Shown: piece by piece, positions 1-64,000 of the stretch
Numbering within the stretch: the stretch's first letter is position 1
How the letters are laid out: each line of letters starts with the position of its first letter
NCBI RefSeq assembly: GCF_008298035.1
Contig: NZ_CP042910.1
Coordinates: forward strand, 4,355,001-4,419,000
From: Gimesia maris
Lineage (GTDB): Bacteria > Planctomycetota > Planctomycetia > Planctomycetales > Planctomycetaceae
Direction of reading: 5' to 3'
DNA length: 64,000 nucleotides
Notes under the pieces: model-generated
The model's input: only the letters and a program-made list of their open reading frames with translations
The model's database searches: none
What the model was told of the DNA's origin: nothing
Made by a program: the position numbers and the translations under genes

Positions 1-746
1 TCTTCATTAGACAAACCGACGTAAACCTTAATGGGATTCGGCCCGCCGGGGTCTCGGCCGTTTTTTAAAGCATTCAGCAGAATTCGTTCGCTCACATCGA
101 AATACACATAAATCGGATCCATAGTTACAATCGTTGTCAGAAGTGTATTCTCTCCAGACCCTACCAGGTTACCGGCATCGACCAGGTTGCGACTGACGGA
201 ACCACTGATCGGTGCGCTGATGCTGGTATATCCCAGGTTGATTTTTGCCTGTTCGATATCTGCTTTGGCACCATCCACTGCCGCCTGCGCCCGTTCCTTG
301 TCCGCTCTCGCATCATCGACATCCTGGGGAGTAACAGCCTGTTTTTTTAACAATATCAAATTACGTTCCAGAGTTGCCGTAGCGTCGATTAATTGAGCAT
401 TGGCTGCTTCCAGCGCTGCCTGGGCTTTATCCAGTGTTGCCTGATATTGATTGCGTTGTATTTCAAACAGTAACTGACCTTCCTTCACTTCCTCGGAAGG
501 AGTGAACAGAACTTTTTCCAGAATTCCATCGGCGCGTGCCCGAATATCAACTGATGCGATGGACGCCAGCGTTCCCGTGAAGTCCTGATTAAAAATCACA
601 GTCTTCTGCACAGGTTCCGCCACCGTCACCGCCGGGGGCTTCATCTGGGGAGGTGGAGGCGTAGAATTACATCCAAACAAAAGAATCAGGGGAAACAAAC
701 AACAGGGAATTCTCAGATCAAACAAGCGAGTGGGCAATAGGTTCAC
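1..746 (-). CDS. RND efflux periplasmic adaptor (HlyD/MFP), partial
   Basis: This is the N-terminal part of a membrane fusion protein of a tripartite efflux pump; the C-terminus lies beyond the window's left edge. The start is GTG at 746, with an AGGGAG ribosome site just upstream. The leader ends in LILLFGC, a good lipobox, so this is likely an inner-membrane lipoprotein facing the periplasm. It is followed by a proline-rich linker (TPPPPQMKPP). Then come the barrel-sandwich half (DGILEKVLFTPSEEVKEGQLLFEI), an alpha-helical hairpin rich in Ala/Gln/Glu (about residues 100-150), and the returning lipoyl half (INLGYTSISAPISGSV, DAGNLV). Family members work with an RND transporter and an outer-membrane channel, which should lie off the edge. 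The substrate cannot be read from this piece. The reading frame was translated by hand from the reverse strand and has no stop. Confidence 0.9.
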   Translation of the reverse strand, partial: MNLLPTRLFDLRIPCCLFPLILLFGCNSTPPPPQMKPPAVTVAEPVQKTVIFNQDFTGTLASIASVDIRARADGILEKVLFTPSEEVKEGQLLFEIQRNQYQATLDKAQAALEAANAQLIDATATLERNLILLKKQAVTPQDVDDARADKERAQAAVDGAKADIEQAKINLGYTSISAPISGSVSRNLVDAGNLVGSGENTLLTTIVTMDPIYVYFDVSERILLNALKNGRDPGGPNPIKVYVGLSNE

Positions 747-905
747 AGTTCTCCCTTTAAATCTCGAACAAGACCTGCATGTCTTGAAGAATCGACGAAT
801 CTTAGCAGCTACCAATTCACAAGGACTGGATTAACAGGCATACTACTAATAAAAACACCTGAATTGCAATTGTCATTTCCCCGAAAAAGAGACTGGATCG
901 TAAAG

Positions 906-1643
906 ATGCATGAATCTTCACTATTGCCGTCCACCTGGAATGTACCAGCAGAATTTAGAGACCGCATGGGAAAACAGGTTGGTCGTCAACGTACCATGAT
1001 TGCAGAAGGGCATGCACTGATCATTTTACATGCCCCACCCCATCCGGACGACATGAACCGGAAAGGACGATTTTTCTGGCGCGAACCTGATGGCACCTGG
1101 CATGCATCGGAATTTAAAGGTGGCCCGGATGCACTCAACCAGCATCTGGAGGAATTTCAGCAGTTGCTGGAAGAGTTTGACGATAAGGTAGATGAGGCAG
1201 TCAATTCGCTGGAATACCTGGAAGTGTTGAATCATCTGGGGCCCGTATATCGAGCGCTGTGCCATATGACTCAGTCTCTGCAGATTGCGCGGGAGGCCAT
1301 CCCGAAAGACAAGCTGATCATTGATTATCGTGACAGCTCATACCGCCTTGAACGTACTGCGGAACTGCTGATCGAAGATGCGAAAAATGCCCTGGACTAT
1401 GTAGTCGCCAAGCAGGCAGAAGATCAGGCCAAAGTTTCCGCCCGCATTGAATTGTCATCCCATCGCCTGAATCTGTTGATAGCCTATTTCTTTCCCATAG
1501 CCACGCTGAGTGCCATATTTGGTTCAAACTTCCAGCATGGTTATGAAAAATATCAGACCCCCTGGCCCTTCTGGATTATGGTCGCCACCGGTCTGGCTTT
1601 AGGATTCGTCATTCATATTTTTCTCAAACGAGGTCCCAAATAA
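906..1643 (+). CDS. CorA-like magnesium/metal channel family protein
   Basis: The protein has a soluble, acidic alpha-helical N-terminal region. Two hydrophobic segments sit near the C-terminus (LNLLIAYFFPIATLSAIFG and WPFWIMVATGLALGFVIHIFL) and a short basic tail follows. This is the CorA/ZntB topology: cytoplasmic funnel, long stalk helix, two transmembrane helices. CorA channels carry a GMN signature at the end of TM1; here the matching place reads GSN (IFGSNFQHG), so ion selectivity may differ. At 245 residues it is shorter than typical CorA (about 315). I placed the start at ATG 906; an upstream in-frame TTG at 864 would add 14 residues. It lies divergent from the efflux adaptor and convergent with the monooxygenase. 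The family call rests on topology and the GxN loop, so the transported ion is unknown. Confidence 0.72.
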   Translation: MHESSLLPSTWNVPAEFRDRMGKQVGRQRTMIAEGHALIILHAPPHPDDMNRKGRFFWREPDGTWHASEFKGGPDALNQHLEEFQQLLEEFDDKVDEAVNSLEYLEVLNHLGPVYRALCHMTQSLQIAREAIPKDKLIIDYRDSSYRLERTAELLIEDAKNALDYVVAKQAEDQAKVSARIELSSHRLNLLIAYFFPIATLSAIFGSNFQHGYEKYQTPWPFWIMVATGLALGFVIHIFLKRGPK

Positions 1644-1664
1644 TCTGCCTCATGGTCAAGTGGC

Positions 1665-2837
1665 TTATGGTAATTCGATTCTACTGCGGGTCCAGCCGGC
1701 TTTGAAGCCACATAATGTTTTCAACATCTGTTCCCTTAGAACGGGAGTCTGACACATCAGAGGCAGAAACAGATCCCGTCCCCTGCCTTTCAACCAGCTA
1801 TCCGATTGAAAGAAGGGAGTCAGCCAGCGCGTGACCCGTTGATAATATTGAATTTTACTCCTGCGTTGAGATTCATACTGACGGCACGCCGTTGCAAAAT
1901 CTGGCGAACCTTTCAGGCATTCTGAAAACTCCCAGACATCTTCGAGAGCCAGGTTGGCTCCCTGCCCCAGATGTGGGCTCGTGGGATGGGCTGCATCACC
2001 AAGAAAGACAATTCGATCTGCCCGGCAGGATTTCATGGAAACATCGCGATACGTGGTAAATGTCAAGTCTGTAAAGTCATCAATCTGAGACAGCATTTCT
2101 TCTGCCGGGGGACAGAGTTGCCTGACATCCTGTTTCCAGACTTCGATTCCCTGACGCTGATACTGCGCGAACTGATCAGCCGTCAAACCCCAGAAAAAAC
2201 TACACTGGTCATTTCCAATCGGCAGCAGCCCCATCAGTTTCCTGGTTCCTTCAACGATTTGTAACAGCCTGTCCGTGACCGCAGTACAGGAACCTGTTTT
2301 CCATAGTGCACCGTATTCGTAATCAACACATCGATGATCTATCCCAGAAACACTGCGTAATATCGAGCGAGCACCGTCTGTCGCCACAATACAATCGTAA
2401 CTCTCACTTCGTTCTTCTGTCCCCATTTCCAGGACGACACCATCAGAAAGGTACCTGTAACCGGAGATTCGTGAATTCTCTCTGATTTCGACACCAGCGT
2501 TTCTGCTCAATTCCAAGAGCGCGCTGAACAGCAGTCCGCGGTGAACGCCCAGGCCAAACAGTTGACTTCGCAGGCGATGGTACTCCAGAAAAACCAGTCT
2601 GCTGCCTGTATGTTTGATGGCTTCGATATAATCCAGACGTGCAGACTGCTGTTCGATCTGATCATAAATCCCCAGATGTTTGAGGACTGTCTGACCAATG
2701 GGTTGAATCAGAATCCCTGCCCCAACTGGTCTGCATTTTTCAGCCTGCTCGAAGATGGTCACTGCATGCCCTGCCTGTGCAAGCAGAAATCCTGCAGCCA
2801 TTCCCGCTATGCCACCTCCGGTAATCGCTATTTTCAT
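1665..2837 (-). CDS. FAD-dependent monooxygenase (UbiH/PHBH-like)
   Basis: A 390-residue flavoprotein hydroxylase of the class A monooxygenase family. The N-terminal dinucleotide fold shows GGGIAGMAAG (residues 7-16). The middle DG motif reads CIVATDGARS (149-158). The C-terminal GD motif, which binds the FAD ribityl and pyrophosphate, is FLGDAAHPTSPHLGQGANL (278-296) with Asp281. These three motifs together define the family. Such enzymes use NAD(P)H and O2 to hydroxylate aromatic or other small substrates in the cytoplasm. Nothing nearby indicates the substrate. The start ATG at 2837 has only a weak A-rich upstream site. The gene is monocistronic: convergent with the CorA-like gene and divergent from the M81 peptidase. 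Confidence 0.88.
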   Translation of the reverse strand: MKIAITGGGIAGMAAGFLLAQAGHAVTIFEQAEKCRPVGAGILIQPIGQTVLKHLGIYDQIEQQSARLDYIEAIKHTGSRLVFLEYHRLRSQLFGLGVHRGLLFSALLELSRNAGVEIRENSRISGYRYLSDGVVLEMGTEERSESYDCIVATDGARSILRSVSGIDHRCVDYEYGALWKTGSCTAVTDRLLQIVEGTRKLMGLLPIGNDQCSFFWGLTADQFAQYQRQGIEVWKQDVRQLCPPAEEMLSQIDDFTDLTFTTYRDVSMKSCRADRIVFLGDAAHPTSPHLGQGANLALEDVWEFSECLKGSPDFATACRQYESQRRSKIQYYQRVTRWLTPFFQSDSWLKGRGRDLFLPLMCQTPVLREQMLKTLCGFKAGWTRSRIELP

Positions 2838-3026
2838 TATTTTTTCTACATTGAATTGACTGGTTTCGTGACAGACTGGCAGTAGGGAATGTTCTACATA
2901 GCGAATCTCGGACTTTCTGAGAAGCCGAACTTTAACAGGCAGGTGACGCTTTCTATTCTACTGCCGATAATTTATCTTTACTGAAGCTGTGCTCATCCAA
3001 GAACTGACTTTCCAGGAGCTGCAACC

Positions 3027-4529
3027 ATGAGAATTGCCACCGGCGGTGTACTGCATGAAACCAGTACGTATTCCTCCCTTCCCACCACACTTGACGATTT
3101 CATCAATGATCGGGGGTTATTTCGTGGCCAGGAAATCATGGAAACCTTTCCGGGAGCAAATGTCTGTATAGGCGGCTTCATTGATGGTGCAAAAAAACAT
3201 GGTTTTGAATTGATCCCTCTGCTCTGGACTTTTGCTTTTCCCAGTGGCCTGATCGAACGAAAAACCTATGACGATCTACTGGCAGAATTTCTGGAGCGTC
3301 TGAAAACAGAGGAAATAAACAACGGTCCCGTCGATGGCGTTCTGCTTGATCTGCATGGTGCGATGGTCATTGACGGCATTGAAGATGGCGACGGACACTT
3401 CATTTCCAAAGTCAGGGAATACATCGGCCCGGACCGACCGATCCTGGTCACCCCCGATATGCATGGCAATCATTCTCAGCTCCGCGTTGAGCAGGCCACC
3501 GCGATTTTAGGCTACGACACCTATCCGCATATCGACATGAATGAACGAGGGCAGGAAGCCGCTGATCTGATTGTAAAAATCATCAATGGTGAAGTGAAAC
3601 CGGTCATGACACTCCGGCAGATCCCCCTGTTCTGGAGCACCGCCTGCCAGGTGACCGCGCATATGCCTATGAAAGAAGTCATGGACTATGCACACGAAAT
3701 CGAAACGCGCCCCGGTATTCTGGGTGTGACGGTTTCAACCGGTTTCCCGTGGGCTGATGTTCCCGATGTAGGTCCATCAGTGATTGTCGTCGCGGACAAT
3801 GATCAGGAACTTGCAGACAAAACGGCTGAAGAATTTTTTGACTGGATCTGGGAACGCCGTCGTCGCTGGTACAAACTGCCGTTCTCAGTCAAAGAAGCAA
3901 TCAAACAGGGAGAGGAGATCGGCAAATACCCGATCATCCTGGCTGATCACGCCGACAATACGGGTGGCGGAACAGCCGGCGACTCTACCGAGATCTTGCA
4001 GACTTTTCTGGATCAGAAACTCGACAAAGCGTTAATCCTGTATATCGTCGATCCTGATGTTGTCGCGCTGGCCCACAAAGCCGGTGTGGGTGGGGAAATT
4101 GAAACCGAGGTCGGCGGCAAATCAGACCCGATCCAGGGTCTCCCAGTGAAAATGAAAGCGGAAGTTAAAGCACTCTCGGAAGGTAAATTTAAATACGATG
4201 GTCCCATGTATGCAGGTTTGACTGGAAATATGGGACCTTCGGCCTGGATTCAGCAGGAAGGCGTTTCGGTGGTCGTCGTGACAGCCCGGGAACAACCTTT
4301 CGGCCCTGCCTTCTCCAAAACACTGGGAATTGACTGTGAATCGATGAAATACATTTCCGTGAAATCGTCGGCTCATTTCCGAGCCAGTTTTGAACCGTTT
4401 GCCGGTTCCATTTTCAACGTGGAAGCGAAAGCCATCCACACACACGATTTCGCAAAGCTCGACCACCAGCGAAGAGAGCGGGACTTTTATCCGGTCGACA
4501 TCCCTTACGACAGCGCACCGGAAGTGTAA
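3027..4529 (+). CDS. M81 family metallopeptidase (MlrC-like)
   Basis: A 500-residue protein of the microcystinase C family. It opens with MRIATGGVLHETSTYS, typical of M81 (DUF1485). The family's zinc ligands are Asp, His and His with the second His 22 residues on. Here TPDMHGNHS gives Asp144 and His146, and YDTYPHIDM gives His168 at exactly that spacing. The C-terminal MlrC domain follows, with ADHADNTGGGTAGDST (about 305-320). No signal peptide is seen, so it should act in the cytoplasm. Named members cleave linearised microcystin peptides, but most are of unknown substrate. In a heterotroph a role in peptide or amide turnover is the safer inference. The ribosome site AGGAG lies 8 bases before ATG 3027. 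The gene is convergent with the SUI1-like gene after a 13-base gap. Confidence 0.88.
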   Translation: MRIATGGVLHETSTYSSLPTTLDDFINDRGLFRGQEIMETFPGANVCIGGFIDGAKKHGFELIPLLWTFAFPSGLIERKTYDDLLAEFLERLKTEEINNGPVDGVLLDLHGAMVIDGIEDGDGHFISKVREYIGPDRPILVTPDMHGNHSQLRVEQATAILGYDTYPHIDMNERGQEAADLIVKIINGEVKPVMTLRQIPLFWSTACQVTAHMPMKEVMDYAHEIETRPGILGVTVSTGFPWADVPDVGPSVIVVADNDQELADKTAEEFFDWIWERRRRWYKLPFSVKEAIKQGEEIGKYPIILADHADNTGGGTAGDSTEILQTFLDQKLDKALILYIVDPDVVALAHKAGVGGEIETEVGGKSDPIQGLPVKMKAEVKALSEGKFKYDGPMYAGLTGNMGPSAWIQQEGVSVVVVTAREQPFGPAFSKTLGIDCESMKYISVKSSAHFRASFEPFAGSIFNVEAKAIHTHDFAKLDHQRRERDFYPVDIPYDSAPEV

Positions 4530-4542
4530 ACTCGATCGCCTT

Positions 4543-4884
4543 TCATCCTTTGACCTTAAACCCGAGTTGCTGCAGTGCTTCACGCACACGGACCAACTGG
4601 TCGCCTTGAATTTCGAGTTCATCTTCTTTCAGGGCGCCGCCGGCACCACACCGGTCTTTCAGTTGTTTTAGCAGTTCAGGCAGATCATTCCCCTCTGCGG
4701 GCAGACCGCGGACGACGGTAACGCGTTTGCCTTTTTTGCGTTTTTCCGTCGACAGCTTTGCGGTCTGTTGTTCCGGAGGAATGCGAAACGCAGGCTCGGG
4801 AGGACAGGTACATTCTTCTTCCAGTTGCTCACATTTTTCACAACGGGGCGGCCGGTCAAAGGGAGTTCCTTCAAATAAGCGCAT
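4543..4884 (-). CDS. eIF1/SUI1-like translation initiation factor (YciH type)
   Basis: A 113-residue protein. The C-terminal half is an SUI1 domain: KKGKRVTVVRGLPAEGNDL, then LLKQLKDRCGAGGALKEDEL, then IQGDQLVRVREALQQLGFKVKG. The N-terminal half is a Pro/Glu-rich extension with four cysteines (CEKCEQLEEECTC) that could hold a metal. Bacterial YciH proteins are related to archaeal and eukaryotic initiation factor 1, which polices start-codon selection on the small ribosomal subunit. In bacteria the role is milder and not essential. The start ATG 4884 has an AAAGGAT ribosome site. The gene begins 25 bases after the stop of the ABC-F ATPase on the same strand, so the two are probably co-transcribed and both touch translation. 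Confidence 0.9.
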   Translation of the reverse strand: MRLFEGTPFDRPPRCEKCEQLEEECTCPPEPAFRIPPEQQTAKLSTEKRKKGKRVTVVRGLPAEGNDLPELLKQLKDRCGAGGALKEDELEIQGDQLVRVREALQQLGFKVKG

Positions 4885-4909
4885 GAGTATCCTTTCAAAC
4901 AGAATCTAC

Positions 4910-6700
4910 TTATGAAACCCGCGATTCCAGTTCTTCCCAGCGTTCCAGCAGGTGCTCCAGATCCTGTTGAATCGCTGACAAACGTGAAGTTGCATCAGCA
5001 ATTACTTCGGCCGACTGTTTGAAGAACTCCGGAGAAGCCATCTTCTCCTGAAGCTCGACCTGCTCCTGTTCCAGTTGCTCAATATTTTGCGGAATCTCTT
5101 TCAGTTCCCGTTCTTCTTTGAAACTCAGCTTGACTACTTTGGGCTTCTCTATCTGGGGCTCTGCTTTGACCTGTGATTCCTTTTTTTCATTTGCCGCTTG
5201 CTCATCTTTCTGAGACTGCAGCAAATAGTCATCGTAACCGCCCACATATTCCTTGACTTCTCCCCCCTCTTCAAATACCAGCGTCGCGGTAACCACATTG
5301 TTCAAAAAGGCACGGTCGTGGCTCACCAGTAGCAATGTCCCCGGATGATTGCAGATGAGCTCTTCCAGAAGTTCCAGTGTCTCTGCATCCAGGTCGTTCG
5401 TTGGTTCGTCCAGAACCATCAGATTGGTCGGCTTTGTGAACAACTTCGCCAGTAACAGGCGATTTCGTTCTCCTCCCGAAAGATAGCGGGCCGGTCGACG
5501 CGCCCGTTCGGGTGAAAACAGAAAGTCCTGCAGGTAACCATAAATATTCCTGGGCTGCCCGTTGATCGTAAGCGTCTGCTGCCCTTCGCCGACATTTTCG
5601 ATCACTGTTTTTTCTTCTTCGATCTGCTCGCGTAACTGATCGAAGTAGAGAATCTCCAGATTGGTTCCTTGTCGAATGCTCCCCGTATCCGGCTTCAGTT
5701 CTCCCAGCAGCAGTTTCAGCAGGGTCGTTTTACCGGCACCATTACGACCGATGATTCCGATCTTGTCGCCGCGTGAGATCAGGGTAGACAGATTTTGTAT
5801 CACCGGTTCATCGCCATACGAGAATGTCACATTCTTTGCCTCGATCACCAGTTGGCCGGAGCGATCGGCGGTTGCAACCTGCATGTTGACATTTCCGACT
5901 CGACTTTGTCGCTGTCGGCGTTCTTCTCGCATTTTTTTTAATGCCCGGACACGCCCTTCATTTCGCGTACGACGTGCTTTGATCCCCTGTCGGATCCAGA
6001 CTTCCTCTTCAGCCAGTTTTTTGTCAAACAGCGCATTCTGTTTTTCTTCTGCGTCCAGAAATGCCTCTTTACGTTTGAGGAAGGTGTCGTAATCACAGGT
6101 CCAGTCATAGATTTTCCCGCGATCAATTTCGATGATTCGCGTTGCCAGCGCCTGCAGGAATACCCGGTCGTGTGTCACGAACAACAGTGTTCCATTATAG
6201 GACTGCAGAAACTGTTCCAGCCACTTGATCGCCGGAATATCAAGATGGTTGGTCGGTTCATCCAACAGGAGAATGTCAGGCGACTGCACAATTGATGCTG
6301 CCAGCAGCACACGGCGTTTCATTCCGGAAGAAAGTGCATCGAATCTGGTTTCACCATTGAGCTCCATCCGGGAGAGGATCCGCTCCACGGCATGTTCTGC
6401 TTCCCATTCATGTTCAAAAAACGGGGTCGCAGCCTCGGTCACAAAATCATGAATCCGGTCTGAACAACCTGTGGGAACCTCCTGAATCAAGCGGGCAATT
6501 CTTACATCTTTATCCCGCTTAATTTGTCCATCATCGGGATCCAGTTCGCCCGCAATCATTTTCATGAGTGTGGATTTTCCCGCCCCATTTCGGCCGAGCA
6601 GACCAATCCGCTCACCTTCATAAATTTCCAGGCTGATTTCATCCAGCAGTGGATGCCCACTCCACGTAAAGGAGACTTGATTCATACTCAACAGAGACAT
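4910..6700 (-). CDS. ABC-F family ATPase (Uup-like)
   Basis: About 596 residues from the ATG at 6700; an upstream in-frame start at 6730 is less likely. Two ABC ATPase domains lie in tandem with no membrane segment, the hallmark of ABC-F ribosome-acting proteins. Domain 1 has Walker A GRNGAGKST and Walker B LLLDEPTNHLD, but its signature is LSSGM instead of LSGGQ. Domain 2 has GRNGAGKTTLLK, signature LSGGER and Walker B MVLDEPTNDLD. The interdomain linker is basic and helical, as expected for the P-site tRNA-interacting arm. A C-terminal charged coiled coil (about 535-596) resembles the Uup C-terminal domain. Family members bind the ribosomal E site or rescue stalled ribosomes. The SUI1-like gene follows directly. 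A terminator at 6729-6754 separates this gene from the upstream GlsB-like gene. Confidence 0.93.
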   Translation of the reverse strand: MSLLSMNQVSFTWSGHPLLDEISLEIYEGERIGLLGRNGAGKSTLMKMIAGELDPDDGQIKRDKDVRIARLIQEVPTGCSDRIHDFVTEAATPFFEHEWEAEHAVERILSRMELNGETRFDALSSGMKRRVLLAASIVQSPDILLLDEPTNHLDIPAIKWLEQFLQSYNGTLLFVTHDRVFLQALATRIIEIDRGKIYDWTCDYDTFLKRKEAFLDAEEKQNALFDKKLAEEEVWIRQGIKARRTRNEGRVRALKKMREERRQRQSRVGNVNMQVATADRSGQLVIEAKNVTFSYGDEPVIQNLSTLISRGDKIGIIGRNGAGKTTLLKLLLGELKPDTGSIRQGTNLEILYFDQLREQIEEEKTVIENVGEGQQTLTINGQPRNIYGYLQDFLFSPERARRPARYLSGGERNRLLLAKLFTKPTNLMVLDEPTNDLDAETLELLEELICNHPGTLLLVSHDRAFLNNVVTATLVFEEGGEVKEYVGGYDDYLLQSQKDEQAANEKKESQVKAEPQIEKPKVVKLSFKEERELKEIPQNIEQLEQEQVELQEKMASPEFFKQSAEVIADATSRLSAIQQDLEHLLERWEELESRVS

Positions 6701-6728
6701 ACAGCAATACTTCCAATCAGACTGATAC

Positions 6729-6754
6729 AAAAAAACCCGACTTGGAAAGTCGGG
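6729..6754 (-). terminator. Rho-independent terminator of the GlsB-like gene
   Basis: On the minus strand a perfect 8-bp stem (CCCGACTT / AAGTCGGG) with a 3-base loop is followed directly by seven T residues. It lies downstream of the GlsB-like gene (stop at 6840) and just upstream of the ABC-F start at 6700. It should therefore end the small membrane-protein transcript and insulate the ABC-F operon. Confidence 0.85.
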
Positions 6755-6839
6755 TATCTCGGGGACACCGGCATAGTATGTTCAACTCAGCTGAATTCTG
6801 CAATACCTGCGAGAGGGCATCAGGTGCTGCCATTGGGGA

Positions 6840-7118
6840 TCACAGACGGCGGCGCCCGGATAACAGCCCCAGAATCGCACAAAACAAGGCCGCGCCAATA
6901 ATAGACCAGACAACCGGATAGTTTCTGCCCCCCAGGTTGAGTGAAAAGATCTCAGGCAGGCCCAGCAGCATCGCTAATTTACTCCCCAGCAATGCGCCGA
7001 TAAAACCGAGCGCGATCGAAACCAGGCAACCGCCACGTGTACTACCCGCCAGTCCTCTGGCAATACTGCCGCATAGCCCCGCCACTACCAGTAAAATGAT
7101 CAATTCGGTCAGGTCCAT
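6840..7118 (-). CDS. GlsB/YeaQ/YmgE family small membrane protein
   Basis: A 92-residue integral membrane protein with three hydrophobic segments: ELIILLVVAGLCGSIARGLAG, SIALGFIGALLGSKLAMLLG and VVWSIIGAALFCAILGLLSG. It ends in an RRRL tail. The small size, GxxGSxARGLxG start and glycine-rich helices fit the transglycosylase-associated (GlsB/YeaQ/YmgE) family. That family is tied to general and envelope stress, but its biochemical role is unproven. I chose ATG 7118 because GAGGAAC lies immediately upstream at good spacing; a TTG at 7130 would overlap that site. The gene stands alone, with its own terminator downstream at 6729-6754. Confidence 0.8.
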   Translation of the reverse strand: MDLTELIILLVVAGLCGSIARGLAGSTRGGCLVSIALGFIGALLGSKLAMLLGLPEIFSLNLGGRNYPVVWSIIGAALFCAILGLLSGRRRL

Positions 7119-7404
7119 GGTGTTCCTCAACTGCTTCTGATTACTAAATTATGACTGATTTCAATATCCCGCGAAAATGACGACCTCTGGTAAGCATACT
7201 TTAGGTCAGAATGAATAGCCTGTCCAGACGCAGATTTCAGAGCAGAATTCACAACTTGAAGACGCATTGGCAATTCATTTCATATTTCTGTTTGTTGATC
7301 TGAAATACTCGCTCCCGGTATGACATTCTGTTAGCATGATGACAGACAAAAGAGACTCATAAATGTGACTATCCTGCTTTATCCTGCAACTGAGAGGACT
7401 CACC

Positions 7405-8586
7405 GTGCGTTCATTGCTTCGCCCTGTTTCATTTCTGATCACACTGCTGCTGATCACCGCATTCATTCAGGCTGAGGAAAAATCGGATCAGACCGATCCG
7501 GCCCTTGTTGCGCCTCCCATCAACACATCGCCCGGAAAAGAATACGCGGACGATACCCGGATGTTCCAGGGAATTCCCGGCTTGTCCCGTGCTGCCAACG
7601 GTCGTCTGTGGGCGCTCTGGTACGCCGGCGGAACAGGTGAAGGCGAACTCAACTATGTTGTACTTGTCACCAGTGGTGATGACGGCAAAACCTGGTCGGG
7701 TCCCAAACTCGTCATTGATCCGCCCGGTCCGGTTCGCGCTTATGACCCGGCGATCTGGCATGATCCCAGCGGTCGCATGTGGGTTTTCTGGGCGCAATCC
7801 TATCGCTGGTGGGATGGTCGCAGTGGTGTCTGGGCAGTTACAACTGACGATTCCGATCAGGAAAACCCGAAATGGACAGAACCCCGCCGCCTCTGTAACG
7901 GCATCATGATGAATAAACCCACCGTTCTTTCAAACGGAGACTGGCTGTTACCAGTCGCAATCTGGAAGCAGCCCGCCAAAGAATCCATCGAGCACCGTTT
8001 TGATCTGCCCGAAGAACGGGGCGGAAATATTTTCATTTCAAAAGACCAGGGTAAAACCTTTCAATTGCTGGGACAAACGGATGTACCCGAACGAACATTC
8101 GACGAGCATATGATTGTGGAACGAAAAGACAACAGTCTCTGGACTCTGGTCAGAACCCGCTATGGGATTGGTGAGTCCATTTCCGCTGACGGGGGAAAGA
8201 CCTGGTCGAAGGGCAAAGCTTCTGACATTCCGCATGTGAATGCCCGGTTTTTCATTCGCCGTCTGAAATCGGGCAACCTGTTGATGGTCCGACATAACCC
8301 GGCAGACAAAAAGAGCCGCCGTGACTTGACCGCGTTTCTCTCTCAAGACGACGGAAAAACCTGGCAGGGAGGCTTACTTCTGGATGAGCGATCCGGTGTC
8401 TCTTACCCGGATGGAGTTCAAAGCGACGATGGTACGATTTACATCATCTATGATTTCGCACGGACGCGAGATAAGAAAATCCTGATGGCGACCTTTACAG
8501 AAGAAGATGTACTGGCGGGTAAGCCCGTCTCCGACAAAGCGCGTCTGCGTGTGCTGGTCAATCAGGCAACGGGAACCTCAAAATAA
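7405..8586 (+). CDS. Secreted sialidase-fold (BNR repeat) protein
   Basis: A 393-residue exported protein starting at GTG 7405 behind GAGAGGAC. The signal peptide is FLITLLLITAFIQAEE. At least four Asp-box (BNR) motifs of type SxDxGxTW are visible: SGDDGKTWSGP, SKDQGKTFQLL, SADGGKTWSKG and SQDDGKTWQGG. These mark the blades of a six-bladed sialidase propeller (GH33-like or related). The region FQGIPGLSRAANGRLWALWYAGG at the N-terminus, whose arginine may serve the active site, matches planctomycete 'exo-alpha-sialidase' proteins. Most such proteins are not proven sialidases and may act on other acidic sugars. It is the first gene of a probable operon with the sulfatase-DUF1080 fusion (48-base gap) and the Tat oxidoreductase, which suggests periplasmic glycan breakdown. 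Confidence 0.85.
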   Translation: MRSLLRPVSFLITLLLITAFIQAEEKSDQTDPALVAPPINTSPGKEYADDTRMFQGIPGLSRAANGRLWALWYAGGTGEGELNYVVLVTSGDDGKTWSGPKLVIDPPGPVRAYDPAIWHDPSGRMWVFWAQSYRWWDGRSGVWAVTTDDSDQENPKWTEPRRLCNGIMMNKPTVLSNGDWLLPVAIWKQPAKESIEHRFDLPEERGGNIFISKDQGKTFQLLGQTDVPERTFDEHMIVERKDNSLWTLVRTRYGIGESISADGGKTWSKGKASDIPHVNARFFIRRLKSGNLLMVRHNPADKKSRRDLTAFLSQDDGKTWQGGLLLDERSGVSYPDGVQSDDGTIYIIYDFARTRDKKILMATFTEEDVLAGKPVSDKARLRVLVNQATGTSK

Positions 8587-8634
8587 AAGCGCCTGTTTTT
8601 CAAAGCGAGCTGATTTTACCAGAGGAACTGAAAT

Positions 8635-10629
8635 ATGCAGTATTTTTTGTGTTATTTTGCCATCGGTTTCAGCCTGCTTCTGAATACACCACTCGAGGCG
8701 GCAGAACAGAAAAATGTACTGATCCTCTTTTCTGACAATCAGAACTGGAACGATTGTGGCTGCTATGGAAATCCCGTTATCAAAACACCCCACATCGATC
8801 AGCTGGCGCGGGAAGGCACCCGTTATCAAAATGCATTCGCAACCACAGCTTCCTGCGGTCCCTCGCGCGGTGTCTTCTACACCGGCCTGCACGTACACGC
8901 CAACGGGCAGTATGGTCATCCTCACGGGGACCATAACTTTCGTCTGAAACCGAAAGTCGAAACGGTTTTTGCACTACTGGCTAAAAACCAGTACCGTACG
9001 GGGATGATCGGGAAATACCACCTTTACCCGGAAGACACTACCATTGATTTTCAACCCAAAGTCAGTGGCTACCAGGTCAAAGCGATGGCAGACATGGCAA
9101 CTGATTTTATGAACCAGGAAAGTGACAAACCCTTTTTTCTGGTGTTGGGATATCACGATCCGCACCCCACTTCGCGCACTCAACCGGAATGGGGTGTGAA
9201 GGTTAAAGAATCCGGAATGTCGCTTTTGAACTATGATCCGCAGCAGATTCCGGTCCCCTCGTACCTGCCCGATCGCCCTGAAGTTCGTGCAGGTTTAGCC
9301 GGTTATTATCAGCAGATCAGCTATCTCGATGAAGGCATCGGCCGCGTGTTGAAAGCGCTGGATGCTTCAGGCCAGGCAGACAATACACTCGTCATTTTCA
9401 CCAGCGATCATGGCTCCTCTGAACCAGGCGCGATGGCAAATCATTATGATCCCGGCGTGCGAATTCCCTTCATCGTCCGTGATCCCGGCCGGCTAGAATC
9501 AGAACGGGGAGTGGTCTCCGACGCGATGGTTTCTCTGCTGGATATTACTCCGACTGTACTGGACTGGACGAACACCAGGGGACCAAAGTACAAACTACAT
9601 GGTCGCAGTATCCTGCCGACGACAGGCAAACAACATACGTCCGGCTGGGATGAGATTTGCCTGAGTCATGTATTTCATGAAGTGACCATGTATTATCCCA
9701 TGCGGACCCTGCGCACCCGCGATTATAAACTGATCTGGAATCTGGAATGGCGTTCGAAATACCCGTTACCCATCGACACCCTCTCACGGGCGACCTGGAA
9801 TGAAACTCTGAGGCTTCAGGAACCTGTGCTTGGCCAGCGCAGTGTCCACAAATTCCTGTTTCGGGATGAAGTCGAGCTATACGATCTCAAACAGGATCTG
9901 GATGAGGTGATCAACATGGCCTGCCAGCCGGAATACCAGGAATTGCGGAAGGAACTCTCTGAAAAACTCCTGGAACAGCTAAAACAGACTGACGACCTGT
10001 GGCTCAAACAGTACACCCTGCCGATTTCCTGCACCTCGGAGTCTGTTGAACAGACAGCTGATTACAAGCCGCTGTTCAATGGCCATGACTTATCCGGCTG
10101 GACACTCAAACGTGCCAATCGAGAGGGATATCATGTCGAAGCAGGAAAACTGGTCTGCCCTGCCGATGGAGGCGGCTTCCTGTTTACCGAAAAAGAATAT
10201 TCCGACTTCAGTCTGAAGTTTGATTTCAAGCTGACCAAGGCTGCCAACAATGGGATTGCGATCCGCTGTCCACTGGTAGACCAGAAACCTGCCTATGAAG
10301 GTATGGAGATCCAGGTACTCGACAATAAAGGCTATCCGAAAAAACTGAAACCGACTCAATACCACGGTTCGGTTTATGATGTCATCCCGGCAAAACGCGG
10401 CGCATTGAAACCGGTCGGCGAATGGAATCACGAAGAAATCATCTGTCGCGGATCAAAAATCACCGTCATCGTAAATGACATACCTGTGCTGCAGACAGAT
10501 TTGTCTGAGATCAAAGACGAACAGGTGCTTGCCAAACATCCAGGACTGAAAAATCAGCGTGGTCATATTGGACTGCTCGGGCATGGCAGCCACGTGGAGT
10601 ATCAGAATATTCGCATCAAAGAATTTTAA
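8635..10629 (+). CDS. Sulfatase fused to DUF1080 (3-keto-disaccharide hydrolase) domain
   Basis: A 664-residue exported protein with a signal peptide ending near LEAAEQ. Residues 25-460 are a type I sulfatase: VLILFSDNQNWNDCGCYGN supplies metal-site Asp residues. SCGPSRGVFYTG carries the formylglycine Cys74 in the CxPxR core. IFTSDHGSSEPG supplies a later metal-site region. Residues about 475-664 form a DUF1080 jelly-roll: YKPLFNGHDLSGWTLK, then GGGFLFTEKEYSDFSLKFDF and GIAIRCPL. DUF1080 members include 3-keto-glycoside hydrolases and laminarinase-like folds. The fusion implies desulfation and a second sugar-directed step by one secreted protein. It needs a formylglycine-generating enzyme encoded elsewhere. 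It lies 37 bases before the oxidoreductase, whose Gfo/Idh/MocA family includes 3-keto-sugar-forming enzymes. Confidence 0.92.
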   Translation: MQYFLCYFAIGFSLLLNTPLEAAEQKNVLILFSDNQNWNDCGCYGNPVIKTPHIDQLAREGTRYQNAFATTASCGPSRGVFYTGLHVHANGQYGHPHGDHNFRLKPKVETVFALLAKNQYRTGMIGKYHLYPEDTTIDFQPKVSGYQVKAMADMATDFMNQESDKPFFLVLGYHDPHPTSRTQPEWGVKVKESGMSLLNYDPQQIPVPSYLPDRPEVRAGLAGYYQQISYLDEGIGRVLKALDASGQADNTLVIFTSDHGSSEPGAMANHYDPGVRIPFIVRDPGRLESERGVVSDAMVSLLDITPTVLDWTNTRGPKYKLHGRSILPTTGKQHTSGWDEICLSHVFHEVTMYYPMRTLRTRDYKLIWNLEWRSKYPLPIDTLSRATWNETLRLQEPVLGQRSVHKFLFRDEVELYDLKQDLDEVINMACQPEYQELRKELSEKLLEQLKQTDDLWLKQYTLPISCTSESVEQTADYKPLFNGHDLSGWTLKRANREGYHVEAGKLVCPADGGGFLFTEKEYSDFSLKFDFKLTKAANNGIAIRCPLVDQKPAYEGMEIQVLDNKGYPKKLKPTQYHGSVYDVIPAKRGALKPVGEWNHEEIICRGSKITVIVNDIPVLQTDLSEIKDEQVLAKHPGLKNQRGHIGLLGHGSHVEYQNIRIKEF

Positions 10630-10666
10630 GCCTCGTTTGAAATTCTCAGGGGGGAGGGGGGAAATC

Positions 10667-12145
10667 ATGAGTGAGAAACCTGAAAGCCGTCGTTCTTTTC
10701 TCAAACAGTCAGCGGCAGCCTCCATCGCCGCCAGTCAGTTTGCATCCCTCGCGCCCGCGCAAGCACATCAGTCAAATGAGCGTCTCCGTATCGGTATTAT
10801 TGGACCGGGACGCCGGGGATTCGGTTCGCACGTCAAAACTCTGGTAAAACTTCGCAACGAAAAAGGGGCGAATCTCGATATCACCGGAATTAACGACGTC
10901 TATTCAGTACACCGCGATCAGGCAGTGAACTATATCAAGAAAGAAACAGGGCACACCCCAAAAACCTACAAAGACTACCGTGACCTGCTGAATGATAAAG
11001 AGATTGATGCCGTCTGTATTGCGACTCCCGACCACTGGCATGCAAAACAGGTTCTGTATGCATTAAAAGCCGGCAAACACGTCTATTGTGAAAAGCCGAT
11101 GACGCATCACATCTCGGAAGCTATGGATGTCGTCGCTGCCTGGAAACAATCCGGGCTGGTCGTGCAGGTCGGCGTGCAGGCCACCAGTATGCCCATCTGG
11201 AATGAAGTCCGCGCCCTGGTCGATGAAGGAAAACTCGGAAAAATTGTCCAGTTTCAGGCGGAATGGTTTCGCAATTCCCTGGGGGGGATGTCTCGCCATA
11301 ATGTGATTACCAAAGAAATGACTCCCCAGACTGTCGACTGGAAACGCTGGCTGGGTGTCGAAGAAGGTCTGGCTCCGGACCTGCCTTTCGACCGCGCTAC
11401 ATACGGACAATGGCGCTGCTACTGGCCGTTCGGCTACGGAATGCTTTCCGACCTGTTTGTCCATCGTATTACCTCGCTGTTGAAGGCCACCGGACTGATG
11501 TACCCGGGACGTGTCGTTGGAGGCGGCGGAATCTTCCTTGAGTATGATGATCGAGAAGTGACAGATGTGGCTTCCATCATTGCTGACTTCCATGAAGGAG
11601 TACAGGGACTGATCAGCAGCACGATGGTCTCCAGCGAAGTTCCGATTCGACATCTGATACGCGGCCATCACGGAACCGTTGTCTTTGACAAAAATGTGTT
11701 TGGACAACGGCAGGCTTATGAGTTTATTCCCGAACGAAAACAGGTCACTCTGGACAGTCAGCTCAAACGGGAAGAAGTTATTTCAGAACAGGTCCCCGAT
11801 CAGACATTGCTGCACTTTGAGAACTTCCTGGCTGCCATTAAAGCTGGTGACCCAACTATGGTCAATAACTCACCAGAACTGGGTGCAGCAGCCGTGATGA
11901 TGGTTACTCTGGCCGTACAGAGTTACCGTGAAGGGAAAGTCTTTCAGGTCGAACGTGATTCACTCAAAATCAACAATGGCGACTCCAGTTGGGCAGACAA
12001 CTGGGAAACCATGTCGAAAGAACGCAGTAAGCCTCGACACGTTGCAGGCTGGCACGCAGGTGACAGGGGGAGCATTCTCATTCCTCCTAAATATCAAAAA
12101 CTGGCTGGCCCCTGGATTGATGGCAAACCGCCTGAAAACACCTGA
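10667..12145 (+). CDS. Tat-exported Gfo/Idh/MocA family oxidoreductase
   Basis: A 492-residue NAD(P)-dependent sugar oxidoreductase. The true start is ATG 10667, directly after a purine-rich ribosome site (AGGGGGGAGGGGG); an ORF open from 10559 overlaps the sulfatase. The N-terminus SRRSFLKQSAAASIAASQFA is a twin-arginine signal, implying export with bound cofactor. The Rossmann fold follows: LRIGIIGPGRRGFG, then VCIATPDHWHAKQVLYALKAGKHVYCEKPMTHH, whose EKP is the family motif with the catalytic-site lysine. The C-terminal substrate domain has the planctomycete WLGVEEGLAPD and WPFGYGMLSDLFVHR segments. It is the third gene of the sialidase/sulfatase operon. I infer oxidation or hydrolysis of a desulfated sugar in the periplasm; the exact substrate is unknown. 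Confidence 0.9.
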   Translation: MSEKPESRRSFLKQSAAASIAASQFASLAPAQAHQSNERLRIGIIGPGRRGFGSHVKTLVKLRNEKGANLDITGINDVYSVHRDQAVNYIKKETGHTPKTYKDYRDLLNDKEIDAVCIATPDHWHAKQVLYALKAGKHVYCEKPMTHHISEAMDVVAAWKQSGLVVQVGVQATSMPIWNEVRALVDEGKLGKIVQFQAEWFRNSLGGMSRHNVITKEMTPQTVDWKRWLGVEEGLAPDLPFDRATYGQWRCYWPFGYGMLSDLFVHRITSLLKATGLMYPGRVVGGGGIFLEYDDREVTDVASIIADFHEGVQGLISSTMVSSEVPIRHLIRGHHGTVVFDKNVFGQRQAYEFIPERKQVTLDSQLKREEVISEQVPDQTLLHFENFLAAIKAGDPTMVNNSPELGAAAVMMVTLAVQSYREGKVFQVERDSLKINNGDSSWADNWETMSKERSKPRHVAGWHAGDRGSILIPPKYQKLAGPWIDGKPPENT

Positions 12146-12157
12146 TAATCAGCTCGC

Positions 12158-13936
12158 TTACTGTTCCAGAAATTCATAAAGCTCCATCCAGCGAATTTCC
12201 AGTTCTCCGATCTCTTCGACCAGGGGCTGCATTTCGTCATGGAGTTCCTGTGCCTGTTCCGGGCTTGTTGCTTTCAGGAATTTCTTGTTGATCTCGTTCC
12301 GCTGCTCGTCGAGTTGGGCAATTTTGCGTTCAATGGCAGAGAGTTCTTTCCGTGCATTTTTGATTTTGCCGCCTAAACCTTTTTCACGGGGGGCTGCGTT
12401 TTTCTCTTCCTGTTTGGCAATCGAAGCCTGATTCTGCTCACGATGCCCCTCAGCCACTTCTTTCTTAACACGATAAAGATAGGCATCGTAATCGCCTTCA
12501 TAGCTCTTTACGGTACCATTTACGACCTCAATGACATCGGTGGCGACTTTACTCATGAAATGGCGATCATGGCTGGTAAAAATCACCGTTCCCTGAAATT
12601 TCACCAGTGCGTTTCCTAAGGCTTCCACTGTTTCGACATCGAGATGGTTACCCGGTTCGTCCAGAATCAAGATGGAGTAGTTACCCAGCAGAATTCCCGC
12701 CAGACACAAACGCGCCCGTTCTCCCCCACTGAGAACTTTAATGGCTTTATCCAGTGCCTGTTCCTTGAACAGGAAGCTGCCTGCGACCGCCAGAATCTGC
12801 TGGTTCGTGGTACCGGGAGCCGACTCTAATTCGAGGTAGTCACGGATTGTCTGCTCAGGAGGCAATGACGTATAAACATGTTGTGCATAGCAGGCGACAT
12901 TACAGTGATAGCCCCATTTCAAACTTCCGTCTATAGGCTTGAGTGAACCGGTAATGGAGCGCAGGAAGGTGGTTTTTCCCTGGCCGTTATCACCGACAAT
13001 CGCCGCCCGGGTACCATGCTCAATCTCCAGGTTAATATTGTCCGCAACGCGATTCTTGGGATAACCGATTGCCAGGTCATCGCAAATTAAGGCAATGCCC
13101 TGTCGTTTCTCAGTCTGTGGGATGATGATGTTGACTGTCGATTCTGCCCCCTCGATCTCGGTCAGAGTCAGCCGTGCCAGCTGTTTTTCTTTACTGCGCG
13201 CTTGTGAAGCGGTATTCGCGCCTGCTTTATTTTTTGCGATGAATGTTTCCAGTTGACGGCGTTTCGCCAGAACCGTCGCATTCGTGCGTTCATCACGCTC
13301 TTTTAGAATCTCCTGGTTCTCCAGGTACTGATCCACATTCCCGTTAAACAGGGTCAGTTTCCCTCGTTTGAGTTCCAGAGTCTGGTTGCAGATTGCCTTG
13401 AGGAAAGTTCGATCGTGAGAAACCACCAGCACCGCACCCCGGTAATCTTTCAGAAAATCTTCCAGCAGGAGCTGCGTGCGGAGGTCGAGGAAGTTGGTTG
13501 GTTCGTCCAACATCAGAAAATTCGGCTCATGCAGTAATAAAGCCGCCAGTTTGACACGGGTCTGCCAGCCACCGGAAAGCTCTTTGACAGGACCGTTCAG
13601 AAAGCGGCCTTTCAATTCGAATTCACCGGCGACTGCACCACAGCGCCAGTCGGGCTGACCACTGTCGCGCATCAGGAAATCCAGTGCACTTTCACCTGCC
13701 TGAAACGGATCATGCTGCCTGAGATAACCAACCCGCAGATTGGGATGCCGAATAATTTGTCCACTGTCGACCGATTCTTCTTCCAGCAGGATTCTCAACA
13801 AAGTAGATTTCCCGGCACCATTTCGGCCGATGAACCCAATTTTCTGCTCATCCGCGAGCGCAATCGAGGCTTCTTTCAGAAGCTCCTGAGCACCATAACT
13901 CTTTGTCACATTTGATATTTCAATCAGGGTCGCCAT
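12158..13936 (-). CDS. ABC-F family ATPase (second copy, distinct subtype)
   Basis: About 592 residues from ATG 13936 (MATLIEISNVTKSYGAQELL), behind AGAAGAG; the ORF extends upstream without support. Two soluble ABC domains are present. Domain 1 has GRNGAGKSTLLR, signature LSGGWQ and Walker B LMLDEPTNFLD. Domain 2 has GDNGQGKTTFLR, signature LSGGER and Walker B LILDEPGNHLD, with Gly in place of the usual Thr of DEPT. The first domain is followed by a basic helical linker (SQARSKEKQLARL). The C-terminus is a charged coiled coil (about 510-592). This is a ribosome-associated ABC-F protein, not a transporter, and differs clearly from the Uup-like one at 4910-6700. It is convergent with the oxidoreductase and divergent from the polysaccharide cluster. 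Confidence 0.92.
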   Translation of the reverse strand: MATLIEISNVTKSYGAQELLKEASIALADEQKIGFIGRNGAGKSTLLRILLEEESVDSGQIIRHPNLRVGYLRQHDPFQAGESALDFLMRDSGQPDWRCGAVAGEFELKGRFLNGPVKELSGGWQTRVKLAALLLHEPNFLMLDEPTNFLDLRTQLLLEDFLKDYRGAVLVVSHDRTFLKAICNQTLELKRGKLTLFNGNVDQYLENQEILKERDERTNATVLAKRRQLETFIAKNKAGANTASQARSKEKQLARLTLTEIEGAESTVNIIIPQTEKRQGIALICDDLAIGYPKNRVADNINLEIEHGTRAAIVGDNGQGKTTFLRSITGSLKPIDGSLKWGYHCNVACYAQHVYTSLPPEQTIRDYLELESAPGTTNQQILAVAGSFLFKEQALDKAIKVLSGGERARLCLAGILLGNYSILILDEPGNHLDVETVEALGNALVKFQGTVIFTSHDRHFMSKVATDVIEVVNGTVKSYEGDYDAYLYRVKKEVAEGHREQNQASIAKQEEKNAAPREKGLGGKIKNARKELSAIERKIAQLDEQRNEINKKFLKATSPEQAQELHDEMQPLVEEIGELEIRWMELYEFLEQ

Positions 13937-14268
13937 CACTCTTCTCAATACTGGAACCGAAAACCTCAATGTTAAGCGTATACACGAGGACAGAAGATAA
14001 CGGGAAGGCGCAATCAATTCAATTGATCATCCGTGCTGCCCTCTCAACTCGAATCGACTCGTCACATAACCCAATCACGCTTCATACCGGTTATGACAAT
14101 TTTTCTGGTCGAGAATGAACGGGAAACACTCATTTCCAGCCACTCGATCCCCATTCCTGAACTATCGTTTTAAAAATGCATCAACACGCATTGTAAGACG
14201 ATTCAAGGGTCAATTCCGGAAATGACCCGAAATCATGACTTCGACAACTTCTGCCACATTGATTATTT
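13937..14268. other. Intergenic region between divergent ABC-F and polysaccharide cluster
   Basis: These 332 bases must hold the promoters for the minus-strand ABC-F gene and for the large plus-strand polysaccharide cluster. I see no convincing -35/-10 pair, no strong inverted repeat and no small gene with coding character. Confidence 0.5.
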
Positions 14269-15747
14269 ATGGCGAATGAAGCGTATTCTCATCCTGTTCC
14301 TGTTCGACAAGCAGTTTCAGCACCAGAAACTGCACAGGGGCAGACTGCGCCCTCACGAAACGGTTCGCAGAGACGACGGCAACCCGTTCCGCTTTCGATT
14401 ATGGGCGGTTCCTCGGCTTCGAAAAACGCTTATACTCTGTTTCTGCTGGTGAATATCACCCTGTTCCTGAGACCAGCCGAGCTGATTCCGGCTCTGGCCA
14501 ATCTGCCCATTTATGAAGTTTTGATCCTGTCATCATTTTTCTTATCCCTTGATCAAATCAAGCGAACTGTCAGACTCCCGATGTTAAAGCGGCAGCCAAT
14601 CACGCTGTGTGTCTTCGGAGTTCTGGTCGCGGTCGCCTTGTCACATGCATCACACATGTATTTTTATGGCATCCGCACATCAACTGTCATGTTCCTGAAA
14701 ACGTTGATGTATTACCTGTTGCTGATCAGCATCATCGACTCTCCTCAACGTTTAAAAGGACTCCTGAAAACGATTGCGATCTCGTCGTCCGTCATGATTT
14801 TGCTGTGCGTGATTGATTACGCGGGTATTCTTGATTTTGAATTTATCAAACATGTCAGCGACCGTGACGGCGTTTCCGATGCGGGAGAAGTGATACGCGT
14901 ATTCCGCATGCGCGGTACGGGTATCTTCCAGGATCCCAATGACCTGTCCGTTTTGATTGTCACAACCGGGGTTCTCTGCTGGTACTTTTTTAATGATCCC
15001 GCGGCAAGTCCGCTCCGTTTTTTGTGGATCGTCGGCATGATCATCCTGGGAATCGGCCTGATTTATACCCGTTCCCGCGGAGGACTGTTGACACTCGGAA
15101 TTGCAGGCATGGTTTTTGTCTTACCTAAATACGGTAAAAAAGCTGCCATTGCATGCGCTGTGGTTGGCATGGCGGGGGTCACCGTTCTCGCCGGTCGACA
15201 GGGAAACATTGACCTGAATTCCGGAACCGGACACGATCGCATTCTGCTGTGGAGAGAAGGTCTGACCGCTCTCAAATCTCCCGATCTGCTGTTTGGAATC
15301 GGTGAAGGCCAGTATTCCGACCTGGCCGGGTTAGCCGCCCACAATTCGTTCGTGCATGCATTTACCGAACTGGGGCTGTTTGGGGGAACATTTTTTATAG
15401 GCTGCTTCTTCTTTGCCGCGCTGGGATTGTATCGCCTGGCACAGTTCCAAAGTAAGAGCCACGGTAGACCCATATTTCGTAACCGGGAACTGGAACGCCT
15501 CTTACCCTATGTCTCCGCGATCCTGGCTGCCTGGTGTGGGGGAATGATGTCATTATCCCGCTGCTATGTCGTCCCGACATATATGGTGGTCGGAGTCTGT
15601 GCTGCGTATCTGAATCTCGCGGGTGCCAGTCTGGCCAGACCGACTCCACTGGTCTACTGGAATAAGCAACATGTGATTTATCTGATCGGAGTGAGCATGG
15701 GATTGTTCATTGCGTTCCTCATTTTTGTACGTATTTTTGCCAATTAA
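14269..15747 (+). CDS. O-antigen ligase / Wzy-like polymerase
   Basis: A 492-residue polytopic membrane protein with roughly ten to twelve hydrophobic segments after a basic, Gln-rich cytoplasmic N-terminus (about 60 residues). The conserved Wzy_C segment is IYTRSRGGLLTLGIAGMVF. It is followed by a large loop containing GRQGNIDLNSGTGHDRILLWREG and AAHNSFVHAFTELGLFGG, the usual pattern for O-antigen ligase or polymerase (His/Arg-containing periplasmic loop). Family members join lipid-linked repeat units or transfer a finished glycan to an acceptor at the periplasmic face. It opens the plus-strand cluster and lies 36 bases before a Wzx-like flippase, so a Wzx/Wzy-type pathway is inferred. Whether this is the polymerase or a ligase cannot be told from sequence. 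Confidence 0.88.
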   Translation: MANEAYSHPVPVRQAVSAPETAQGQTAPSRNGSQRRRQPVPLSIMGGSSASKNAYTLFLLVNITLFLRPAELIPALANLPIYEVLILSSFFLSLDQIKRTVRLPMLKRQPITLCVFGVLVAVALSHASHMYFYGIRTSTVMFLKTLMYYLLLISIIDSPQRLKGLLKTIAISSSVMILLCVIDYAGILDFEFIKHVSDRDGVSDAGEVIRVFRMRGTGIFQDPNDLSVLIVTTGVLCWYFFNDPAASPLRFLWIVGMIILGIGLIYTRSRGGLLTLGIAGMVFVLPKYGKKAAIACAVVGMAGVTVLAGRQGNIDLNSGTGHDRILLWREGLTALKSPDLLFGIGEGQYSDLAGLAAHNSFVHAFTELGLFGGTFFIGCFFFAALGLYRLAQFQSKSHGRPIFRNRELERLLPYVSAILAAWCGGMMSLSRCYVVPTYMVVGVCAAYLNLAGASLARPTPLVYWNKQHVIYLIGVSMGLFIAFLIFVRIFAN

Positions 15748-15783
15748 TACTTAATGCAGTGGTAACACACTGAAAGTAAAACG

Positions 15784-17292
15784 ATGACTCAGCGTCGATC
15801 AATCAAAACGAATTTATGTGCGACATGGCTCAATCATGGAGTGAGCCTGATGATCGGCGTATTCCTGATGCCCTATGTCCTGCACATCCTGGGGGACGCG
15901 CAATACGGTAGCTGGATCTTCATTAATGCCATCGCCGGGTATTCCGGTCTCCTCTACCTGGGATTTGGTCAGACCATCAGTCGCTATGTGGCACACTATC
16001 ATGCCAAACAGGATTGGAACCGTCTGAATCACGTTTCCAATGTCATTTTTGTAATTTATCTTTGCATGGGCAGCCTGGCTTTATTAACGGCAGGCATCAT
16101 CGCATGGCTGGCCCCCCACTTAAGTGACTGGGGCACAATCTCCCTATACGAAATCAGAATGGTCATTCTGATTCTGGGGCTGAATGTCTTTGTTGGTCTG
16201 GCAGGCAGTGTGTTTGGTGGTATTTTGATGGGCATCCAGCGGTTCGACATTGAACGAGGAGTCAACTTGACCGGTGCGCTTCTGCGACTGGCGCTGACCT
16301 TGATGTTCCTCAAAGCAGAATGGGGGCTGCTGACCATTGCCCTGATTTTCTTTACGGTCACTGTCGTTGAAAATGCAGGCCAATGCTATTTTGCGTTTCG
16401 CCAGGTTAAAACCTTTCGAATTGGACGCAGGTACCTGGACTGGAGCATCCTCAAAGAATGCGGTTCATTCAGCGGATACGCATTTATCGATGCCATTGCC
16501 TGGACCCTGATCGAAGCAACTGATTCGATTCTGATCGGGATCTTTTTCAGCCCGGCCATGATCGTCCCCTATTATATCGCTCTGCGACTCACACAATTTA
16601 TTAATATGCCGATTGCACAAATCGGTAAAGTCTTTATGCCCCGCGCGGGAGAACTGCATGCTAACGAGGATCATCATGCATTGCAGAAGCTGGTTCTGAA
16701 TGGTGTCTCACTTTCCTTTCTGCTTGTCACCGGATTTTTTATCGGCGTCTGCTTCTTTGGTACGACCCTGATCAATACCTGGATCGGAACGGGTTACCCG
16801 GAAAGCCATAACATTCTGATGATTTTGTTGGGAGCCCGCATCATTGCCTTACCAGTCTCAACGTTTCGCTCAGTTCTGTACGGAATGGGACATGTCAAAA
16901 TCCCATCGCTGATTTATATCAGTGAAGCCATTGCCAACCTGATCCTGTCACTGGTCCTGATTCAGTCTCTGGGGCTTATCGGCGTCGCGTTAGGAACGGC
17001 AATTCCCATTTTTGTTGCAGAGCTGGGGATCATCCTGCCTTACGCGATGAAGAAACTGAATATCACGACCAGCCAGCTGCTGCGAACGGCCATTGCGCCG
17101 ACCCTGGCCCCCTTACTGGCGCTGTTAGGCTACTCATACTTCTTGCCTCACTTTTTTGAAATCCGTAATTCCTGGGCCATTCTCGTAGGAGTTGCCGCCG
17201 GAGGCGGTGTCTTTCTGCTGGGCACCTGGCTGGTTTTTGAAAAAGGAACCGTATTGTTGCATCGGTCTGTTCCTGAATCGATCAAATCCTGA
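15784..17292 (+). CDS. Wzx-like oligosaccharide flippase
   Basis: A 502-residue multi-pass protein of the MATE/Wzx (polysaccharide biosynthesis) superfamily. The N-terminus RRSIKTNLCATWLNHGVSLM and the first helices LMPYVLHILGDAQYGSWIF match the usual beginning of Wzx proteins (VLGPEGYG-like turn: ILGDAQYG). About 14 hydrophobic helices extend to the C-terminus (LVGVAAGGGVFLLGTWLVF). The function inferred is flipping of undecaprenyl-linked oligosaccharide from the cytoplasmic to the periplasmic leaflet. It sits between the Wzy-like protein and the first acyltransferase. The end overlaps an ORF open in another frame from 17192, but the next gene's credible start is 17312, so there is no true overlap. 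Confidence 0.9.
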   Translation: MTQRRSIKTNLCATWLNHGVSLMIGVFLMPYVLHILGDAQYGSWIFINAIAGYSGLLYLGFGQTISRYVAHYHAKQDWNRLNHVSNVIFVIYLCMGSLALLTAGIIAWLAPHLSDWGTISLYEIRMVILILGLNVFVGLAGSVFGGILMGIQRFDIERGVNLTGALLRLALTLMFLKAEWGLLTIALIFFTVTVVENAGQCYFAFRQVKTFRIGRRYLDWSILKECGSFSGYAFIDAIAWTLIEATDSILIGIFFSPAMIVPYYIALRLTQFINMPIAQIGKVFMPRAGELHANEDHHALQKLVLNGVSLSFLLVTGFFIGVCFFGTTLINTWIGTGYPESHNILMILLGARIIALPVSTFRSVLYGMGHVKIPSLIYISEAIANLILSLVLIQSLGLIGVALGTAIPIFVAELGIILPYAMKKLNITTSQLLRTAIAPTLAPLLALLGYSYFLPHFFEIRNSWAILVGVAAGGGVFLLGTWLVFEKGTVLLHRSVPESIKS

Positions 17293-17311
17293 CTCTTTTA
17301 CTATCTACAAA

Positions 17312-18499
17312 ATGATGAATAATATAATGACTACCCTTCACTGTTCGAATCAAGAGATCAATCAGAATTCTGATAACCGTACCGGTTCTGTTTCTTCCGG
17401 TATCCTGTCGTTGCATTTGCGTGAAAGAGACCAGACACAGGACTGTCTGCAGATCTGGCAAACGCTGGAAGCACAATTTGAAGATGTTCCTCTGATGTGT
17501 TCCTCAGTCTGGACTTCAACCTGGATTGAGCAATATGGCGATTTAGTGCCGTATTCTTTTGTGGTTGCCTCTCGGGATCAGATCCCCTGTGGTATCTGCC
17601 TCTTAACAGAAGGTGTAGAACAGTTTGACGGCCCGCTTCCCATCAAAACCCTGCACCTGGGAACCGCTGGTGAACCGGCGGCTGACAGTGTCTGTGTGGA
17701 ATACAATTCACTGTTGATTCAACCCGCCGACCAGTCCGCGTTCATGAAGGCGCTGCTTGAATTACTGTCCGATCACCCGACCTGGGATTCCCTTAATTTT
17801 GACGGTTTTGACAGTATCGAGCTCGAAAACTGGGATCTCTCATTTCCAGAGATCTCGGTTCGCAAAATTGAAAGCCGTTATTTCGACCTGCAATTGATTC
17901 GCGATGAAGAACGGGAAGTGATTTCCGGTTTCGGCTATTCCACCCGCAAAAACCTGCGCAAGAATATGAAGACCTATGGAAATCTGACGACCGAATGGGC
18001 AGAAACGATTGAACAGGCGGAATCCATCTTCTCTGATTTAGTCACGCTGCATCAGACCCGCTGGCAGAAAGAAGGTCAGCCCGGCTCGTATGCCAGCGAA
18101 CGATTTACCCGATTTCATGAGGCATTAATCCAGAAACTGATTCCCACCGGACAAATGGGACTTTTTCGCGTCAAGATTGACGACGCAGTCATTGGATGTG
18201 TCCAGGTTCTGATCGATCGCAATCGTGTGCTCTGCTACCAGGGAGGCTCTGCGGAATATCAGGGCAAACTCAGCCCGGGAGTGATCACTGATTACCTGTG
18301 TATCGAAGAATGTTTCCAGCGCGGGTTCGACGCATACGACTTTCTCGCAGGCAACAGTCACCACAAACAGAAAATGAGTACACACCACAGCTACCTGACC
18401 TGGGCTCAGATTCAGCGTCCCCGCTGGAAGTTTACCGCACTCAATGCATTACGAAAAATCAAACAGACCATGAACCTGATTCGCAAATCAGATCAGTAA
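17312..18499 (+). CDS. FemAB/CelD-type GNAT acyltransferase (first)
   Basis: About 395 residues from ATG 17312 (MMNNIMTTLHCSN); a second ATG lies at 17327 and the upstream ORF to 17192 runs inside the flippase gene. The C-terminal half is the BioF2/CelD-type acetyltransferase domain: GFGYSTRKNLRKNMKTYG, then WQKEGQPGSYASERFTRFHEAL. Next is MGLFRVKIDDAVIGCVQVLIDRN, and then CYQGGSAEYQGKLSPGVITDYLCIEECFQRGFDAYDFLAG split over the acyl-CoA or tRNA-binding core. Proteins of this class occur in exopolysaccharide loci (CelD/BcsL, exosortase-linked FemAB) and probably add acyl or aminoacyl groups to sugars. No signal peptide or membrane helix is present, so it acts on the cytoplasmic side. A second, divergent copy lies at 19680. 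Confidence 0.85.
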   Translation: MMNNIMTTLHCSNQEINQNSDNRTGSVSSGILSLHLRERDQTQDCLQIWQTLEAQFEDVPLMCSSVWTSTWIEQYGDLVPYSFVVASRDQIPCGICLLTEGVEQFDGPLPIKTLHLGTAGEPAADSVCVEYNSLLIQPADQSAFMKALLELLSDHPTWDSLNFDGFDSIELENWDLSFPEISVRKIESRYFDLQLIRDEEREVISGFGYSTRKNLRKNMKTYGNLTTEWAETIEQAESIFSDLVTLHQTRWQKEGQPGSYASERFTRFHEALIQKLIPTGQMGLFRVKIDDAVIGCVQVLIDRNRVLCYQGGSAEYQGKLSPGVITDYLCIEECFQRGFDAYDFLAGNSHHKQKMSTHHSYLTWAQIQRPRWKFTALNALRKIKQTMNLIRKSDQ

Positions 18500-18525
18500 T
18501 AATTTGACTCAATGGATAAAGCACG

Positions 18526-19674
18526 ATGAGTACAATCGAAGCAATTAACGCAGAGAACGTCGCGAATCAGAATTCGTCTGCAGGAAAACGGCTGCGCGTC
18601 TGCCACTTGAGTCTGACGCTCTGCACGGGGGGCCTGGAACGTCTGCTGGTTGATTTTGCCCGTTACCACAACAGGGAACAGTTTGAACTGGAATTCGTTG
18701 CGCTGGGTGAAACCGGTGCCCCTGCCGAAGAAATTCAACAGATCGGCTGTCCGGTCTTCCAGTTCCCGCTGACGGCGCGCGGAAAACTTGCAAAGATCAG
18801 GCAGTTATCTGACTTCCTGAACCAGAGGAACTATGACCTGTTGCATACTCACAATGCCTACCCGCACTTTTATGGCAGCCTGGCTGCTTATCGTTCCCGG
18901 ATCCCGGTGACAATTCAAACCCGGCACGGCAGACGGTTTGGAGAGACGTTCAGTGAGCGCATGCAATTTGCCATGGCCAGTCGATTTGCTGACCGCGTTG
19001 TTCCTGTTTCGGATGATACCGGGCAACGTTGTAAGAAAATCGGCTGGCTGGACGACACTAAAGTAACCCGTATCTGGAACGGTATCGATGTCGACCGGTT
19101 TGTTTTTACCGGCTCTGCACAGAAACTGACCGCGATTACCGTTTCACGTCTCTCACCCGAAAAAGATATTGTGACCATGCTGCATGCTGTTCAGCAGGTC
19201 GTGCAGGAGATTCCGGAATTTCGACTCCTCATCGTGGGGGACGGCCCCGAACGAACCAGACTCGAATATCTCACTACAGAGTTGCATCTAAATTCGCACG
19301 TTGAATTTCTGGGAGAACGCAGTGATGTCCCTCAATTACTCACACAAGCGGGTTTCTATGTCTCCTCATCACTGACAGAAGGAATTTCTCTCACCCTCCT
19401 GGAAGCCATGTCCGTCGGTTTGCCTATCGTTGCGACACAGGTGGGTGGAAATCCTGAAATCGTACAACAACCGGCAACAGGATTACTGGTCCCTTCCGCA
19501 AACCCCGGTTTTCTGGCTTCGGCGATGATTCAAATGTGCCAGAATCAGTGTCAGTGGGCTGAAATCGGTTTACGCGCTCGTGCGCGAGTGGAACAGCACT
19601 TTAATATCCGGACCATGATCAAAGATTATGAAAACCTGTATCTCGATATTTTAAAACCTTCCTTTAAAAGTTAA
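18526..19674 (+). CDS. Glycosyltransferase family 4 (first)
   Basis: A 382-residue GT-B enzyme. The N-terminal domain opens after a short polar leader with RVCHLSLTLCTGGLERLLVDFA, where GGLE is the donor-side glycine turn. The C-terminal nucleotide-sugar domain reads ITVSRLSPEKDIVTMLHAVQQV, then LLIVGDGPERTRLE, then FLGERSDVPQLLTQAGFYV. The E-x7-E motif region is SLTEGISLTLLEAMSVGLPIVAT. These features fit retaining GT4 family transferases that extend lipid-linked glycans in the cytoplasm. The gene starts 26 bases after the acyltransferase stop and ends 5 bases before the next gene, which indicates co-transcription. Confidence 0.92.
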   Translation: MSTIEAINAENVANQNSSAGKRLRVCHLSLTLCTGGLERLLVDFARYHNREQFELEFVALGETGAPAEEIQQIGCPVFQFPLTARGKLAKIRQLSDFLNQRNYDLLHTHNAYPHFYGSLAAYRSRIPVTIQTRHGRRFGETFSERMQFAMASRFADRVVPVSDDTGQRCKKIGWLDDTKVTRIWNGIDVDRFVFTGSAQKLTAITVSRLSPEKDIVTMLHAVQQVVQEIPEFRLLIVGDGPERTRLEYLTTELHLNSHVEFLGERSDVPQLLTQAGFYVSSSLTEGISLTLLEAMSVGLPIVATQVGGNPEIVQQPATGLLVPSANPGFLASAMIQMCQNQCQWAEIGLRARARVEQHFNIRTMIKDYENLYLDILKPSFKS

Positions 19675-19679
19675 TTGTT

Positions 19680-20939
19680 ATGCAGACAAACTTTATTCCG
19701 AAAAAAGATACTGCCTGCTGGACCATTCAGCCAGAACAGGATCAGAATGGATTTGAATCACTGCAGATTCGCAGCTATCCTCTGAATCCCGAACAGTTCA
19801 CAACCGTATCTGAACCGTATCAGAACTGGAGGGAATTGTTTCAGAACGATCCCCATTCCGATCTCGAACAGCACCCCGATCACATTCTAAGCATTTCTTC
19901 CCTGCTGCAGAAGAATCAGTCTGCAGTAAACGGCCACCTGATTTTGTGTCGACAGGGAAACAAACCTGTGGCAGCAGGAATTCTTCTCCCGAAATCAATC
20001 AGTACTAAAAAACTGCGGGGGCTCGGTCCTGCCAGACAATTACACGGCTACTTCCTGTCTGGCAAACGATTTCTGATTGCGAAAGACTATCAGTACGATC
20101 ACGGCTTTCAGAATTTCATCCTGGAAGCGACTCTATCATTCTGTGGTCAAACTGCAGGCAGATATCTGCTGTTAGAAGATATTCTGATTGATGAACCACT
20201 CAATCAATCACTGATTCAACTGTCTTCTCATTGCTTAACCTATTCCCATACAGGTTTTCAATCACGCTGTCTGATTCAGTTTCCGGAAATCCCACTGGAT
20301 TACTGGAACCAGTTTCGTTCCAAATCGCGACGAAAACATCGCAAATTAATACGAGATAATTCTCATTTGAAACTGGTCCGTATTACGCGTCCGGACCAGG
20401 TCGCTGATTTCCTTGATGCAGCACACCAAATATCAAAGAATACCTGGCAGACTCAGCGTCTGGGGCTGCGAGTAAAAAACAGTGCAAAAGAAATCGAAGA
20501 ACTGCTGTTTTTTGCGATCAACGACTCATTACGTTCCTATCTTCTGATGGATCAGGACCAGCCAGTCGCATTCAAAATCGGTATTCAACACCAAGGAATT
20601 TACCATGATCGGGAATTTGGATTTGATCTGGACTATGCCAGTATCTCCCCCGGGGAAACCTTACTGCTGCTGATCCTTGAGGACCTGATTACGTATGACA
20701 CTCCTCGCACTTTCGATTTTGGAATCGGTGATGCGGAATACAAGCAACGCTACAGCTCTGAAATAACGCAGAGTCGCTCCGTATTGCTGTTTCCATCATC
20801 TTTAAGAAATAAAAGTCTACTCAGTTATCTGAAAGCATCCTGCTGGATTGACCAGTTGTCCAGAAAGGTCCTGAAAAGGACCGGCTTGTATACCGCGTTG
20901 CGTCATCTGGTACGGTATCGAAAGCTGGGCAGCCGCTGA
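19680..20939 (+). CDS. FemAB/CelD-type GNAT acyltransferase (second)
   Basis: A 419-residue soluble protein with the BioF2/CelD acetyltransferase domain in its second half. The recognisable parts are FRSKSRRKHRKLIRDNSHL, where basic residues open the domain, and FLDAAHQISKNTWQTQRLG. They continue with SYLLMDQDQPVAFKIGIQH, DREFGFDLDYASISPGETL and TFDFGIGDAEYKQRYSSEI. Length and layout match the first acyltransferase at 17312, but the two are strongly diverged in their N-terminal halves. I infer acylation or aminoacylation of a sugar or precursor on the cytoplasmic side. The stop TGA overlaps the next gene's ATG by one base (20939), so translational coupling is likely. Confidence 0.82.
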   Translation: MQTNFIPKKDTACWTIQPEQDQNGFESLQIRSYPLNPEQFTTVSEPYQNWRELFQNDPHSDLEQHPDHILSISSLLQKNQSAVNGHLILCRQGNKPVAAGILLPKSISTKKLRGLGPARQLHGYFLSGKRFLIAKDYQYDHGFQNFILEATLSFCGQTAGRYLLLEDILIDEPLNQSLIQLSSHCLTYSHTGFQSRCLIQFPEIPLDYWNQFRSKSRRKHRKLIRDNSHLKLVRITRPDQVADFLDAAHQISKNTWQTQRLGLRVKNSAKEIEELLFFAINDSLRSYLLMDQDQPVAFKIGIQHQGIYHDREFGFDLDYASISPGETLLLLILEDLITYDTPRTFDFGIGDAEYKQRYSSEITQSRSVLLFPSSLRNKSLLSYLKASCWIDQLSRKVLKRTGLYTALRHLVRYRKLGSR

Positions 20940-22240
20940 TGAAAAAGCGAAAACACCACGAAGAATTAACTACTGAGGTCAGGCCTGCCATGAAAATCCT
21001 GTTTCTTTCAAACGTGTTTCCTAACCCGTTGCATCCCGGGAAAGGTACGTTCAACAAATCGATGATTGAATCCCTGTCGCAGACACACCGCGTACATGTC
21101 ATCACACCGGTCTCCTGGATTGATGAGATTTCGCATAGACTCAAAAACAAATCACGGATGGATCGGAACTGGATGCCCGTTGAATACTTGAGCCAGCTCA
21201 GCGTGGAATATCCGCGATTCTACTACCCTCCGAAGATACTTCACCAGCATTATGGACAGTTTCTGTCATGGTCTCTCCACCAGTGCCTGCAGCGAACCAT
21301 CTCCCGTTTCCAGCCTGACATCATCCTGTCCTACTGGTTACACCCTGATGGAGAAGTTGCCGTCAAAGCGGCTCAAGAACATGGAATTCCCGTCGTCGTT
21401 ATGACCGGAGGCAGTGATGTGCTGCTGCTCACACAAAATCGGAATCGAAAACGTGTCATTCAAAACGTGCTCCAGCAGGCAGATGGCGTAATTACTGTCA
21501 GCAATGATATCCAGAATGCGGTGAAAAACCTGTATGTACATCCGGAGAAAATTCATACCGTCTACCGCGGTGTTAATCGGGACCTGTTCAGTCCCGGGGA
21601 TCAGCGAGCCGCCCGCGAACGACTGGGACTTCCCCTGGAACGAAAAATCATAGTCAGCGTCGGACGCCTGGAACCGGTCAAGGGACACTCTGTTCTCCTG
21701 CAGGCCTGCGAGAAAATAAGTAAAGTGGGCACTCGTTTTACGTGCTATGTTTTAGGTGATGGTTCTCTGGAATCAGCTTTATTACAAAAAACAGAACAAA
21801 CCGGATTGGGAGAATTCTTCCAGTTAAAGGGATCACAACAGCAACATCGGCTGGTGGACTGGTATCGTGCAGCTGACGTTATCGCATTACCCAGCCTGTC
21901 TGAAGGGATTCCCAACGTTCTCCTGGAAGCCATTTCCTGCGGGAAACCATTTGTTGCCAGTCGTGTGGGTGGAATTCCCGAAATTGCAGATCCCACCTGT
22001 GATCGACTGGTGACAGCTGACAATTCAAGTGAACTGGCTGTGGCTCTCGCTGAAATGCTGGAATCAACGACTCCTGCTGATCGGCGGAGTTTTGAACCGA
22101 TGTCATGGCAGGAGTCGTCATTACAGATCAGCCAGATTCTGTCTGACTGCAGTACACGTTATACAGCTGGCCTGACCGGACAACAGAAAACACGATCGTC
22201 TTATCAGCGAAAAGACAAAAAAACAAAACAACAGACCTGA
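20939..22240 (+). CDS. Glycosyltransferase family 4 (second)
   Basis: A 433-residue GT-B glycosyltransferase. The start at ATG 20939 overlaps the previous stop by one base; an alternative start, MKILFLSNVFPNPLHPGKG, lies at 20990. The N-terminal acceptor domain contains FPNPLHPGKGTFNKSMIESL and the segment SYWLHPDGEVAVKAA. The C-terminal donor domain has IVSVGRLEPVKGHSVLLQA, then YVLGDGSLESALLQ and ALPSLSEGIPNVLLEAISC with the E-x7-E pair. It ends in a basic, Gln/Lys-rich tail (about 415-433). It belongs with the GT4 enzymes that build the exported glycan. Closely packed neighbours, 11 bases before the deacetylase, point to a single operon. Confidence 0.92.
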   Translation: MKKRKHHEELTTEVRPAMKILFLSNVFPNPLHPGKGTFNKSMIESLSQTHRVHVITPVSWIDEISHRLKNKSRMDRNWMPVEYLSQLSVEYPRFYYPPKILHQHYGQFLSWSLHQCLQRTISRFQPDIILSYWLHPDGEVAVKAAQEHGIPVVVMTGGSDVLLLTQNRNRKRVIQNVLQQADGVITVSNDIQNAVKNLYVHPEKIHTVYRGVNRDLFSPGDQRAARERLGLPLERKIIVSVGRLEPVKGHSVLLQACEKISKVGTRFTCYVLGDGSLESALLQKTEQTGLGEFFQLKGSQQQHRLVDWYRAADVIALPSLSEGIPNVLLEAISCGKPFVASRVGGIPEIADPTCDRLVTADNSSELAVALAEMLESTTPADRRSFEPMSWQESSLQISQILSDCSTRYTAGLTGQQKTRSSYQRKDKKTKQQT

Positions 22241-22251
22241 AAACAGCCGCC

Positions 22252-22989
22252 ATGAATATCATTCGTCAATTCGTCAAGAAAGCGATTCCCGCAGTGATTC
22301 CGCCGAAACTGTATCTGGTGCATGGCGCTGTCAGCCACATCGACTCGGAAGCTCATGCCAACTGCTGCACTGCTGACACCGGGCCACTCAAAGAGATAGC
22401 CTTCACTTTTGATGATGGCCCCCACCCGGAACACACGCCACTTCTGCTGGACGTATTACAGAAATATCAGCAACAGGCCACGTTTTTTGTCATCGGTGAA
22501 AAAGCCCGGCAATATCCTCATCTGATTGAACGAATCGTCCAGGAAGGTCATGAACTCGGAAACCATACATTGACACATTCCGAACCGGCACAAACATCCA
22601 CCCGCAACTTTCTTGAAGAAATTGAGCAGACCGATCAGATACTGGAGCAGCTCACAGGCAAAAAAGTGAAGCTGGTACGACCGCCGAAAGGCAAACTGAA
22701 CCTCGGTAAACTGCTGGGACTCTGGCGGCAACGACGCACGGTGGTGCTCTGGGACATCGATCCTCGCGATTATCTGATGAATGACCAGTCTGAAATGATC
22801 GACTGGTGTCAGAACTATCATCCCGTTTCTGGAAATTTCTGCCTGATGCATGACAACCATCCCTACGCGATTGAAGCAGTCCGCCAGCTCTCTGAATGCC
22901 AGCACACCCGCCTTCAGTCTCACACAGTCAGTCATTGGATTGAAAATAAAACACAGCACTCAACGCGAACACAGCAGGCCTGCGCCTGA
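22252..22989 (+). CDS. NodB-type polysaccharide deacetylase
   Basis: A 245-residue carbohydrate esterase family 4-like protein. Motif 1 is FTFDDGPHPEHTP (catalytic base Asp and metal Asp). Motif 2 is GNHTLTHSEP, where the H(S/T)xxH-type histidines bind zinc. Motif 3 is VRPPKGKLNL (RxPxG type), motif 4 is WDIDPRDY and motif 5 is LMHDNHP. All key residues are present, so an active N- or O-deacetylase is likely. No cleavable signal peptide is clear; the N-terminus is amphipathic (NIIRQFVKKAIPAVIPPKLY), so the side of the membrane is uncertain. Its place inside the glycosyltransferase cluster suggests deacetylation of the nascent or finished polysaccharide. Confidence 0.9.
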   Translation: MNIIRQFVKKAIPAVIPPKLYLVHGAVSHIDSEAHANCCTADTGPLKEIAFTFDDGPHPEHTPLLLDVLQKYQQQATFFVIGEKARQYPHLIERIVQEGHELGNHTLTHSEPAQTSTRNFLEEIEQTDQILEQLTGKKVKLVRPPKGKLNLGKLLGLWRQRRTVVLWDIDPRDYLMNDQSEMIDWCQNYHPVSGNFCLMHDNHPYAIEAVRQLSECQHTRLQSHTVSHWIENKTQHSTRTQQACA

Positions 22990-23017
22990 TTTATAATATT
23001 GAAGGAACCACGACACC

Positions 23018-24427
23018 ATGTCCACGATTATCTCTCGTCCAACAGAATCCTCTGACTCCCGGGATCATATATCTTCGGAAGGGACGCGAAAACGACTGCT
23101 GCTGGTCAGCTATCACTTTCCACCGGTCGGCGGTGCGGGCGTACAACGTCCGGTAAAATTCGTCAAATACCTGCGTCAATTCGGCTGGGACGTGAGTGTG
23201 CTGATGGCAGCCAACCCCTCTGTCCCTGTATTCGACAACAGTCTGCTGGTCGATATTCCGGAAGAAACAAATCTGGTCAAAGCCCGAACCTGGGAACCAG
23301 ATTACTCTCTCAAACAGAACATGGCCAGCAAAAAACAGCATCATCAGTCAACCAGTCTGCTGTCATCTATGAAGTCTGGCTGCCGTAAGATCGCCAGATC
23401 AGCTGCAGGGTTATTACTTCAACCCGATTCTCAAATCCTCTGGTACCCCAATGCACTCAAAGCGGGAAAAAAACTGCTGAACGAAATGCCTCACGATGCC
23501 ATACTGGCGACGGCGCCCCCCTACTCCAATCTGATTCTCGCCAGCAAACTGAAACGCATCTCGGGGCTGCCTCTGATCGTCGATTTCAGGGACGAATGGG
23601 ACCTGAGCAGCAAGTACCTGGAAAATCATCAACAGGACCGAATTTCACATCTGATCCAGACCCGCTTACAGAAATCGGTCATGCAGCAGGCGGATGCCAT
23701 CGTTGCGACAACCAAAGCCAGCACTCAAAGGCTGCTTGACCGCGCACACCAGTTCGGAACTGACGCCGTTGCCAGATGCATCTACAACGGCTTCGACATG
23801 GATGACTTTGATCATCTGGATCAGCCTCTGCAGAAAACACATCACCCTGCAGCGCAGAAACGATTCCGGATCGTCTATACAGGAACACTTTGGAATCTGA
23901 CAACGGTCGAACCACTCATTCACGCAATCGAAGCCGTTCATCAATCACAGCCTGAGATCCTGAAAAATCTGGAACTGCAGTTCATTGGCAGAAAAACACC
24001 GGAACAACAGGCACTACTCGAACGGATCAGACAGACTGCATGCACTTTGCTTACTGAAGAATACTGTGCGCATCATGAAGCTTTGAAAAAAATGGCAAAC
24101 GCTGACGCCCTGTGCCTGTTGCTCAGTGATGTCGAAGGTGCCGACCGGGTTGCTCCCGCCAAACTGTTCGAATACCTGGCGATTCAACGGGAAATATTGT
24201 CGATTACTCCTGCAGGTGAAACCGCAGAGATCCTTGGCAGTTTCTGGCCCGCATCCAATTTCCGTGCAGACAATATTGCCGGCATGGCAACCTGGTTAAC
24301 AGAACGACTCACAGAAACACATGATGCCTGCATCTCTCAACCGGAACAGATAGATCAGTTCAAGCGGGAATACCAGGCGGGGCAACTGGCAGACCTGTTG
24401 AATCAACTGGTAAACAATACCGTCTGA
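23018..24427 (+). CDS. Glycosyltransferase family 4 (third)
   Basis: A 469-residue GT-B enzyme starting behind AAGGAACC. The N-terminal domain begins LLLVSYHFPPVGGAGVQRP, the glycine-rich turn typical of GT4 enzymes of the WbuB/ExoA-like type. A middle segment (ATAPPYSNLILASKLKRISG, then VDFRDEW) is conserved in this subgroup. The donor domain shows FRIVYTGTLWNLTTVEPLI, LELQFIGRKT, and a closing LLLSDVEGADRVAPAKLFEYLAI in place of the usual E-x7-E stretch. The enzyme is cytoplasmic or membrane-associated. It lies 28 bases after the deacetylase and 49 bases before the hexapeptide acetyltransferase. Confidence 0.9.
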   Translation: MSTIISRPTESSDSRDHISSEGTRKRLLLVSYHFPPVGGAGVQRPVKFVKYLRQFGWDVSVLMAANPSVPVFDNSLLVDIPEETNLVKARTWEPDYSLKQNMASKKQHHQSTSLLSSMKSGCRKIARSAAGLLLQPDSQILWYPNALKAGKKLLNEMPHDAILATAPPYSNLILASKLKRISGLPLIVDFRDEWDLSSKYLENHQQDRISHLIQTRLQKSVMQQADAIVATTKASTQRLLDRAHQFGTDAVARCIYNGFDMDDFDHLDQPLQKTHHPAAQKRFRIVYTGTLWNLTTVEPLIHAIEAVHQSQPEILKNLELQFIGRKTPEQQALLERIRQTACTLLTEEYCAHHEALKKMANADALCLLLSDVEGADRVAPAKLFEYLAIQREILSITPAGETAEILGSFWPASNFRADNIAGMATWLTERLTETHDACISQPEQIDQFKREYQAGQLADLLNQLVNNTV

Positions 24428-24476
24428 TCCAAGAGAGCGCGCACTACCAATACATTCAATAAGAAGTGAGCTGAAT

Positions 24477-25061
24477 ATGAAGTTCTGGGAAGACCTGCAA
24501 GCGAAATCAGAATGGTGCTACGGGAGCATCACCTACCGCAGCCTGCTGAAGACCTGCCTGACAGACGGCACGATGGCAATGCTGTGGTATCGACTGATGC
24601 AATGGTCTGATACCTGGAAACTGTTTCCGCTTTCCATGATTTTCAATAAGTGTAATGCCATTTTCTGCCAGTGTATCATTGGACGGGGCGCCAGTTTTGG
24701 CAGACGGTTTGTGATCATCCACAGCCAGGGGATAGTAATCAACGGTTCTGTCAAAGCCGGTGACGACATCAAAATCGAACATCAGGTGACGATCGGTGCA
24801 GAACGCAACACTTCCCCCGAGCTCGGTTCGGATATTTTCATTGGCGCCGGTGCTAAAATCATTGGCGGAATCCACGTAGGATCACATTCCAAAGTCGGTG
24901 CCAATGCGGTGGTCGTTAAGAACGTTGATTCACACACAACCGTCGGCGGGATTCCGGCGCGAGTGATCAAAACTCATAATGAAAGTCAGCCGATAAAACA
25001 GATTGAAGTGAACCAGGCTGAATTACCCTATAAACAGTTCCAGAAAGGATCATCCACATGA
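24477..25061 (+). CDS. Serine-acetyltransferase-like hexapeptide acetyltransferase
   Basis: A 194-residue left-handed beta-helix acyltransferase. The hexapeptide repeat region runs from about residue 65 to 160: IIGRGASFGRRFVIIHSQ, IVINGSVKAGDDIKIEHQ, then IFIGAGAKIIGGIHVGSHSK and VGANAVVVKNVDSHTTV. It ends with GGIPARVIK, the usual finish for this family. The catalytic-type histidine lies in IIHSQG. It resembles CysE/SAT but lacks the long N-terminal domain of true serine acetyltransferases. In a glycan cluster it more likely O-acetylates a sugar (colanic-acid acetyltransferase-like). Its stop overlaps the start of the GT2 gene by four bases (ATGA), so translation is coupled. Confidence 0.85.
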   Translation: MKFWEDLQAKSEWCYGSITYRSLLKTCLTDGTMAMLWYRLMQWSDTWKLFPLSMIFNKCNAIFCQCIIGRGASFGRRFVIIHSQGIVINGSVKAGDDIKIEHQVTIGAERNTSPELGSDIFIGAGAKIIGGIHVGSHSKVGANAVVVKNVDSHTTVGGIPARVIKTHNESQPIKQIEVNQAELPYKQFQKGSST

Positions 25062-26332
25062 ATCCCGTTCTGATCGCCAGCCTGTTCTGGACCTCTCTGT
25101 TTCTGATCGGTTTTTCCTATTTCGGTTACCCCCTGGTAATCTGGCTGCTGGCACGTAATAAATCCAGGCAACAAGACACAGAGGAACGGGAACCACTCGA
25201 TACGAATTCTCTGCCGAAGGTATCGATCATCATCGCCGCGTATCGTGAAGAAGCAGTGATCCTCGAACGCCTCAACAACCTTGCCAGACTCGATTATCCA
25301 ACATCAAAACTGGAAATCCTGATTGGCTGCGATGGAAATGAAGACCTGACTGGAGAGCTTGTCGACTCGTACGGCGATGATCAGATACGACTGATTCAGT
25401 TTGAACAACGTCGCGGGAAAGCGTCGGTACTGAATGACTGTGTTCCCCTGGCTTCGGGAGAGATTCTTGTTTTTTCCGATGCGAACACCAACATGGATCC
25501 ACAGTGCATCCGACAACTCGTCAGGCATTTCCAGGACGAATCAACTGGCTGCGTCTGCGGGCAACTTATCCTCGAAGATGTAGAAACCGGGAAAAACGTA
25601 GACGGACTGTATTGGAAGTATGAGAATTTCCTCAAACATTGTGAAACCCGTCTCGGTGCAGTCCTGGGTGTGAATGGTGCGATCTATGCATTGAAAAAAT
25701 CGCTTTATCAGCCTGTTCCAGCCGATACGATCATTGACGATTTTCTGATCGGCATGCGGGTCCACCTGGCAGGACAACGCCTCATCTACGATGAGAGTGC
25801 CTTCGCGGTCGAGGAATCAGCAACTTCCGTCCAGGCCGAATTCAAACGTCGTATTCGTATTGGTACCGGGGCCTTTCAGAGCCTGAAGCATCTCAAAGGT
25901 CTGCTGCATCCCCGCTATGGTTCAATCGCCTTCGCCTTCTGGTCTCACAAACTGCTGCGCTGGTTCTGTCCAGTTTTTATGGCGCTGGCCTTCTTAAGTA
26001 ACCTGTTTTTATTAAATCAACCACTGTATCAGGCAACACTGTCGCTGCAGATACTGTTTTATATTTCTGCTTTCATTGGTATGAAGCTGAATGGCAGCAG
26101 TCGCCTGTTAAAACTCTGTCGCGTTCCCGGCATGTTCGTTCAGATGAATCTGGCCTTAGGGATCGGCCTGTACCGCTGGCTCTTTACCAGGCAAAGTGGC
26201 ATCTGGGAACGTACCGAACGCAGTCAGCCTGTTTCGGTTCCGGTGAATGATCACCATATTCCGGAAACAGATCCTGTCGTCAGTGACGTGGAGTCGACGA
26301 CTGCTGATACCCTCCCCTTTACAAAAAGCTGA
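25058..26332 (+). CDS. Glycosyltransferase family 2, membrane-bound
   Basis: A 424-residue processive-type GT2 enzyme. An N-terminal membrane helix (LIASLFWTSLFLIGFSYFGYPLVIWLL) precedes the GT-A domain: PKVSIIIAAYREEAVILERL, then ILIGCDGNEDLTGEL. FSDANTNMD is the DxD-like metal site and IIDDFLIGMRVHLAG the ED-type acceptor motif. FKRRIRIGTGAFQSL stands in the place of the QxxRW motif. Two or three further helices follow (LRWFCPVFMALAFLSNLFLL and LQILFYISAFIGM). The topology matches cellulose-, hyaluronan- and poly-GlcNAc-type synthases, but also many single-sugar transferases. It overlaps the acetyltransferase stop by four bases and lies 6 bases before the next gene. Confidence 0.9.
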   Translation: MNPVLIASLFWTSLFLIGFSYFGYPLVIWLLARNKSRQQDTEEREPLDTNSLPKVSIIIAAYREEAVILERLNNLARLDYPTSKLEILIGCDGNEDLTGELVDSYGDDQIRLIQFEQRRGKASVLNDCVPLASGEILVFSDANTNMDPQCIRQLVRHFQDESTGCVCGQLILEDVETGKNVDGLYWKYENFLKHCETRLGAVLGVNGAIYALKKSLYQPVPADTIIDDFLIGMRVHLAGQRLIYDESAFAVEESATSVQAEFKRRIRIGTGAFQSLKHLKGLLHPRYGSIAFAFWSHKLLRWFCPVFMALAFLSNLFLLNQPLYQATLSLQILFYISAFIGMKLNGSSRLLKLCRVPGMFVQMNLALGIGLYRWLFTRQSGIWERTERSQPVSVPVNDHHIPETDPVVSDVESTTADTLPFTKS

Positions 26333-26338
26333 AGCAAC

Positions 26339-27565
26339 ATGTCCCCGTTTCTATTTACCTGTATTATGATTAGTGTCACCTTATTGATAGGTCTGGCTGG
26401 CGCATTCTGTTTTGCCATCCGGGCCCGGAACATGCAGTACTGGCTCCCCGCTTACCTGCTTTCAAAGAAGCGAGATCCGAAACTCTCCTTCAGCCCGGAA
26501 CAACCCCGACATATTTTCATTGCGGTCTGTGACCACTTTGAACCGGAATGGGGTAACCCCACGAAATCAGAGGCGATTGCCCGCGTCGATCGCTGGTGTG
26601 AAGAATACCCGGCTCGATTTTCCCGGTTCAGCGATTCGCGGGGACAAGTGCCACAACATACATTCTTCTACCCTCAAGACCAGTATGCGCCTGAGTACCT
26701 GGATCGTCTCGCGTCCCTCTGTAAACAGGGATACGGTGATGTGGAAATTCATTTACATCATGACCATGACACAGCAGACGGCCTGCGACAGAAAATGAAC
26801 GAGTTTCGCCAGACCCTCTTCGACCGGCATGGTCTACTGAGAAAAGATCCCCAGACGGGAGAGATTCTCTACAGTTTTATCCACGGTAACTGGGCACTTT
26901 GCAACTCGCGTCCCGATGGTCGCTGGTGTGGCGTCGACAATGAGATTGAAATCCTGCTGGAAACCGGCTGTTATGCCGACCTGACCATGCCCTCCGCCCC
27001 CAGTAATACTCAGACCGAAATCATCAACAGCATCTATTACGCAAAAAACCGCCCGGGAGAACGGAAATCACAGAACCAGGGAGTTCATACCCAGGTAGGT
27101 CACTCACCTGATTCAGACAGTCTGCTGATGATCCAGGGACCGTTAAGACTCGACTGGAGTCAACGCAAATGGGGTCTGGTGCCACGAATCGAAAATTCGG
27201 ATCTGCACGCGGGACGTCCCGGCACGATTAATCGATTACATCACTGGCTGGCCGCAGATGTCCACGTCACCGGGCGCCCCGACTGGACTTTTATTAAACT
27301 CCATACCCATGGTGCCAAGCCTGGCAATATCGACACCCTGCTGGGGCCGGAAACAGAAGCTTTTCATACAGAACTCCGTGCAGAAGCCGAACGGCACCCC
27401 GAGTGGAAGTATTACTATGTCACTGCCTGGGAGATGGCCGCCCTGATCCATCAGGCGGAACAGGGAGTTACTATTCCTGATTTTGACGCGATTCATAAGC
27501 AATCAACACAAGTATCTGAACCGCTGATCAATGCTGAGACCCCCGCGGTCAGCAGTAAAAAATAA
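26339..27565 (+). CDS. Membrane-anchored deacetylase-like protein of the polysaccharide cluster
   Basis: A 408-residue protein I do not recognise as a named family. An N-terminal helix (FTCIMISVTLLIGLAGAFCFA) anchors it. The soluble part shows several conserved-looking histidine and aspartate motifs: FIAVCDHFEPEWGNP, YGDVEIHLHHDHDTADG and FIKLHTHGAKPGN. Also visible are FIHGNWALCNSRPDGRWCG and DLTMPSAPSNTQTEIIN. The order D-H, HxHxDH, HTHG is like a metal-dependent alpha/beta-barrel, and the length and position are like polysaccharide deacetylases. It does not show the canonical TFDDGP motif. I infer a divergent glycoside deacetylase or hydrolase acting on the exported glycan, with low certainty on the reaction. 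It starts 6 bases after the GT2 gene, so it is in the operon. Confidence 0.6.
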   Translation: MSPFLFTCIMISVTLLIGLAGAFCFAIRARNMQYWLPAYLLSKKRDPKLSFSPEQPRHIFIAVCDHFEPEWGNPTKSEAIARVDRWCEEYPARFSRFSDSRGQVPQHTFFYPQDQYAPEYLDRLASLCKQGYGDVEIHLHHDHDTADGLRQKMNEFRQTLFDRHGLLRKDPQTGEILYSFIHGNWALCNSRPDGRWCGVDNEIEILLETGCYADLTMPSAPSNTQTEIINSIYYAKNRPGERKSQNQGVHTQVGHSPDSDSLLMIQGPLRLDWSQRKWGLVPRIENSDLHAGRPGTINRLHHWLAADVHVTGRPDWTFIKLHTHGAKPGNIDTLLGPETEAFHTELRAEAERHPEWKYYYVTAWEMAALIHQAEQGVTIPDFDAIHKQSTQVSEPLINAETPAVSSKK

Positions 27566-27801
27566 AGAAAGTTATCATTCTATTTTTTACTGCATGGCAG
27601 CGGACGACTGTTTCTGAACAAATTCGCATTGACCAGAATATTAAGATTTGTCAAGATCATCGGCGAAGGTGCGATGGTTGAAAGCCCATCCTTCAGACTT
27701 CCTATCTTATCATTCGATATCGAATTACCGGCAAGCGCACTGCTGGTCTGATCGCGAGAGAAATCCATACTGGCTCATCAACGTTTCAAGGAGGAAACAT
27801 A

Positions 27802-28806
27802 ATGAGTGTCACATTAGTGCATACCGGCGTATCACATACTCGCATCGAGTACTGTATTTGGGAAGCACTGAATCAAATCTGGCCTCACTCATCTACGATA
27901 GCCCGCTTCGGAACAGGGTTTTCCCCTGCGCGCGAGATCAACACTGTTGACTCTGATCTGATCATCAGTACCAGCCTGGAAGCAGCCGCTTCTATCAAAT
28001 GCCAGGAACACCAGTTACACATGTGTTATCTGGAACCCCGTTCCAGTAATCATGCCCCTCTGAATCAGCAGCTCATCAACAGTTTGACGGAAGTGGAATT
28101 TGTCGTTCCTACAAAGACCCTTCAGAATCAGAATCGGGATCGATTCACATCGTTCGTCAAACCACCTGTGGACACCGATTTCTTCTGCTCCGGATTCGAC
28201 CAGAGAACGGAGTTTTACCTGCTGGTTGTTGATGGCCAGTGGACCGCATCTGATCAACTTGCCGTGAATGCCTGTCAGGAATTGGGGCGAAGCCTCTCGA
28301 TTGCAGGAATCAGTGCTGAGCAACTCCCACAGGATCTGCAGGATCATCCCCTGATTGAACTTCTGGGCCCACTGGATGATCAGCAACTGCGGGATCAATA
28401 CCGCCTCTGCTCTGCCGTGATTTGTCCCCGTGAAGTTGATTTCGACCTTTCAGCCATTGAGGCACAAAGTTGTGGTACTCCTGTCGTAATCTACTCGGAC
28501 TGCGAAGCAGCCCGTTCAGTCGTCTGTTTCGAACAGAATGGACTGGGGAGTGGAATTTATTTTGAAGAGCAAGCGGTTGTGTCTCTTGCCAGTTCAATCC
28601 GTGAACTGGAACTCAGACCTCAGCGTTGCCAGCCCGTAATTGGCTGGTGTTGTGCCGCACAGTTTTCTTTTCATCAGTTTCAGATTGCCTTTAACCAGGC
28701 CATCGCTAAAGAAATTGCCTACCGGATCCAGACAGCTGCACGCAAAAAACAGATCCAGGATCAACAAGACGACCAGGGACCTGCAGAAGAGCGCATCGCC
28801 GCATAG
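27802..28806 (+). CDS. Divergent GT-B-like protein, end of polysaccharide cluster
   Basis: A 334-residue soluble protein starting behind a strong AAGGAGGAA site. The N-terminal half is not recognisable. The second half looks like the donor domain of a GT-B glycosyltransferase: IELLGPLDDQQLRDQYRLCS, then AVICPREVDFDLSAIEAQSC, then GTPVVIYSDCEAARSVV. The E-x7-E pair is degraded (the stretch reads DFDLSAIEAQSCGTP, with Asp in place of the first Glu). A C-terminal basic/Gln-rich tail ends the protein. It is separated from the operon by 236 bases and has its own ribosome site, so it may be separately transcribed. It is either an active but atypical transferase or a non-catalytic relative. Confidence 0.6.
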   Translation: MSVTLVHTGVSHTRIEYCIWEALNQIWPHSSTIARFGTGFSPAREINTVDSDLIISTSLEAAASIKCQEHQLHMCYLEPRSSNHAPLNQQLINSLTEVEFVVPTKTLQNQNRDRFTSFVKPPVDTDFFCSGFDQRTEFYLLVVDGQWTASDQLAVNACQELGRSLSIAGISAEQLPQDLQDHPLIELLGPLDDQQLRDQYRLCSAVICPREVDFDLSAIEAQSCGTPVVIYSDCEAARSVVCFEQNGLGSGIYFEEQAVVSLASSIRELELRPQRCQPVIGWCCAAQFSFHQFQIAFNQAIAKEIAYRIQTAARKKQIQDQQDDQGPAEERIAA

Positions 28807-29472
28807 TCTGCTCACAATTGACTGCAGTTCAGGGACTGAATCAAGCGACTGTAGAAGAGACATCAGCTGACGCAGTCCCCTGTTGCTTAGTCTGTCGGAC
28901 ATGAATTCTTCAATCGTCCGGACACACACTTTCATCGAAACCTGTCCCCTCTTTGTTGGTAATCTGGGAAACTTTCGCAAAGTGTTACACCTGGACCTGT
29001 TTGCATATTGATAGACATAATCAGTCTGATAATTCCAGTTTCCCGGCTGAAACCACTGGCAGAAACACAATTGAAACTCGCTTCAACCGAAGCAGATCTT
29101 TTGTGCTGTTCTGCTTGATCCTTATTCTCGATCCTATTCCATTTTAATGACTTACAACAATATTGAGAAACGCGGATCATTATTGCATTTTAAAGTCCAA
29201 CCCAAATAAAGACCTGGCATGATTCAGGGTGCGACGAACGCAGGTTTTCCCGCACCAGACCCCATACCACCCATTCACACAATACCACCTATTCTCGGCA
29301 ACAGGATCCTGCTGACTATTTCTCCAATCGCATTAGACGCGTCTACTGTGACGATCTGGAGTCCTGTATCCAAGACGCCGATATGTAAACTATAAGTAAA
29401 AATTCCAGAATCAGTGGCAAGTCGCTGTTTTCTATAAATCATTCAATCGCCAGGCAAGGATGCAAGCGGCTC
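28807..29472. other. Long intergenic region before the histidine kinase
   Basis: These 666 bases lie between two plus-strand genes. Near the left end AGGGACTG and CAGTCCCCT could pair around a 35-base loop, which may form a weak hairpin after the GT-B-like gene. A perfect 10-base palindrome AGACGCGTCT lies near 29336. I see no RNA gene; an ORF on the minus strand over this region has no family resemblance and I did not call it. The histidine kinase promoter should lie here, but I cannot place it. Confidence 0.5.
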
Positions 29473-30258
29473 ATGTCAAATCAAACCATCGAATCACTGG
29501 AACAACGGGTTAAAGAGCTGGAAACCCAAATTGAAGACTATCAGAAGCAGTTGATTCATGCTCAGAAAATGAGTTCTGTCGGCGCTCTGGCGTCTTCAAT
29601 TACTCACGAGTTCAATAACATCCTGACCACCGTAATCAATTACGCCAAACTGGGTTTGCGTCACAAAGAAGAAGAACGCCGCGAGAAAGCATTTAACAAA
29701 ATCCTGTCTGCCGGTCAGCGTGCTGCAAAAATCACGACCGGGATGCTTTCCTATGCCCGCGGCAGTGACAGCCGTCAGGAACCAGTTGATCTGGTCGTAC
29801 TGGTGAAAAGTGTGATTGCCCTGGTCGAAAAAGATCTCTCGATGAACCGTGTCAATCTGCACACTCATTTCGAGGCCCAGCCAGAGGTTAGTCTCAATCC
29901 GAACCAGATTCAGCAGGTGCTTGTCAATCTGATCGTCAATGCACGACAGGCCATGCCTACCGGAGGTCGACTTGATCTGGCGGTTCGACTGAACGCGGAA
30001 GCCAATATGGCAGAAGTCATTGTTCGTGACAGTGGAGCAGGCATCCCGTCAGAGCAACTGCATCATATCTTTGATCAGTTCTACACCACCAAAGAAGCGG
30101 ATGAAAATGGTCAGGGAGGAACCGGACTGGGTCTTTCTCTGGCGAAAGAAGTCATGGAAGCGCATCACGGCCGGATTCGTGTAGAAAGTGCCGTCGGTAA
30201 AGGAACCGCATTCACACTGAAGTTCCCGCTTTCTACCGCTGCCATCGAAGCCGCCTGA
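29473..30258 (+). CDS. Soluble sensor histidine kinase (orphan)
   Basis: A 261-residue kinase with no membrane helix and no PAS, GAF or receiver domain. An N-terminal coiled coil (about 1-32, IESLEQRVKELETQIEDYQ) leads straight into the dimerisation domain. The H box is SSITHEFNNILT with phospho-acceptor His45. The N box is QVLVNLIVNARQAM, G1 is VRDSGAGIPSEQL, the F box lies at FDQFYTTK and G2 is GGTGLGLSLA. All parts for autophosphorylation are there. No response regulator is adjacent, so its partner is elsewhere. The HEFNN H box fits HisKA-type kinases often paired with NtrC-like or hybrid systems. Its input is unknown; the coiled coil could dock on another protein. It may or may not relate to the polysaccharide cluster upstream. 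Confidence 0.9.
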   Translation: MSNQTIESLEQRVKELETQIEDYQKQLIHAQKMSSVGALASSITHEFNNILTTVINYAKLGLRHKEEERREKAFNKILSAGQRAAKITTGMLSYARGSDSRQEPVDLVVLVKSVIALVEKDLSMNRVNLHTHFEAQPEVSLNPNQIQQVLVNLIVNARQAMPTGGRLDLAVRLNAEANMAEVIVRDSGAGIPSEQLHHIFDQFYTTKEADENGQGGTGLGLSLAKEVMEAHHGRIRVESAVGKGTAFTLKFPLSTAAIEAA

Positions 30259-30335
30259 AACACGAAACGGACGACATAAAATCAGCATTCGATTGCCTGA
30301 CCAATCAGGGAATGTGATATTTTAGCCTGTTTCCA

Positions 30336-30366
30336 TTGAATTCCTTAAAGCGTTAGACTATATAAT
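30336..30366 (+). promoter_or_regulatory. Sigma-70-type promoter for tRNA-Leu
   Basis: A consensus TATAAT at 30361-30366 lies 11 bases before the tRNA 5' end, preceded by TTGAAT at 30336-30341. The spacer is 19 bases, two longer than ideal. The position relative to the tRNA makes this credible. Confidence 0.6.
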
Positions 30367-30377
30367 CTTAATCTCAG

Positions 30378-30462
30378 GCCGGAGTGGCGGAATCGGCAGA
30401 CGCGCTGGATTCAAAATCCAGTGAGGGTAAACCTCGTGGGGGTTCAAGTCCCCCCTCCGGTA
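30378..30462 (+). tRNA. trnL: tRNA-Leu (anticodon CAA)
   Basis: A class II tRNA of 85 bases. The acceptor arm GCCGGAG pairs with CTCCGGT, with a G-T at the first pair, followed by discriminator A. The D arm is TGGCGGAATCGGCAGACGCG. The anticodon stem CTGGA/TCCAG holds loop TTCAAAA, giving anticodon CAA for leucine UUG codons. A long variable arm GAGGGTAAACCTC marks a leucine/serine type. The T arm is GGGGGTTCAAGTCCCCC. CCA is not encoded. It is transcribed from its own promoter and ended by the hairpin at 30468-30514. Confidence 0.96.
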
Positions 30463-30467
30463 CTTGT

Positions 30468-30514
30468 AAAAACCCGACAGGAAATGGCGTGAAAGCCTTT
30501 CCCGTCGGGTTTTT
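30468..30514. terminator. Bidirectional rho-independent terminator
   Basis: AAAAACCCGAC at 30468-30478 pairs with GTCGGGTTTTT at 30504-30514. An inner GGAAA/TTTCC and GGC/GCC pairing makes a long hairpin. Runs of A on the left and T on the right let it end transcripts in both directions. It would serve the tRNA on the plus strand and the lactonase gene (stop at 30565) on the minus strand. Confidence 0.85.
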
Positions 30515-30564
30515 GCTTTTGAGACTGGTCCTTGCTGAGGCTCAACCGATGTCTGTATCAGCTA

Positions 30565-31833
30565 TTACTTTTTAGCCAGATCCAGAAAAACGATATGCGA
30601 GGGGTTACCCACGGCGGCATACTGACCGGTGAACGTCAATTTCCCCGTGACTCTGTCTACCTTGAAAATGGCGATGTTGTCTGCTCGCTGATTGCCGCAG
30701 TACAGGAATTCTCCTGTGGGATCAAAACTGAAGCTGCGGGGATAATTGCCGCGGGTCCATTCATCGGCCACCCAGGTCAATTCGCCCTGTGGGCCGACTG
30801 CGAAGATGCCAATGCTGTCATGCAGCCGATTGCCTGCATAAACAAACTTACCGTCATCTGAAACCAGAATTTCGGAGCAGAAGTTGCTGCCTTTAAAACC
30901 GACTGGCAGAGTTGAAACAGTCTGTCGTGCCGTCAGCGTTCCTGCTTTCGAGTCATAATCGAACAAGACCAGGGTCGAACCCTCTTCCTGAATGGAATAG
31001 AACCAGCGCCCATTGGGATGGAAGTGGAAGTGCCTGGGACCATCGCCGGGAGGCAGAGAGATCGCAGGCGGATCGTTCGGGGTCAGTTTTCCCGTTTTCT
31101 CATCGAACTTCCAGATATAGATTTTGTCCAGCCCCAGATCGACGTGCAGTACAAACCGACCGGATGGATCGGCCTGAATCATGTGTGCGTGCGTGTGATC
31201 GTGACCGCTGAAGGCAAAGCTGCCTTCCGGTGCATTTTCAGCGGTGGTGGGACCAATCTTTCCGGCATCGTTTTTGACGTCAGTGGCTTCGCCAAGTGAT
31301 CCATCATCGAGTATGGGAAGCACGGAGACCGATCCACCAAAATAATTCGCGATCAACAGATATTTTCCAGAAGGATGAATGCTCACATAGGTAGGTCCGT
31401 CTCCCCCCGAGTTGACCTTGTTGAGTGGGGTCAGCGATCCGTCTTCGCTGTTAATGGAAAAAGCGGAAACGGAACCGTGTTTCTCTTTCCCCACTCGATC
31501 AGTTTCGTTCGTGGAATAAAGACGCGTGCCGCTTGCGTTGACCGCCAGACAACTGGGACTGGTTCCCATCCGCTGGATGCCGGCGGGAGTCATCGCTCCG
31601 GTCTTACGATCGATCTTGAAGAGATGAATGCCCCGTCCATTGCCGGGTGGCAGATCGACTTGAGTGTCTAGTACATCCTGCAGGGGAGAACTGAACGTGC
31701 CGACATAGGCCATCAGTGGCTTGTCTGCCGACTTTGATTCTGCGTGAGCCAGGCCAGTAATGAGGGGCAATGTACCTGTCATGGCGAGGGACGATTTCAG
31801 GAACGAACGACGAGATTGATCGTGGCGATTCAT
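30565..31833 (-). CDS. Tat-exported lactonase-type beta-propeller (6-phosphogluconolactonase-like)
   Basis: A 422-residue exported protein. The N-terminus MNRHDQSRRSFLKSSLAMTG is a twin-arginine signal, cleaved near LAHAES. The mature part is a seven-bladed propeller of the Pgl/YbhE type. It opens with LMAYVGTFSSPLQD and carries the repeated YLLIANYFGGSVSVLPI, GPRHFHFHPNGRWFYSIQE and FVYAGNRLHDSIGIFAV blocks. Its histidine-containing HDHTHAHMIQADPSGRFVL segment is typical. Cytoplasmic relatives hydrolyse 6-phosphogluconolactone. The Tat-exported planctomycete forms more likely open other sugar lactones in the periplasm, which would fit products of the exported oxidoreductases. It shares a terminator with the tRNA and is divergent from the first DUF1559 gene. 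Confidence 0.88.
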   Translation of the reverse strand: MNRHDQSRRSFLKSSLAMTGTLPLITGLAHAESKSADKPLMAYVGTFSSPLQDVLDTQVDLPPGNGRGIHLFKIDRKTGAMTPAGIQRMGTSPSCLAVNASGTRLYSTNETDRVGKEKHGSVSAFSINSEDGSLTPLNKVNSGGDGPTYVSIHPSGKYLLIANYFGGSVSVLPILDDGSLGEATDVKNDAGKIGPTTAENAPEGSFAFSGHDHTHAHMIQADPSGRFVLHVDLGLDKIYIWKFDEKTGKLTPNDPPAISLPPGDGPRHFHFHPNGRWFYSIQEEGSTLVLFDYDSKAGTLTARQTVSTLPVGFKGSNFCSEILVSDDGKFVYAGNRLHDSIGIFAVGPQGELTWVADEWTRGNYPRSFSFDPTGEFLYCGNQRADNIAIFKVDRVTGKLTFTGQYAAVGNPSHIVFLDLAKK

Positions 31834-32210
31834 GGAGTCTATTTCTATTGATGATCAAAGGTGTAAGATTTTCAGAGAGCCTGTTCCCGATGATATATTG
31901 CCTGCTGACAGATTGCATCTGTTATCAGTGATTCATTCGAAACCATGTCTTGATTGGGGCTGAAATGCTCGCAAATCGCTGTTTATTTCCTCCCGGACCG
32001 AAATCATCACAATTGTGCCACCGTTTGTCTGATTGCAGTGAAATAACTTGCCCCAAACGATACAGATGGATAGACTTATAGAACTTCTCTCTGATCCTAC
32101 CATACTGGTGACCTCAGAACGAAGGCAGGCACAAAATTCAGAATGAAGATTTAACGGGTTCATTGCGCGCCGAATCCAGCAGAATACTGTGTCTACCGGA
32201 AGTTCTATCC
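31834..32210. other. Intergenic region between lactonase and first DUF1559 gene
   Basis: The 377 bases must carry the divergent promoters. The ORF of the DUF1559 gene is open from 32163, but a credible start is 32211. I see no clear sigma-70 pair, inverted repeat or RNA gene here. Confidence 0.45.
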
Positions 32211-33767
32211 ATGTCAGCCTATCGCTTTCCACTCGCCTGCAGCACAGTACTGCTGCTCTGTCTCTGTTTCTCCTGTCGGCAGAACCCACAAGAAGAGACT
32301 GATCGAAACGCGGTGTCTCAACAGTCACAAGCCGAGGCTGAAAGCGGACAAACTTCTGCAACAGGGCAAACCTCTGAGCCGGCAGTTCAGACAAGCAACG
32401 TTATCAGCAAGCAACCAGCCGAAACTGAAACAAAAACCATTGATCCCAAGATGGTCATCACACCCGGCAAACCGATGACGGTAGAGCGTTATCAGGCGGT
32501 CAAAGCTAAACTCAAAGGCCTTGGCCTGGGCCTGCATAACTCGCATGATGAGCACGGGGCTTTCTTACCCTCGACGGAAAAACATCCTGAATACTACGAC
32601 GAAAATGGTCAGCTGAAAGTGAGCTGGCGAGTGCATATCCTGCCTTATCTGGGCCAGAAGCCGCTGTACGAACAGTTCAAACTGGATGAAGCCTGGAACA
32701 GCCCCCACAATGCTCCCCTGGTGAAACGCATGCCCGATATCTACCGCTCTCCGGACACCCCCGCCGATTCCGATAAAACCCGCTTTCGTGTATTTGAAGG
32801 CCAATGGAAAAAAAACAGCAGAGGCAGCGCGTCTCCGACAACCATCTTTCCGCAGGGGAAACCGGCCCGGATTCGCGACATTCGGGATGGGTCATCCAAC
32901 ACGGTCATGGTGGTCGAAGCGGGACCGGATAAAGCAGTCGAATGGACCAGACCCGGAGGACTGAACAGCGAACATCCTAAAGCAGAATTCGGGAATGCAG
33001 CGCGGGGAATCCCCGTGCTGCTGAGCGATGGCGCGACACTTTGTTTCAAGCGGGATATCGATGAAGGCAAATGGAAAGACCTGATTGACCCAAACGATGG
33101 CAAAGTAATGGACTGGAGAGAATTTCTAATCATCCATACGACATTGAAGCCCAAGCAGATTCAAATTTTACAACAGTTGCGCATGATCGCCGTCGCTTTC
33201 TTTCGCTATACAGATAAGTATCAACGATTTCCGCCTGCCGACGAGCAACTGGTGGATGGAAAGCCCCTCCTGAGCTGGCGGGTGCACCTGCTCCCCTTAC
33301 TGGGTCAGGATGCGCTGTACCAGCAGTTCAAACTGGATGAGCCCTGGGACAGTCCTCACAACAAGACCTTGCTGGAGAAAATGCCGGGCTTCTACCAGTT
33401 TGGGCCACAGGGTAATCCGGGCACCACACGGATCATGACTTTTTCCGGTGAGAAGTCCCCCTTCCCGGGAGGGCCGGGACCCCGCTTCAGAGACATTACT
33501 GACGGATCTTCGAATACCATTCTATTCGTCATCGCTGCCCCGGACAAAGCGGTCCCCTGGACGAAACCGGAGGATCTTCCCTTTGACTCGGCAAATCCGA
33601 TCAAAGCACTGGGAGCATTGTCCACGCCAGATTTCCCGGCGGCCATGTTTGATGGTTCACTTGCTTCTGTGCCCGTGAACATCCCTGCGGCAACGTTATC
33701 GAAACTGATTCAACCTGACGACGGCATGATCACTGGTGCAGAACTTAAACCTTACCGTCCCCAATAA
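32211..33767 (+). CDS. Two-domain DUF1559-type lipoprotein-like protein
   Basis: About 518 residues from ATG 32211. The leader YRFPLACSTVLLLCLCFSCRQ ends in cysteines and may be a lipoprotein signal with a non-ideal lipobox. A low-complexity Gln/Glu/Thr linker follows. Two copies of a DUF1559-like domain occur. The first has SWRVHILPYLGQKPLYEQF and DEAWNSPHNAPLVKRMPDIY, the second SWRVHLLPLLGQDALYQQF and DEPWDSPHNKTLLEKMPGFY. Each also has a later block of the form FRDI(T/R)DGSSNT..V..GPDKAVEWT. DUF1559 proteins are found in large numbers in planctomycetes, usually behind a type IV pilin-like N-terminus; this one lacks that. The function is unknown. Two relatives follow on the same strand, spaced by 84 and 196 bases. 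Confidence 0.85.
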   Translation: MSAYRFPLACSTVLLLCLCFSCRQNPQEETDRNAVSQQSQAEAESGQTSATGQTSEPAVQTSNVISKQPAETETKTIDPKMVITPGKPMTVERYQAVKAKLKGLGLGLHNSHDEHGAFLPSTEKHPEYYDENGQLKVSWRVHILPYLGQKPLYEQFKLDEAWNSPHNAPLVKRMPDIYRSPDTPADSDKTRFRVFEGQWKKNSRGSASPTTIFPQGKPARIRDIRDGSSNTVMVVEAGPDKAVEWTRPGGLNSEHPKAEFGNAARGIPVLLSDGATLCFKRDIDEGKWKDLIDPNDGKVMDWREFLIIHTTLKPKQIQILQQLRMIAVAFFRYTDKYQRFPPADEQLVDGKPLLSWRVHLLPLLGQDALYQQFKLDEPWDSPHNKTLLEKMPGFYQFGPQGNPGTTRIMTFSGEKSPFPGGPGPRFRDITDGSSNTILFVIAAPDKAVPWTKPEDLPFDSANPIKALGALSTPDFPAAMFDGSLASVPVNIPAATLSKLIQPDDGMITGAELKPYRPQ

Positions 33768-33851
33768 TACCGCAAGCAGTTTCTGTCTGATTCGGGCAGC
33801 CTGCTCTATCTCTGAAACGAAACAATCACTTTTTCGATGAGAGTCTTATCT

Positions 33852-34739
33852 ATGAAATTTTCACGCAGCATCCCACTTCTGTTTCTGACCATCCTCTTCA
33901 GTACCAACAACGGTGGCTGCCAGAAGAATCCCCCCACAAGCCCGGAAACGGATGCGAAACAGGCCGCCGCCGAGAGTCCTGCAGAAAATACTGCTGAGGA
34001 AAAAGCTTCTTCAACTACGACTCCGGAAGAAATGCCCATTGATCCAAAACTGGTGGTCAAGCCAGGTGAGCCGATGACAGCAGAGCGATTTAAAACTGTG
34101 AAAGAAAATCTCAAGCAATTGGGGCTGTCGCTGCACAACTTCCATGAAGAATACAGCATGTTCTTACCCTCTCCGGAAGACCATCCAGAATACTATGATG
34201 AGAACGGCCTTCTGAAGGTAAGCTGGCGGGTGCACCTTCTGCCTTTCCTCGATCAGAAGGATCTGTACAACCAATTCAAACTGGGTGAAGCCTGGGACAG
34301 TCCGCACAATGCTCTCCTGGCAAAAAACATGCCTGAGACCTTCCGCTCCCCGGATACTCCAGCTAATGCAACAAAGACGCGCTTCCGCATTTTTCAGGGC
34401 AAACCTGAAAAGGACAGCGAAGGTAAAATGAGAATGACTTCCCTGTTCCCCCTGGGAACACCTGCCCGTATAAGAGATACCCTTGATGGGACTTCCAACA
34501 CGATTATGGTGGTCGAAGTCGGTCCCGATAAAGCTGTCGAATGGACCAAGCCTGGCGGACTGAGCCTGACACAACCCAAAGAGGAACTGGGGGCTACCGC
34601 CTCTACAGTTGCCGTTCTGAAAGGTGACGGTTCCGTCTCCCTGATCAAACAGGATCTGGACAAGATTCAATGGAAAGAACTTGTGGGCCCACAAGACATG
34701 ACCCGGATCGACTGGGATGCCATTGAGGTTCAACCGTAG
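33852..34739 (+). CDS. Single-domain DUF1559-type lipoprotein-like protein
   Basis: About 295 residues from ATG 33852. The leader SIPLLFLTILFSTNNGGCQKN ends at a cysteine and could be lipidated. An Ala/Glu/Thr-rich linker follows up to about residue 60. One DUF1559-like domain is present, with the same landmarks as its neighbours: LGLSLHNFHEEYSMFLPS, SWRVHLLPFLDQKDLYNQF, GEAWDSPHNALLAKNMPETF and IRDTLDGTSNTIMVVEVGPD. It is closest to the first domain of the preceding two-domain protein: both have PK(M/L)V(I/V)(T/K)PG-type lead-ins and HPEYYDENG. A recent duplication of that half is likely. It has no adjacent partner outside the paralogue trio. A GC-rich hairpin lies downstream at 34787-34815. 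Confidence 0.85.
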   Translation: MKFSRSIPLLFLTILFSTNNGGCQKNPPTSPETDAKQAAAESPAENTAEEKASSTTTPEEMPIDPKLVVKPGEPMTAERFKTVKENLKQLGLSLHNFHEEYSMFLPSPEDHPEYYDENGLLKVSWRVHLLPFLDQKDLYNQFKLGEAWDSPHNALLAKNMPETFRSPDTPANATKTRFRIFQGKPEKDSEGKMRMTSLFPLGTPARIRDTLDGTSNTIMVVEVGPDKAVEWTKPGGLSLTQPKEELGATASTVAVLKGDGSVSLIKQDLDKIQWKELVGPQDMTRIDWDAIEVQP

Positions 34740-34786
34740 AAAGCATCCCCCCGAGGCATGTCTCTCGTTTCTCTCAGATCGGACGG

Positions 34787-34815
34787 GGAGTGAATCGTCT
34801 GCTGCGGTTCACTCC
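34787..34815 (+). terminator. Possible terminator hairpin after second DUF1559 gene
   Basis: GGAGTGAA at 34787-34794 pairs perfectly with TTCACTCC at 34808-34815 around a 13-base loop. A further GAC/GTC pair lies outside it. The T tract after it is weak (TCTGTTATTT), so this may be a terminator or another RNA structure. Confidence 0.4.
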
Positions 34816-34935
34816 TGTCGTCTGTTATTTGAAGCCAACGACATTGAATTACCGAAACAGAAATAAACATCCCCATGATGTGATTCAGATCCCCACCCAG
34901 CTCCTTTATTTTTTCTCAAAGATCCCCAGACGACC

Positions 34936-35964
34936 ATGACAATCAGTTTTCAATGCCAAAAGTGTGGTAAGAACTATAAAGTCAGTGATGACAAAGCCGG
35001 TAAAAAAGTCAAATGTCGCCAGTGTGATGCACCTGTGCGCATTCCGGAACTCGAAGCCAATGACTTTTCAGAAGAGTGGGAAGAACCAGAACCGGAATAT
35101 GAGGCCCCTGCCCGACGTCGCAAAAGCAGCGCACCAAAAAATAAGTCGAAATCCAAAAGCCGAAAAAAAACAGCTGGTGGTCCGAACCAGAAGCTGTTGA
35201 TCGCAGGTGGCGCGGTGGCATTCGTACTGATTGGCGGCGGCCTGTTGTTTATGTTCTCTTCCAGTAAATCAGGTGGAGGCCTTTTCAAGTCGATCACGGA
35301 CAAAGTCGATGTGGTTGTCAATTCACAACTAGACAAGTCCGCTGGCAAATCGGGAAGTAACGGAAGCGGATCTGCAGGCTCCGACATTGATAACATGAAA
35401 AAAATTGGCCTGGCGTTTCATAACTTCCATGATTCATTTACCCGTTTTCCTCCCGCGGATGCGCATCTGGTCGATGGAAAACCACTGCTCAGCTGGCGCG
35501 TACACATGCTGCCTTTTCTCGGCCAGAAAGAGCTTTATCAACGTTTTAATCTGCAGGAGTCCTGGGACAGCCCCCATAATTCTGCCCTGCTGAATGAGAT
35601 GCCGGATATCTATCAGACCGAGGGAGTCAATCAAGCAGGTTACACTTCGATCATGACCTTCAGTGGCGAGGGTACCCCCTTCACCGGAGGTAAAGGGCCA
35701 CAAATACGGAACTTTGTTGACGGTACGGGAAATGTCATCCTCTGCGTTCAGGCAGGCCCGGACAAAGCGGTCCCCTGGACACAACCAGTCGATCTCCCCT
35801 TCAATCAGGCCAATCCAGTCAGCGTACTGGGGCAGACATCCCGGGGCGCATTCCTCTGTATCATGGCTGATGGTTCGATCAGAAAAATTCCAGCTGGCAT
35901 TTCCCCTCAAACACTTAAGAATGCGATTCAGCATAATGACGGTCAGGTAGTACCCCTGTTTTGA
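34936..35964 (+). CDS. Zinc-ribbon, membrane-anchored DUF1559-type protein
   Basis: A 342-residue protein built in four parts. Residues 3-36 are a zinc ribbon (FQCQKCGKNYKVSDDKAGKKVKCRQCDAPVRIP) with two CxxC pairs, printed here across its linker. A Lys/Arg/Ser-rich spacer follows (ARRRKSSAPKNKSKSKSRKK). One membrane helix comes next (KLLIAGGAVAFVLIGGGLLFMF). Then a DUF1559-like domain with SWRVHMLPFLGQKELYQRF, QESWDSPHNSALLNEMPDIY and FVDGTGNVILCVQAGPDKAV. The ribbon is predicted inside the cell and the DUF1559 domain outside. Planctomycetes carry many such ribbon-helix proteins. It is the third and most different of the paralogue trio and could link an outside domain to an inside contact, though no function is known. 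Confidence 0.82.
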   Translation: MTISFQCQKCGKNYKVSDDKAGKKVKCRQCDAPVRIPELEANDFSEEWEEPEPEYEAPARRRKSSAPKNKSKSKSRKKTAGGPNQKLLIAGGAVAFVLIGGGLLFMFSSSKSGGGLFKSITDKVDVVVNSQLDKSAGKSGSNGSGSAGSDIDNMKKIGLAFHNFHDSFTRFPPADAHLVDGKPLLSWRVHMLPFLGQKELYQRFNLQESWDSPHNSALLNEMPDIYQTEGVNQAGYTSIMTFSGEGTPFTGGKGPQIRNFVDGTGNVILCVQAGPDKAVPWTQPVDLPFNQANPVSVLGQTSRGAFLCIMADGSIRKIPAGISPQTLKNAIQHNDGQVVPLF

Positions 35965-36224
35965 GGCAGATAATCGAACCCAGATATTTCCAGCGCTAAT
36001 ATTAATATCTCTTCATTCTTAAGTTAGACAAGATAAATATTCTGGCAAAGACATGTCTTCTTTTGTATGCTTATGAACAAACAGACCACACATGCTGACA
36101 TGATCCGTAGGGACCATATCAGCAATTTTATCCATCTGTCTGATTTGACCGTAATGTCTTTCGCTTCATGAGCTTCTAAGTGAGCTGATTGAACTGAAAA
36201 TAAACCAGAAAGAACCGGACGCTC

Positions 36225-39200
36225 ATGCTGTTGACCCATTGGTTAAGGTCGATTTCATCTTTCCTCCGACCATCACATCACCCCTTGCACAAACGCCGTG
36301 TTCGTTCCCGATATGGCAAACCTGCAATCCTGAATCATCAAAGGCGACCGGTTACTGTCGAAGAACTCGAAGACCGCACACTGCTGACGTCGATGATCAG
36401 CGTTGATGATGTGAGTGAATGGGAAGGTGATTCCTGGAATATAAAAACGAACTTTATATTTACGGTAACCCGTACCGGCATGACTCCTGGTGATCTCAAT
36501 CAAGAGTTAATAATTGATTTTATAACACAAGATAGCACAGCAACTCTTTATGGCGATGATTATATCTCCAAAAGTGGATCGATCCTGTTTTCTGCAGATG
36601 CCATGTCAACCTCTCAATCGAAAACGATCATGATTCAAGTTGTTCAAGATGGTGAAGTTGAAACAGACGAATACTTTGAAGTTAGTTTGTCCACGAACAA
36701 TGGAAATGTCATTTTCGATAAAAACATCGGTAGGGGAACGATTCTGGATGACGACATTATGGTTCTGGATCAGGCAGATCGTATCGCCCCCCCTGAGTCT
36801 GCTACCATTGGAGATCATTTTGGAAACGCGATCGCAATCGATGGAGATTTCATGGTCGTCGGTGCAATCGAAAGTGATTTGATCGCAACTGATGCCGGTG
36901 CTGTATATGTTTATTTTCGAAACAGACAGAATACTCCTGATAATGACTTCGATGACATTTGGGAATATCAGACAACTTTGACAGCCTTTGATGCTGCAGA
37001 AAATGATCAATTTGGGTGCAGTGTCGCCATTGATGGTGATACAATTGTGATTGGTGCGTACCAGGATAACGGCCGGGAATACCGAAGTGGAACAGCATAT
37101 GTATATCGCTGGGATGGCAACGACTGGAATTTTGAAGATAAACTCATCGCATCAGACGGAAGATTTAATGACAAGTTTGGTGGTGATGTCACTATCGAGA
37201 ATGATGTCATTGTCGTCGGAGCAGCAGAAAAAAATCCCACTATCCCCAATGCTCCTTATTATATTGCTGATGCAGGTGTAGCATATGTATTTACAAGAAC
37301 CGGGTCAGAATGGTCGGAAACACAAATTATTACTGCCCCTAACATGGACACATCAGACGAATTTGGCTGGAGCGTGGAGCTTGAGAATGACACTCTCTTT
37401 ATCTCTGGACTGAAATCCGATTTCCAAGGTTCAACGGTAGACCAGGGAGCTGTTTTTGTTTATCGAAATATAAACGGAGTCTGGACTCTGCAACAAACTC
37501 TGGGCGTTCCAGATGGCGAAACAGATGACCTGTTCGGATTCGACCTGGATGTTGATGGGGACATCCTGGGGGTCATTTCCGGTTCAAGAGATGCGGGTCA
37601 AAGAAAAGCGTATGTCTTTGAATATGTAGATGGCACCTGGCAATACAGTTATAATCTTGGTACACCAGGAATAGGAAACAATCCATCTGCTAACTCAATT
37701 TCAGTATCAGGAAACTCAATCGCCATTGGTTCAATCCTGAGTGATGGTTATAGAAATGAAACTGGCATAGTTAACATCTATCATCGAAAACCAGGGGGGA
37801 ATTACTGGTCATTCTCAGAAAGTATTTTTGCTGATTATGGTTACACTGATGACTATTTTGGCTATGCAGTAGTTTATACAGATTCGCAACTCATTATAGG
37901 AACTCCTCAAGCTCCCGATTCGACTCGAAATGCAGGCCAGTTGTATATCTTCGAGCCGCATAGATCTGAGGTCAGTTTTGAACTCTCGTTTCAAGGAACC
38001 AGGGAAAATGTTTCCGGACAAACGGCAGTCCGGCTTTATGTCACCAGATCAAGTGATCGTGGTGTGGGCGCTTTAAATTCTGATGTAACAGTTTACTACC
38101 ATACGGTAGATGGTACAGCCACAGCTGCGGATGGTGACTATCAGGAGCAATCCGGTTCAATCACTTTCACAGGCGATCCTCATGCTGGGAGTCAACTCGA
38201 ATACATTACAATTTACGTTAATGATGACGATAAATTAGAAGGGTATGAAGAATTCTACGTACAGCTTACTGACGACACAGGTGATTTTCGCTTTTATTTC
38301 GATCGAGCGGAAATTTTAATATTTGACAATGATTTTGCTAAGGTTAGCGTCGAAAACGTAACGGTCGACGAAGACGCCGGAATGGCCTTGGTCAATGTTA
38401 CCCTGGATAATTCAGTCGACACTAATGTCAGTGTCGACTTTTCAACCGCTGATATTTCTGCTCTTGAATCCAGTGATTATACGCCTACAAGTGGAACGCT
38501 TGTTTTTGAACCGGGTGTGCTGACCAAAACCGTTGCAATTCCGCTAGTCAATACCAATGAGATTGAAGGAGATGAAACTTTTGCCTTGACTCTGAGTAAT
38601 CTTCAGGTCAGCGGTGCAGACGTCCAGATTGGCACAAGTACCGGTATTATCACCATTAAAGATGACGACGAATCCAACCTGTTCGTTGAGGACCTGACAG
38701 TTGATGAAGATACAGGAACCGCATCTGTTGTCGTCACCCTGGATCATCCTGTCTCATTGCCAGTCACGGTTGATTATGCCACTGCAGATGCATCCGCGAC
38801 TGCCTCCAATGATTATCTTTCAACTTCCGGGACACTCTCGTTCGCTGCTGGTGAACAATCAAAAACCATACAGATACCCATTGTCGATGACACAAACCTC
38901 GTAGAACTAACCGAATCGTTTCTGGTTTTATTCGGCAATCTGAAAAGCGGTGGATTGAATGTCTCCCTGAACACTTCACAGATAGAAGTCACCATTCTGG
39001 ATGATGATCAAGCTCGTCTTTCAATAAGCGACTTAACTGTGAACGAGAATGCTGGTACCGCGACTGTTCAGGTCTCACTGGACCGAATGGTCGACACAAC
39101 GATCAGCATCGATTACGCCACTGTAGATCAAACTGCTACAAGTTCTGATGATTATCTCGTTCAAGCTGGAACAATCACATTCAACCCAGGGGAACATGTC

Positions 39201-42200
39201 CAGACAATTGTCATCCCGATCACCGATTCCGATGTGGTCGAAACAGACGAAAAGTTCCTGATCAATCTGACTAACCTGAATACCAATGGGGCTGACGTGG
39301 TAGTATTCGACGATCAGGCCGAAGTCACGATTTCCGATGACGATCAGCTACAGGGATCGATTACTAACGTGACAGTCGACGAGTCTGCTGAATATGCCAC
39401 GATTTCAGTTTCACTTGAATATGCGGTCGGGTTTCCTGTAACAATCTACTTTGAATCAGAAAACGTGACTGCAGTCAGCGATCCTGATTATATTTCTCAG
39501 TCTGGTTCGCTGACCTTTAATCCAGGTGATCTGACAAAATCCATCTCAATCGCAATTTTGAATGACAATCTGGTCGAATCAGACGAGACATTTTTCGTCA
39601 AGCTTACCAGTATCGAATCAAATGGTTCGAATATTATATTCGAAATTGATCGGGCAGAAATTACAATCCAGGATGATGATCAGGCTCAGATCTCAATAGA
39701 TGATCTGACTGTCGATGAAGACGCAGGATCCGCAACCATCACCGTATCGCTGGTTCAACCTGTTGACACTGCGATCACAGTCGACTACACGACATTAGAT
39801 CAATCTGCCAATTCCGTGGTTGATTATATCTCCCAGTCCGGCACACTGACATTTTCCGCTGGCGAACAGTCAAAGACCATTACGATTCCTCTTGTCGATT
39901 CCGACCTGTTGGAACTGACTGAAAGCTTCCTGGTTCAATTGAACAATATTCAGGCTGCAGCAAGAAATGTTATCTTTGCGAACGATCATGCTGAAGTAAC
40001 GATCCTTGATGATGATCAAGCCAGTATCTCGATCAGTGATATCTCAGTCAATGAAGATGCAGGGACGGCCGTACTCACCGTCGTATTGAGTAACCCGGCT
40101 GATGCTGCTTTCAGCGTTGACTTCTCTACTGCTGACAACAGCGCTGTGGATCAGCAGGATTATACCGCGGTTTCAGGTACATTAATCTTCAATGCAGGGG
40201 AACAGTCCAAAACCATCACCATTCCCATTATCAATTCAGATCTTGTGGAGTCGGACGAAACGTTTCTGGTCAACCGGAGTAATATTCAATCCGGAAGCTA
40301 CGATATTGTCTTTGCTGACAATCAGGCAGAAGTAACCATCATTGACGACGATCAGGCTCAGGTAACCATCAACGATATTTCAGTCAACGAGGCAGCTGGT
40401 ACTGCGACTTTGACCGTTTCTCTGGATCATGCCGTTGATCAGTCTGTCAGCCTCGATTTTCAGACTAGTGAGGTCACCGCGACCAGCCCTGAGGATTTTG
40501 TGACTCAGATGGGAACTCTGACTTTTGCTCCTTCTGAAGTTGAAAAATTGATTACCATCTCAATCATTGATTCAGATCTTGTGGAAACGGATGAACGTTT
40601 ACTGGTCAACCTGTCAAATCTCCAGGCCGGGACAGCTGCTGTCAGCTTTGCTGACACCCACGGCGTTATCACAATTCTGGACGATGATCAGTCCAATCTG
40701 CGCATCAGTGATCTCACCATCCAGGAAGATTCCGGCACTGGGTATGTGACAGTCTCCCTTGACAAGCCGCTGCTGACGCCGGTTTCCATTGATTTCAGCA
40801 CCGTCGGTCAGTCAGCCACACAGTCCGTTGATTTTGAACAATCAACGGGAACTTTGACCTTCGCGCCTGGTGAGCTCACCAAGGTCATCCCGATCGTCAT
40901 TACCAATGATAACTACACGGAAACCACAGAGACACTGCTGATTAATCTCTTCAATTTACAAACGGCCAGTCCCGACGTCATCCTTGCCGACTCGCAGTCC
41001 GTCCTGACAATCGAAAATGATGATTTTGCGAAAGTTTCAATCAATAATATCACAGTGAATGAGGCATCCGGGTCTGCATTGATCCAGGTCACTCTGGACC
41101 ATCCCGTCGCGTCCACGATTACACTCGACTATACCACTGCCGATGATTCTGCTTTGAATGCTTCAGATTACTTCGGAAAATCTGGTACCCTGACATTCCT
41201 GGCAGGGCAACAGACCAAATACGTTTCGATCCCCATTCTCAACGACAACCTTGTGGAAGGTGATGAATCATTTTTATTCAACCTGACCAATCTCCAGGCA
41301 AATGGTTATGATGTTGAATTCCTCAGCGAACAGGCACTGATTACGATTCAGGATAATGATCAGGCCAGCATTTCCATCAGTGATATTTCAGTCGATGAAA
41401 ACGCAGGCACGGCCTTACTGACCGTCGAATTGAGCAAGCCGGTTGAAACCGCTTTCACTGTCAACTATGCCACCACTGAGCAGTCTGCACTTGGCACGCT
41501 CGACTTTATTACGACTTCAGGAACGCTGACATTTGATTCCGGAGAGCAGAGTAAAACCATTGCCGTCTCCCTGGTAAATACCGATCTGGTTGAGTCCGAT
41601 GAAACCTTTCTGATTAATCTATTTGACATTCAGGCAAACGAGGCCGACATTACTCTGGCAAATGATCAGGCTGTTGTGAGAATCCAGGATGACGATCAGG
41701 CTCAGATTTCCATTGATGATATTACTGTTGTTGAAAATGCCGGAACGGCGGTGATTACTGTCTCTCTGGATGCCTCTGTGGATACCGCCGTCAGCATAGA
41801 CTTCTCCACGTCTGATCAGACCGCATATCACCCCGATGATTACCTTGCTGTTTCAGGAACCTTAACATTCAATCCCGGTGACCTGTCACAGACTATCACG
41901 ATTGCGATCGTCAATTCTGATAATTTTGAAATCAATGAAACCTTCCAGATCGATTTAGAAAATATTCAAACTACAGCGCGCGATGTCACAATCGCAGACG
42001 ATCAGGCAGTGATCACAATCCAGGACAAAGTTATCACAGCGGGGGAAATTCACTTCAGAGTGGTGAATCAGCCAACCAGTACCAGTCTGACAGGAGAAGC
42101 AGACACACTTCCTGAAAATGAAAGCATCATCAGTGAATGGTCCACCTACTGGGTAGAGATCTGGGTCGAACTCACCAGCCAGATCGAGCACGGAGTCTAT

Positions 42201-43340
42201 TCAGTCAGTGCAGATTTCAATTACAACACGGCATACACCTCTGCTGCAGAAATTGAATTTGGAGAAGGCTTCACACAAAATCAGGCTGGTTCCATCAATG
42301 ATCTGACTGGATCCGTTACAGGAATTTATGCTGAAACAACAATAAATCACCTGGGAGCGGACAGCCCGGTTTTATTCGCTCGTGTTCGTTTCTCACCTGG
42401 TTCTGAAGACCAGGTTTCACTCGAAACCGAGCCTAATAGCATAGGCCCCTATAATCTGAACTTTGAGATCACAAATTCTCATGTCGAATTAGGTGGAAAT
42501 ACACCAGTCACTGTAAACGTGGACTTGTCGCCAGGAGCGTCAATCTACGCCAACCCGTTCGACCTGAATGACGATGATATTATTAATTATCGCGACCTGA
42601 TCCTCTTCGTCGGTCTGTACAATACGGTCCCCAGCGAGTCTGATTCCAGTTTCGCCTGGTTCTCTGACTTCAATCAGGATGATCGTATAAATTACAGGGA
42701 CCTGATTTCACTCGTAGGGAATTATAACAAAGGTAAACAGGATCAGACTGAGGTCATATATCCACAAACTTACCCGAACGCATGGTCTGATTTATTGCTC
42801 GTCGATACATTGAGCACACCACCTGTGACAGCAGATTCCGTTTCGCAGTCCGACGTCGTCTCCACATTCGACACTGTGATCAATCAGACCATGAACAGCC
42901 CGGTTCTTTCCATTGAACAGCAGAAATCCCTGAAACACATCGACATTCAGGTGATCGACCTTGGTGGTGATATTCTGGGAACTGCAGCGGGCAGTACAAT
43001 TTATATCGACGTCGATGCCGCCGGTTATGGCTGGTTTATCGACTCGACTCCCACCGGAAACAGTGAATACACCTGGTCCAGCGAATTGACCCTGATCGCC
43101 CTGCCCGACAGCGACGCTGCTGGTGGCATCGATCTCTGGACCGTCATTCAGCATGAACTCGGTCACCTGCTGGATTACGAACATTCAGAAACCGGACTGA
43201 TGCAGGAAACCCTCGCCCCTGGAATTCGTAAACTCCCAGAGTGGGAATTGAATTATGAATATGAAAACCCTATGGAACCAGAAGCCGTCGACCCCTTCTT
43301 CTTGAACATGCTGGATGAAACCAACCTGCTTCCGTTCTGA
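36225..43340 (+). CDS. Giant secreted protein: FG-GAP propeller, 13 Calx-beta domains, dockerin, metzincin-like protease
   Basis: A 2371-residue protein. The basic N-terminus ends in EELEDRTLL (46-54), the planctomycete extracellular motif that stands in place of a normal signal peptide. The order of domains is: Calx-beta (about 57-180) and seven FG-GAP-like blades (about 182-579; examples DHFGNAIAIDGDFMVVGA and DQFGCSVAIDGDTIVIGA). A second Calx-beta follows (580-705), then eleven tandem Calx-beta repeats of about 112 residues (705-1936). Next come a cohesin-like beta-sandwich (about 1939-2096) and a dockerin pair (2109-2169) with two calcium loops, DLNDDDIINYRDL and DFNQDDRINYRDL. Last is a C-terminal protease region with HELGHLLDYEH (His2310, Glu2311, His2314, His2320) and GLMQ as a possible Met-turn. 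I infer a calcium-stabilised surface or matrix adhesin with proteolytic activity. Confidence 0.9.
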   Translation: MLLTHWLRSISSFLRPSHHPLHKRRVRSRYGKPAILNHQRRPVTVEELEDRTLLTSMISVDDVSEWEGDSWNIKTNFIFTVTRTGMTPGDLNQELIIDFITQDSTATLYGDDYISKSGSILFSADAMSTSQSKTIMIQVVQDGEVETDEYFEVSLSTNNGNVIFDKNIGRGTILDDDIMVLDQADRIAPPESATIGDHFGNAIAIDGDFMVVGAIESDLIATDAGAVYVYFRNRQNTPDNDFDDIWEYQTTLTAFDAAENDQFGCSVAIDGDTIVIGAYQDNGREYRSGTAYVYRWDGNDWNFEDKLIASDGRFNDKFGGDVTIENDVIVVGAAEKNPTIPNAPYYIADAGVAYVFTRTGSEWSETQIITAPNMDTSDEFGWSVELENDTLFISGLKSDFQGSTVDQGAVFVYRNINGVWTLQQTLGVPDGETDDLFGFDLDVDGDILGVISGSRDAGQRKAYVFEYVDGTWQYSYNLGTPGIGNNPSANSISVSGNSIAIGSILSDGYRNETGIVNIYHRKPGGNYWSFSESIFADYGYTDDYFGYAVVYTDSQLIIGTPQAPDSTRNAGQLYIFEPHRSEVSFELSFQGTRENVSGQTAVRLYVTRSSDRGVGALNSDVTVYYHTVDGTATAADGDYQEQSGSITFTGDPHAGSQLEYITIYVNDDDKLEGYEEFYVQLTDDTGDFRFYFDRAEILIFDNDFAKVSVENVTVDEDAGMALVNVTLDNSVDTNVSVDFSTADISALESSDYTPTSGTLVFEPGVLTKTVAIPLVNTNEIEGDETFALTLSNLQVSGADVQIGTSTGIITIKDDDESNLFVEDLTVDEDTGTASVVVTLDHPVSLPVTVDYATADASATASNDYLSTSGTLSFAAGEQSKTIQIPIVDDTNLVELTESFLVLFGNLKSGGLNVSLNTSQIEVTILDDDQARLSISDLTVNENAGTATVQVSLDRMVDTTISIDYATVDQTATSSDDYLVQAGTITFNPGEHVQTIVIPITDSDVVETDEKFLINLTNLNTNGADVVVFDDQAEVTISDDDQLQGSITNVTVDESAEYATISVSLEYAVGFPVTIYFESENVTAVSDPDYISQSGSLTFNPGDLTKSISIAILNDNLVESDETFFVKLTSIESNGSNIIFEIDRAEITIQDDDQAQISIDDLTVDEDAGSATITVSLVQPVDTAITVDYTTLDQSANSVVDYISQSGTLTFSAGEQSKTITIPLVDSDLLELTESFLVQLNNIQAAARNVIFANDHAEVTILDDDQASISISDISVNEDAGTAVLTVVLSNPADAAFSVDFSTADNSAVDQQDYTAVSGTLIFNAGEQSKTITIPIINSDLVESDETFLVNRSNIQSGSYDIVFADNQAEVTIIDDDQAQVTINDISVNEAAGTATLTVSLDHAVDQSVSLDFQTSEVTATSPEDFVTQMGTLTFAPSEVEKLITISIIDSDLVETDERLLVNLSNLQAGTAAVSFADTHGVITILDDDQSNLRISDLTIQEDSGTGYVTVSLDKPLLTPVSIDFSTVGQSATQSVDFEQSTGTLTFAPGELTKVIPIVITNDNYTETTETLLINLFNLQTASPDVILADSQSVLTIENDDFAKVSINNITVNEASGSALIQVTLDHPVASTITLDYTTADDSALNASDYFGKSGTLTFLAGQQTKYVSIPILNDNLVEGDESFLFNLTNLQANGYDVEFLSEQALITIQDNDQASISISDISVDENAGTALLTVELSKPVETAFTVNYATTEQSALGTLDFITTSGTLTFDSGEQSKTIAVSLVNTDLVESDETFLINLFDIQANEADITLANDQAVVRIQDDDQAQISIDDITVVENAGTAVITVSLDASVDTAVSIDFSTSDQTAYHPDDYLAVSGTLTFNPGDLSQTITIAIVNSDNFEINETFQIDLENIQTTARDVTIADDQAVITIQDKVITAGEIHFRVVNQPTSTSLTGEADTLPENESIISEWSTYWVEIWVELTSQIEHGVYSVSADFNYNTAYTSAAEIEFGEGFTQNQAGSINDLTGSVTGIYAETTINHLGADSPVLFARVRFSPGSEDQVSLETEPNSIGPYNLNFEITNSHVELGGNTPVTVNVDLSPGASIYANPFDLNDDDIINYRDLILFVGLYNTVPSESDSSFAWFSDFNQDDRINYRDLISLVGNYNKGKQDQTEVIYPQTYPNAWSDLLLVDTLSTPPVTADSVSQSDVVSTFDTVINQTMNSPVLSIEQQKSLKHIDIQVIDLGGDILGTAAGSTIYIDVDAAGYGWFIDSTPTGNSEYTWSSELTLIALPDSDAAGGIDLWTVIQHELGHLLDYEHSETGLMQETLAPGIRKLPEWELNYEYENPMEPEAVDPFFLNMLDETNLLPF
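38338..42030 (+). repeat. Eleven tandem Calx-beta repeats, about 336-bp period
   Basis: The array begins near KVSVENVTVDEDAG and ends near ADDQAVITIQD. Unit borders fall at roughly 38.34, 38.67, 39.00, 39.34, 39.68, 40.01, 40.35, 40.68, 41.02, 41.36 and 41.69 kb, each with DDDQA-type linkers and xVxExAGTA starts. The spacing is near 336 bases throughout, with no indel between most units. Units starting AQISIDD and ASISISD occur twice each, in reversed order, a sign of later unit shuffling. Confidence 0.9.
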
Positions 43341-43380
43341 GTATGCCTGTCATAAACGAAAACACCCCAGGAAATTCTCA

Positions 43381-43794
43381 TCACATTGAAGTCAATGCTT
43401 CCACCAGATCTACATCGTACATTGGCGGAATCGTCACGATGATGGTATTCGCACCATCTTCTTCAAACTTGATGGAATCGAGAGGCATCTTCGCGTCCCC
43501 CAGATTACAGAGAATTACGTTCCGGTCTCGAATCTGAAAATAATGTTCTCGTAATCCCCCCTCTTCCTCCAGCGTCACAAACATCAGAACCCCCTGTTTC
43601 ATCTTCACTGCCTGAACTTTTTTGAACAGTTTCGACCGGGATACAGGTTTATCATCCTGGATGAATTTCCCACTGGGGCCCGAAAACTGATCCTGCCTGC
43701 TTTGATCTACATTAGATTCTTCGGATGGCAGAAAACTGCAGAAGCAGCACACAATGATTATCAGAGAAGAAATCGTAGTGACAAACTCTCTCAT
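43381..43794 (-). CDS. Small secreted protein of unknown function
   Basis: A 137-residue protein starting at ATG 43794 behind GGAG. The N-terminal hydrophobic stretch TTISSLIIIVCCFCSFLPSEE looks like a signal peptide, possibly with lipidation at one of the cysteines. The mature part is a polar, mostly beta protein (LFKKVQAVKMKQGVLMFVTL, HYFQIRDRNVILCNLGD, DGANTIIVTIPP) ending in EALTSM. I do not recognise a family. It begins 74 bases after the kinase stop, on the same strand, and follows the order sigma factor, kinase, this gene. I infer that it belongs to that operon and may be an extracellular partner of the kinase. Confidence 0.7.
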   Translation of the reverse strand: MREFVTTISSLIIIVCCFCSFLPSEESNVDQSRQDQFSGPSGKFIQDDKPVSRSKLFKKVQAVKMKQGVLMFVTLEEEGGLREHYFQIRDRNVILCNLGDAKMPLDSIKFEEDGANTIIVTIPPMYDVDLVEALTSM

Positions 43795-43867
43795 CTCATG
43801 TTCTCCACTTGCAGAATGAATTCATACTGCTTCTGTCAATACATTTTGGTATACTCACCCTGGTCAT

Positions 43868-46800
43868 TTAGAAACGGGCCTGATTTTTTAGATTTATTTC
43901 GGTTAGAATTGGCTCATTTAATCGCCAGGTACCCTCTGATTTCCCGGGAACAATCAATGTATCCCAGGCAGGGTACTGAATTGTGCTGAATATTTCTTTT
44001 ATTGAGGCGTACGGTACGAGTTCAAAATGGAAATTCGCTGTCTTGAGCAAATCCGACTCTGCCACATCTGGTTTTCTGGCAGCAAACGCAGCCAGTAACT
44101 GTTGCACCACCTTCGCCTGAGACGTGGAGAGGGTATAAGGCAAATATACCCCCATCCCCATCCCTGTCTCTTTCCTGGGCCCAGGCCAGCGGAACCTAAA
44201 ACTGTCTCCCTTGGACCAGTTGGGGTGCTGCTCCGAGAGTTTCCGGAAATCATGACGAATCGTTTTCCTGACAATTTCCCCAGACTTCACCGTGACCTGT
44301 GAATCAACATATTGAACTGGTTGTCCTTCGATTACCCAACCAGCAGTATTACTGACGACTTTCAGCATGTAGTTGCCGGGGGACATTTCGAAAATAGATT
44401 TGCCCGCCATAGACTTTTTCATCATCCAGGGTTTATCTACCGGATTCTGTGGTGCATCCACTAGATTGACCTCTACCTGCAAGCCAGGCTCTTTCGATAG
44501 AATGAGTGCCCCCCCTGCTGCTCTCTTTTTTGCAGGCTGATTACTGACATTTCCAAACGGATCCCCTGTCGATGGCCTATTAATTTGAGGCTCCGCCAGT
44601 CGCCAGGCACCTGTTTCTTTTCCAGGGACGATCAATTTATCCCAGGCGGGATGCTGTCCGTCATTAAACAATTCTTTCAGTGATTGGAAAGACTCTGCAT
44701 CCTCGCCTGCCGGGACCACTAGCAGGAGGACCTTCTCAGAGACTTCCGGTTGTTTGGTGGCATAGGCCTTGAGCAGTTCCTGCACGACCTTTGCCTGAGG
44801 CGCGGTAAGTGTAAATATCTGAGCCCCCCCCATTTTCCAGTCAGGCCAGCGAAACTTGAACAGCCCTCCTGTGGACCAGTCCGGGGGATTCTCAGCCAGT
44901 TTTGCATAGTCCCGTTTAAGCGTGACGGGAACCACGATCGCCCCCGGCTTCACTTCGACCTCAGACAGATCATATTTTGGATTTCCTCCCTCAACTTCCC
45001 AACCGGCGTTTTTACTGGAAACGCGGATGAGATACTTCCCAGCGGGTAGTTCCACCAGTTGTGGCTTCTGAGTAAAGAATCGATCGGCAAAACCGAAAAG
45101 ACCATCTTCCGGGCCCACCTGCATCGGATCAACCGGAAATACACCGGGCCGCAAGCCGAGCGATTGTCCGCTCATTAAGATCGCACCAATATTCTTCTCA
45201 CGTTCTGCTTCCTCTATTTTTCTATCTTTGGCGTCGTTAACGAAATGCTTAATTAATGGAGCCAAGTGTATCTTTTGTCGTTTCCCAGCTATTTTTTTTA
45301 CATTTCTTGTAAAACGCAACGTCTTGCCAGACGCTTTATAAGTAACCTGTAAAGTATGCTCACCCGGTAACAACTTGACTAAAACCGGCTGAGAAACAAC
45401 ATGTATTTCCTCACCAGGTTTAGTTGAAATACGCGTCACTGGATACTGCTTATCAAAGGTAATCTCAACCCAATCGCTACCAGGCTCGCTTACGACCTGC
45501 ATCAACATTGTGAGTGTAAACAGACCAGCCAGTACCGCGGCCACCCAGCCCATGATATTCCAGGGGTTATTTCTCGCCGCTGAAGCTGCTTTCCGCTTAA
45601 TAAAATACGCGGCGATGAACATCCCACAGATCACTGCCAGTCTCAAACCCCAGATCAGGACCCATTGTTTCTCAACCTGATTCAGATGCCGCCAGATCTG
45701 CACAGACAGGATCGCTCCCAACAACAGACCAATGGCAATCACAACTCCCAGGATGACCCGTTTGTTGGAACGACGATGCTCGCGAACAAACGGGTCTTCG
45801 CCGGAAGTGACAGGTGATTGCTCAAGGTTACCTGCCACCGGATTATCACGCTGTTTGAGATAGCGGGCGATATAGAGTAAAATCCCCAGTGGCCCTGCAA
45901 TAACGCACGCCAATAGAAACAGCCCATCCAGAATTTTCGATGCTTTCGATTTTGGTTCTACCAGATTCTGTATTCCACACACCAGCATCAGGAATCCAAT
46001 CGGCCCGAAGAACAACGCGCTGACCAGCGTCATTTCTTCAACATTTGCTGCAAAATGCTGTCCGGTCGACCTGCCATAGAGCAAGATAAAAACCGGAAGC
46101 ACCAACATAATGCTCCCAATCCAGACAGCGGCCCGATCGCCCCAGGATCCCCGGGAGACTCCCGCGGGAACCGACCTCGATACAGAGTACGCAGAGGTCT
46201 CCTCTATTTCCTCATGTTGCGTAACAGTTCCCTGTGTACGATTGCGTTCCATCAGGAACCCTGCTGTCACGAAGAGCCCGCCCATCAGGGAAAAGATCAA
46301 GACCGGCACCAAATACCTTTCTCCCTGAACCAGGAACGCAGGCTGGTAGACTCCTGTTGTAAACATCCAGTAAAATAGAACCATCATCACCCAGATCACA
46401 ATGCCGGTCCCCGTCAGAGTACGTGCATCTTTCTGTTTCACTGCCGCGACATATTCAGCTCCCTGACTTGCGATATGCTGCCACTGCCCCCAGATAGCGA
46501 ACCCGGCAACAGCCAGCACACCCAACACCGAAGCCGCCAGGATCGATGCATGCACCGATTGAAATTCTGATCCGGGGGGGGCAGAACGGATGACTGCGGT
46601 AGTGATAAATGACAACGCCAACGTCATAAACATCGCCAGCATTGACAGAAACCATGTTAAGAAAGGGAGCGGTTTTTTATCTGCTCGATTCCAATAGACT
46701 ATTGAGGCTATAGACAAAATAACTATGAGCGTGCCCGTGAATTTCATAATTTTATTCATGGTCTCATAAGTCATACTCGATTCGGGAGTGCTGGGACTGA

Positions 46801-48565
46801 TCATCTTCAATCCGATGATCGTTCCTAATACCAGGCCCATCACAATGGCAATGATGTAATTTGCCGGTGTTTGCCCTCTTTCCAACACCACAGAGGTCGC
46901 AGTCCTGACCGACTCTGTTTGTTTATCCTGCACTTCGACAGGCTCTACTGATTGTTGCTGTGACTGCCCCCACTGAGGATAACGTTTACGCAATCCCCCC
47001 ACAAAATAAATTGTGAACCCAATCGCAAACAGAATATAGAGCAGAACTCTCGGAAAATCTGGAATCATCCCCAGATAAAACAGCATCTGCATCACCCACG
47101 TTCCGCCAGCTGCTGCAGCGGGCATGAAAAGGGCATCAGACATACGCAATGACAAAAAAGGTTCAGCCTGACGGTGTTCTGCTTCATAAACTATCAAAGC
47201 AATCAAAATCCCCAGGAAGATACTACTTGCTGCAGTCATCAGAAATGAATATGCAGCATGCGCTTCCGAAAACAAAATCATCCCCGCCAGAAATAATATG
47301 GCGTATCCGACTGGCATAAATACCCGCAGATCAGTCTCCATTGTGAATGGATTTTCTCCCTGTGGATGATCCACAGAAACGGTACCTGTGTCGGGTGCCA
47401 TTGTTTCCTGTGGCTGTGGTTGCGGCGGTTTTCTCTCAATCCGTGGTACTGCACCTGGCTGCTGCACAAGAGCCAGATGTGCCCCCAGCAATTCGGCAAC
47501 TTCACTCGCAGTCTGTAAACGATCTTCGGGGCGTTTTTCGAGCAGACAGTTGATAATTTCGCTCAACCAGGGCGGAATATCTTCGTTGACATCTGCAATC
47601 GGGCGCGGAGTATCATCACACACACGACGAACCACCGCAGCCAGGTTACTGGCACGAAATGGCGAACGTCCCGTACACATTGCATACAGAACCGCACCCA
47701 GGCTGAATAAATCACTCCGCTGGTCAATCCGATCCCCTGTCGCCTGCTCGGGAGACATATACTGGGGAGTGCCTGAGACTTCTCCGGTCCTGGTGATCGT
47801 GACGTCATCGACGGCCCGGGCCAGGCCAAAATCAGTAATCTTGACCCGCTCGACACCATTTTCCAACAGAATATTGGCAGGTTTGATATCGCGGTGGATC
47901 AGTCCCTGTTTGTGAGCAGCCGCCAACCCCTCTGCGATCTGACTGCCAATCCGCAGGATCTCTGTTACTTTGAGCGACCCCACCTTATCGAGCTTCTCCT
48001 GCAGTGACTGGCCGACGACATACTCCATTACGAGGTAAGGCAGTTTGTCTTCATCAACGGCATGAATCGTCACAATATGGGGATGGCTCACCGCAGCGGC
48101 TGCTTGTGCTTCCCTGATAAACCGTTTCTTCGCATTTGGATTCACCGCCAGTAAAGGTGACATGACTTTAATAGCCACAATGCGATTCAATTTGGGATCC
48201 AGGGCACGAAAGACAATTCCCATGCCCCCCTGTCCGATAATATTGTAGATCTGGTATTCACCGAGTGTCCCCAGCAGATTCGGGTCAGCTGAGGGCGTCA
48301 GAAATTCCAGACTAAAAGGTTGCACTTCTCCTGAATCGACGGGCGACTTTTCCAGGAAACTACCGGCATCATCATAAGCCAGCAGCAGCGCTTCGACGCG
48401 ACGACGTTGTTCCCGATTGTCGCCGCACATCTCTTCCAGAAAAGCGGCCCGCTCTGCTGGTGTCTTTTTTTCTAACGCGACCAGAAATAAACCTTCGACT
48501 GATTGTGGATTTACATTCTCACGCGTCGGTTCAAATTCCGGATTTTCGGATGCAGGATCGGACAT
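43868..48565 (-). CDS. Ser/Thr protein kinase with about 16 membrane helices and duplicated C-terminal domain
   Basis: About 1565 residues from ATG 48565 (MSDPASENPEF); an alternative ATG at 48598 adds 11, and neither has a good ribosome site. Numbers here count from 48598. The kinase domain (about 115-375) is complete: GQGGMGIVF, Lys144 in VAIKV, HRDIKPAN with Asp237, DFGLAR with Asp256 and GTPQYMSPEQ. About 16 hydrophobic helices follow between 425 and 1035 (for example YAILFLAGMILF and WVMQMLFYLGMI). After residue 1138 the protein carries two copies of a domain of about 200 residues, at 1138-1339 and 1362-1570, both with AWD(K/T)LIVPGK and KVVQ(E/Q)LL. This is far from the usual one-helix kinase plan. 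It lies downstream of an ECF sigma factor. Substrates are unknown. Confidence 0.92.
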   Translation of the reverse strand: MSDPASENPEFEPTRENVNPQSVEGLFLVALEKKTPAERAAFLEEMCGDNREQRRRVEALLLAYDDAGSFLEKSPVDSGEVQPFSLEFLTPSADPNLLGTLGEYQIYNIIGQGGMGIVFRALDPKLNRIVAIKVMSPLLAVNPNAKKRFIREAQAAAAVSHPHIVTIHAVDEDKLPYLVMEYVVGQSLQEKLDKVGSLKVTEILRIGSQIAEGLAAAHKQGLIHRDIKPANILLENGVERVKITDFGLARAVDDVTITRTGEVSGTPQYMSPEQATGDRIDQRSDLFSLGAVLYAMCTGRSPFRASNLAAVVRRVCDDTPRPIADVNEDIPPWLSEIINCLLEKRPEDRLQTASEVAELLGAHLALVQQPGAVPRIERKPPQPQPQETMAPDTGTVSVDHPQGENPFTMETDLRVFMPVGYAILFLAGMILFSEAHAAYSFLMTAASSIFLGILIALIVYEAEHRQAEPFLSLRMSDALFMPAAAAGGTWVMQMLFYLGMIPDFPRVLLYILFAIGFTIYFVGGLRKRYPQWGQSQQQSVEPVEVQDKQTESVRTATSVVLERGQTPANYIIAIVMGLVLGTIIGLKMISPSTPESSMTYETMNKIMKFTGTLIVILSIASIVYWNRADKKPLPFLTWFLSMLAMFMTLALSFITTAVIRSAPPGSEFQSVHASILAASVLGVLAVAGFAIWGQWQHIASQGAEYVAAVKQKDARTLTGTGIVIWVMMVLFYWMFTTGVYQPAFLVQGERYLVPVLIFSLMGGLFVTAGFLMERNRTQGTVTQHEEIEETSAYSVSRSVPAGVSRGSWGDRAAVWIGSIMLVLPVFILLYGRSTGQHFAANVEEMTLVSALFFGPIGFLMLVCGIQNLVEPKSKASKILDGLFLLACVIAGPLGILLYIARYLKQRDNPVAGNLEQSPVTSGEDPFVREHRRSNKRVILGVVIAIGLLLGAILSVQIWRHLNQVEKQWVLIWGLRLAVICGMFIAAYFIKRKAASAARNNPWNIMGWVAAVLAGLFTLTMLMQVVSEPGSDWVEITFDKQYPVTRISTKPGEEIHVVSQPVLVKLLPGEHTLQVTYKASGKTLRFTRNVKKIAGKRQKIHLAPLIKHFVNDAKDRKIEEAEREKNIGAILMSGQSLGLRPGVFPVDPMQVGPEDGLFGFADRFFTQKPQLVELPAGKYLIRVSSKNAGWEVEGGNPKYDLSEVEVKPGAIVVPVTLKRDYAKLAENPPDWSTGGLFKFRWPDWKMGGAQIFTLTAPQAKVVQELLKAYATKQPEVSEKVLLLVVPAGEDAESFQSLKELFNDGQHPAWDKLIVPGKETGAWRLAEPQINRPSTGDPFGNVSNQPAKKRAAGGALILSKEPGLQVEVNLVDAPQNPVDKPWMMKKSMAGKSIFEMSPGNYMLKVVSNTAGWVIEGQPVQYVDSQVTVKSGEIVRKTIRHDFRKLSEQHPNWSKGDSFRFRWPGPRKETGMGMGVYLPYTLSTSQAKVVQQLLAAFAARKPDVAESDLLKTANFHFELVPYASIKEIFSTIQYPAWDTLIVPGKSEGTWRLNEPILTEINLKNQARF
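43889..45187 (-). repeat. Internal duplication in kinase C-terminus
   Basis: Two diverged copies (coding residues 1138-1339 and 1362-1570) share the order: P(A/G)(G/N)Y(L/M)(I/L)(R/K)V, then DWSTGG/NWSKGD, then F(K/R)FRWP. Next is (T/S)xxQAKVVQxLLxAxAxxxPxV, and finally PAWDxLIVPGKxxGxWRLxEP. The copies likely fold as equal domains. Only amino-acid similarity was compared. Confidence 0.8.
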
Positions 48566-48754
48566 GATTTCATTTTTCGTCAGGATGGAGGACCCCATCA
48601 GGCTCAGAATTGATTACGGAACATTCCTTGTTCCCCCTCTATTGAATCATGCGATTTTCAGATCTGGCGCGCCTCACTAAATCAGAAATAAAAAGTGTTT
48701 CTATCAGAAATGATTTATTGGCGGGCAGGTAGAATTCGCCGTAAACACATACTA

Positions 48755-49327
48755 TCAAATCGTTTGATCAGTGTCAGACTTTATTTGAGAAAACAGCCAC
48801 GCACGCGAATAAGCCCAGTGTCGCGCTGCAGTCGCGCGTGAAATCCCCAGTACCTCGGCTGCTTCCTGCTCGCTCAGTCCTGCGAAGTATCGCAGCTTAA
48901 CCAGTTCTGCTTTGTCCGGACTCTCTTTCGCAAACTGAGTCAACGCCTCATCCAGCGCCAGCAGGTCGTCAGGACGTTCCAGCGCCGGTGCTGCGATCTC
49001 GGGTAGATCGACCCGCGCATGCTCGCCGCCATGCTTCAACCGTTTTTTTCTGCGGGCGTTTTCAATCAGGATCCGCCTCATTGATTCCGCAGCAGCTGAG
49101 AAAAAATGCCCCCGATGATCCCATCGCTGTTCGCTCACATCCCCAACCAGTCTCAAATAAGCTTCATGAACCAGTGCCGTCGCCGTCAGTGTCTGTCCCG
49201 GCGGTTCGTTTGAAAGCTTATGCCGCGCCAGTCGCTGCAGTTCCGCATACACGATTGGCAGCAGCTGATCCGTCGCCGCGACATCGCCTGCTTCCAGAGC
49301 CTGTAAGATTTGGGTTACATCCTGCAT
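48755..49327 (-). CDS. ECF-type RNA polymerase sigma factor (kinase-linked)
   Basis: A 190-residue sigma factor of the extracytoplasmic-function group. Region 2 reads IVYAELQRLARHKLSNEPPG, then TALVHEAYLRLVG and FFSAAAESMRRILIENARRKK. The last block matches the TIGR02999-type ECF factors. Region 4 is AKESPDKAELVKLRYFAGLS, then EQEAAEVLGISRATAARHW, a helix-turn-helix. There is no anti-sigma gene beside it; instead a Ser/Thr kinase gene follows in the same direction. In planctomycetes ECF factors paired with Ser/Thr kinases are common. Kinase control of the sigma factor by phosphorylation is my inference for this pair. The ORF starts at ATG 49327. Confidence 0.93.
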   Translation of the reverse strand: MQDVTQILQALEAGDVAATDQLLPIVYAELQRLARHKLSNEPPGQTLTATALVHEAYLRLVGDVSEQRWDHRGHFFSAAAESMRRILIENARRKKRLKHGGEHARVDLPEIAAPALERPDDLLALDEALTQFAKESPDKAELVKLRYFAGLSEQEAAEVLGISRATAARHWAYSRAWLFSQIKSDTDQTI

Positions 49328-49377
49328 GCGTTGAACTCGTGCAATTTAAAAGTTAGAGACTGGTAAAACAAAATGTT

Positions 49378-49387
49378 ACTGGCCAGT
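49378..49387. promoter_or_regulatory. Short perfect palindrome upstream of sigma-kinase operon
   Basis: ACTGGCCAGT is a perfect 10-base palindrome 51 bases upstream of the sigma factor start, framed by GTTAC and GTAAC offset by one base. It could be an operator, but the length makes chance possible. Confidence 0.3.
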
Positions 49388-49548
49388 GTAACCTGTGGGA
49401 CAGCCCATGCAAATCAGAATTACATTTCCCACCAGACCTGTGATCAGTTAACATGAGAGTTGATGCATTGGATGACTGTCTTCGGTCATCTTCTGAATTT
49501 TGATTTTTAAACTCAATAGCGACCTTCAATCAGAGAAAGTTTAGCACC

Positions 49549-50313
49549 TTGTACCGTCCTCAACAGTGTTTTGCCTGGTGCCTGCTGATCAGTGGGCTGG
49601 TCATATTTGGGGGGCAGTCCGTGGCAGCAGCTGAGTGGGGGACATTGTCGGGAAAGTTCGTCTATACAGGTACTCCTGTCAAACAAACGGATCCCAGAAT
49701 CCCTGAGGACCAGTCATTGATCATCGGACCACAGGGGGGCATCAAGAATATCTTTGTGTTTTTAAAGGACCGAAGTTTCAAACAGGAGCTGATTCATCCG
49801 GACTATCAGAAGCTGCCGGATCAGGTTGTGATTCAACATCAGGGAGACCACATCGAACCGCATGCTGCCGGTCTCTGGCAGCCGCACCAGAAACTGGTGG
49901 TCCTGAATCAAACCCCGCATCTGCATCTGACACACTTATTTCCCCTTAAAAATCACCTGCCTGATTCGCTTCATGAAAACAGGGATCGTAAGAAACTCAT
50001 CCCGTTTAACTATGCGGAACTATTTCCCATGCTGATCAAATGCGATATCCACCCCTGGGAAAGCAGTTACCTGCTCGTTCAGAATCATCCTTATTTGTCC
50101 ATCACGGATGAAACCGGCTCATTCCAGATTAAAAACCTGCCCGTCGGAGAATGGGAGTTTCGTGTCTGGCACGAACGAGTGGGCCATCTGGCAGCCCGAG
50201 AAGATTGGGAGCGAGGACGAATTAAAATTCAGATAAAACCGGGTAAAAATGACCTGGGTGTGGTTAAAGTTTCTCCCAAGTTGTTTGAAATAAAGACTGT
50301 CGACAAACAATAG
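49549..50313 (+). CDS. Exported protein with copper-site-like CDIHPW motif
   Basis: A 254-residue protein starting at TTG 49549. The signal peptide CLLISGLVIFGGQSVAAAEW is well formed. The mature part has a first beta region (GTLSGKFVYTGTPVKQTDPR, LIIGPQGGIKNIFVFLKD) and a segment with the CDIHPWESSYLLVQNHPY motif. It ends in a carboxypeptidase-regulatory-like beta-sandwich (TDETGSFQIKNLPVGEWEFR, then VWHERVG). The Cys-x-x-His-Pro-Trp set resembles plastocyanin-type copper ligands, and this double-domain layout occurs in methylamine-utilisation-like planctomycete proteins. I infer a periplasmic copper or redox protein; the family is not proven. It lies 51 bases before the deacetylase and is probably co-transcribed. 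Confidence 0.65.
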   Translation: MYRPQQCFAWCLLISGLVIFGGQSVAAAEWGTLSGKFVYTGTPVKQTDPRIPEDQSLIIGPQGGIKNIFVFLKDRSFKQELIHPDYQKLPDQVVIQHQGDHIEPHAAGLWQPHQKLVVLNQTPHLHLTHLFPLKNHLPDSLHENRDRKKLIPFNYAELFPMLIKCDIHPWESSYLLVQNHPYLSITDETGSFQIKNLPVGEWEFRVWHERVGHLAAREDWERGRIKIQIKPGKNDLGVVKVSPKLFEIKTVDKQ

Positions 50314-50364
50314 TTAGGAACTTCTTCAAGTTTCTGTGAATCCTCTTTTATGTAAAGTTAGCTC

Positions 50365-51150
50365 ATGCGATTTTTTCTCTCCCTGCTCTGTCTGTTCCTG
50401 ATCACACCGGTCGCTCCCGCTGCAGAGAAACCGGCCACAATTAAAAAATCATTTAAATCCGGCATAGTTCTGACCTTTGACGACCGGTATGTCGACCAGT
50501 GGGTCCAGCAGATTCCTCTCTTCAAAAAGTATGACGCGCATGCCACGTTTTTTGTCGATCACTTTTATTTGCTGAAACCCGCACATATTGCTGGATTGAA
50601 AAAGCTGCAGGACGCGGGCCATGCCATAGGAAGTCATAGTGTGAATCATATTAAAGCCGTCTACTACGTCCGTACGAAAGGCATGGATGCGTATTTGAAA
50701 AATGAAATCGATCCTTCCGTCAAACGGCTGACCGAGGCTGGCTTTCCACCGACGGCTTTTGCGTATCCCAACAGCTCCCGCAGTGAGGAAATCGACACTG
50801 CACTACTGAAAACGTTTCGTCATCTGCGAGGGGGAACAGGATTGTCAGCCGGGCAGCGGATGCGGGATCTGAAAGCGATATTCACGCCCGTTGATCAGAT
50901 CGCGGGGCGAGGCTGTCTGATTGGAACCGGTATCGATTACGCGGGCACCGAAAAACGACCTGACTATCTCACTGAAATTAAAGATGCGATGGACCACGCC
51001 AAACAGCGCGGCGAAATCGTTGTTTTTTATGCCCACAACATCAGCGACAAGGGACCAGGACATCATCTACAGCCGCGGGCACTCGAAGAAATCCTGGCAC
51101 ACGCGCAACAGATCGGACTGCCGACACTGACTTATGATGACCTGCCATAA
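50365..51150 (+). CDS. Exported NodB-type polysaccharide deacetylase
   Basis: A 261-residue carbohydrate esterase family 4-like protein with signal peptide RFFLSLLCLFLITPVAPAAE. Motif 1 is VLTFDDRYVDQW (the usual Gly after the Asp pair is Arg here). Motif 2 is AIGSHSVNH with the HxxxH-type metal site. Later come AFAYPNSSRS and VVFYAHNIS (motif 5 reads AHN, not LHD). Some catalytic residues therefore differ from the canonical set. It is secreted, unlike the copy at 22252 in the assembly cluster, and may act on an environmental glycan. It is convergent with the sulfatase gene at 51156, only 5 bases apart. Confidence 0.82.
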   Translation: MRFFLSLLCLFLITPVAPAAEKPATIKKSFKSGIVLTFDDRYVDQWVQQIPLFKKYDAHATFFVDHFYLLKPAHIAGLKKLQDAGHAIGSHSVNHIKAVYYVRTKGMDAYLKNEIDPSVKRLTEAGFPPTAFAYPNSSRSEEIDTALLKTFRHLRGGTGLSAGQRMRDLKAIFTPVDQIAGRGCLIGTGIDYAGTEKRPDYLTEIKDAMDHAKQRGEIVVFYAHNISDKGPGHHLQPRALEEILAHAQQIGLPTLTYDDLP

Positions 51151-51155
51151 GCGAC

Positions 51156-52751
51156 TTATTTCTGCTTGACCTTCGTACCCAGCTCCACTTTTTCCGCCCA
51201 GGCAAACCAGTCTTTCGACATCTGCTGCACCCGTTCCGGCTGCTGCTTTGCCAGATTTTTCGTTTCACACCGGTCGGCACTGATATCGTACAGCTCCCAC
51301 TCCCCGACACCTTTGTCCCATACCAGTTTCCACGGTCCCTGTCTTAACGCCCGATTCCCGGACCAGTACCAGGCCAGCGAATCGTGCAAGGTCTTTTCTT
51401 CCCCTTGTAAGAGAGGAAGGATGCTGGTTCCTTCCACAGGTAGAATCTCATGCCCCTGGTATGTTTTTGGATATTCTGCTCCTGCCATCTCCAGAAAAGT
51501 GGGCATCAAGTCAATGATATGCGCCGGACTGCGATTGATTGCTCCCGCTGGCACCTTGCCCGGCCACCAGGCAATCATTGGAGTCGAGATGCCTCCCTCA
51601 TGCACCCACGATTTATAGCGACGGAACGGAGAATTCTGAGCCCAACCCCAGGCAGGGCCGACGGCGACGTAATCATCTTTCGGCCCGGGAGTTCTCTCCT
51701 GGGGATTGCGACCTCCTGGTTCTTCACTGCAGCCCCCATTATCGGAAAGAAACAGGACCAGCGTATTGTCGAGTTGCCCCGTCTCTTTGAGCGTCGTCAT
51801 GATGCGGCCGATATTCTGATCCATACTGTCAATCATCGCTGCATAGACGGCCATCCGCTGATCTTCAAATTCCTGATTCGCCGTCTCCCAGGCATAGGCA
51901 CGACTGTCACCTTCCGAAAGCGACCAGTTCTCTCCGGCAATTCCCATTTCCTGTAGACGTTTCCAGCGATCCTTCCGCATCTGATCCCAGCCCATTTTGA
52001 ATTTACCCGCATACTTCTTTATGTCAGCCGGTTTCGCATGTAGCGGATAATGGGGCGCTGTATAACACAGATGAATAAAGAATGGCCGCTCGTTGTCGCT
52101 GTATTCTTTGATCATACCCAGCGTATGGTCGGTAAAGGCATCAGTCGTGTAATAGCCTTCTTTAAATTCGGTAACCGCCTTGTCATCGTGACCGAAGCTG
52201 CGAATACCCGCCCGCTTGTAGGGAGGATCGGAAATCGTCGGGTCGAAGAAATTGCAGCAACCATCCAATACGCCATAATACGAGTCAAAGCCACGAAAGA
52301 ACGGATGCGTAGTCTTATCGTAACGATTTAGCCAGCCACCCGGTTTTTCGCTTTTGGCATAGCCCTGCGTTTTCATCAGATGCCATTTACCGCTCAGACC
52401 GGTATGATATCCTGCGGTTTTCATTGCTTCACCCAGCGTCACCATATTCTGCCGCATGTGTCCCCCTTTTCCGAAGCGGGGATACAATCCGGTCAGAATG
52501 GACGCCCGGGTCGTCGTACATTTTGCGTTGTTATAAAACTGCGTGAACCGCATCCCTTCCTGGGCCAGCCGGTTCAAATGCGGCGTTTGCACTTCACCGC
52601 CATAACAGCCGATATCGGAAAAACCCATATCATCACACATGATCAGAATAATATTCGGCTTCTCCGCAGCGGATAGCGATACAGGTGAAAGAAATAGAAG
52701 AAAACAAATCAGAGAAACTGACCTGGCAGGGAGCGAGCGTCGGTAAAGCAT
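51156..52751 (-). CDS. Secreted sulfatase (arylsulfatase type, CxTxR core)
   Basis: A 531-residue exported type I sulfatase. The signal peptide is SVSLICFLLFLSPVSLSAAE. The metal-site start is NIILIMCDDMGFSDIGCYGG with two Asp residues. The formylglycine site reads CTTTRASILTGLY with Cys78; Thr stands where the core CxPxR has Pro, a variant known in planctomycete sulfatases. Later metal residues lie in LFLSDNGGCSEEPGG. A C-terminal region with LRQGPWKLVWDKGVGEWELYD is typical. The substrate is not predictable; algal sulfated polysaccharides are the usual guess. It is convergent with the deacetylase and divergent from the NHL-type propeller gene. Confidence 0.9.
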   Translation of the reverse strand: MLYRRSLPARSVSLICFLLFLSPVSLSAAEKPNIILIMCDDMGFSDIGCYGGEVQTPHLNRLAQEGMRFTQFYNNAKCTTTRASILTGLYPRFGKGGHMRQNMVTLGEAMKTAGYHTGLSGKWHLMKTQGYAKSEKPGGWLNRYDKTTHPFFRGFDSYYGVLDGCCNFFDPTISDPPYKRAGIRSFGHDDKAVTEFKEGYYTTDAFTDHTLGMIKEYSDNERPFFIHLCYTAPHYPLHAKPADIKKYAGKFKMGWDQMRKDRWKRLQEMGIAGENWSLSEGDSRAYAWETANQEFEDQRMAVYAAMIDSMDQNIGRIMTTLKETGQLDNTLVLFLSDNGGCSEEPGGRNPQERTPGPKDDYVAVGPAWGWAQNSPFRRYKSWVHEGGISTPMIAWWPGKVPAGAINRSPAHIIDLMPTFLEMAGAEYPKTYQGHEILPVEGTSILPLLQGEEKTLHDSLAWYWSGNRALRQGPWKLVWDKGVGEWELYDISADRCETKNLAKQQPERVQQMSKDWFAWAEKVELGTKVKQK

Positions 52752-52875
52752 AATGTCTCTTCATATTCAGAGGGTGATTGAAATCAACAGGGAATGAGCA
52801 TTCATTGTAAGTCCACTTCAGACACCTTACAACAATCGAATCTCGAAACCGTTCCCGCATCTCTGGAAATGCAGG

Positions 52876-52916
52876 AACCTGTGAGTTCCGAATTGATCTC
52901 GGTTCTCTCACAGGTT
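52876..52916. promoter_or_regulatory. 41-base inverted repeat in divergent promoter region
   Basis: AACCTGTGAG at 52876-52885 pairs perfectly with CTCACAGGTT at 52907-52916. An inner CCGA (52888-52891) pairs with TCGG (52899-52902), with a short bulge. It lies between the minus-strand sulfatase and the plus-strand propeller gene, so it may be an operator acting on both, or an RNA hairpin in a leader. Confidence 0.55.
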
Positions 52917-52990
52917 ACAGTTTACTGATATGGGCTCTGATTCAATTTATCGATTTTCATTCATCAGTCAGCCTCTCTAGGAGAAAAGAG

Positions 52991-54088
52991 ATGCGTTTTT
53001 CCAGACAGACACGTCGGGATTTTCTGAGAACCACAGCCGCTGGCACCACTGTCGCTCTATTCGGAGCCCCCGCCATTCACGCCGATTCCAAAACCGATTC
53101 CCGCGTGATTCTCGGTTCAGGAGATCATAAATACGAAGTGACTCACAACTGGGCCCGGTTGCCTTCCGAATTCACCTGGCAGACAACCCACAATGTTGCC
53201 GTCGATAAAGACGGATTTGTGTATGTGATTCATGAAGGTCGTGCCGACCAGACTGATCATCCTTCGATCTTCGTATTTGATCCCAAGGGAAAATATGTTC
53301 GCTCGTTCGGAAAACAGTTTCAGGGAGGTGGGCATGGACTGGAAGTGCGCCAGGAGGGGACTGACCAGTTCCTGTATGTGACCGCCTATCAGCACCTGAA
53401 AACGTTTGCCAAGCTGGATCTCAACGGGGAAACCGTTTGGCAGAAATATGCCCCCATGATTTCGAAATGTTATGCCGAAGGAGAAGCAACCAATCCTGAG
53501 AAAGTCTGGGGCCGCAATCGTTTCCTGCCGACCAACTTTGCCTTCCATCCCGATGGTGGTTTTTATCTGGCCGATGGATATGGCGCGTATCAGGTCCACC
53601 GCTACGACAAAAACGGACTCTGGCTGTCTGCCTTCGGTGGAGAAGGGAAAGAAGATGGTAAATTCAAACTGCCCCACGGCCTGTGGATTGACGACCGACC
53701 AGGACGCGAACCGTCAGTCGTCGTCGCCGACCGTGCTAACGCTCGCCTGCAGTGGTTCACACTGGAAGGTAAGCATCTGCAGACCATGACAGGCTTCATT
53801 TTGCCTGCCAACCTCGACACCTACCAGGACCTGCTGCTCGTGCCTGACCTGGCTTCCCGGATCACACTGCTGGATAAAAACAACAAAGTGATCGCTCATC
53901 TGGGACAGGATCCAGAATGGGAGAAAGCCATGAAAACAGCCAAACCCCGTATGCGCGAAACCCCGAACAAATGGCAGGCCGGACGCTTCGTGCATCCCCA
54001 CGATGCCTGTTTTGATCAGAACGGAGATATCTTCGTCGCCGAGTGGGTTGCCACCGGACGCGTCAGTAAACTGAAACGACTCAGCTGA
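52991..54088 (+). CDS. Tat-exported NHL-type beta-propeller protein
   Basis: A 365-residue protein with a twin-arginine signal (RQTRRDFLRTTAAGTTVALF). The start ATG 52991 has AGGAGAAAAG immediately before it. The mature part has six-bladed propeller repeats of NHL or peptidylglycine-monooxygenase-like form. Examples are TTHNVAVDKDGFVYVIHEGR, NFAFHPDGGFYLADGYGAYQ, LPHGLWIDDRPGREPSVVVA and HPHDACFDQNGDIFVAEW. No obvious catalytic signature was found. Such proteins may bind a ligand or act on it. It lies 81 bases before the HEAT-sialidase gene, on the same strand. Confidence 0.8.
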   Translation: MRFSRQTRRDFLRTTAAGTTVALFGAPAIHADSKTDSRVILGSGDHKYEVTHNWARLPSEFTWQTTHNVAVDKDGFVYVIHEGRADQTDHPSIFVFDPKGKYVRSFGKQFQGGGHGLEVRQEGTDQFLYVTAYQHLKTFAKLDLNGETVWQKYAPMISKCYAEGEATNPEKVWGRNRFLPTNFAFHPDGGFYLADGYGAYQVHRYDKNGLWLSAFGGEGKEDGKFKLPHGLWIDDRPGREPSVVVADRANARLQWFTLEGKHLQTMTGFILPANLDTYQDLLLVPDLASRITLLDKNNKVIAHLGQDPEWEKAMKTAKPRMRETPNKWQAGRFVHPHDACFDQNGDIFVAEWVATGRVSKLKRLS

Positions 54089-54169
54089 CAACGACCTGCT
54101 CAATCGTCATTCGTCTCACCTGATCCATTGAATGCCACTAGACTCTCACTTAGCAATAGAAGCCACAAC

Positions 54170-56086
54170 ATGAAACAGATCTCGCTGATTCTGACACTCC
54201 TGCTGTTTTACGGCATCCCCTCTCTGGTAAACGCCGACTCACCCGCCCCCAAAATAAAATTGAGCCCGGAAACCGAAAAGCTTTGCCTGGAAGTTCTACG
54301 GGAAGCCATTAACAGCGATGAATTCTGGCCGTCCATGCATGCTGCCGAAGCGTTGACCCTGGCCGGAAAAGGGGCTGAAGTCCGTCAGATTATTGAGCCC
54401 AAACTCAAAACCGAAAAGGACGATCAGCACCGCTGTGGCCTGGCTCGCGAACTGGTCCGTGCCGGCGACCGCTCCAAGGCCGCCATCATGTTTCAGATTC
54501 TCGCCGGTAAAGATTCCCATGGGCATGTGCATGCCTGCGAATCGCTCTACAAAGTCAATGAACTGGGTGACGGGATTCTGATTCGTGAAGCAGTGAAATC
54601 AGACAATCCTAAAAAAGCGATGATGGCCGCCGCCCTGCTTTGTCGCTGGGGCAATCCTGAGGCCTTTAAAGTCGTACGTAAATTTCTGCAGGACGAAGAT
54701 GTCAGTATCGCTGCAACGGCCGCCTGGATCATCGCCCGCGTGGGAGACAAATCAGACATTCCCGCTCTCAAAGCCAATCTGAAACGAACCGACGATCCGT
54801 TCACACGTGCTTATTTTGAAACGGCACTCGCTATGCACGGTGATCCAGAGGGACTGGCAGCCATCAAAGCCAATCTTTCCAGCGACAATGCGGCCGTCAA
54901 AACTTATTCTGCTATCTTTGCCGGCGAAGCAGGAGCTGCCAACCTTAAAGGAAATCTGATCAAACAACTCAGTGATCAAAACCGGGACGCCCGTATTCGT
55001 GCCGCCCAGGCATTGATTGTGCTCGCTAAAAGCGAACATCCTAAAGACGAAATTGTCGTCAACGATGTGTATGAAGCATCGAAAGAATATCCCCGTTACA
55101 GTGAAGGTTCCATCCTCCCCTTAAACGACGGCTCGCTGCTCTATGCCACGACTCAATTTATCGGCAGTGGTTCCGACTTTGCTACAGCCCGCATCATCGC
55201 GAAAAAATCTACGGACGGCGGTCGTACCTGGGGAAAACAGCGTGTCCTGCAGGAAAATACAGGTAAGAAAAATGTAATGTCGGCGACACTGCGGTACCTA
55301 GCTGGACCGATGCAGGAAAAACGCCCCATCGGACTGTTTTACCTCAAGAAAAATACCCTGTCCGATTTGAAAGCTTATCTCAAAGTTTCTGACGACAACG
55401 GTAAAACTTTCGGGCCTCCCATCGAAATCACAACGCCTCCCGGCTATCACGTGATGAACAACGATCGGATCACGATTCTTTCAAGTGGTCGCTGGCTGGC
55501 CCCGGTGGCTTCGACTCCCGATGTCCGCAAGAACAATCACTTTGTCTGCACTTGTTTCATTTCAGACGATCAGGGAAAAACCTGGAAGCAGTCCAAAGGC
55601 AGCGTCGACTATGCCAAACGTGGTGCCATGGAACCGGAAGTCTTTGAATTGAAAGACGGTAACGTGCTGATGATTTTCCGTACGCAATCCGGTCACATCG
55701 GGTCCAGCCTCTCGAGTGACAAAGGTGATACCTGGAGCAAACCCGTTTCCTGGGGGGTGCGGGCTCCTGAAGCACCTGCCACTCTGCGTCGCATTCCTTC
55801 CACTGGTGACCTGCTGCTGATCTGGAACGACAACTTTGAACCTGGCGCCGGTCACAGTGGAAAACGAACGCCTCTGACTGCTGCGATCAGTTCTGATGAA
55901 GGCAAAACCTGGAAGCTTAAAAAGAACCTCGAGACCGATGCGGATCACACCTATTCCTACATCAGTCTCACATTTTACCGCGGGCGGGCTGTTATGAGCT
56001 ACTATGTGGGGGACCAGAACCGCATGATCTCATCCCGCTTTCGTTCACTGCCCCTCGCCTGGTTCTATCAACCAGAGACGGACTGA
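54170..56086 (+). CDS. Exported HEAT-repeat/sialidase-fold fusion
   Basis: About 638 residues from ATG 54170 (MKQISLILTLLLFYGIPS); the ORF open from 54128 is not credible. The signal peptide ends near LVNADS. Residues about 25-295 are alpha-helical HEAT-like repeats: AAALLCRWGNPEAFKVVRKF, AATAAWIIARVGDKSDIPAL and RIRAAQALIVLAKSE. Residues about 300-638 form a sialidase propeller with five Asp boxes: STDGGRTWGKQ, SDDNGKTFGPP, SDDQGKTWKQS, SSDKGDTWSKP and SSDEGKTWKLK. It ends with AWFYQPETD. The HEAT part probably mediates protein binding, and the propeller acts on sugar. The combination is unusual. A shared terminator hairpin lies downstream. Confidence 0.85.
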   Translation: MKQISLILTLLLFYGIPSLVNADSPAPKIKLSPETEKLCLEVLREAINSDEFWPSMHAAEALTLAGKGAEVRQIIEPKLKTEKDDQHRCGLARELVRAGDRSKAAIMFQILAGKDSHGHVHACESLYKVNELGDGILIREAVKSDNPKKAMMAAALLCRWGNPEAFKVVRKFLQDEDVSIAATAAWIIARVGDKSDIPALKANLKRTDDPFTRAYFETALAMHGDPEGLAAIKANLSSDNAAVKTYSAIFAGEAGAANLKGNLIKQLSDQNRDARIRAAQALIVLAKSEHPKDEIVVNDVYEASKEYPRYSEGSILPLNDGSLLYATTQFIGSGSDFATARIIAKKSTDGGRTWGKQRVLQENTGKKNVMSATLRYLAGPMQEKRPIGLFYLKKNTLSDLKAYLKVSDDNGKTFGPPIEITTPPGYHVMNNDRITILSSGRWLAPVASTPDVRKNNHFVCTCFISDDQGKTWKQSKGSVDYAKRGAMEPEVFELKDGNVLMIFRTQSGHIGSSLSSDKGDTWSKPVSWGVRAPEAPATLRRIPSTGDLLLIWNDNFEPGAGHSGKRTPLTAAISSDEGKTWKLKKNLETDADHTYSYISLTFYRGRAVMSYYVGDQNRMISSRFRSLPLAWFYQPETD

Positions 56087-56094
56087 TTTCGAAT

Positions 56095-56130
56095 CATGCT
56101 CCCCGCTTCATTTCGGATGCGGGGAGCATG
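56095..56130. terminator. Terminator between convergent HEAT-sialidase and PQQ-propeller genes
   Basis: CATGCTCCCCGC at 56095-56106 pairs perfectly with GCGGGGAGCATG at 56119-56130 across a 12-base loop, followed by TTCGTTTTT. It lies 8 bases after the plus-strand stop and 20 bases past the minus-strand gene's stop, so it may serve both. Confidence 0.85.
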
Positions 56131-56149
56131 TTCGTTTTTGCGAGTCGAA

Positions 56150-57427
56150 CTATTTCCTGCCGATGCAGTACAGCATTTCCTGTCGCTTGCCATCCCCTTC
56201 CTGAGATACCCGCATATAAATCCGGCTGTCGCAGAATGTGGGAGTCGCAAAAACTTCCGTTCCCAGTTTATTTTCTCCCAGCAATTCGAATTCGCGAGGA
56301 CTTGCTCGGAAGATATAGGTCTCGCCGGATTCGTTGGTCACGTAAATCCGATCACCGACCAGAACCGGAGACGAACTGAAGGTCCCACCCAGACGACCTT
56401 TCCAGAGTTCCTTTCCCGTCATCACATCCCAGCAGACGGCAACTCCATTATCGGTGACGGAGTAGATTTTGTTATCCTGAATCAGCATGGAAGGTACATA
56501 CATACGATTACTGTTTTCCCAGACGACTTCGCCTGAACCATCGGCTTTGACGGCTGCCATATGATTTTTGGGGTAACCACCACTGGTCAGAATCACTTCC
56601 CCGTTCGTCACTGTTGAAGTCACACACTCTGTGGTGGCACCTTCAATCTCCCAGAGTTTCTTACCGGTCAGCGGCGCGATGCCCGTCACCAGATCACAGC
56701 CGGTCATCAGCAGTTGTTCTTTGCCTGCCACTTCCAAAATAATCGGCGAAGGATAATTCGGTGTTTTCGGACGATCGATCTTCCAGACCAGCATGCCATC
56801 AGCCCGGTTCATCGCAGCAATGGCACCGCCCCCTTTATTGTCCGCGGACACGATCACCAGATCCTGATAAATCGCCGGTGAAGAACCATATCCCTGGTGA
56901 ATGATGTAGTCGGTAATCTTCGTCTGCCAGATGAGTCGACCATCTAGCGTCAATGCGCTCGTGTAAGCAGCTCCATTGTTGATGAAGTTGATATAGACTT
57001 GCGTCCCGTCACAGGCAACCGTTGAAGAAGCGTGCGTTGATTTCTTGTTCCCCTTCTCGCTTAACCCGCCCGTGAAGACCACAGTTTTCCAGAGTTGCTT
57101 CCCTGTCTCTCTGTCATAGCACAACACAAATTGTGTTTCGTTTTCGGTATCCGCTGAGGTCAGAAAGATCCGGTTTCCTGCAACCGTGGGTGAGCTGTAA
57201 CCGCGTCCCTGAATTGGCGATTTCCAGAGAATGTTCTGCGTCGCGCTCCATTTGAGTGGTGGATTCTGATCGGGATTCGCAATGCCGTTTCGCTCGGGTC
57301 CGCGCCACCAGGGCCAGTCGGTCGCTTTTACCTGGATCGGTTCCGGCTTCACAGGTTCTTTTTCATCAGCAGGACAACTGAGAGAGACAGAGAGAATCGA
57401 CAGGCAGTAAATCATGGTTCGAAACAT
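56150..57427 (-). CDS. PQQ-like beta-propeller exported protein
   Basis: About 425 residues from ATG 57427 (MFRTMIYCLSILSVSLS); an upstream in-frame start at 57493 lacks a signal-like beginning. The signal peptide may end at SCPADEK. The mature part is a PQQ/BamB-type propeller. It opens with WPWWRGPERNGIANPDQNPP, a characteristic planctomycete start, and has blade motifs GKQLWKTVV, GRLIWQTK, GKKLWEIEG and GKELWKGRL. There are no quinoprotein catalytic residues that I can assign. Its role is probably binding or scaffolding at the outer membrane. It is divergent from the sialidase-fold gene at 57644. Confidence 0.86.
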   Translation of the reverse strand: MFRTMIYCLSILSVSLSCPADEKEPVKPEPIQVKATDWPWWRGPERNGIANPDQNPPLKWSATQNILWKSPIQGRGYSSPTVAGNRIFLTSADTENETQFVLCYDRETGKQLWKTVVFTGGLSEKGNKKSTHASSTVACDGTQVYINFINNGAAYTSALTLDGRLIWQTKITDYIIHQGYGSSPAIYQDLVIVSADNKGGGAIAAMNRADGMLVWKIDRPKTPNYPSPIILEVAGKEQLLMTGCDLVTGIAPLTGKKLWEIEGATTECVTSTVTNGEVILTSGGYPKNHMAAVKADGSGEVVWENSNRMYVPSMLIQDNKIYSVTDNGVAVCWDVMTGKELWKGRLGGTFSSSPVLVGDRIYVTNESGETYIFRASPREFELLGENKLGTEVFATPTFCDSRIYMRVSQEGDGKRQEMLYCIGRK

Positions 57428-57643
57428 GGACGTGCTTTCTTCGGGCAGGTACGGCTTTGAAAATGTATTGAGTGAGGTAAGAATGATATTCATTGTAAGC
57501 AGTCTCTACGCCACCGCAAGCATTTTGAACGATACGCATCGAATCGGTCTGTTGATTGCTCTGAAGAATCAGCCGGGTTAAGATGAATCTCTGATCATTA
57601 CACACCGAAATGACTCTCACTACATCAACCAGGGACCTGAACC

Positions 57644-58930
57644 ATGCCTTTGAAGACTGTTTCGATTTTCTTTTTCTCGTTCATCCTGCTGTGTGTCCCT
57701 CAAAGCAAACTCTCTGCCCAGAAAAATGCGGTGTTGAAACGGGAGTCACCCGACTTTCGCATTCAACTTACGACTGCTACCAAAGGTTATGATGGCAAAA
57801 CCTGCTGGGTACATGCCCGGGCAGGTGCCATTCCCGTAGGCGCGCCAGGCAATGACCTCGATAATCCGATTGTGGTGATGACCATGCAGAAACTGCTGCT
57901 TTCCGGCAGCGATATTTTTTACGCCCTGAATTCCATGCGGACTGATGACCTGGGAAAAACCTGGCAGGGACCGGTTGAGCAGAATAATCTGAGCCGCCAT
58001 AATCTGCCCGATGGAGGTGAAGTTGTTGTCTCTGATTTCTGGCCACAATGGCACGCTGCATCAAAAACTCTGCTGGGCATCGGACATACCGTCCGGTATT
58101 ACAATAATCGCATTGTAAAAGAGAAAAACATCCGCGTTTCCTCTTATGCGACCTATGACCCAGACAAGAACCTCTGGTCTGCCTGGAAATCTCTGGAACT
58201 TCCGGACGGCCCGGAATTCATCAGCAGTGGTGCCGGCTCGGTGCAGCGTTATGATTTGCCGAACGGCGACATTCTGCTTCCCGTCTATTATAAACGTCCC
58301 GAGCGAAAATACTCAGACGTGATGGTGCTCCGATGTCGCTTTGACGGTGAAACGCTGAAATATATAGAACATGGAAACGAACTCTCCATCGACAACGGTC
58401 GTGGTTTCGCGGAACCTTCCATTACAAAATACGGGGACTGGTTCTACCTCACACTACGAAACGACAATGCCGCTTATGTCACTCGCAGCAAAGACGGACT
58501 GCATTTTCCAGAGCCACAAAAATGGACCTTCGAAGACGGCAAGGATTTAGGCAGCTACAATACGCAGGCCCACTGGGTCACGCATTCCGATGGACTTTAT
58601 CTGGTCTACACCCGACGCGGTGCCAATAACGATCATATCATCCGTCACCGTGCCCCGCTGATTATGGGCCAAGTCAATCCTGATAAAATGGCCATTATCC
58701 GCGATTCCGAACGCATCCTGGTCCCTGAACGTGGTGCCCGGCTGGGTAACTTTGGCGTCGTCGATGTCAACGAAAACGAAACCTGGGTGATCGTCACCGA
58801 ATGGATGCAGCGATTCGGGCCCGACTATGTGATGCCCGTCGACAATAAGTACGGCTCGGATAACAGTGTGTACGTTTCGAAGATTTTGTGGAAGCGTGCC
58901 AACAAGTTGGTGAAACTGACCGATCATTGA
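57644..58930 (+). CDS. Secreted sialidase-fold protein
   Basis: A 428-residue exported protein with signal peptide TVSIFFFSFILLCVPQSKLSAQ. It is a sialidase-like propeller: an arginine-bearing early part (DFRIQLTTATKGYDGKTCWV), an Asp box MRTDDLGKTWQGP, and a long FAEPSITKYGDWFYLTLRND segment. Later VTRSKDGLHFPEPQKW resembles a weak Asp box. Compared with the protein at 7405 it has fewer canonical boxes. The ORF begins at ATG 57644 behind AGGGACC. The next genes on the same strand are two Gfo/Idh/MocA oxidoreductases, which repeats the sialidase-then-oxidoreductase order seen at 7.4-12.1 kb. Confidence 0.8.
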   Translation: MPLKTVSIFFFSFILLCVPQSKLSAQKNAVLKRESPDFRIQLTTATKGYDGKTCWVHARAGAIPVGAPGNDLDNPIVVMTMQKLLLSGSDIFYALNSMRTDDLGKTWQGPVEQNNLSRHNLPDGGEVVVSDFWPQWHAASKTLLGIGHTVRYYNNRIVKEKNIRVSSYATYDPDKNLWSAWKSLELPDGPEFISSGAGSVQRYDLPNGDILLPVYYKRPERKYSDVMVLRCRFDGETLKYIEHGNELSIDNGRGFAEPSITKYGDWFYLTLRNDNAAYVTRSKDGLHFPEPQKWTFEDGKDLGSYNTQAHWVTHSDGLYLVYTRRGANNDHIIRHRAPLIMGQVNPDKMAIIRDSERILVPERGARLGNFGVVDVNENETWVIVTEWMQRFGPDYVMPVDNKYGSDNSVYVSKILWKRANKLVKLTDH

Positions 58931-58983
58931 AAAACAGTAGCTCTGCAGCAAGTCTTAGAACTGAGGTTTAACATCAACATCGC

Positions 58984-59013
58984 TTGATATAACATTCTAT
59001 CGCGTGGTAGGAT
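58984..59013 (+). promoter_or_regulatory. Possible sigma-70 promoter before oxidoreductase pair
   Basis: TTGATA at 58984-58989 and TAGGAT at 59008-59013 are separated by 18 bases, about 60 bases before the oxidoreductase start. Match quality is moderate. Confidence 0.3.
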
Positions 59014-59072
59014 AACGGGCACCCAAAGAAAAGTATAAACGGCAACCAGCACGCATCTGAAGGAGAATCGCT

Positions 59073-60362
59073 ATGAGTCACTTGAACCGTCGTGAGTTTC
59101 TGGGAACGATTCCCGTAGTCTGGGCCGGGATGTCTTCTCTCAGTCAGGCTGCTTTTTCTGCAAACGACAAAGTCAATGTCGCACTTGTAGGCTGCGGGGG
59201 ACGAGGCAAAGGGCTGGGGAGCTGGTTTGCAAAACTTCCTGACAGTCAGCTGGTGGCGGTCTGCGATCCCGACCAGAGCCGTTCCGGTCAGATGGCTGAT
59301 CAGATTGAAAAATCAGGTGCAAAGCGACCAAAACAAGTCGAGGATTTCCGCACCTTGCTCGACGGAAATGAAATCGACGCGATAGTGATCGCCACCCCCG
59401 ATCACTGGCACACCCCTGCAGCGATCATGGCCTGCCAGGCAGGCAAGGATGTGTACGTCGAAAAACCCTGCTCGCATAATATTCACGAAGGCCGCCAACT
59501 GGTGAATGCAGCCCGTAAATACAAACGCGTCGTGCAGCATGGCACCAATCTGCGCGCGACCCCCGTCTATCAAAAAGCCTGGAAACAGATTCAGGACGGC
59601 GCCATCGGCAAAGTTCTGATGGTCAAAGCCATCAATAATCAACGACGGGCTTTGTATCCTGTCCGTCCGGATGAACCGGTACCCAACGGCGTCAATTACG
59701 ACCTCTGGCTGGGACCTGGAAAAAAACGCCCGTTCAACCGCAATCGTTTCCATACCGCCTGGCACTGGACGTGGGAATTCGGAACCGGCGATATCGGCAA
59801 TGATGGCGTGCATCAAATCGACATCGGCCGTTGGGGGATGAATCTGAAAGCGCCAAATGCCGTCTCCTGCAGTGGCGCCAAGCTGGGTTCCAAAGGAGAT
59901 GCCCAGGAAACGCCTGATACCATGGTCGTTACCTGGGAATATGATGACCTGCTCTACGTCTACGAGCAACGTGACTTCACTCCCTATCGCCTGCAGTCCC
60001 ATCGACATGACAACGACAACATCTTCTATGGCGATAAAGGTTTCATGATGGTCGATCGCTCAGGCTATCGCATCTTTTATAAACACGAACGCGGCCCTTC
60101 CTACGAAGCCAAATGGCAGGACACGCCGACGCATTATCAGAACTTCATCGACTGTGTGAAGAACCGGAAATCAGAGGAACTGCTGGCGGAAATTGAAGAG
60201 GGGCATTATTCCGCCATGCTCAGTCACCTCGGCAATATTTCCTATCGTACCGGCAAACGCCTGGTCTTCGATCCCAAAACTGAGACGTTCCCTGAAGACA
60301 AAGAAGCCAATCAGTATCTGACCCGTCAATATCGTGATGGTTACGAACTGCCTCAGGTTTAA
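59073..60362 (+). CDS. Tat-exported Gfo/Idh/MocA family oxidoreductase
   Basis: A 429-residue NAD(P)-dependent enzyme. The N-terminus LNRREFLGTIPVVWAGMSS is a twin-arginine signal. The Rossmann fold has VALVGCGGRGKGLGSWFA and IVIATPDHWHTPAAIMACQ. The family EKP motif is VEKPCSHNIHEG. The substrate domain shows NQRRALYPVRPDEPVPNG, then YDLWLGPGKKRPFNRNRFH and HWTWEFGTGDIGNDGVHQ, strongly conserved in planctomycete members. The likely role is periplasmic oxidation, or oxidation-coupled hydrolysis, of a glycoside. It starts behind AAGGAGAATC and is followed after 47 bases by a second, non-exported oxidoreductase. Confidence 0.9.
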   Translation: MSHLNRREFLGTIPVVWAGMSSLSQAAFSANDKVNVALVGCGGRGKGLGSWFAKLPDSQLVAVCDPDQSRSGQMADQIEKSGAKRPKQVEDFRTLLDGNEIDAIVIATPDHWHTPAAIMACQAGKDVYVEKPCSHNIHEGRQLVNAARKYKRVVQHGTNLRATPVYQKAWKQIQDGAIGKVLMVKAINNQRRALYPVRPDEPVPNGVNYDLWLGPGKKRPFNRNRFHTAWHWTWEFGTGDIGNDGVHQIDIGRWGMNLKAPNAVSCSGAKLGSKGDAQETPDTMVVTWEYDDLLYVYEQRDFTPYRLQSHRHDNDNIFYGDKGFMMVDRSGYRIFYKHERGPSYEAKWQDTPTHYQNFIDCVKNRKSEELLAEIEEGHYSAMLSHLGNISYRTGKRLVFDPKTETFPEDKEANQYLTRQYRDGYELPQV

Positions 60363-60409
60363 CAGCAACACGATCTTCAACACGAGTTTCATAGAGAGAA
60401 AAAAGACTC

Positions 60410-61450
60410 ATGGCAGACAAAGCAAAAGTAGCGCTCATCATCAGTGAAACATCTGCGCATCTCGGCGCATATTTCCCGGCACTCGCCTCCTGCGAAGACA
60501 TCAGCGAAGTCATCCTCAGCGACGAAGGCCAGAAGCATGTCGAGGAAGCCCGCAAGAAACTGGGTGATAAACTCACACACGTCTATCACAGTCCAGAAGA
60601 ACTCTTTCAGAAAGAGAAACCCGATCTGGCGCTGATTACACTGGAAGCGGGCAAAGCGCCGGCAGCCATTAATATCGCCTTGGACCATAACTGTGCAGTT
60701 TTCGCAGAAAAGCCGGCCTGCACAAACATCGAAGCCTTTGAAGCGCTGGTCCAGAAAGCGGACAGTAAACATCTCAACCTGATGCTGGCGCTGGCCAATC
60801 GCAATAACCCCGAAGTCAAAGCTGCCCGCCGCATGATTCGCAAAGGGACGCTCGGAAAGATTTACGGCATCGAACTGAATTTCATTGCCGACCAGACCCG
60901 CTTAACCAGCAAGAGTTATCAGTCCGGCTGGTTTGCACAGAAAGCACGCGCAGGGGGCGGACATCTGATCTGGCTGGGCATTCACTGGCTCGACCTGGGC
61001 ATGTACATTACCGACTCCAAAATCACCGACGTCAGCGGTTTCATCACCAATATCGGGGGACAGCCTCTCGACGTGGAAGACTCGGCCGCCCTCAGCCTCA
61101 AATTTGACAAAGGCTTTCTAGGCACGATGACGTCCGGGTATTACGTCAATCGCGGTAAACAGTCACTGATTAAAATCTGGGGGTCCAAAGGCTGGCTGGA
61201 AATGGATTACTCGACCGGCAAATATCTGCAATGGTCACTCTACTCGGATAAACCAGGGACGATTCATAAGTTCGAAGAATCGATTAAGCCCCGGGGTTAC
61301 TCCCCCTGCGTGCACGCCGCCGTAAGGTCGGTTCTGGATAAGGAACCACCGACCCTCGACAGTCACGACAGTCTGCAGGTCTTAAGAACTATCTATGCTG
61401 CCTACAAAGCAGCAGAAACCGGCCAGACCCAGCAGGTGCGTATCGATTGA
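60410..61450 (+). CDS. Cytoplasmic Gfo/Idh/MocA family oxidoreductase
   Basis: A 346-residue enzyme with no signal peptide. It starts at ATG 60410 behind AGAGAGAA. The N-terminal region KVALIISETSAHLGAYFPAL is a less classic dinucleotide turn. The EKP motif is present as FAEKPACTNIEAFEAL. The substrate domain includes QSGWFAQKARAGGGHLIWLG, then IHWLDLGMYITDSKITDVSG. It ends in TQQVRID. The lack of a Tat signal suggests it handles a sugar after uptake, downstream of the exported enzyme before it. It is convergent with the sulfatase gene after 18 bases. Confidence 0.88.
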   Translation: MADKAKVALIISETSAHLGAYFPALASCEDISEVILSDEGQKHVEEARKKLGDKLTHVYHSPEELFQKEKPDLALITLEAGKAPAAINIALDHNCAVFAEKPACTNIEAFEALVQKADSKHLNLMLALANRNNPEVKAARRMIRKGTLGKIYGIELNFIADQTRLTSKSYQSGWFAQKARAGGGHLIWLGIHWLDLGMYITDSKITDVSGFITNIGGQPLDVEDSAALSLKFDKGFLGTMTSGYYVNRGKQSLIKIWGSKGWLEMDYSTGKYLQWSLYSDKPGTIHKFEESIKPRGYSPCVHAAVRSVLDKEPPTLDSHDSLQVLRTIYAAYKAAETGQTQQVRID

Positions 61451-61468
61451 AGCCAGCTCAATACAAGC

Positions 61469-62929
61469 TCAAGGGGTCGGATAGGTGTGCCCCAGATCAT
61501 TCGTGCGAATGTCTTTTAATTTTTCGGCGAGTTTCTCTTTAAACACCTTCACAGTCAACTGGTTTTCCGGTCGATCGGCCAGGTTGGTAAACTGCTGGGG
61601 ATCATGCTGCATGTCATACAATTCGATCCCACCGGATGCATCTTCCTTGTATTGAATATAGGCCCAGCGTTCATCTCGCAGTAAAAAGCCACGGTTCCCC
61701 TTGTTTCGCGGGTCCACGCTGAATGCGGTATCGCGCACGCGTTTCTCTGGATTATCCAGCAGGGGCGAGAGATCTTTCCCCTGAATACCAGCCGGTATCT
61801 GTAAACCACATTGACCGCTGATCGTGGGATACAGATCCAGCAATTCCACCAGTGAATCACAAACCGCAGGCTGCTTGCCGGGCACACTGATGATCAAGGG
61901 GACTGCCGCCGATTCCTCATGCAGACTGACCTTGGCCCAGAAATCGTGTTCCCCCAGATGGTAGCCGTGATCGCTGGTGAAGATCACAATCGTCTGGTCC
62001 TCAATGCCGGCCCGTTTGACAGCATCCAGAACTTTCCCGACCTGCGCATCCATGTACGCGACCGATGCCAGGTAACCGCCCACCGCTTTTTTCTGACGTC
62101 TGACATCCATTTTCATATTCAGACTGGTTTTGTAATTGATTCCCCATCGGGGAATGTCATCCCAGTCGCCAGAGACTTTTTCAGGTAAGACGTGTTTAGA
62201 ATACGGCAGAAAAGGAGGAAAGTAGGACTGCGGCGCAACGAAAGGGACATGTGGTCTCACAAATCCAACCCCCAGAAAAAAAGGTTCGTCTTTATGCTGC
62301 TCAATCAGTTCCACTGCTTTCCGCGCGGTCTTGCCATCAGAGTGCACCAGATCATTACCGTCCGCTTCCACCACGACGAACGTATTTCCCCCGACCGCGG
62401 GTTTCTTCCCGTCCGGGTTGTTTTCCAGAGTCTCCCCCTTCCCGGGTGCAGCCCACTCGGGTCCCTGGCTGTTGAATCGCTCGGTCCACGAAGCAGGATC
62501 GTCGGTACCATCGTTCCCTTTTTCAATATCACCGGGAACGCCCATGTGATAAATCTTACTGACGCGGGCGGAATAATAACCATGATTTTTGAAATGCTGT
62601 GCCCAGGTAGGACGGTCGCCAATATATGACCGCGGGCTCACGTATCCAAACGCCTTGGAGGCGTGGGGATAATAACCCGACATGAAAGAAGCGCGTGAGG
62701 GGCCACAATATGTTGCCTGACAGTATGCATGTGTGAAGCGCGTTCCCCGGGCTGCAATACTGTCAATATGGGGAGTCTGACACACCTGATTTCCATAACA
62801 GGAGAGCGCGGTTGCCGTCAGATCGTCTGAGATAATAAACAGCACATTGTATGGCTTTTCTGCTGCAACAACCTGGTTCAAACAATACAGCAGCCAGCAG
62901 GCCATGATCTGAAAAGCAGTTAATTTCAT
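61469..62929 (-). CDS. Secreted sulfatase (iduronate-2-sulfatase-like)
   Basis: A 486-residue exported type I sulfatase with signal peptide FQIMACWLLYCLNQVVAAEK. The opening NVLFIISDDLTATALSCYGN holds the metal Asp pair. The formylglycine site CGPSRASFMSGYY has Cys75 in the canonical CxPxR. Later HVPFVAPQSYFPPFLPYSKH and IFTSDHGYHLGEHDFWAKVS match the iduronate-2-sulfatase-like subgroup. It ends with ELYDMQHDPQQFTNLADRPE. The substrate is a sulfated glycan, exact type unknown. It is convergent with the oxidoreductase pair and follows the same catabolic theme. Confidence 0.92.
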   Translation of the reverse strand: MKLTAFQIMACWLLYCLNQVVAAEKPYNVLFIISDDLTATALSCYGNQVCQTPHIDSIAARGTRFTHAYCQATYCGPSRASFMSGYYPHASKAFGYVSPRSYIGDRPTWAQHFKNHGYYSARVSKIYHMGVPGDIEKGNDGTDDPASWTERFNSQGPEWAAPGKGETLENNPDGKKPAVGGNTFVVVEADGNDLVHSDGKTARKAVELIEQHKDEPFFLGVGFVRPHVPFVAPQSYFPPFLPYSKHVLPEKVSGDWDDIPRWGINYKTSLNMKMDVRRQKKAVGGYLASVAYMDAQVGKVLDAVKRAGIEDQTIVIFTSDHGYHLGEHDFWAKVSLHEESAAVPLIISVPGKQPAVCDSLVELLDLYPTISGQCGLQIPAGIQGKDLSPLLDNPEKRVRDTAFSVDPRNKGNRGFLLRDERWAYIQYKEDASGGIELYDMQHDPQQFTNLADRPENQLTVKVFKEKLAEKLKDIRTNDLGHTYPTP

Positions 62930-63028
62930 CGTTCACCCTGGCGATCAGAAGAATAAATACAGATGTAACATTTTTCGTCACTTCAAACATTCATTCTATG
63001 ATCCGCAAGAACGGGTCACAACTCTCTT

Positions 63029-64000
63029 TCAGTCATAATCGCCGGCGGGAATCACATCTACAAAGGAGACTCCCACCCGCAGTTCATCGAAGTCCGTGGA
63101 ATAATTACTGACGATTTTGACCCGATCAATCCGCAGATCAGGTGCCATCAATCTCAGGTCCACATCTTTCAGTTCGGGGATCTGATTCAACGGGGGATTT
63201 AACCAGAGATCGACTTCTTCCGCGCCGGGACGAAACAAAATTCGCACCACAATCAGGGCAGCCTGTCCCGAAAGAACCTCACTGGAGGCGGTATTGATTT
63301 CGGTACCGTTCACTTGACCGGCAGCAGCCCAGTTCCCGCGGTCGGCGGACGCCAGTTTTCCTATACGTAAGCTTGATTCTTCATTTCCGAAATCGATATA
63401 TGCATAACGGCCACTGCCGGCATTATCATAAGACTGCACCATAAAGCTCATCCACAGAATTTCTCCGTCGGCTCCGAATCCCTTGGAGTCTAATAGTGCT
63501 TTCGGAACCTGCTGCAAATCCAGATAGCGCACGGCAACCGTTTCAGAACCAGCTCCTGAGCGATACTGCCCGCCTTTCGTCAACAGTATGTTTCCAAACT
63601 GATCGGAAAACCCGAGCTGGCCGAAAAGCCGCATATCGTTTTTCCCAAGGTTTACTTTCTTGGTATCGTGCACAATCATGGACCGGTTTTTTCCTTTATC
63701 GGCCCAGGGACCAGCCCAGCCAACTCCACCGGTCAGATCATTAATTCCCTCTGATGCTTTTTCCCCCAGAAGATTCTCTGAATAATTAAAGCCTTCATAT
63801 AGAAACGGCTGAGCCGCGATACGAGCCATAAGGAATGTTTTTTTGACATAATCCGACTCGAAATTGATCGGTTCAAATGCCTTGTCTTCATCATAAGGCA
63901 GTTGGAAGTCTTTGATGAACATCACCGAGAGATTAATGGTCGAAACAATGCCAATTCCGATTAACAGAAACCAGCGCCAGGTTAAAATCCGCCGACCTTG
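63029..64000 (-). CDS. Membrane-anchored lectin-like protein, partial (N-terminus beyond window)
   Basis: The frame is open from the stop at 63029 to the window's right edge with no stop, so the gene continues past 64000. An internal start at 63925 is not the real one. Upstream of it I read an RRILTWRWFLLIGIGIVSTI stretch, a positively charged side plus one membrane helix. The outer part is a beta-rich domain of about 280 residues: FLYEGFNYSENLLG, GVGWAGPWADKGKNRS, ILWMSFMVQSYDNAGSGRYA, YIDFGNEESSLRIGKL and ADRGNWAAAG. This resembles concanavalin/LamG-like domains found at the C-terminus of planctomycete FecR-type anti-sigma proteins. I infer a sensor or anti-sigma protein, but the missing N-terminus would decide. 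Confidence 0.65.
   Translation of the reverse strand, partial: QGRRILTWRWFLLIGIGIVSTINLSVMFIKDFQLPYDEDKAFEPINFESDYVKKTFLMARIAAQPFLYEGFNYSENLLGEKASEGINDLTGGVGWAGPWADKGKNRSMIVHDTKKVNLGKNDMRLFGQLGFSDQFGNILLTKGGQYRSGAGSETVAVRYLDLQQVPKALLDSKGFGADGEILWMSFMVQSYDNAGSGRYAYIDFGNEESSLRIGKLASADRGNWAAAGQVNGTEINTASSEVLSGQAALIVVRILFRPGAEEVDLWLNPPLNQIPELKDVDLRLMAPDLRIDRVKIVSNYSTDFDELRVGVSFVDVIPAGDYD

Follow-up and report, generated by a model that had tools for sequence, protein, structure and literature searches.

A polytopic Ser/Thr kinase and an ECF sigma factor are encoded side by side on the minus strand of the window, the whole stretch of 64,000 nucleotides analysed here, and are best read as a variant of the known ECF-kinase pairs in which the kinase is polytopic and carries an unnamed repeated unit. 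We consider it reasonably probable that the kinase is a receptor with its C-terminus outside, which activates the neighbouring sigma factor by phosphorylation. The initial annotation had described a complete kinase, many helices and two C-terminal copies, an observation borne out by the open reading frame, Pfam, hydrophobicity and BLASTP; the sigma factor, the likely output of the kinase, was absent from its reading. Such a pair offers a concrete and testable case of how a many-helix bacterial kinase reports to transcription. The features concerned are:

43381..43794, minus: gene following the kinase, encoding 137 aa with a hydrophobic segment (by eye) at the N-terminus
43868..48598, minus: whole kinase ORF, 1576 aa counted from the first ATG
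43910..44200, minus: unit 2 winged-helix-like domain, residues 1467-1563 (AlphaFold2)
44219..44515, minus: unit 2 beta-sandwich, residues 1362-1460 (AlphaFold2 of the unit)
44585..44860, minus: unit 1 winged-helix-like domain, residues 1247-1338 (fold by homology to the unit 2 model)
44879..45187, minus: unit 1 beta-sandwich, residues 1138-1240 (fold by homology to the unit 2 model)
45239..45481, minus: PEGA-like stretch, residues 1040-1120 (VKLLPGEHTLQVTYKASGK...; likeness by eye)
45491..45769, minus: membrane block D, 3 segments, residues 944-1036 (present in 12 of 12 genus proteins)
45857..46141, minus: membrane block C, 3 hydrophobic segments, residues 820-914 (12 of 12 genus proteins)
46241..46870, minus: membrane block B, 6 segments, residues 577-786 (10 of 12 genus proteins)
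46979..47332, minus: membrane block A, 4 segments, residues 423-540 (6 of 12 genus proteins)
47489..48262, minus: Hanks-type Ser/Thr kinase domain, residues 113-370 (PF00069, motifs and identity)
48335..48511, minus: conserved N-terminal segment, residues 30-88 (identity among relatives)
48755..49327, minus: ECF sigma factor, 190 aa (PF07638, E 3e-62; TIGR02999 over cut-off)
49178..49180, minus: codon of sigma factor Thr50 in the motif TATALVHE (by-eye alignment with the phosphorylated Thr of EcfP/EcfK)
49385..49413, minus: promoter-like pair TTTGCA-17-TACACT upstream of the sigma gene (by eye in relatives)

Residues are numbered throughout in the 1576-aa reading, a scheme which the residue numbers of the initial annotation also fit; its gene end at 48565 is the codon of Met12, which is the likelier start as several relatives in the genus begin with a matching MSDP... 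at the N-terminus.

The kinase domain is recognized by PF00069 (E 5e-52, residues 115-364) and, with its glycine loop at residue 122, VAIK at 141, HRD at 235 and DFG at 256, is of the Hanks type; the APE position reads SPE, within the stretch starting at 276, and with all catalytic motifs found the domain is complete, as had been proposed. The mean identity of this domain between relatives and the window protein is 93% within the genus and 76% in other genera. The preceding N-terminal segment, with the pattern SVEGLF.AL...FL...CGD...RR.R.EALL.AYDDAGSFLE, shows mean identities of 87% (n=10) and 66% (n=8), respectively, and was matched by similarity search in 56 of 170 family genomes, paralogues counted. 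In one relative (L043, genome G063) the start of the kinase ORF falls within the kinase domain, with the N-terminal segment in an open frame of its own, owing to a frame break or else to an error of sequencing. When the whole ORF was scanned, no Pfam or NCBIfam model scored above its cut-off outside the kinase domain. The protein does not belong to the PASTA kinases (PknB/Stk1): its kinase domain reaches 310.9 bits against NF033483 through the kinase part only, under the 450-bit cut-off of that model, and no PASTA domain appeared in the Pfam scan.

The sigma gene lies 156 bases upstream of the kinase ORF on the same strand. Region 2.2 of its product, placed by eye, reads TATA and not DAED, and a Thr at the third motif position is found at 16 of 16 sigma loci among the relatives and at 6 of 6 further loci. 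The neighbourhood itself recurs widely. A same-strand sigma gene stands upstream of the kinase in 16 of 20 loci of relatives, 1.1 kb off in one (L035) and nearer elsewhere, and the four misses comprise two loci at contig ends (L045, L048) and two without a sigma gene as far as fetched (L049, L051). Eleven further kinase ORFs of more than 1000 residues have a sigma gene at six loci, four times upstream and twice downstream, the other five being one at a contig end (L118) and four without sigma gene (L109, L112, L113, L114); for these four, as for L049 and L051, no sigma gene was found within at least 1.6 kb of upstream sequence. Among more distant or fragmentary kinases a sigma gene is present at six of seven loci, and the seventh (L200) has its start 0.4 kb from the end of its contig. 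Each of the five TIGR02999 sigma factors found in the own genome is accompanied on its strand by a kinase no more than about 1.2 kb distant, the partner kinases of the other four possessing one membrane segment each. The gene adjacency of an ECF sigma-kinase pair of the EcfP/PknT type is thus present in the window. An alignment of 11 sequences, made up of the window and ten relatives but not L035, shows by eye a core resembling the promoter-like pair that lies upstream of the sigma gene. The exact pair occurs once in the window, 0.22 occurrences being expected with up to one mismatch, and is not significant alone, at least one occurrence being seen in 20 of 100 shuffles.

A Hanks-type kinase beside a DAED-less ECF sigma factor is likewise described for the ECF43-kinase pairs PknT/EcfP of Vibrio parahaemolyticus and PknS/EcfK of Xanthomonas citri, while canonical sigma factors are described as carrying a DAED-type motif in region 2.2. 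EcfP possesses STTA, reported to be phosphorylated on the second Thr, and EcfK QATE with T51; set against TATA in the window sigma factor, a Thr stands third in all. As T51A EcfK of X. citri is reported to be still functional, Thr50 need not be the sole site. ECFs outside ECF43 are stated to carry DAED or a very similar charged motif (PMC8999054), and from these the window sigma factor differs by motif, having no DAED-like charged one. Shared with the window pair, on the other hand, is the planctomycetal sigma-kinase neighbourhood of ECF59, ECF61, ECF62 and ECF217, which are listed as phosphorylation-regulated in the same source (PMC8999054). PknS is called a transmembrane kinase in the abstract that describes it, whereas about 15 crossings are counted in the window kinase, which in addition ends in a repeated unit without a name.

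In the preferred reading, the N-terminal segment and the kinase domain would lie in the cytoplasm, and the membrane block, probably with 15 crossings and one non-crossing hydrophobic segment, would anchor the protein and bring the C-terminal region to the outer face. Outside, the PEGA-like stretch and the two units, each a beta-sandwich followed by a winged-helix-like domain, would form the variable input part; upon a change in the state of this input the kinase would phosphorylate Thr50 of the neighbouring sigma factor, and phospho-Thr50 might then supply the negative charge missing in region 2.2 so that the sigma factor binds RNA polymerase. Sensing in or across the membrane is plausible. 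An extracytoplasmic sensor of winged-helix fold in a kinase would, to our knowledge, be without precedent.

The hydrophobic segments, 16 in all, occupy residues 423-1036. By the Kyte-Doolittle rule 15 separate segments are obtained (18 stretches listed, some overlapping); the sixteenth, near residues 490-509, passes this rule in two relatives (L035 and L036), and in the window protein it is assigned by the topology script, which in turn omits the segment 858-876. Two of the three segments of block C contain GP[IL]G, and one segment of this block is probably not a full crossing. The about 16 membrane helices first counted hold as hydrophobic segments, while as full crossings 15 fit slightly better: the 15-crossing model of the window protein slightly beats the best model with the C-terminus inside (14 crossings). 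That these helices are artefacts of low complexity, a reservation entered at the time, is excluded by the recurrence of the blocks in genus relatives at 54-75% mean identity, a value which falls to 15-29% beyond the genus. All four blocks are present in the window protein and three genus relatives; block B is missing in L039 and L040 and block A in L037, L038 and L041-L044, the segment number within the genus being 10, 12 or 16. Across relatives about 5 to 16 helices are found, with mostly 5, 7, 9 or 11 crossings in the outside-C models of other genera.

In the own genome PF00069 gave 46 matches, and among the 42 kinase ORFs in the surrounding stretches, judged by one rule, membrane segments number one in 27, none in 8, two in 1, three in 1, four in 3, six in 1 and 15 (16 with the weak one) in the window protein, which confirms for this genome that one helix is usual and that this kinase stands apart, the next highest having six. 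Most planctomycetal membrane kinases are described with a single segment and some are predicted with up to 18 (PMC11032199); the polytopic class is hence rare, not unknown, and a high helix number has already been reported for Ser/Thr kinases of the Planctomycetota. The part of that article consulted mentions neither the C-terminal unit nor the pairing with a sigma factor for these polytopic kinases.

The orientation of the C-terminus was approached with a home-made positive-inside script, the N-terminus being set inside and L048 and the fragment L117 not counted. An outside C-terminus is preferred in 25 of 31 proteins, the other six preferring the inside or giving a tie, with small margins of 0 to 4 units (1.6 for the window protein). 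The count of K and R around the last segment, 17 to 11 with 4 ties among 32 proteins, is a weak indicator. Among the 10,819 residues that make up the C-terminal regions of 21 related proteins 13 are Cys, compared with 93 of 7,770 when the first 370 residues of each are taken, and this low Cys content fits an outside location. Judged from these predictions, we hold it quite likely that the C-terminus is outside.

The two C-terminal copies share 72 of 163 residues (44%, BLASTP E 3e-44) and are placed by the profile at 1138-1337 and 1362-1563, so that the repeat of roughly 200 residues noted initially stands. An AlphaFold2 model of the whole of copy 2 (55 alignment rows, pLDDT 87.9, pTM 0.85) runs in the order eight strands, short helix, strands, three helices and two strands, and the second half of copy 2 alone (45 rows, pLDDT 85.6) again gave strands, three helices and two strands. 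Instead of the single domain per copy proposed before, each copy as modelled on copy 2 is made of two domains, a beta-sandwich and then a winged-helix-like domain. In Foldseek nothing matched the copy 2 model at E 0.001 or better; the best match was a CNA-B-type minor pilin (E 0.022, TM-score 0.26), and many of the matches shown are chains that we take to be beta-sandwiches. Although the matches to the first half of the unit include 3phs, CnaB2 and BcpA chains, the likeness to the CNA-B/pilin-type beta-sandwich comes with no sequence match to the window units. The second half alone gave weak matches (best E 0.58), among the first of them Dcc1, VanR, RitR-type regulator, Rok and Oskar LOTUS chains, all of them winged-helix proteins, and the list also includes PhoP and a TcpP complex chain. 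With winged-helix domains this half shares, in two models, the order of strands, three helices and two strands, but it is on median acidic and has no sequence match to a named family; it may be called winged-helix-like.

The family of the copies was initially given as unknown, and Pfam, NCBIfam and PHROGs indeed name neither of them: searches of Pfam and NCBIfam that admitted E values up to 10 matched neither copy, and PHROGs gave two weak matches (E 0.13 and 0.21) without a family that names the domain. The C-terminal region has no sequence match among solved structures at E up to 10, and profile searches against solved structures gave weak matches (best E 0.31 and 0.49). For the winged-helix-like part, alignments of 41 and 45 rows were chosen from 71 copies and later loci by dropping near-identical, fragmentary and very divergent copies; Pfam searches with the 41 copies gave scattered weak matches, each in at most 3 of 41. 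Residues 1040-1120 have no Pfam match to PEGA at E up to 1, and the PEGA-like stretch is present in 5 of 12 genus proteins, window protein counted. DNA binders are usually basic, whereas the winged-helix-like domain has a median net charge of -3 in 62 kinase copies, with 7 of 62 at +3 or more, which argues against DNA binding; the two domains of the window protein stand at -1 and +2, and nine standalone copies range from -5 to +5.

Relatives mostly carry two copies of the unit, with one in L045 and three or more in L046, L047 and L051. Profile and protein searches also found the winged-helix-like domain at the C-terminus of small planctomycetal proteins of 206 to 425 residues, by which the second half of the unit appears to be a mobile domain. 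The finding points to an unnamed domain shared between receptor kinases and small planctomycetal proteins. The latter (L101-L106, L121, L122, L124) vary in their N-terminal parts, which are unrelated by eye, and frequently show the line SPDFRSVxWFGxxYxFTxxQAACVxxLWEAWENGTP...AWGTMIV...KGxYRL; in six of the standalone proteins that were checked no hydrophobic segment was found. Of 170 family genomes 40 were matched by the unit profile, as were 16 of the 392 phylum genomes sampled, some of them through the second half alone. A single-sequence search matched 22 of 150 order genomes, and a wider one that started from a standalone copy reached 2 of 246 phylum genomes. Within the genus 13 of 17 genomes were matched; the misses are three fragmented assemblies (G078, G517, G518) of 590 or more contigs and G008, in which, although it is a single contig and 99% complete, neither the units nor the N-terminal segment passed the search thresholds. 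The kinase gene is the sole match of the profile in the genome that holds the window. A first scan of genome contigs gave no relatives, and a narrower alignment gave six loci with planctomycetal titles, among them Kuenenia, which we take to be planctomycetal; three of the six repeat known proteins (L120 is L104, L123 is L066 and L125 is L102).

The conserved output contrasts with a divergent input. Beside the values for the kinase and membrane parts given above, the mean identity of the unit halves to the window protein is 45-66% in the genus and 21-37% beyond, in a table based on up to 10 genus and up to 8 other-genus proteins, of which 1 to 7 per membrane block, and leaving out L043 with its split frame and the contig-truncated L048. 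Moreover, five kinases 57-66% identical over residues 29-370 have no detectable units and, in four of five, a sigma gene nearby; by eye, their ends show TPR-like repeats (L201), a PEGA-like stretch (L203) or unlike sequence (L199, L200), and that of L202 (2577-4634), a 66% identical kinase beside a sigma gene, follows directly after the membrane block. In L202 six hydrophobic segments are seen, by eye arranged as two block-C-like modules with GP[IL]G. A conserved kinase with changing helix number and C-termini argues for an exchangeable sensor on a constant output. More generally, there may be a planctomycetal class of such kinases that combines a kinase and sigma output of near-constant sequence with exchangeable membrane cassettes of about 5 to 16 segments and tandem units outside as the sensor. 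Comparison from genus to genus, where the kinase is kept and the membrane and C-terminal parts change, offers a way to probe what the membrane block contributes.

The same variation bears on the channel- or transporter-like character which the initial annotation had ascribed to the membrane block and which, while the polytopic outlier kinase and the unnamed domain pair of that interpretation stand, found no support. That the block is a functional transporter or channel, its occupancy or flux being read by the kinase, is suggested by the number of segments alone and seems very improbable: neither a described membrane family over its cut-off in the Pfam and NCBIfam scans (best weak match MARVEL, E 0.005) nor a constant helix plan was found, and block profiles run against the window protein revealed no significant internal repeats (best E 0.08). 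Some genus members lack block A and others block B while retaining the kinase and the units, other genera have mostly 5 to 11 predicted crossings, and the membrane parts diverge between genera (15-29% identity) far below the kinase (76%); varying helix number and diverging or replaced C-termini argue against a conserved transporter. The kinase might also act mainly on other substrates, with the sigma factor an incidental neighbour, as at least six relatives without a nearby sigma gene as far as fetched would allow, but the sigma-kinase neighbourhood of 5 of 5 own-genome sigma factors and 16 of 20 loci of relatives, together with the DAED-less motif and its conserved Thr, makes this decidedly unlikely.

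A cytoplasmic C-terminus, reached by 16 crossings, would put the winged-helix-like units in a position to bind nucleic acid or a cytoplasmic protein and would make the kinase a membrane-tethered scaffold or regulator near the sigma factor. The 16 hydrophobic segments, the occurrence of the same domain at the end of small proteins devoid of hydrophobic segments in the six checked, and VanR, PhoP, Rok and the TcpP complex chain in the Foldseek list are in line with this arrangement, which we nevertheless regard as unlikely in view of the outside preference in 25 of 31 proteins, the low Cys content of the C-terminal regions and the acidic median charge of the domain in the kinase copies. Beta-sandwiches of the type found in the unit are, in addition, common outside cells. 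The outward-facing receptor that signals to the sigma factor is the reading we prefer.

Downstream of the kinase, the 137-aa protein (34-70% identical) is the very next gene at all 11 genus loci and is a candidate partner of the sensor; it was not detected in nine loci of other genera and has no Pfam or NCBIfam match. Further on, a 2371-aa protein is encoded on the plus strand (36225-43340), and all 11 genus loci have tblastn matches to it, of 93 to 1179 aa, close to the kinase; we take it to be a surface-type protein in which Calx-beta-like and FG-GAP-like sequence is repeated and the N-terminus bears an EELEDRTLL motif.
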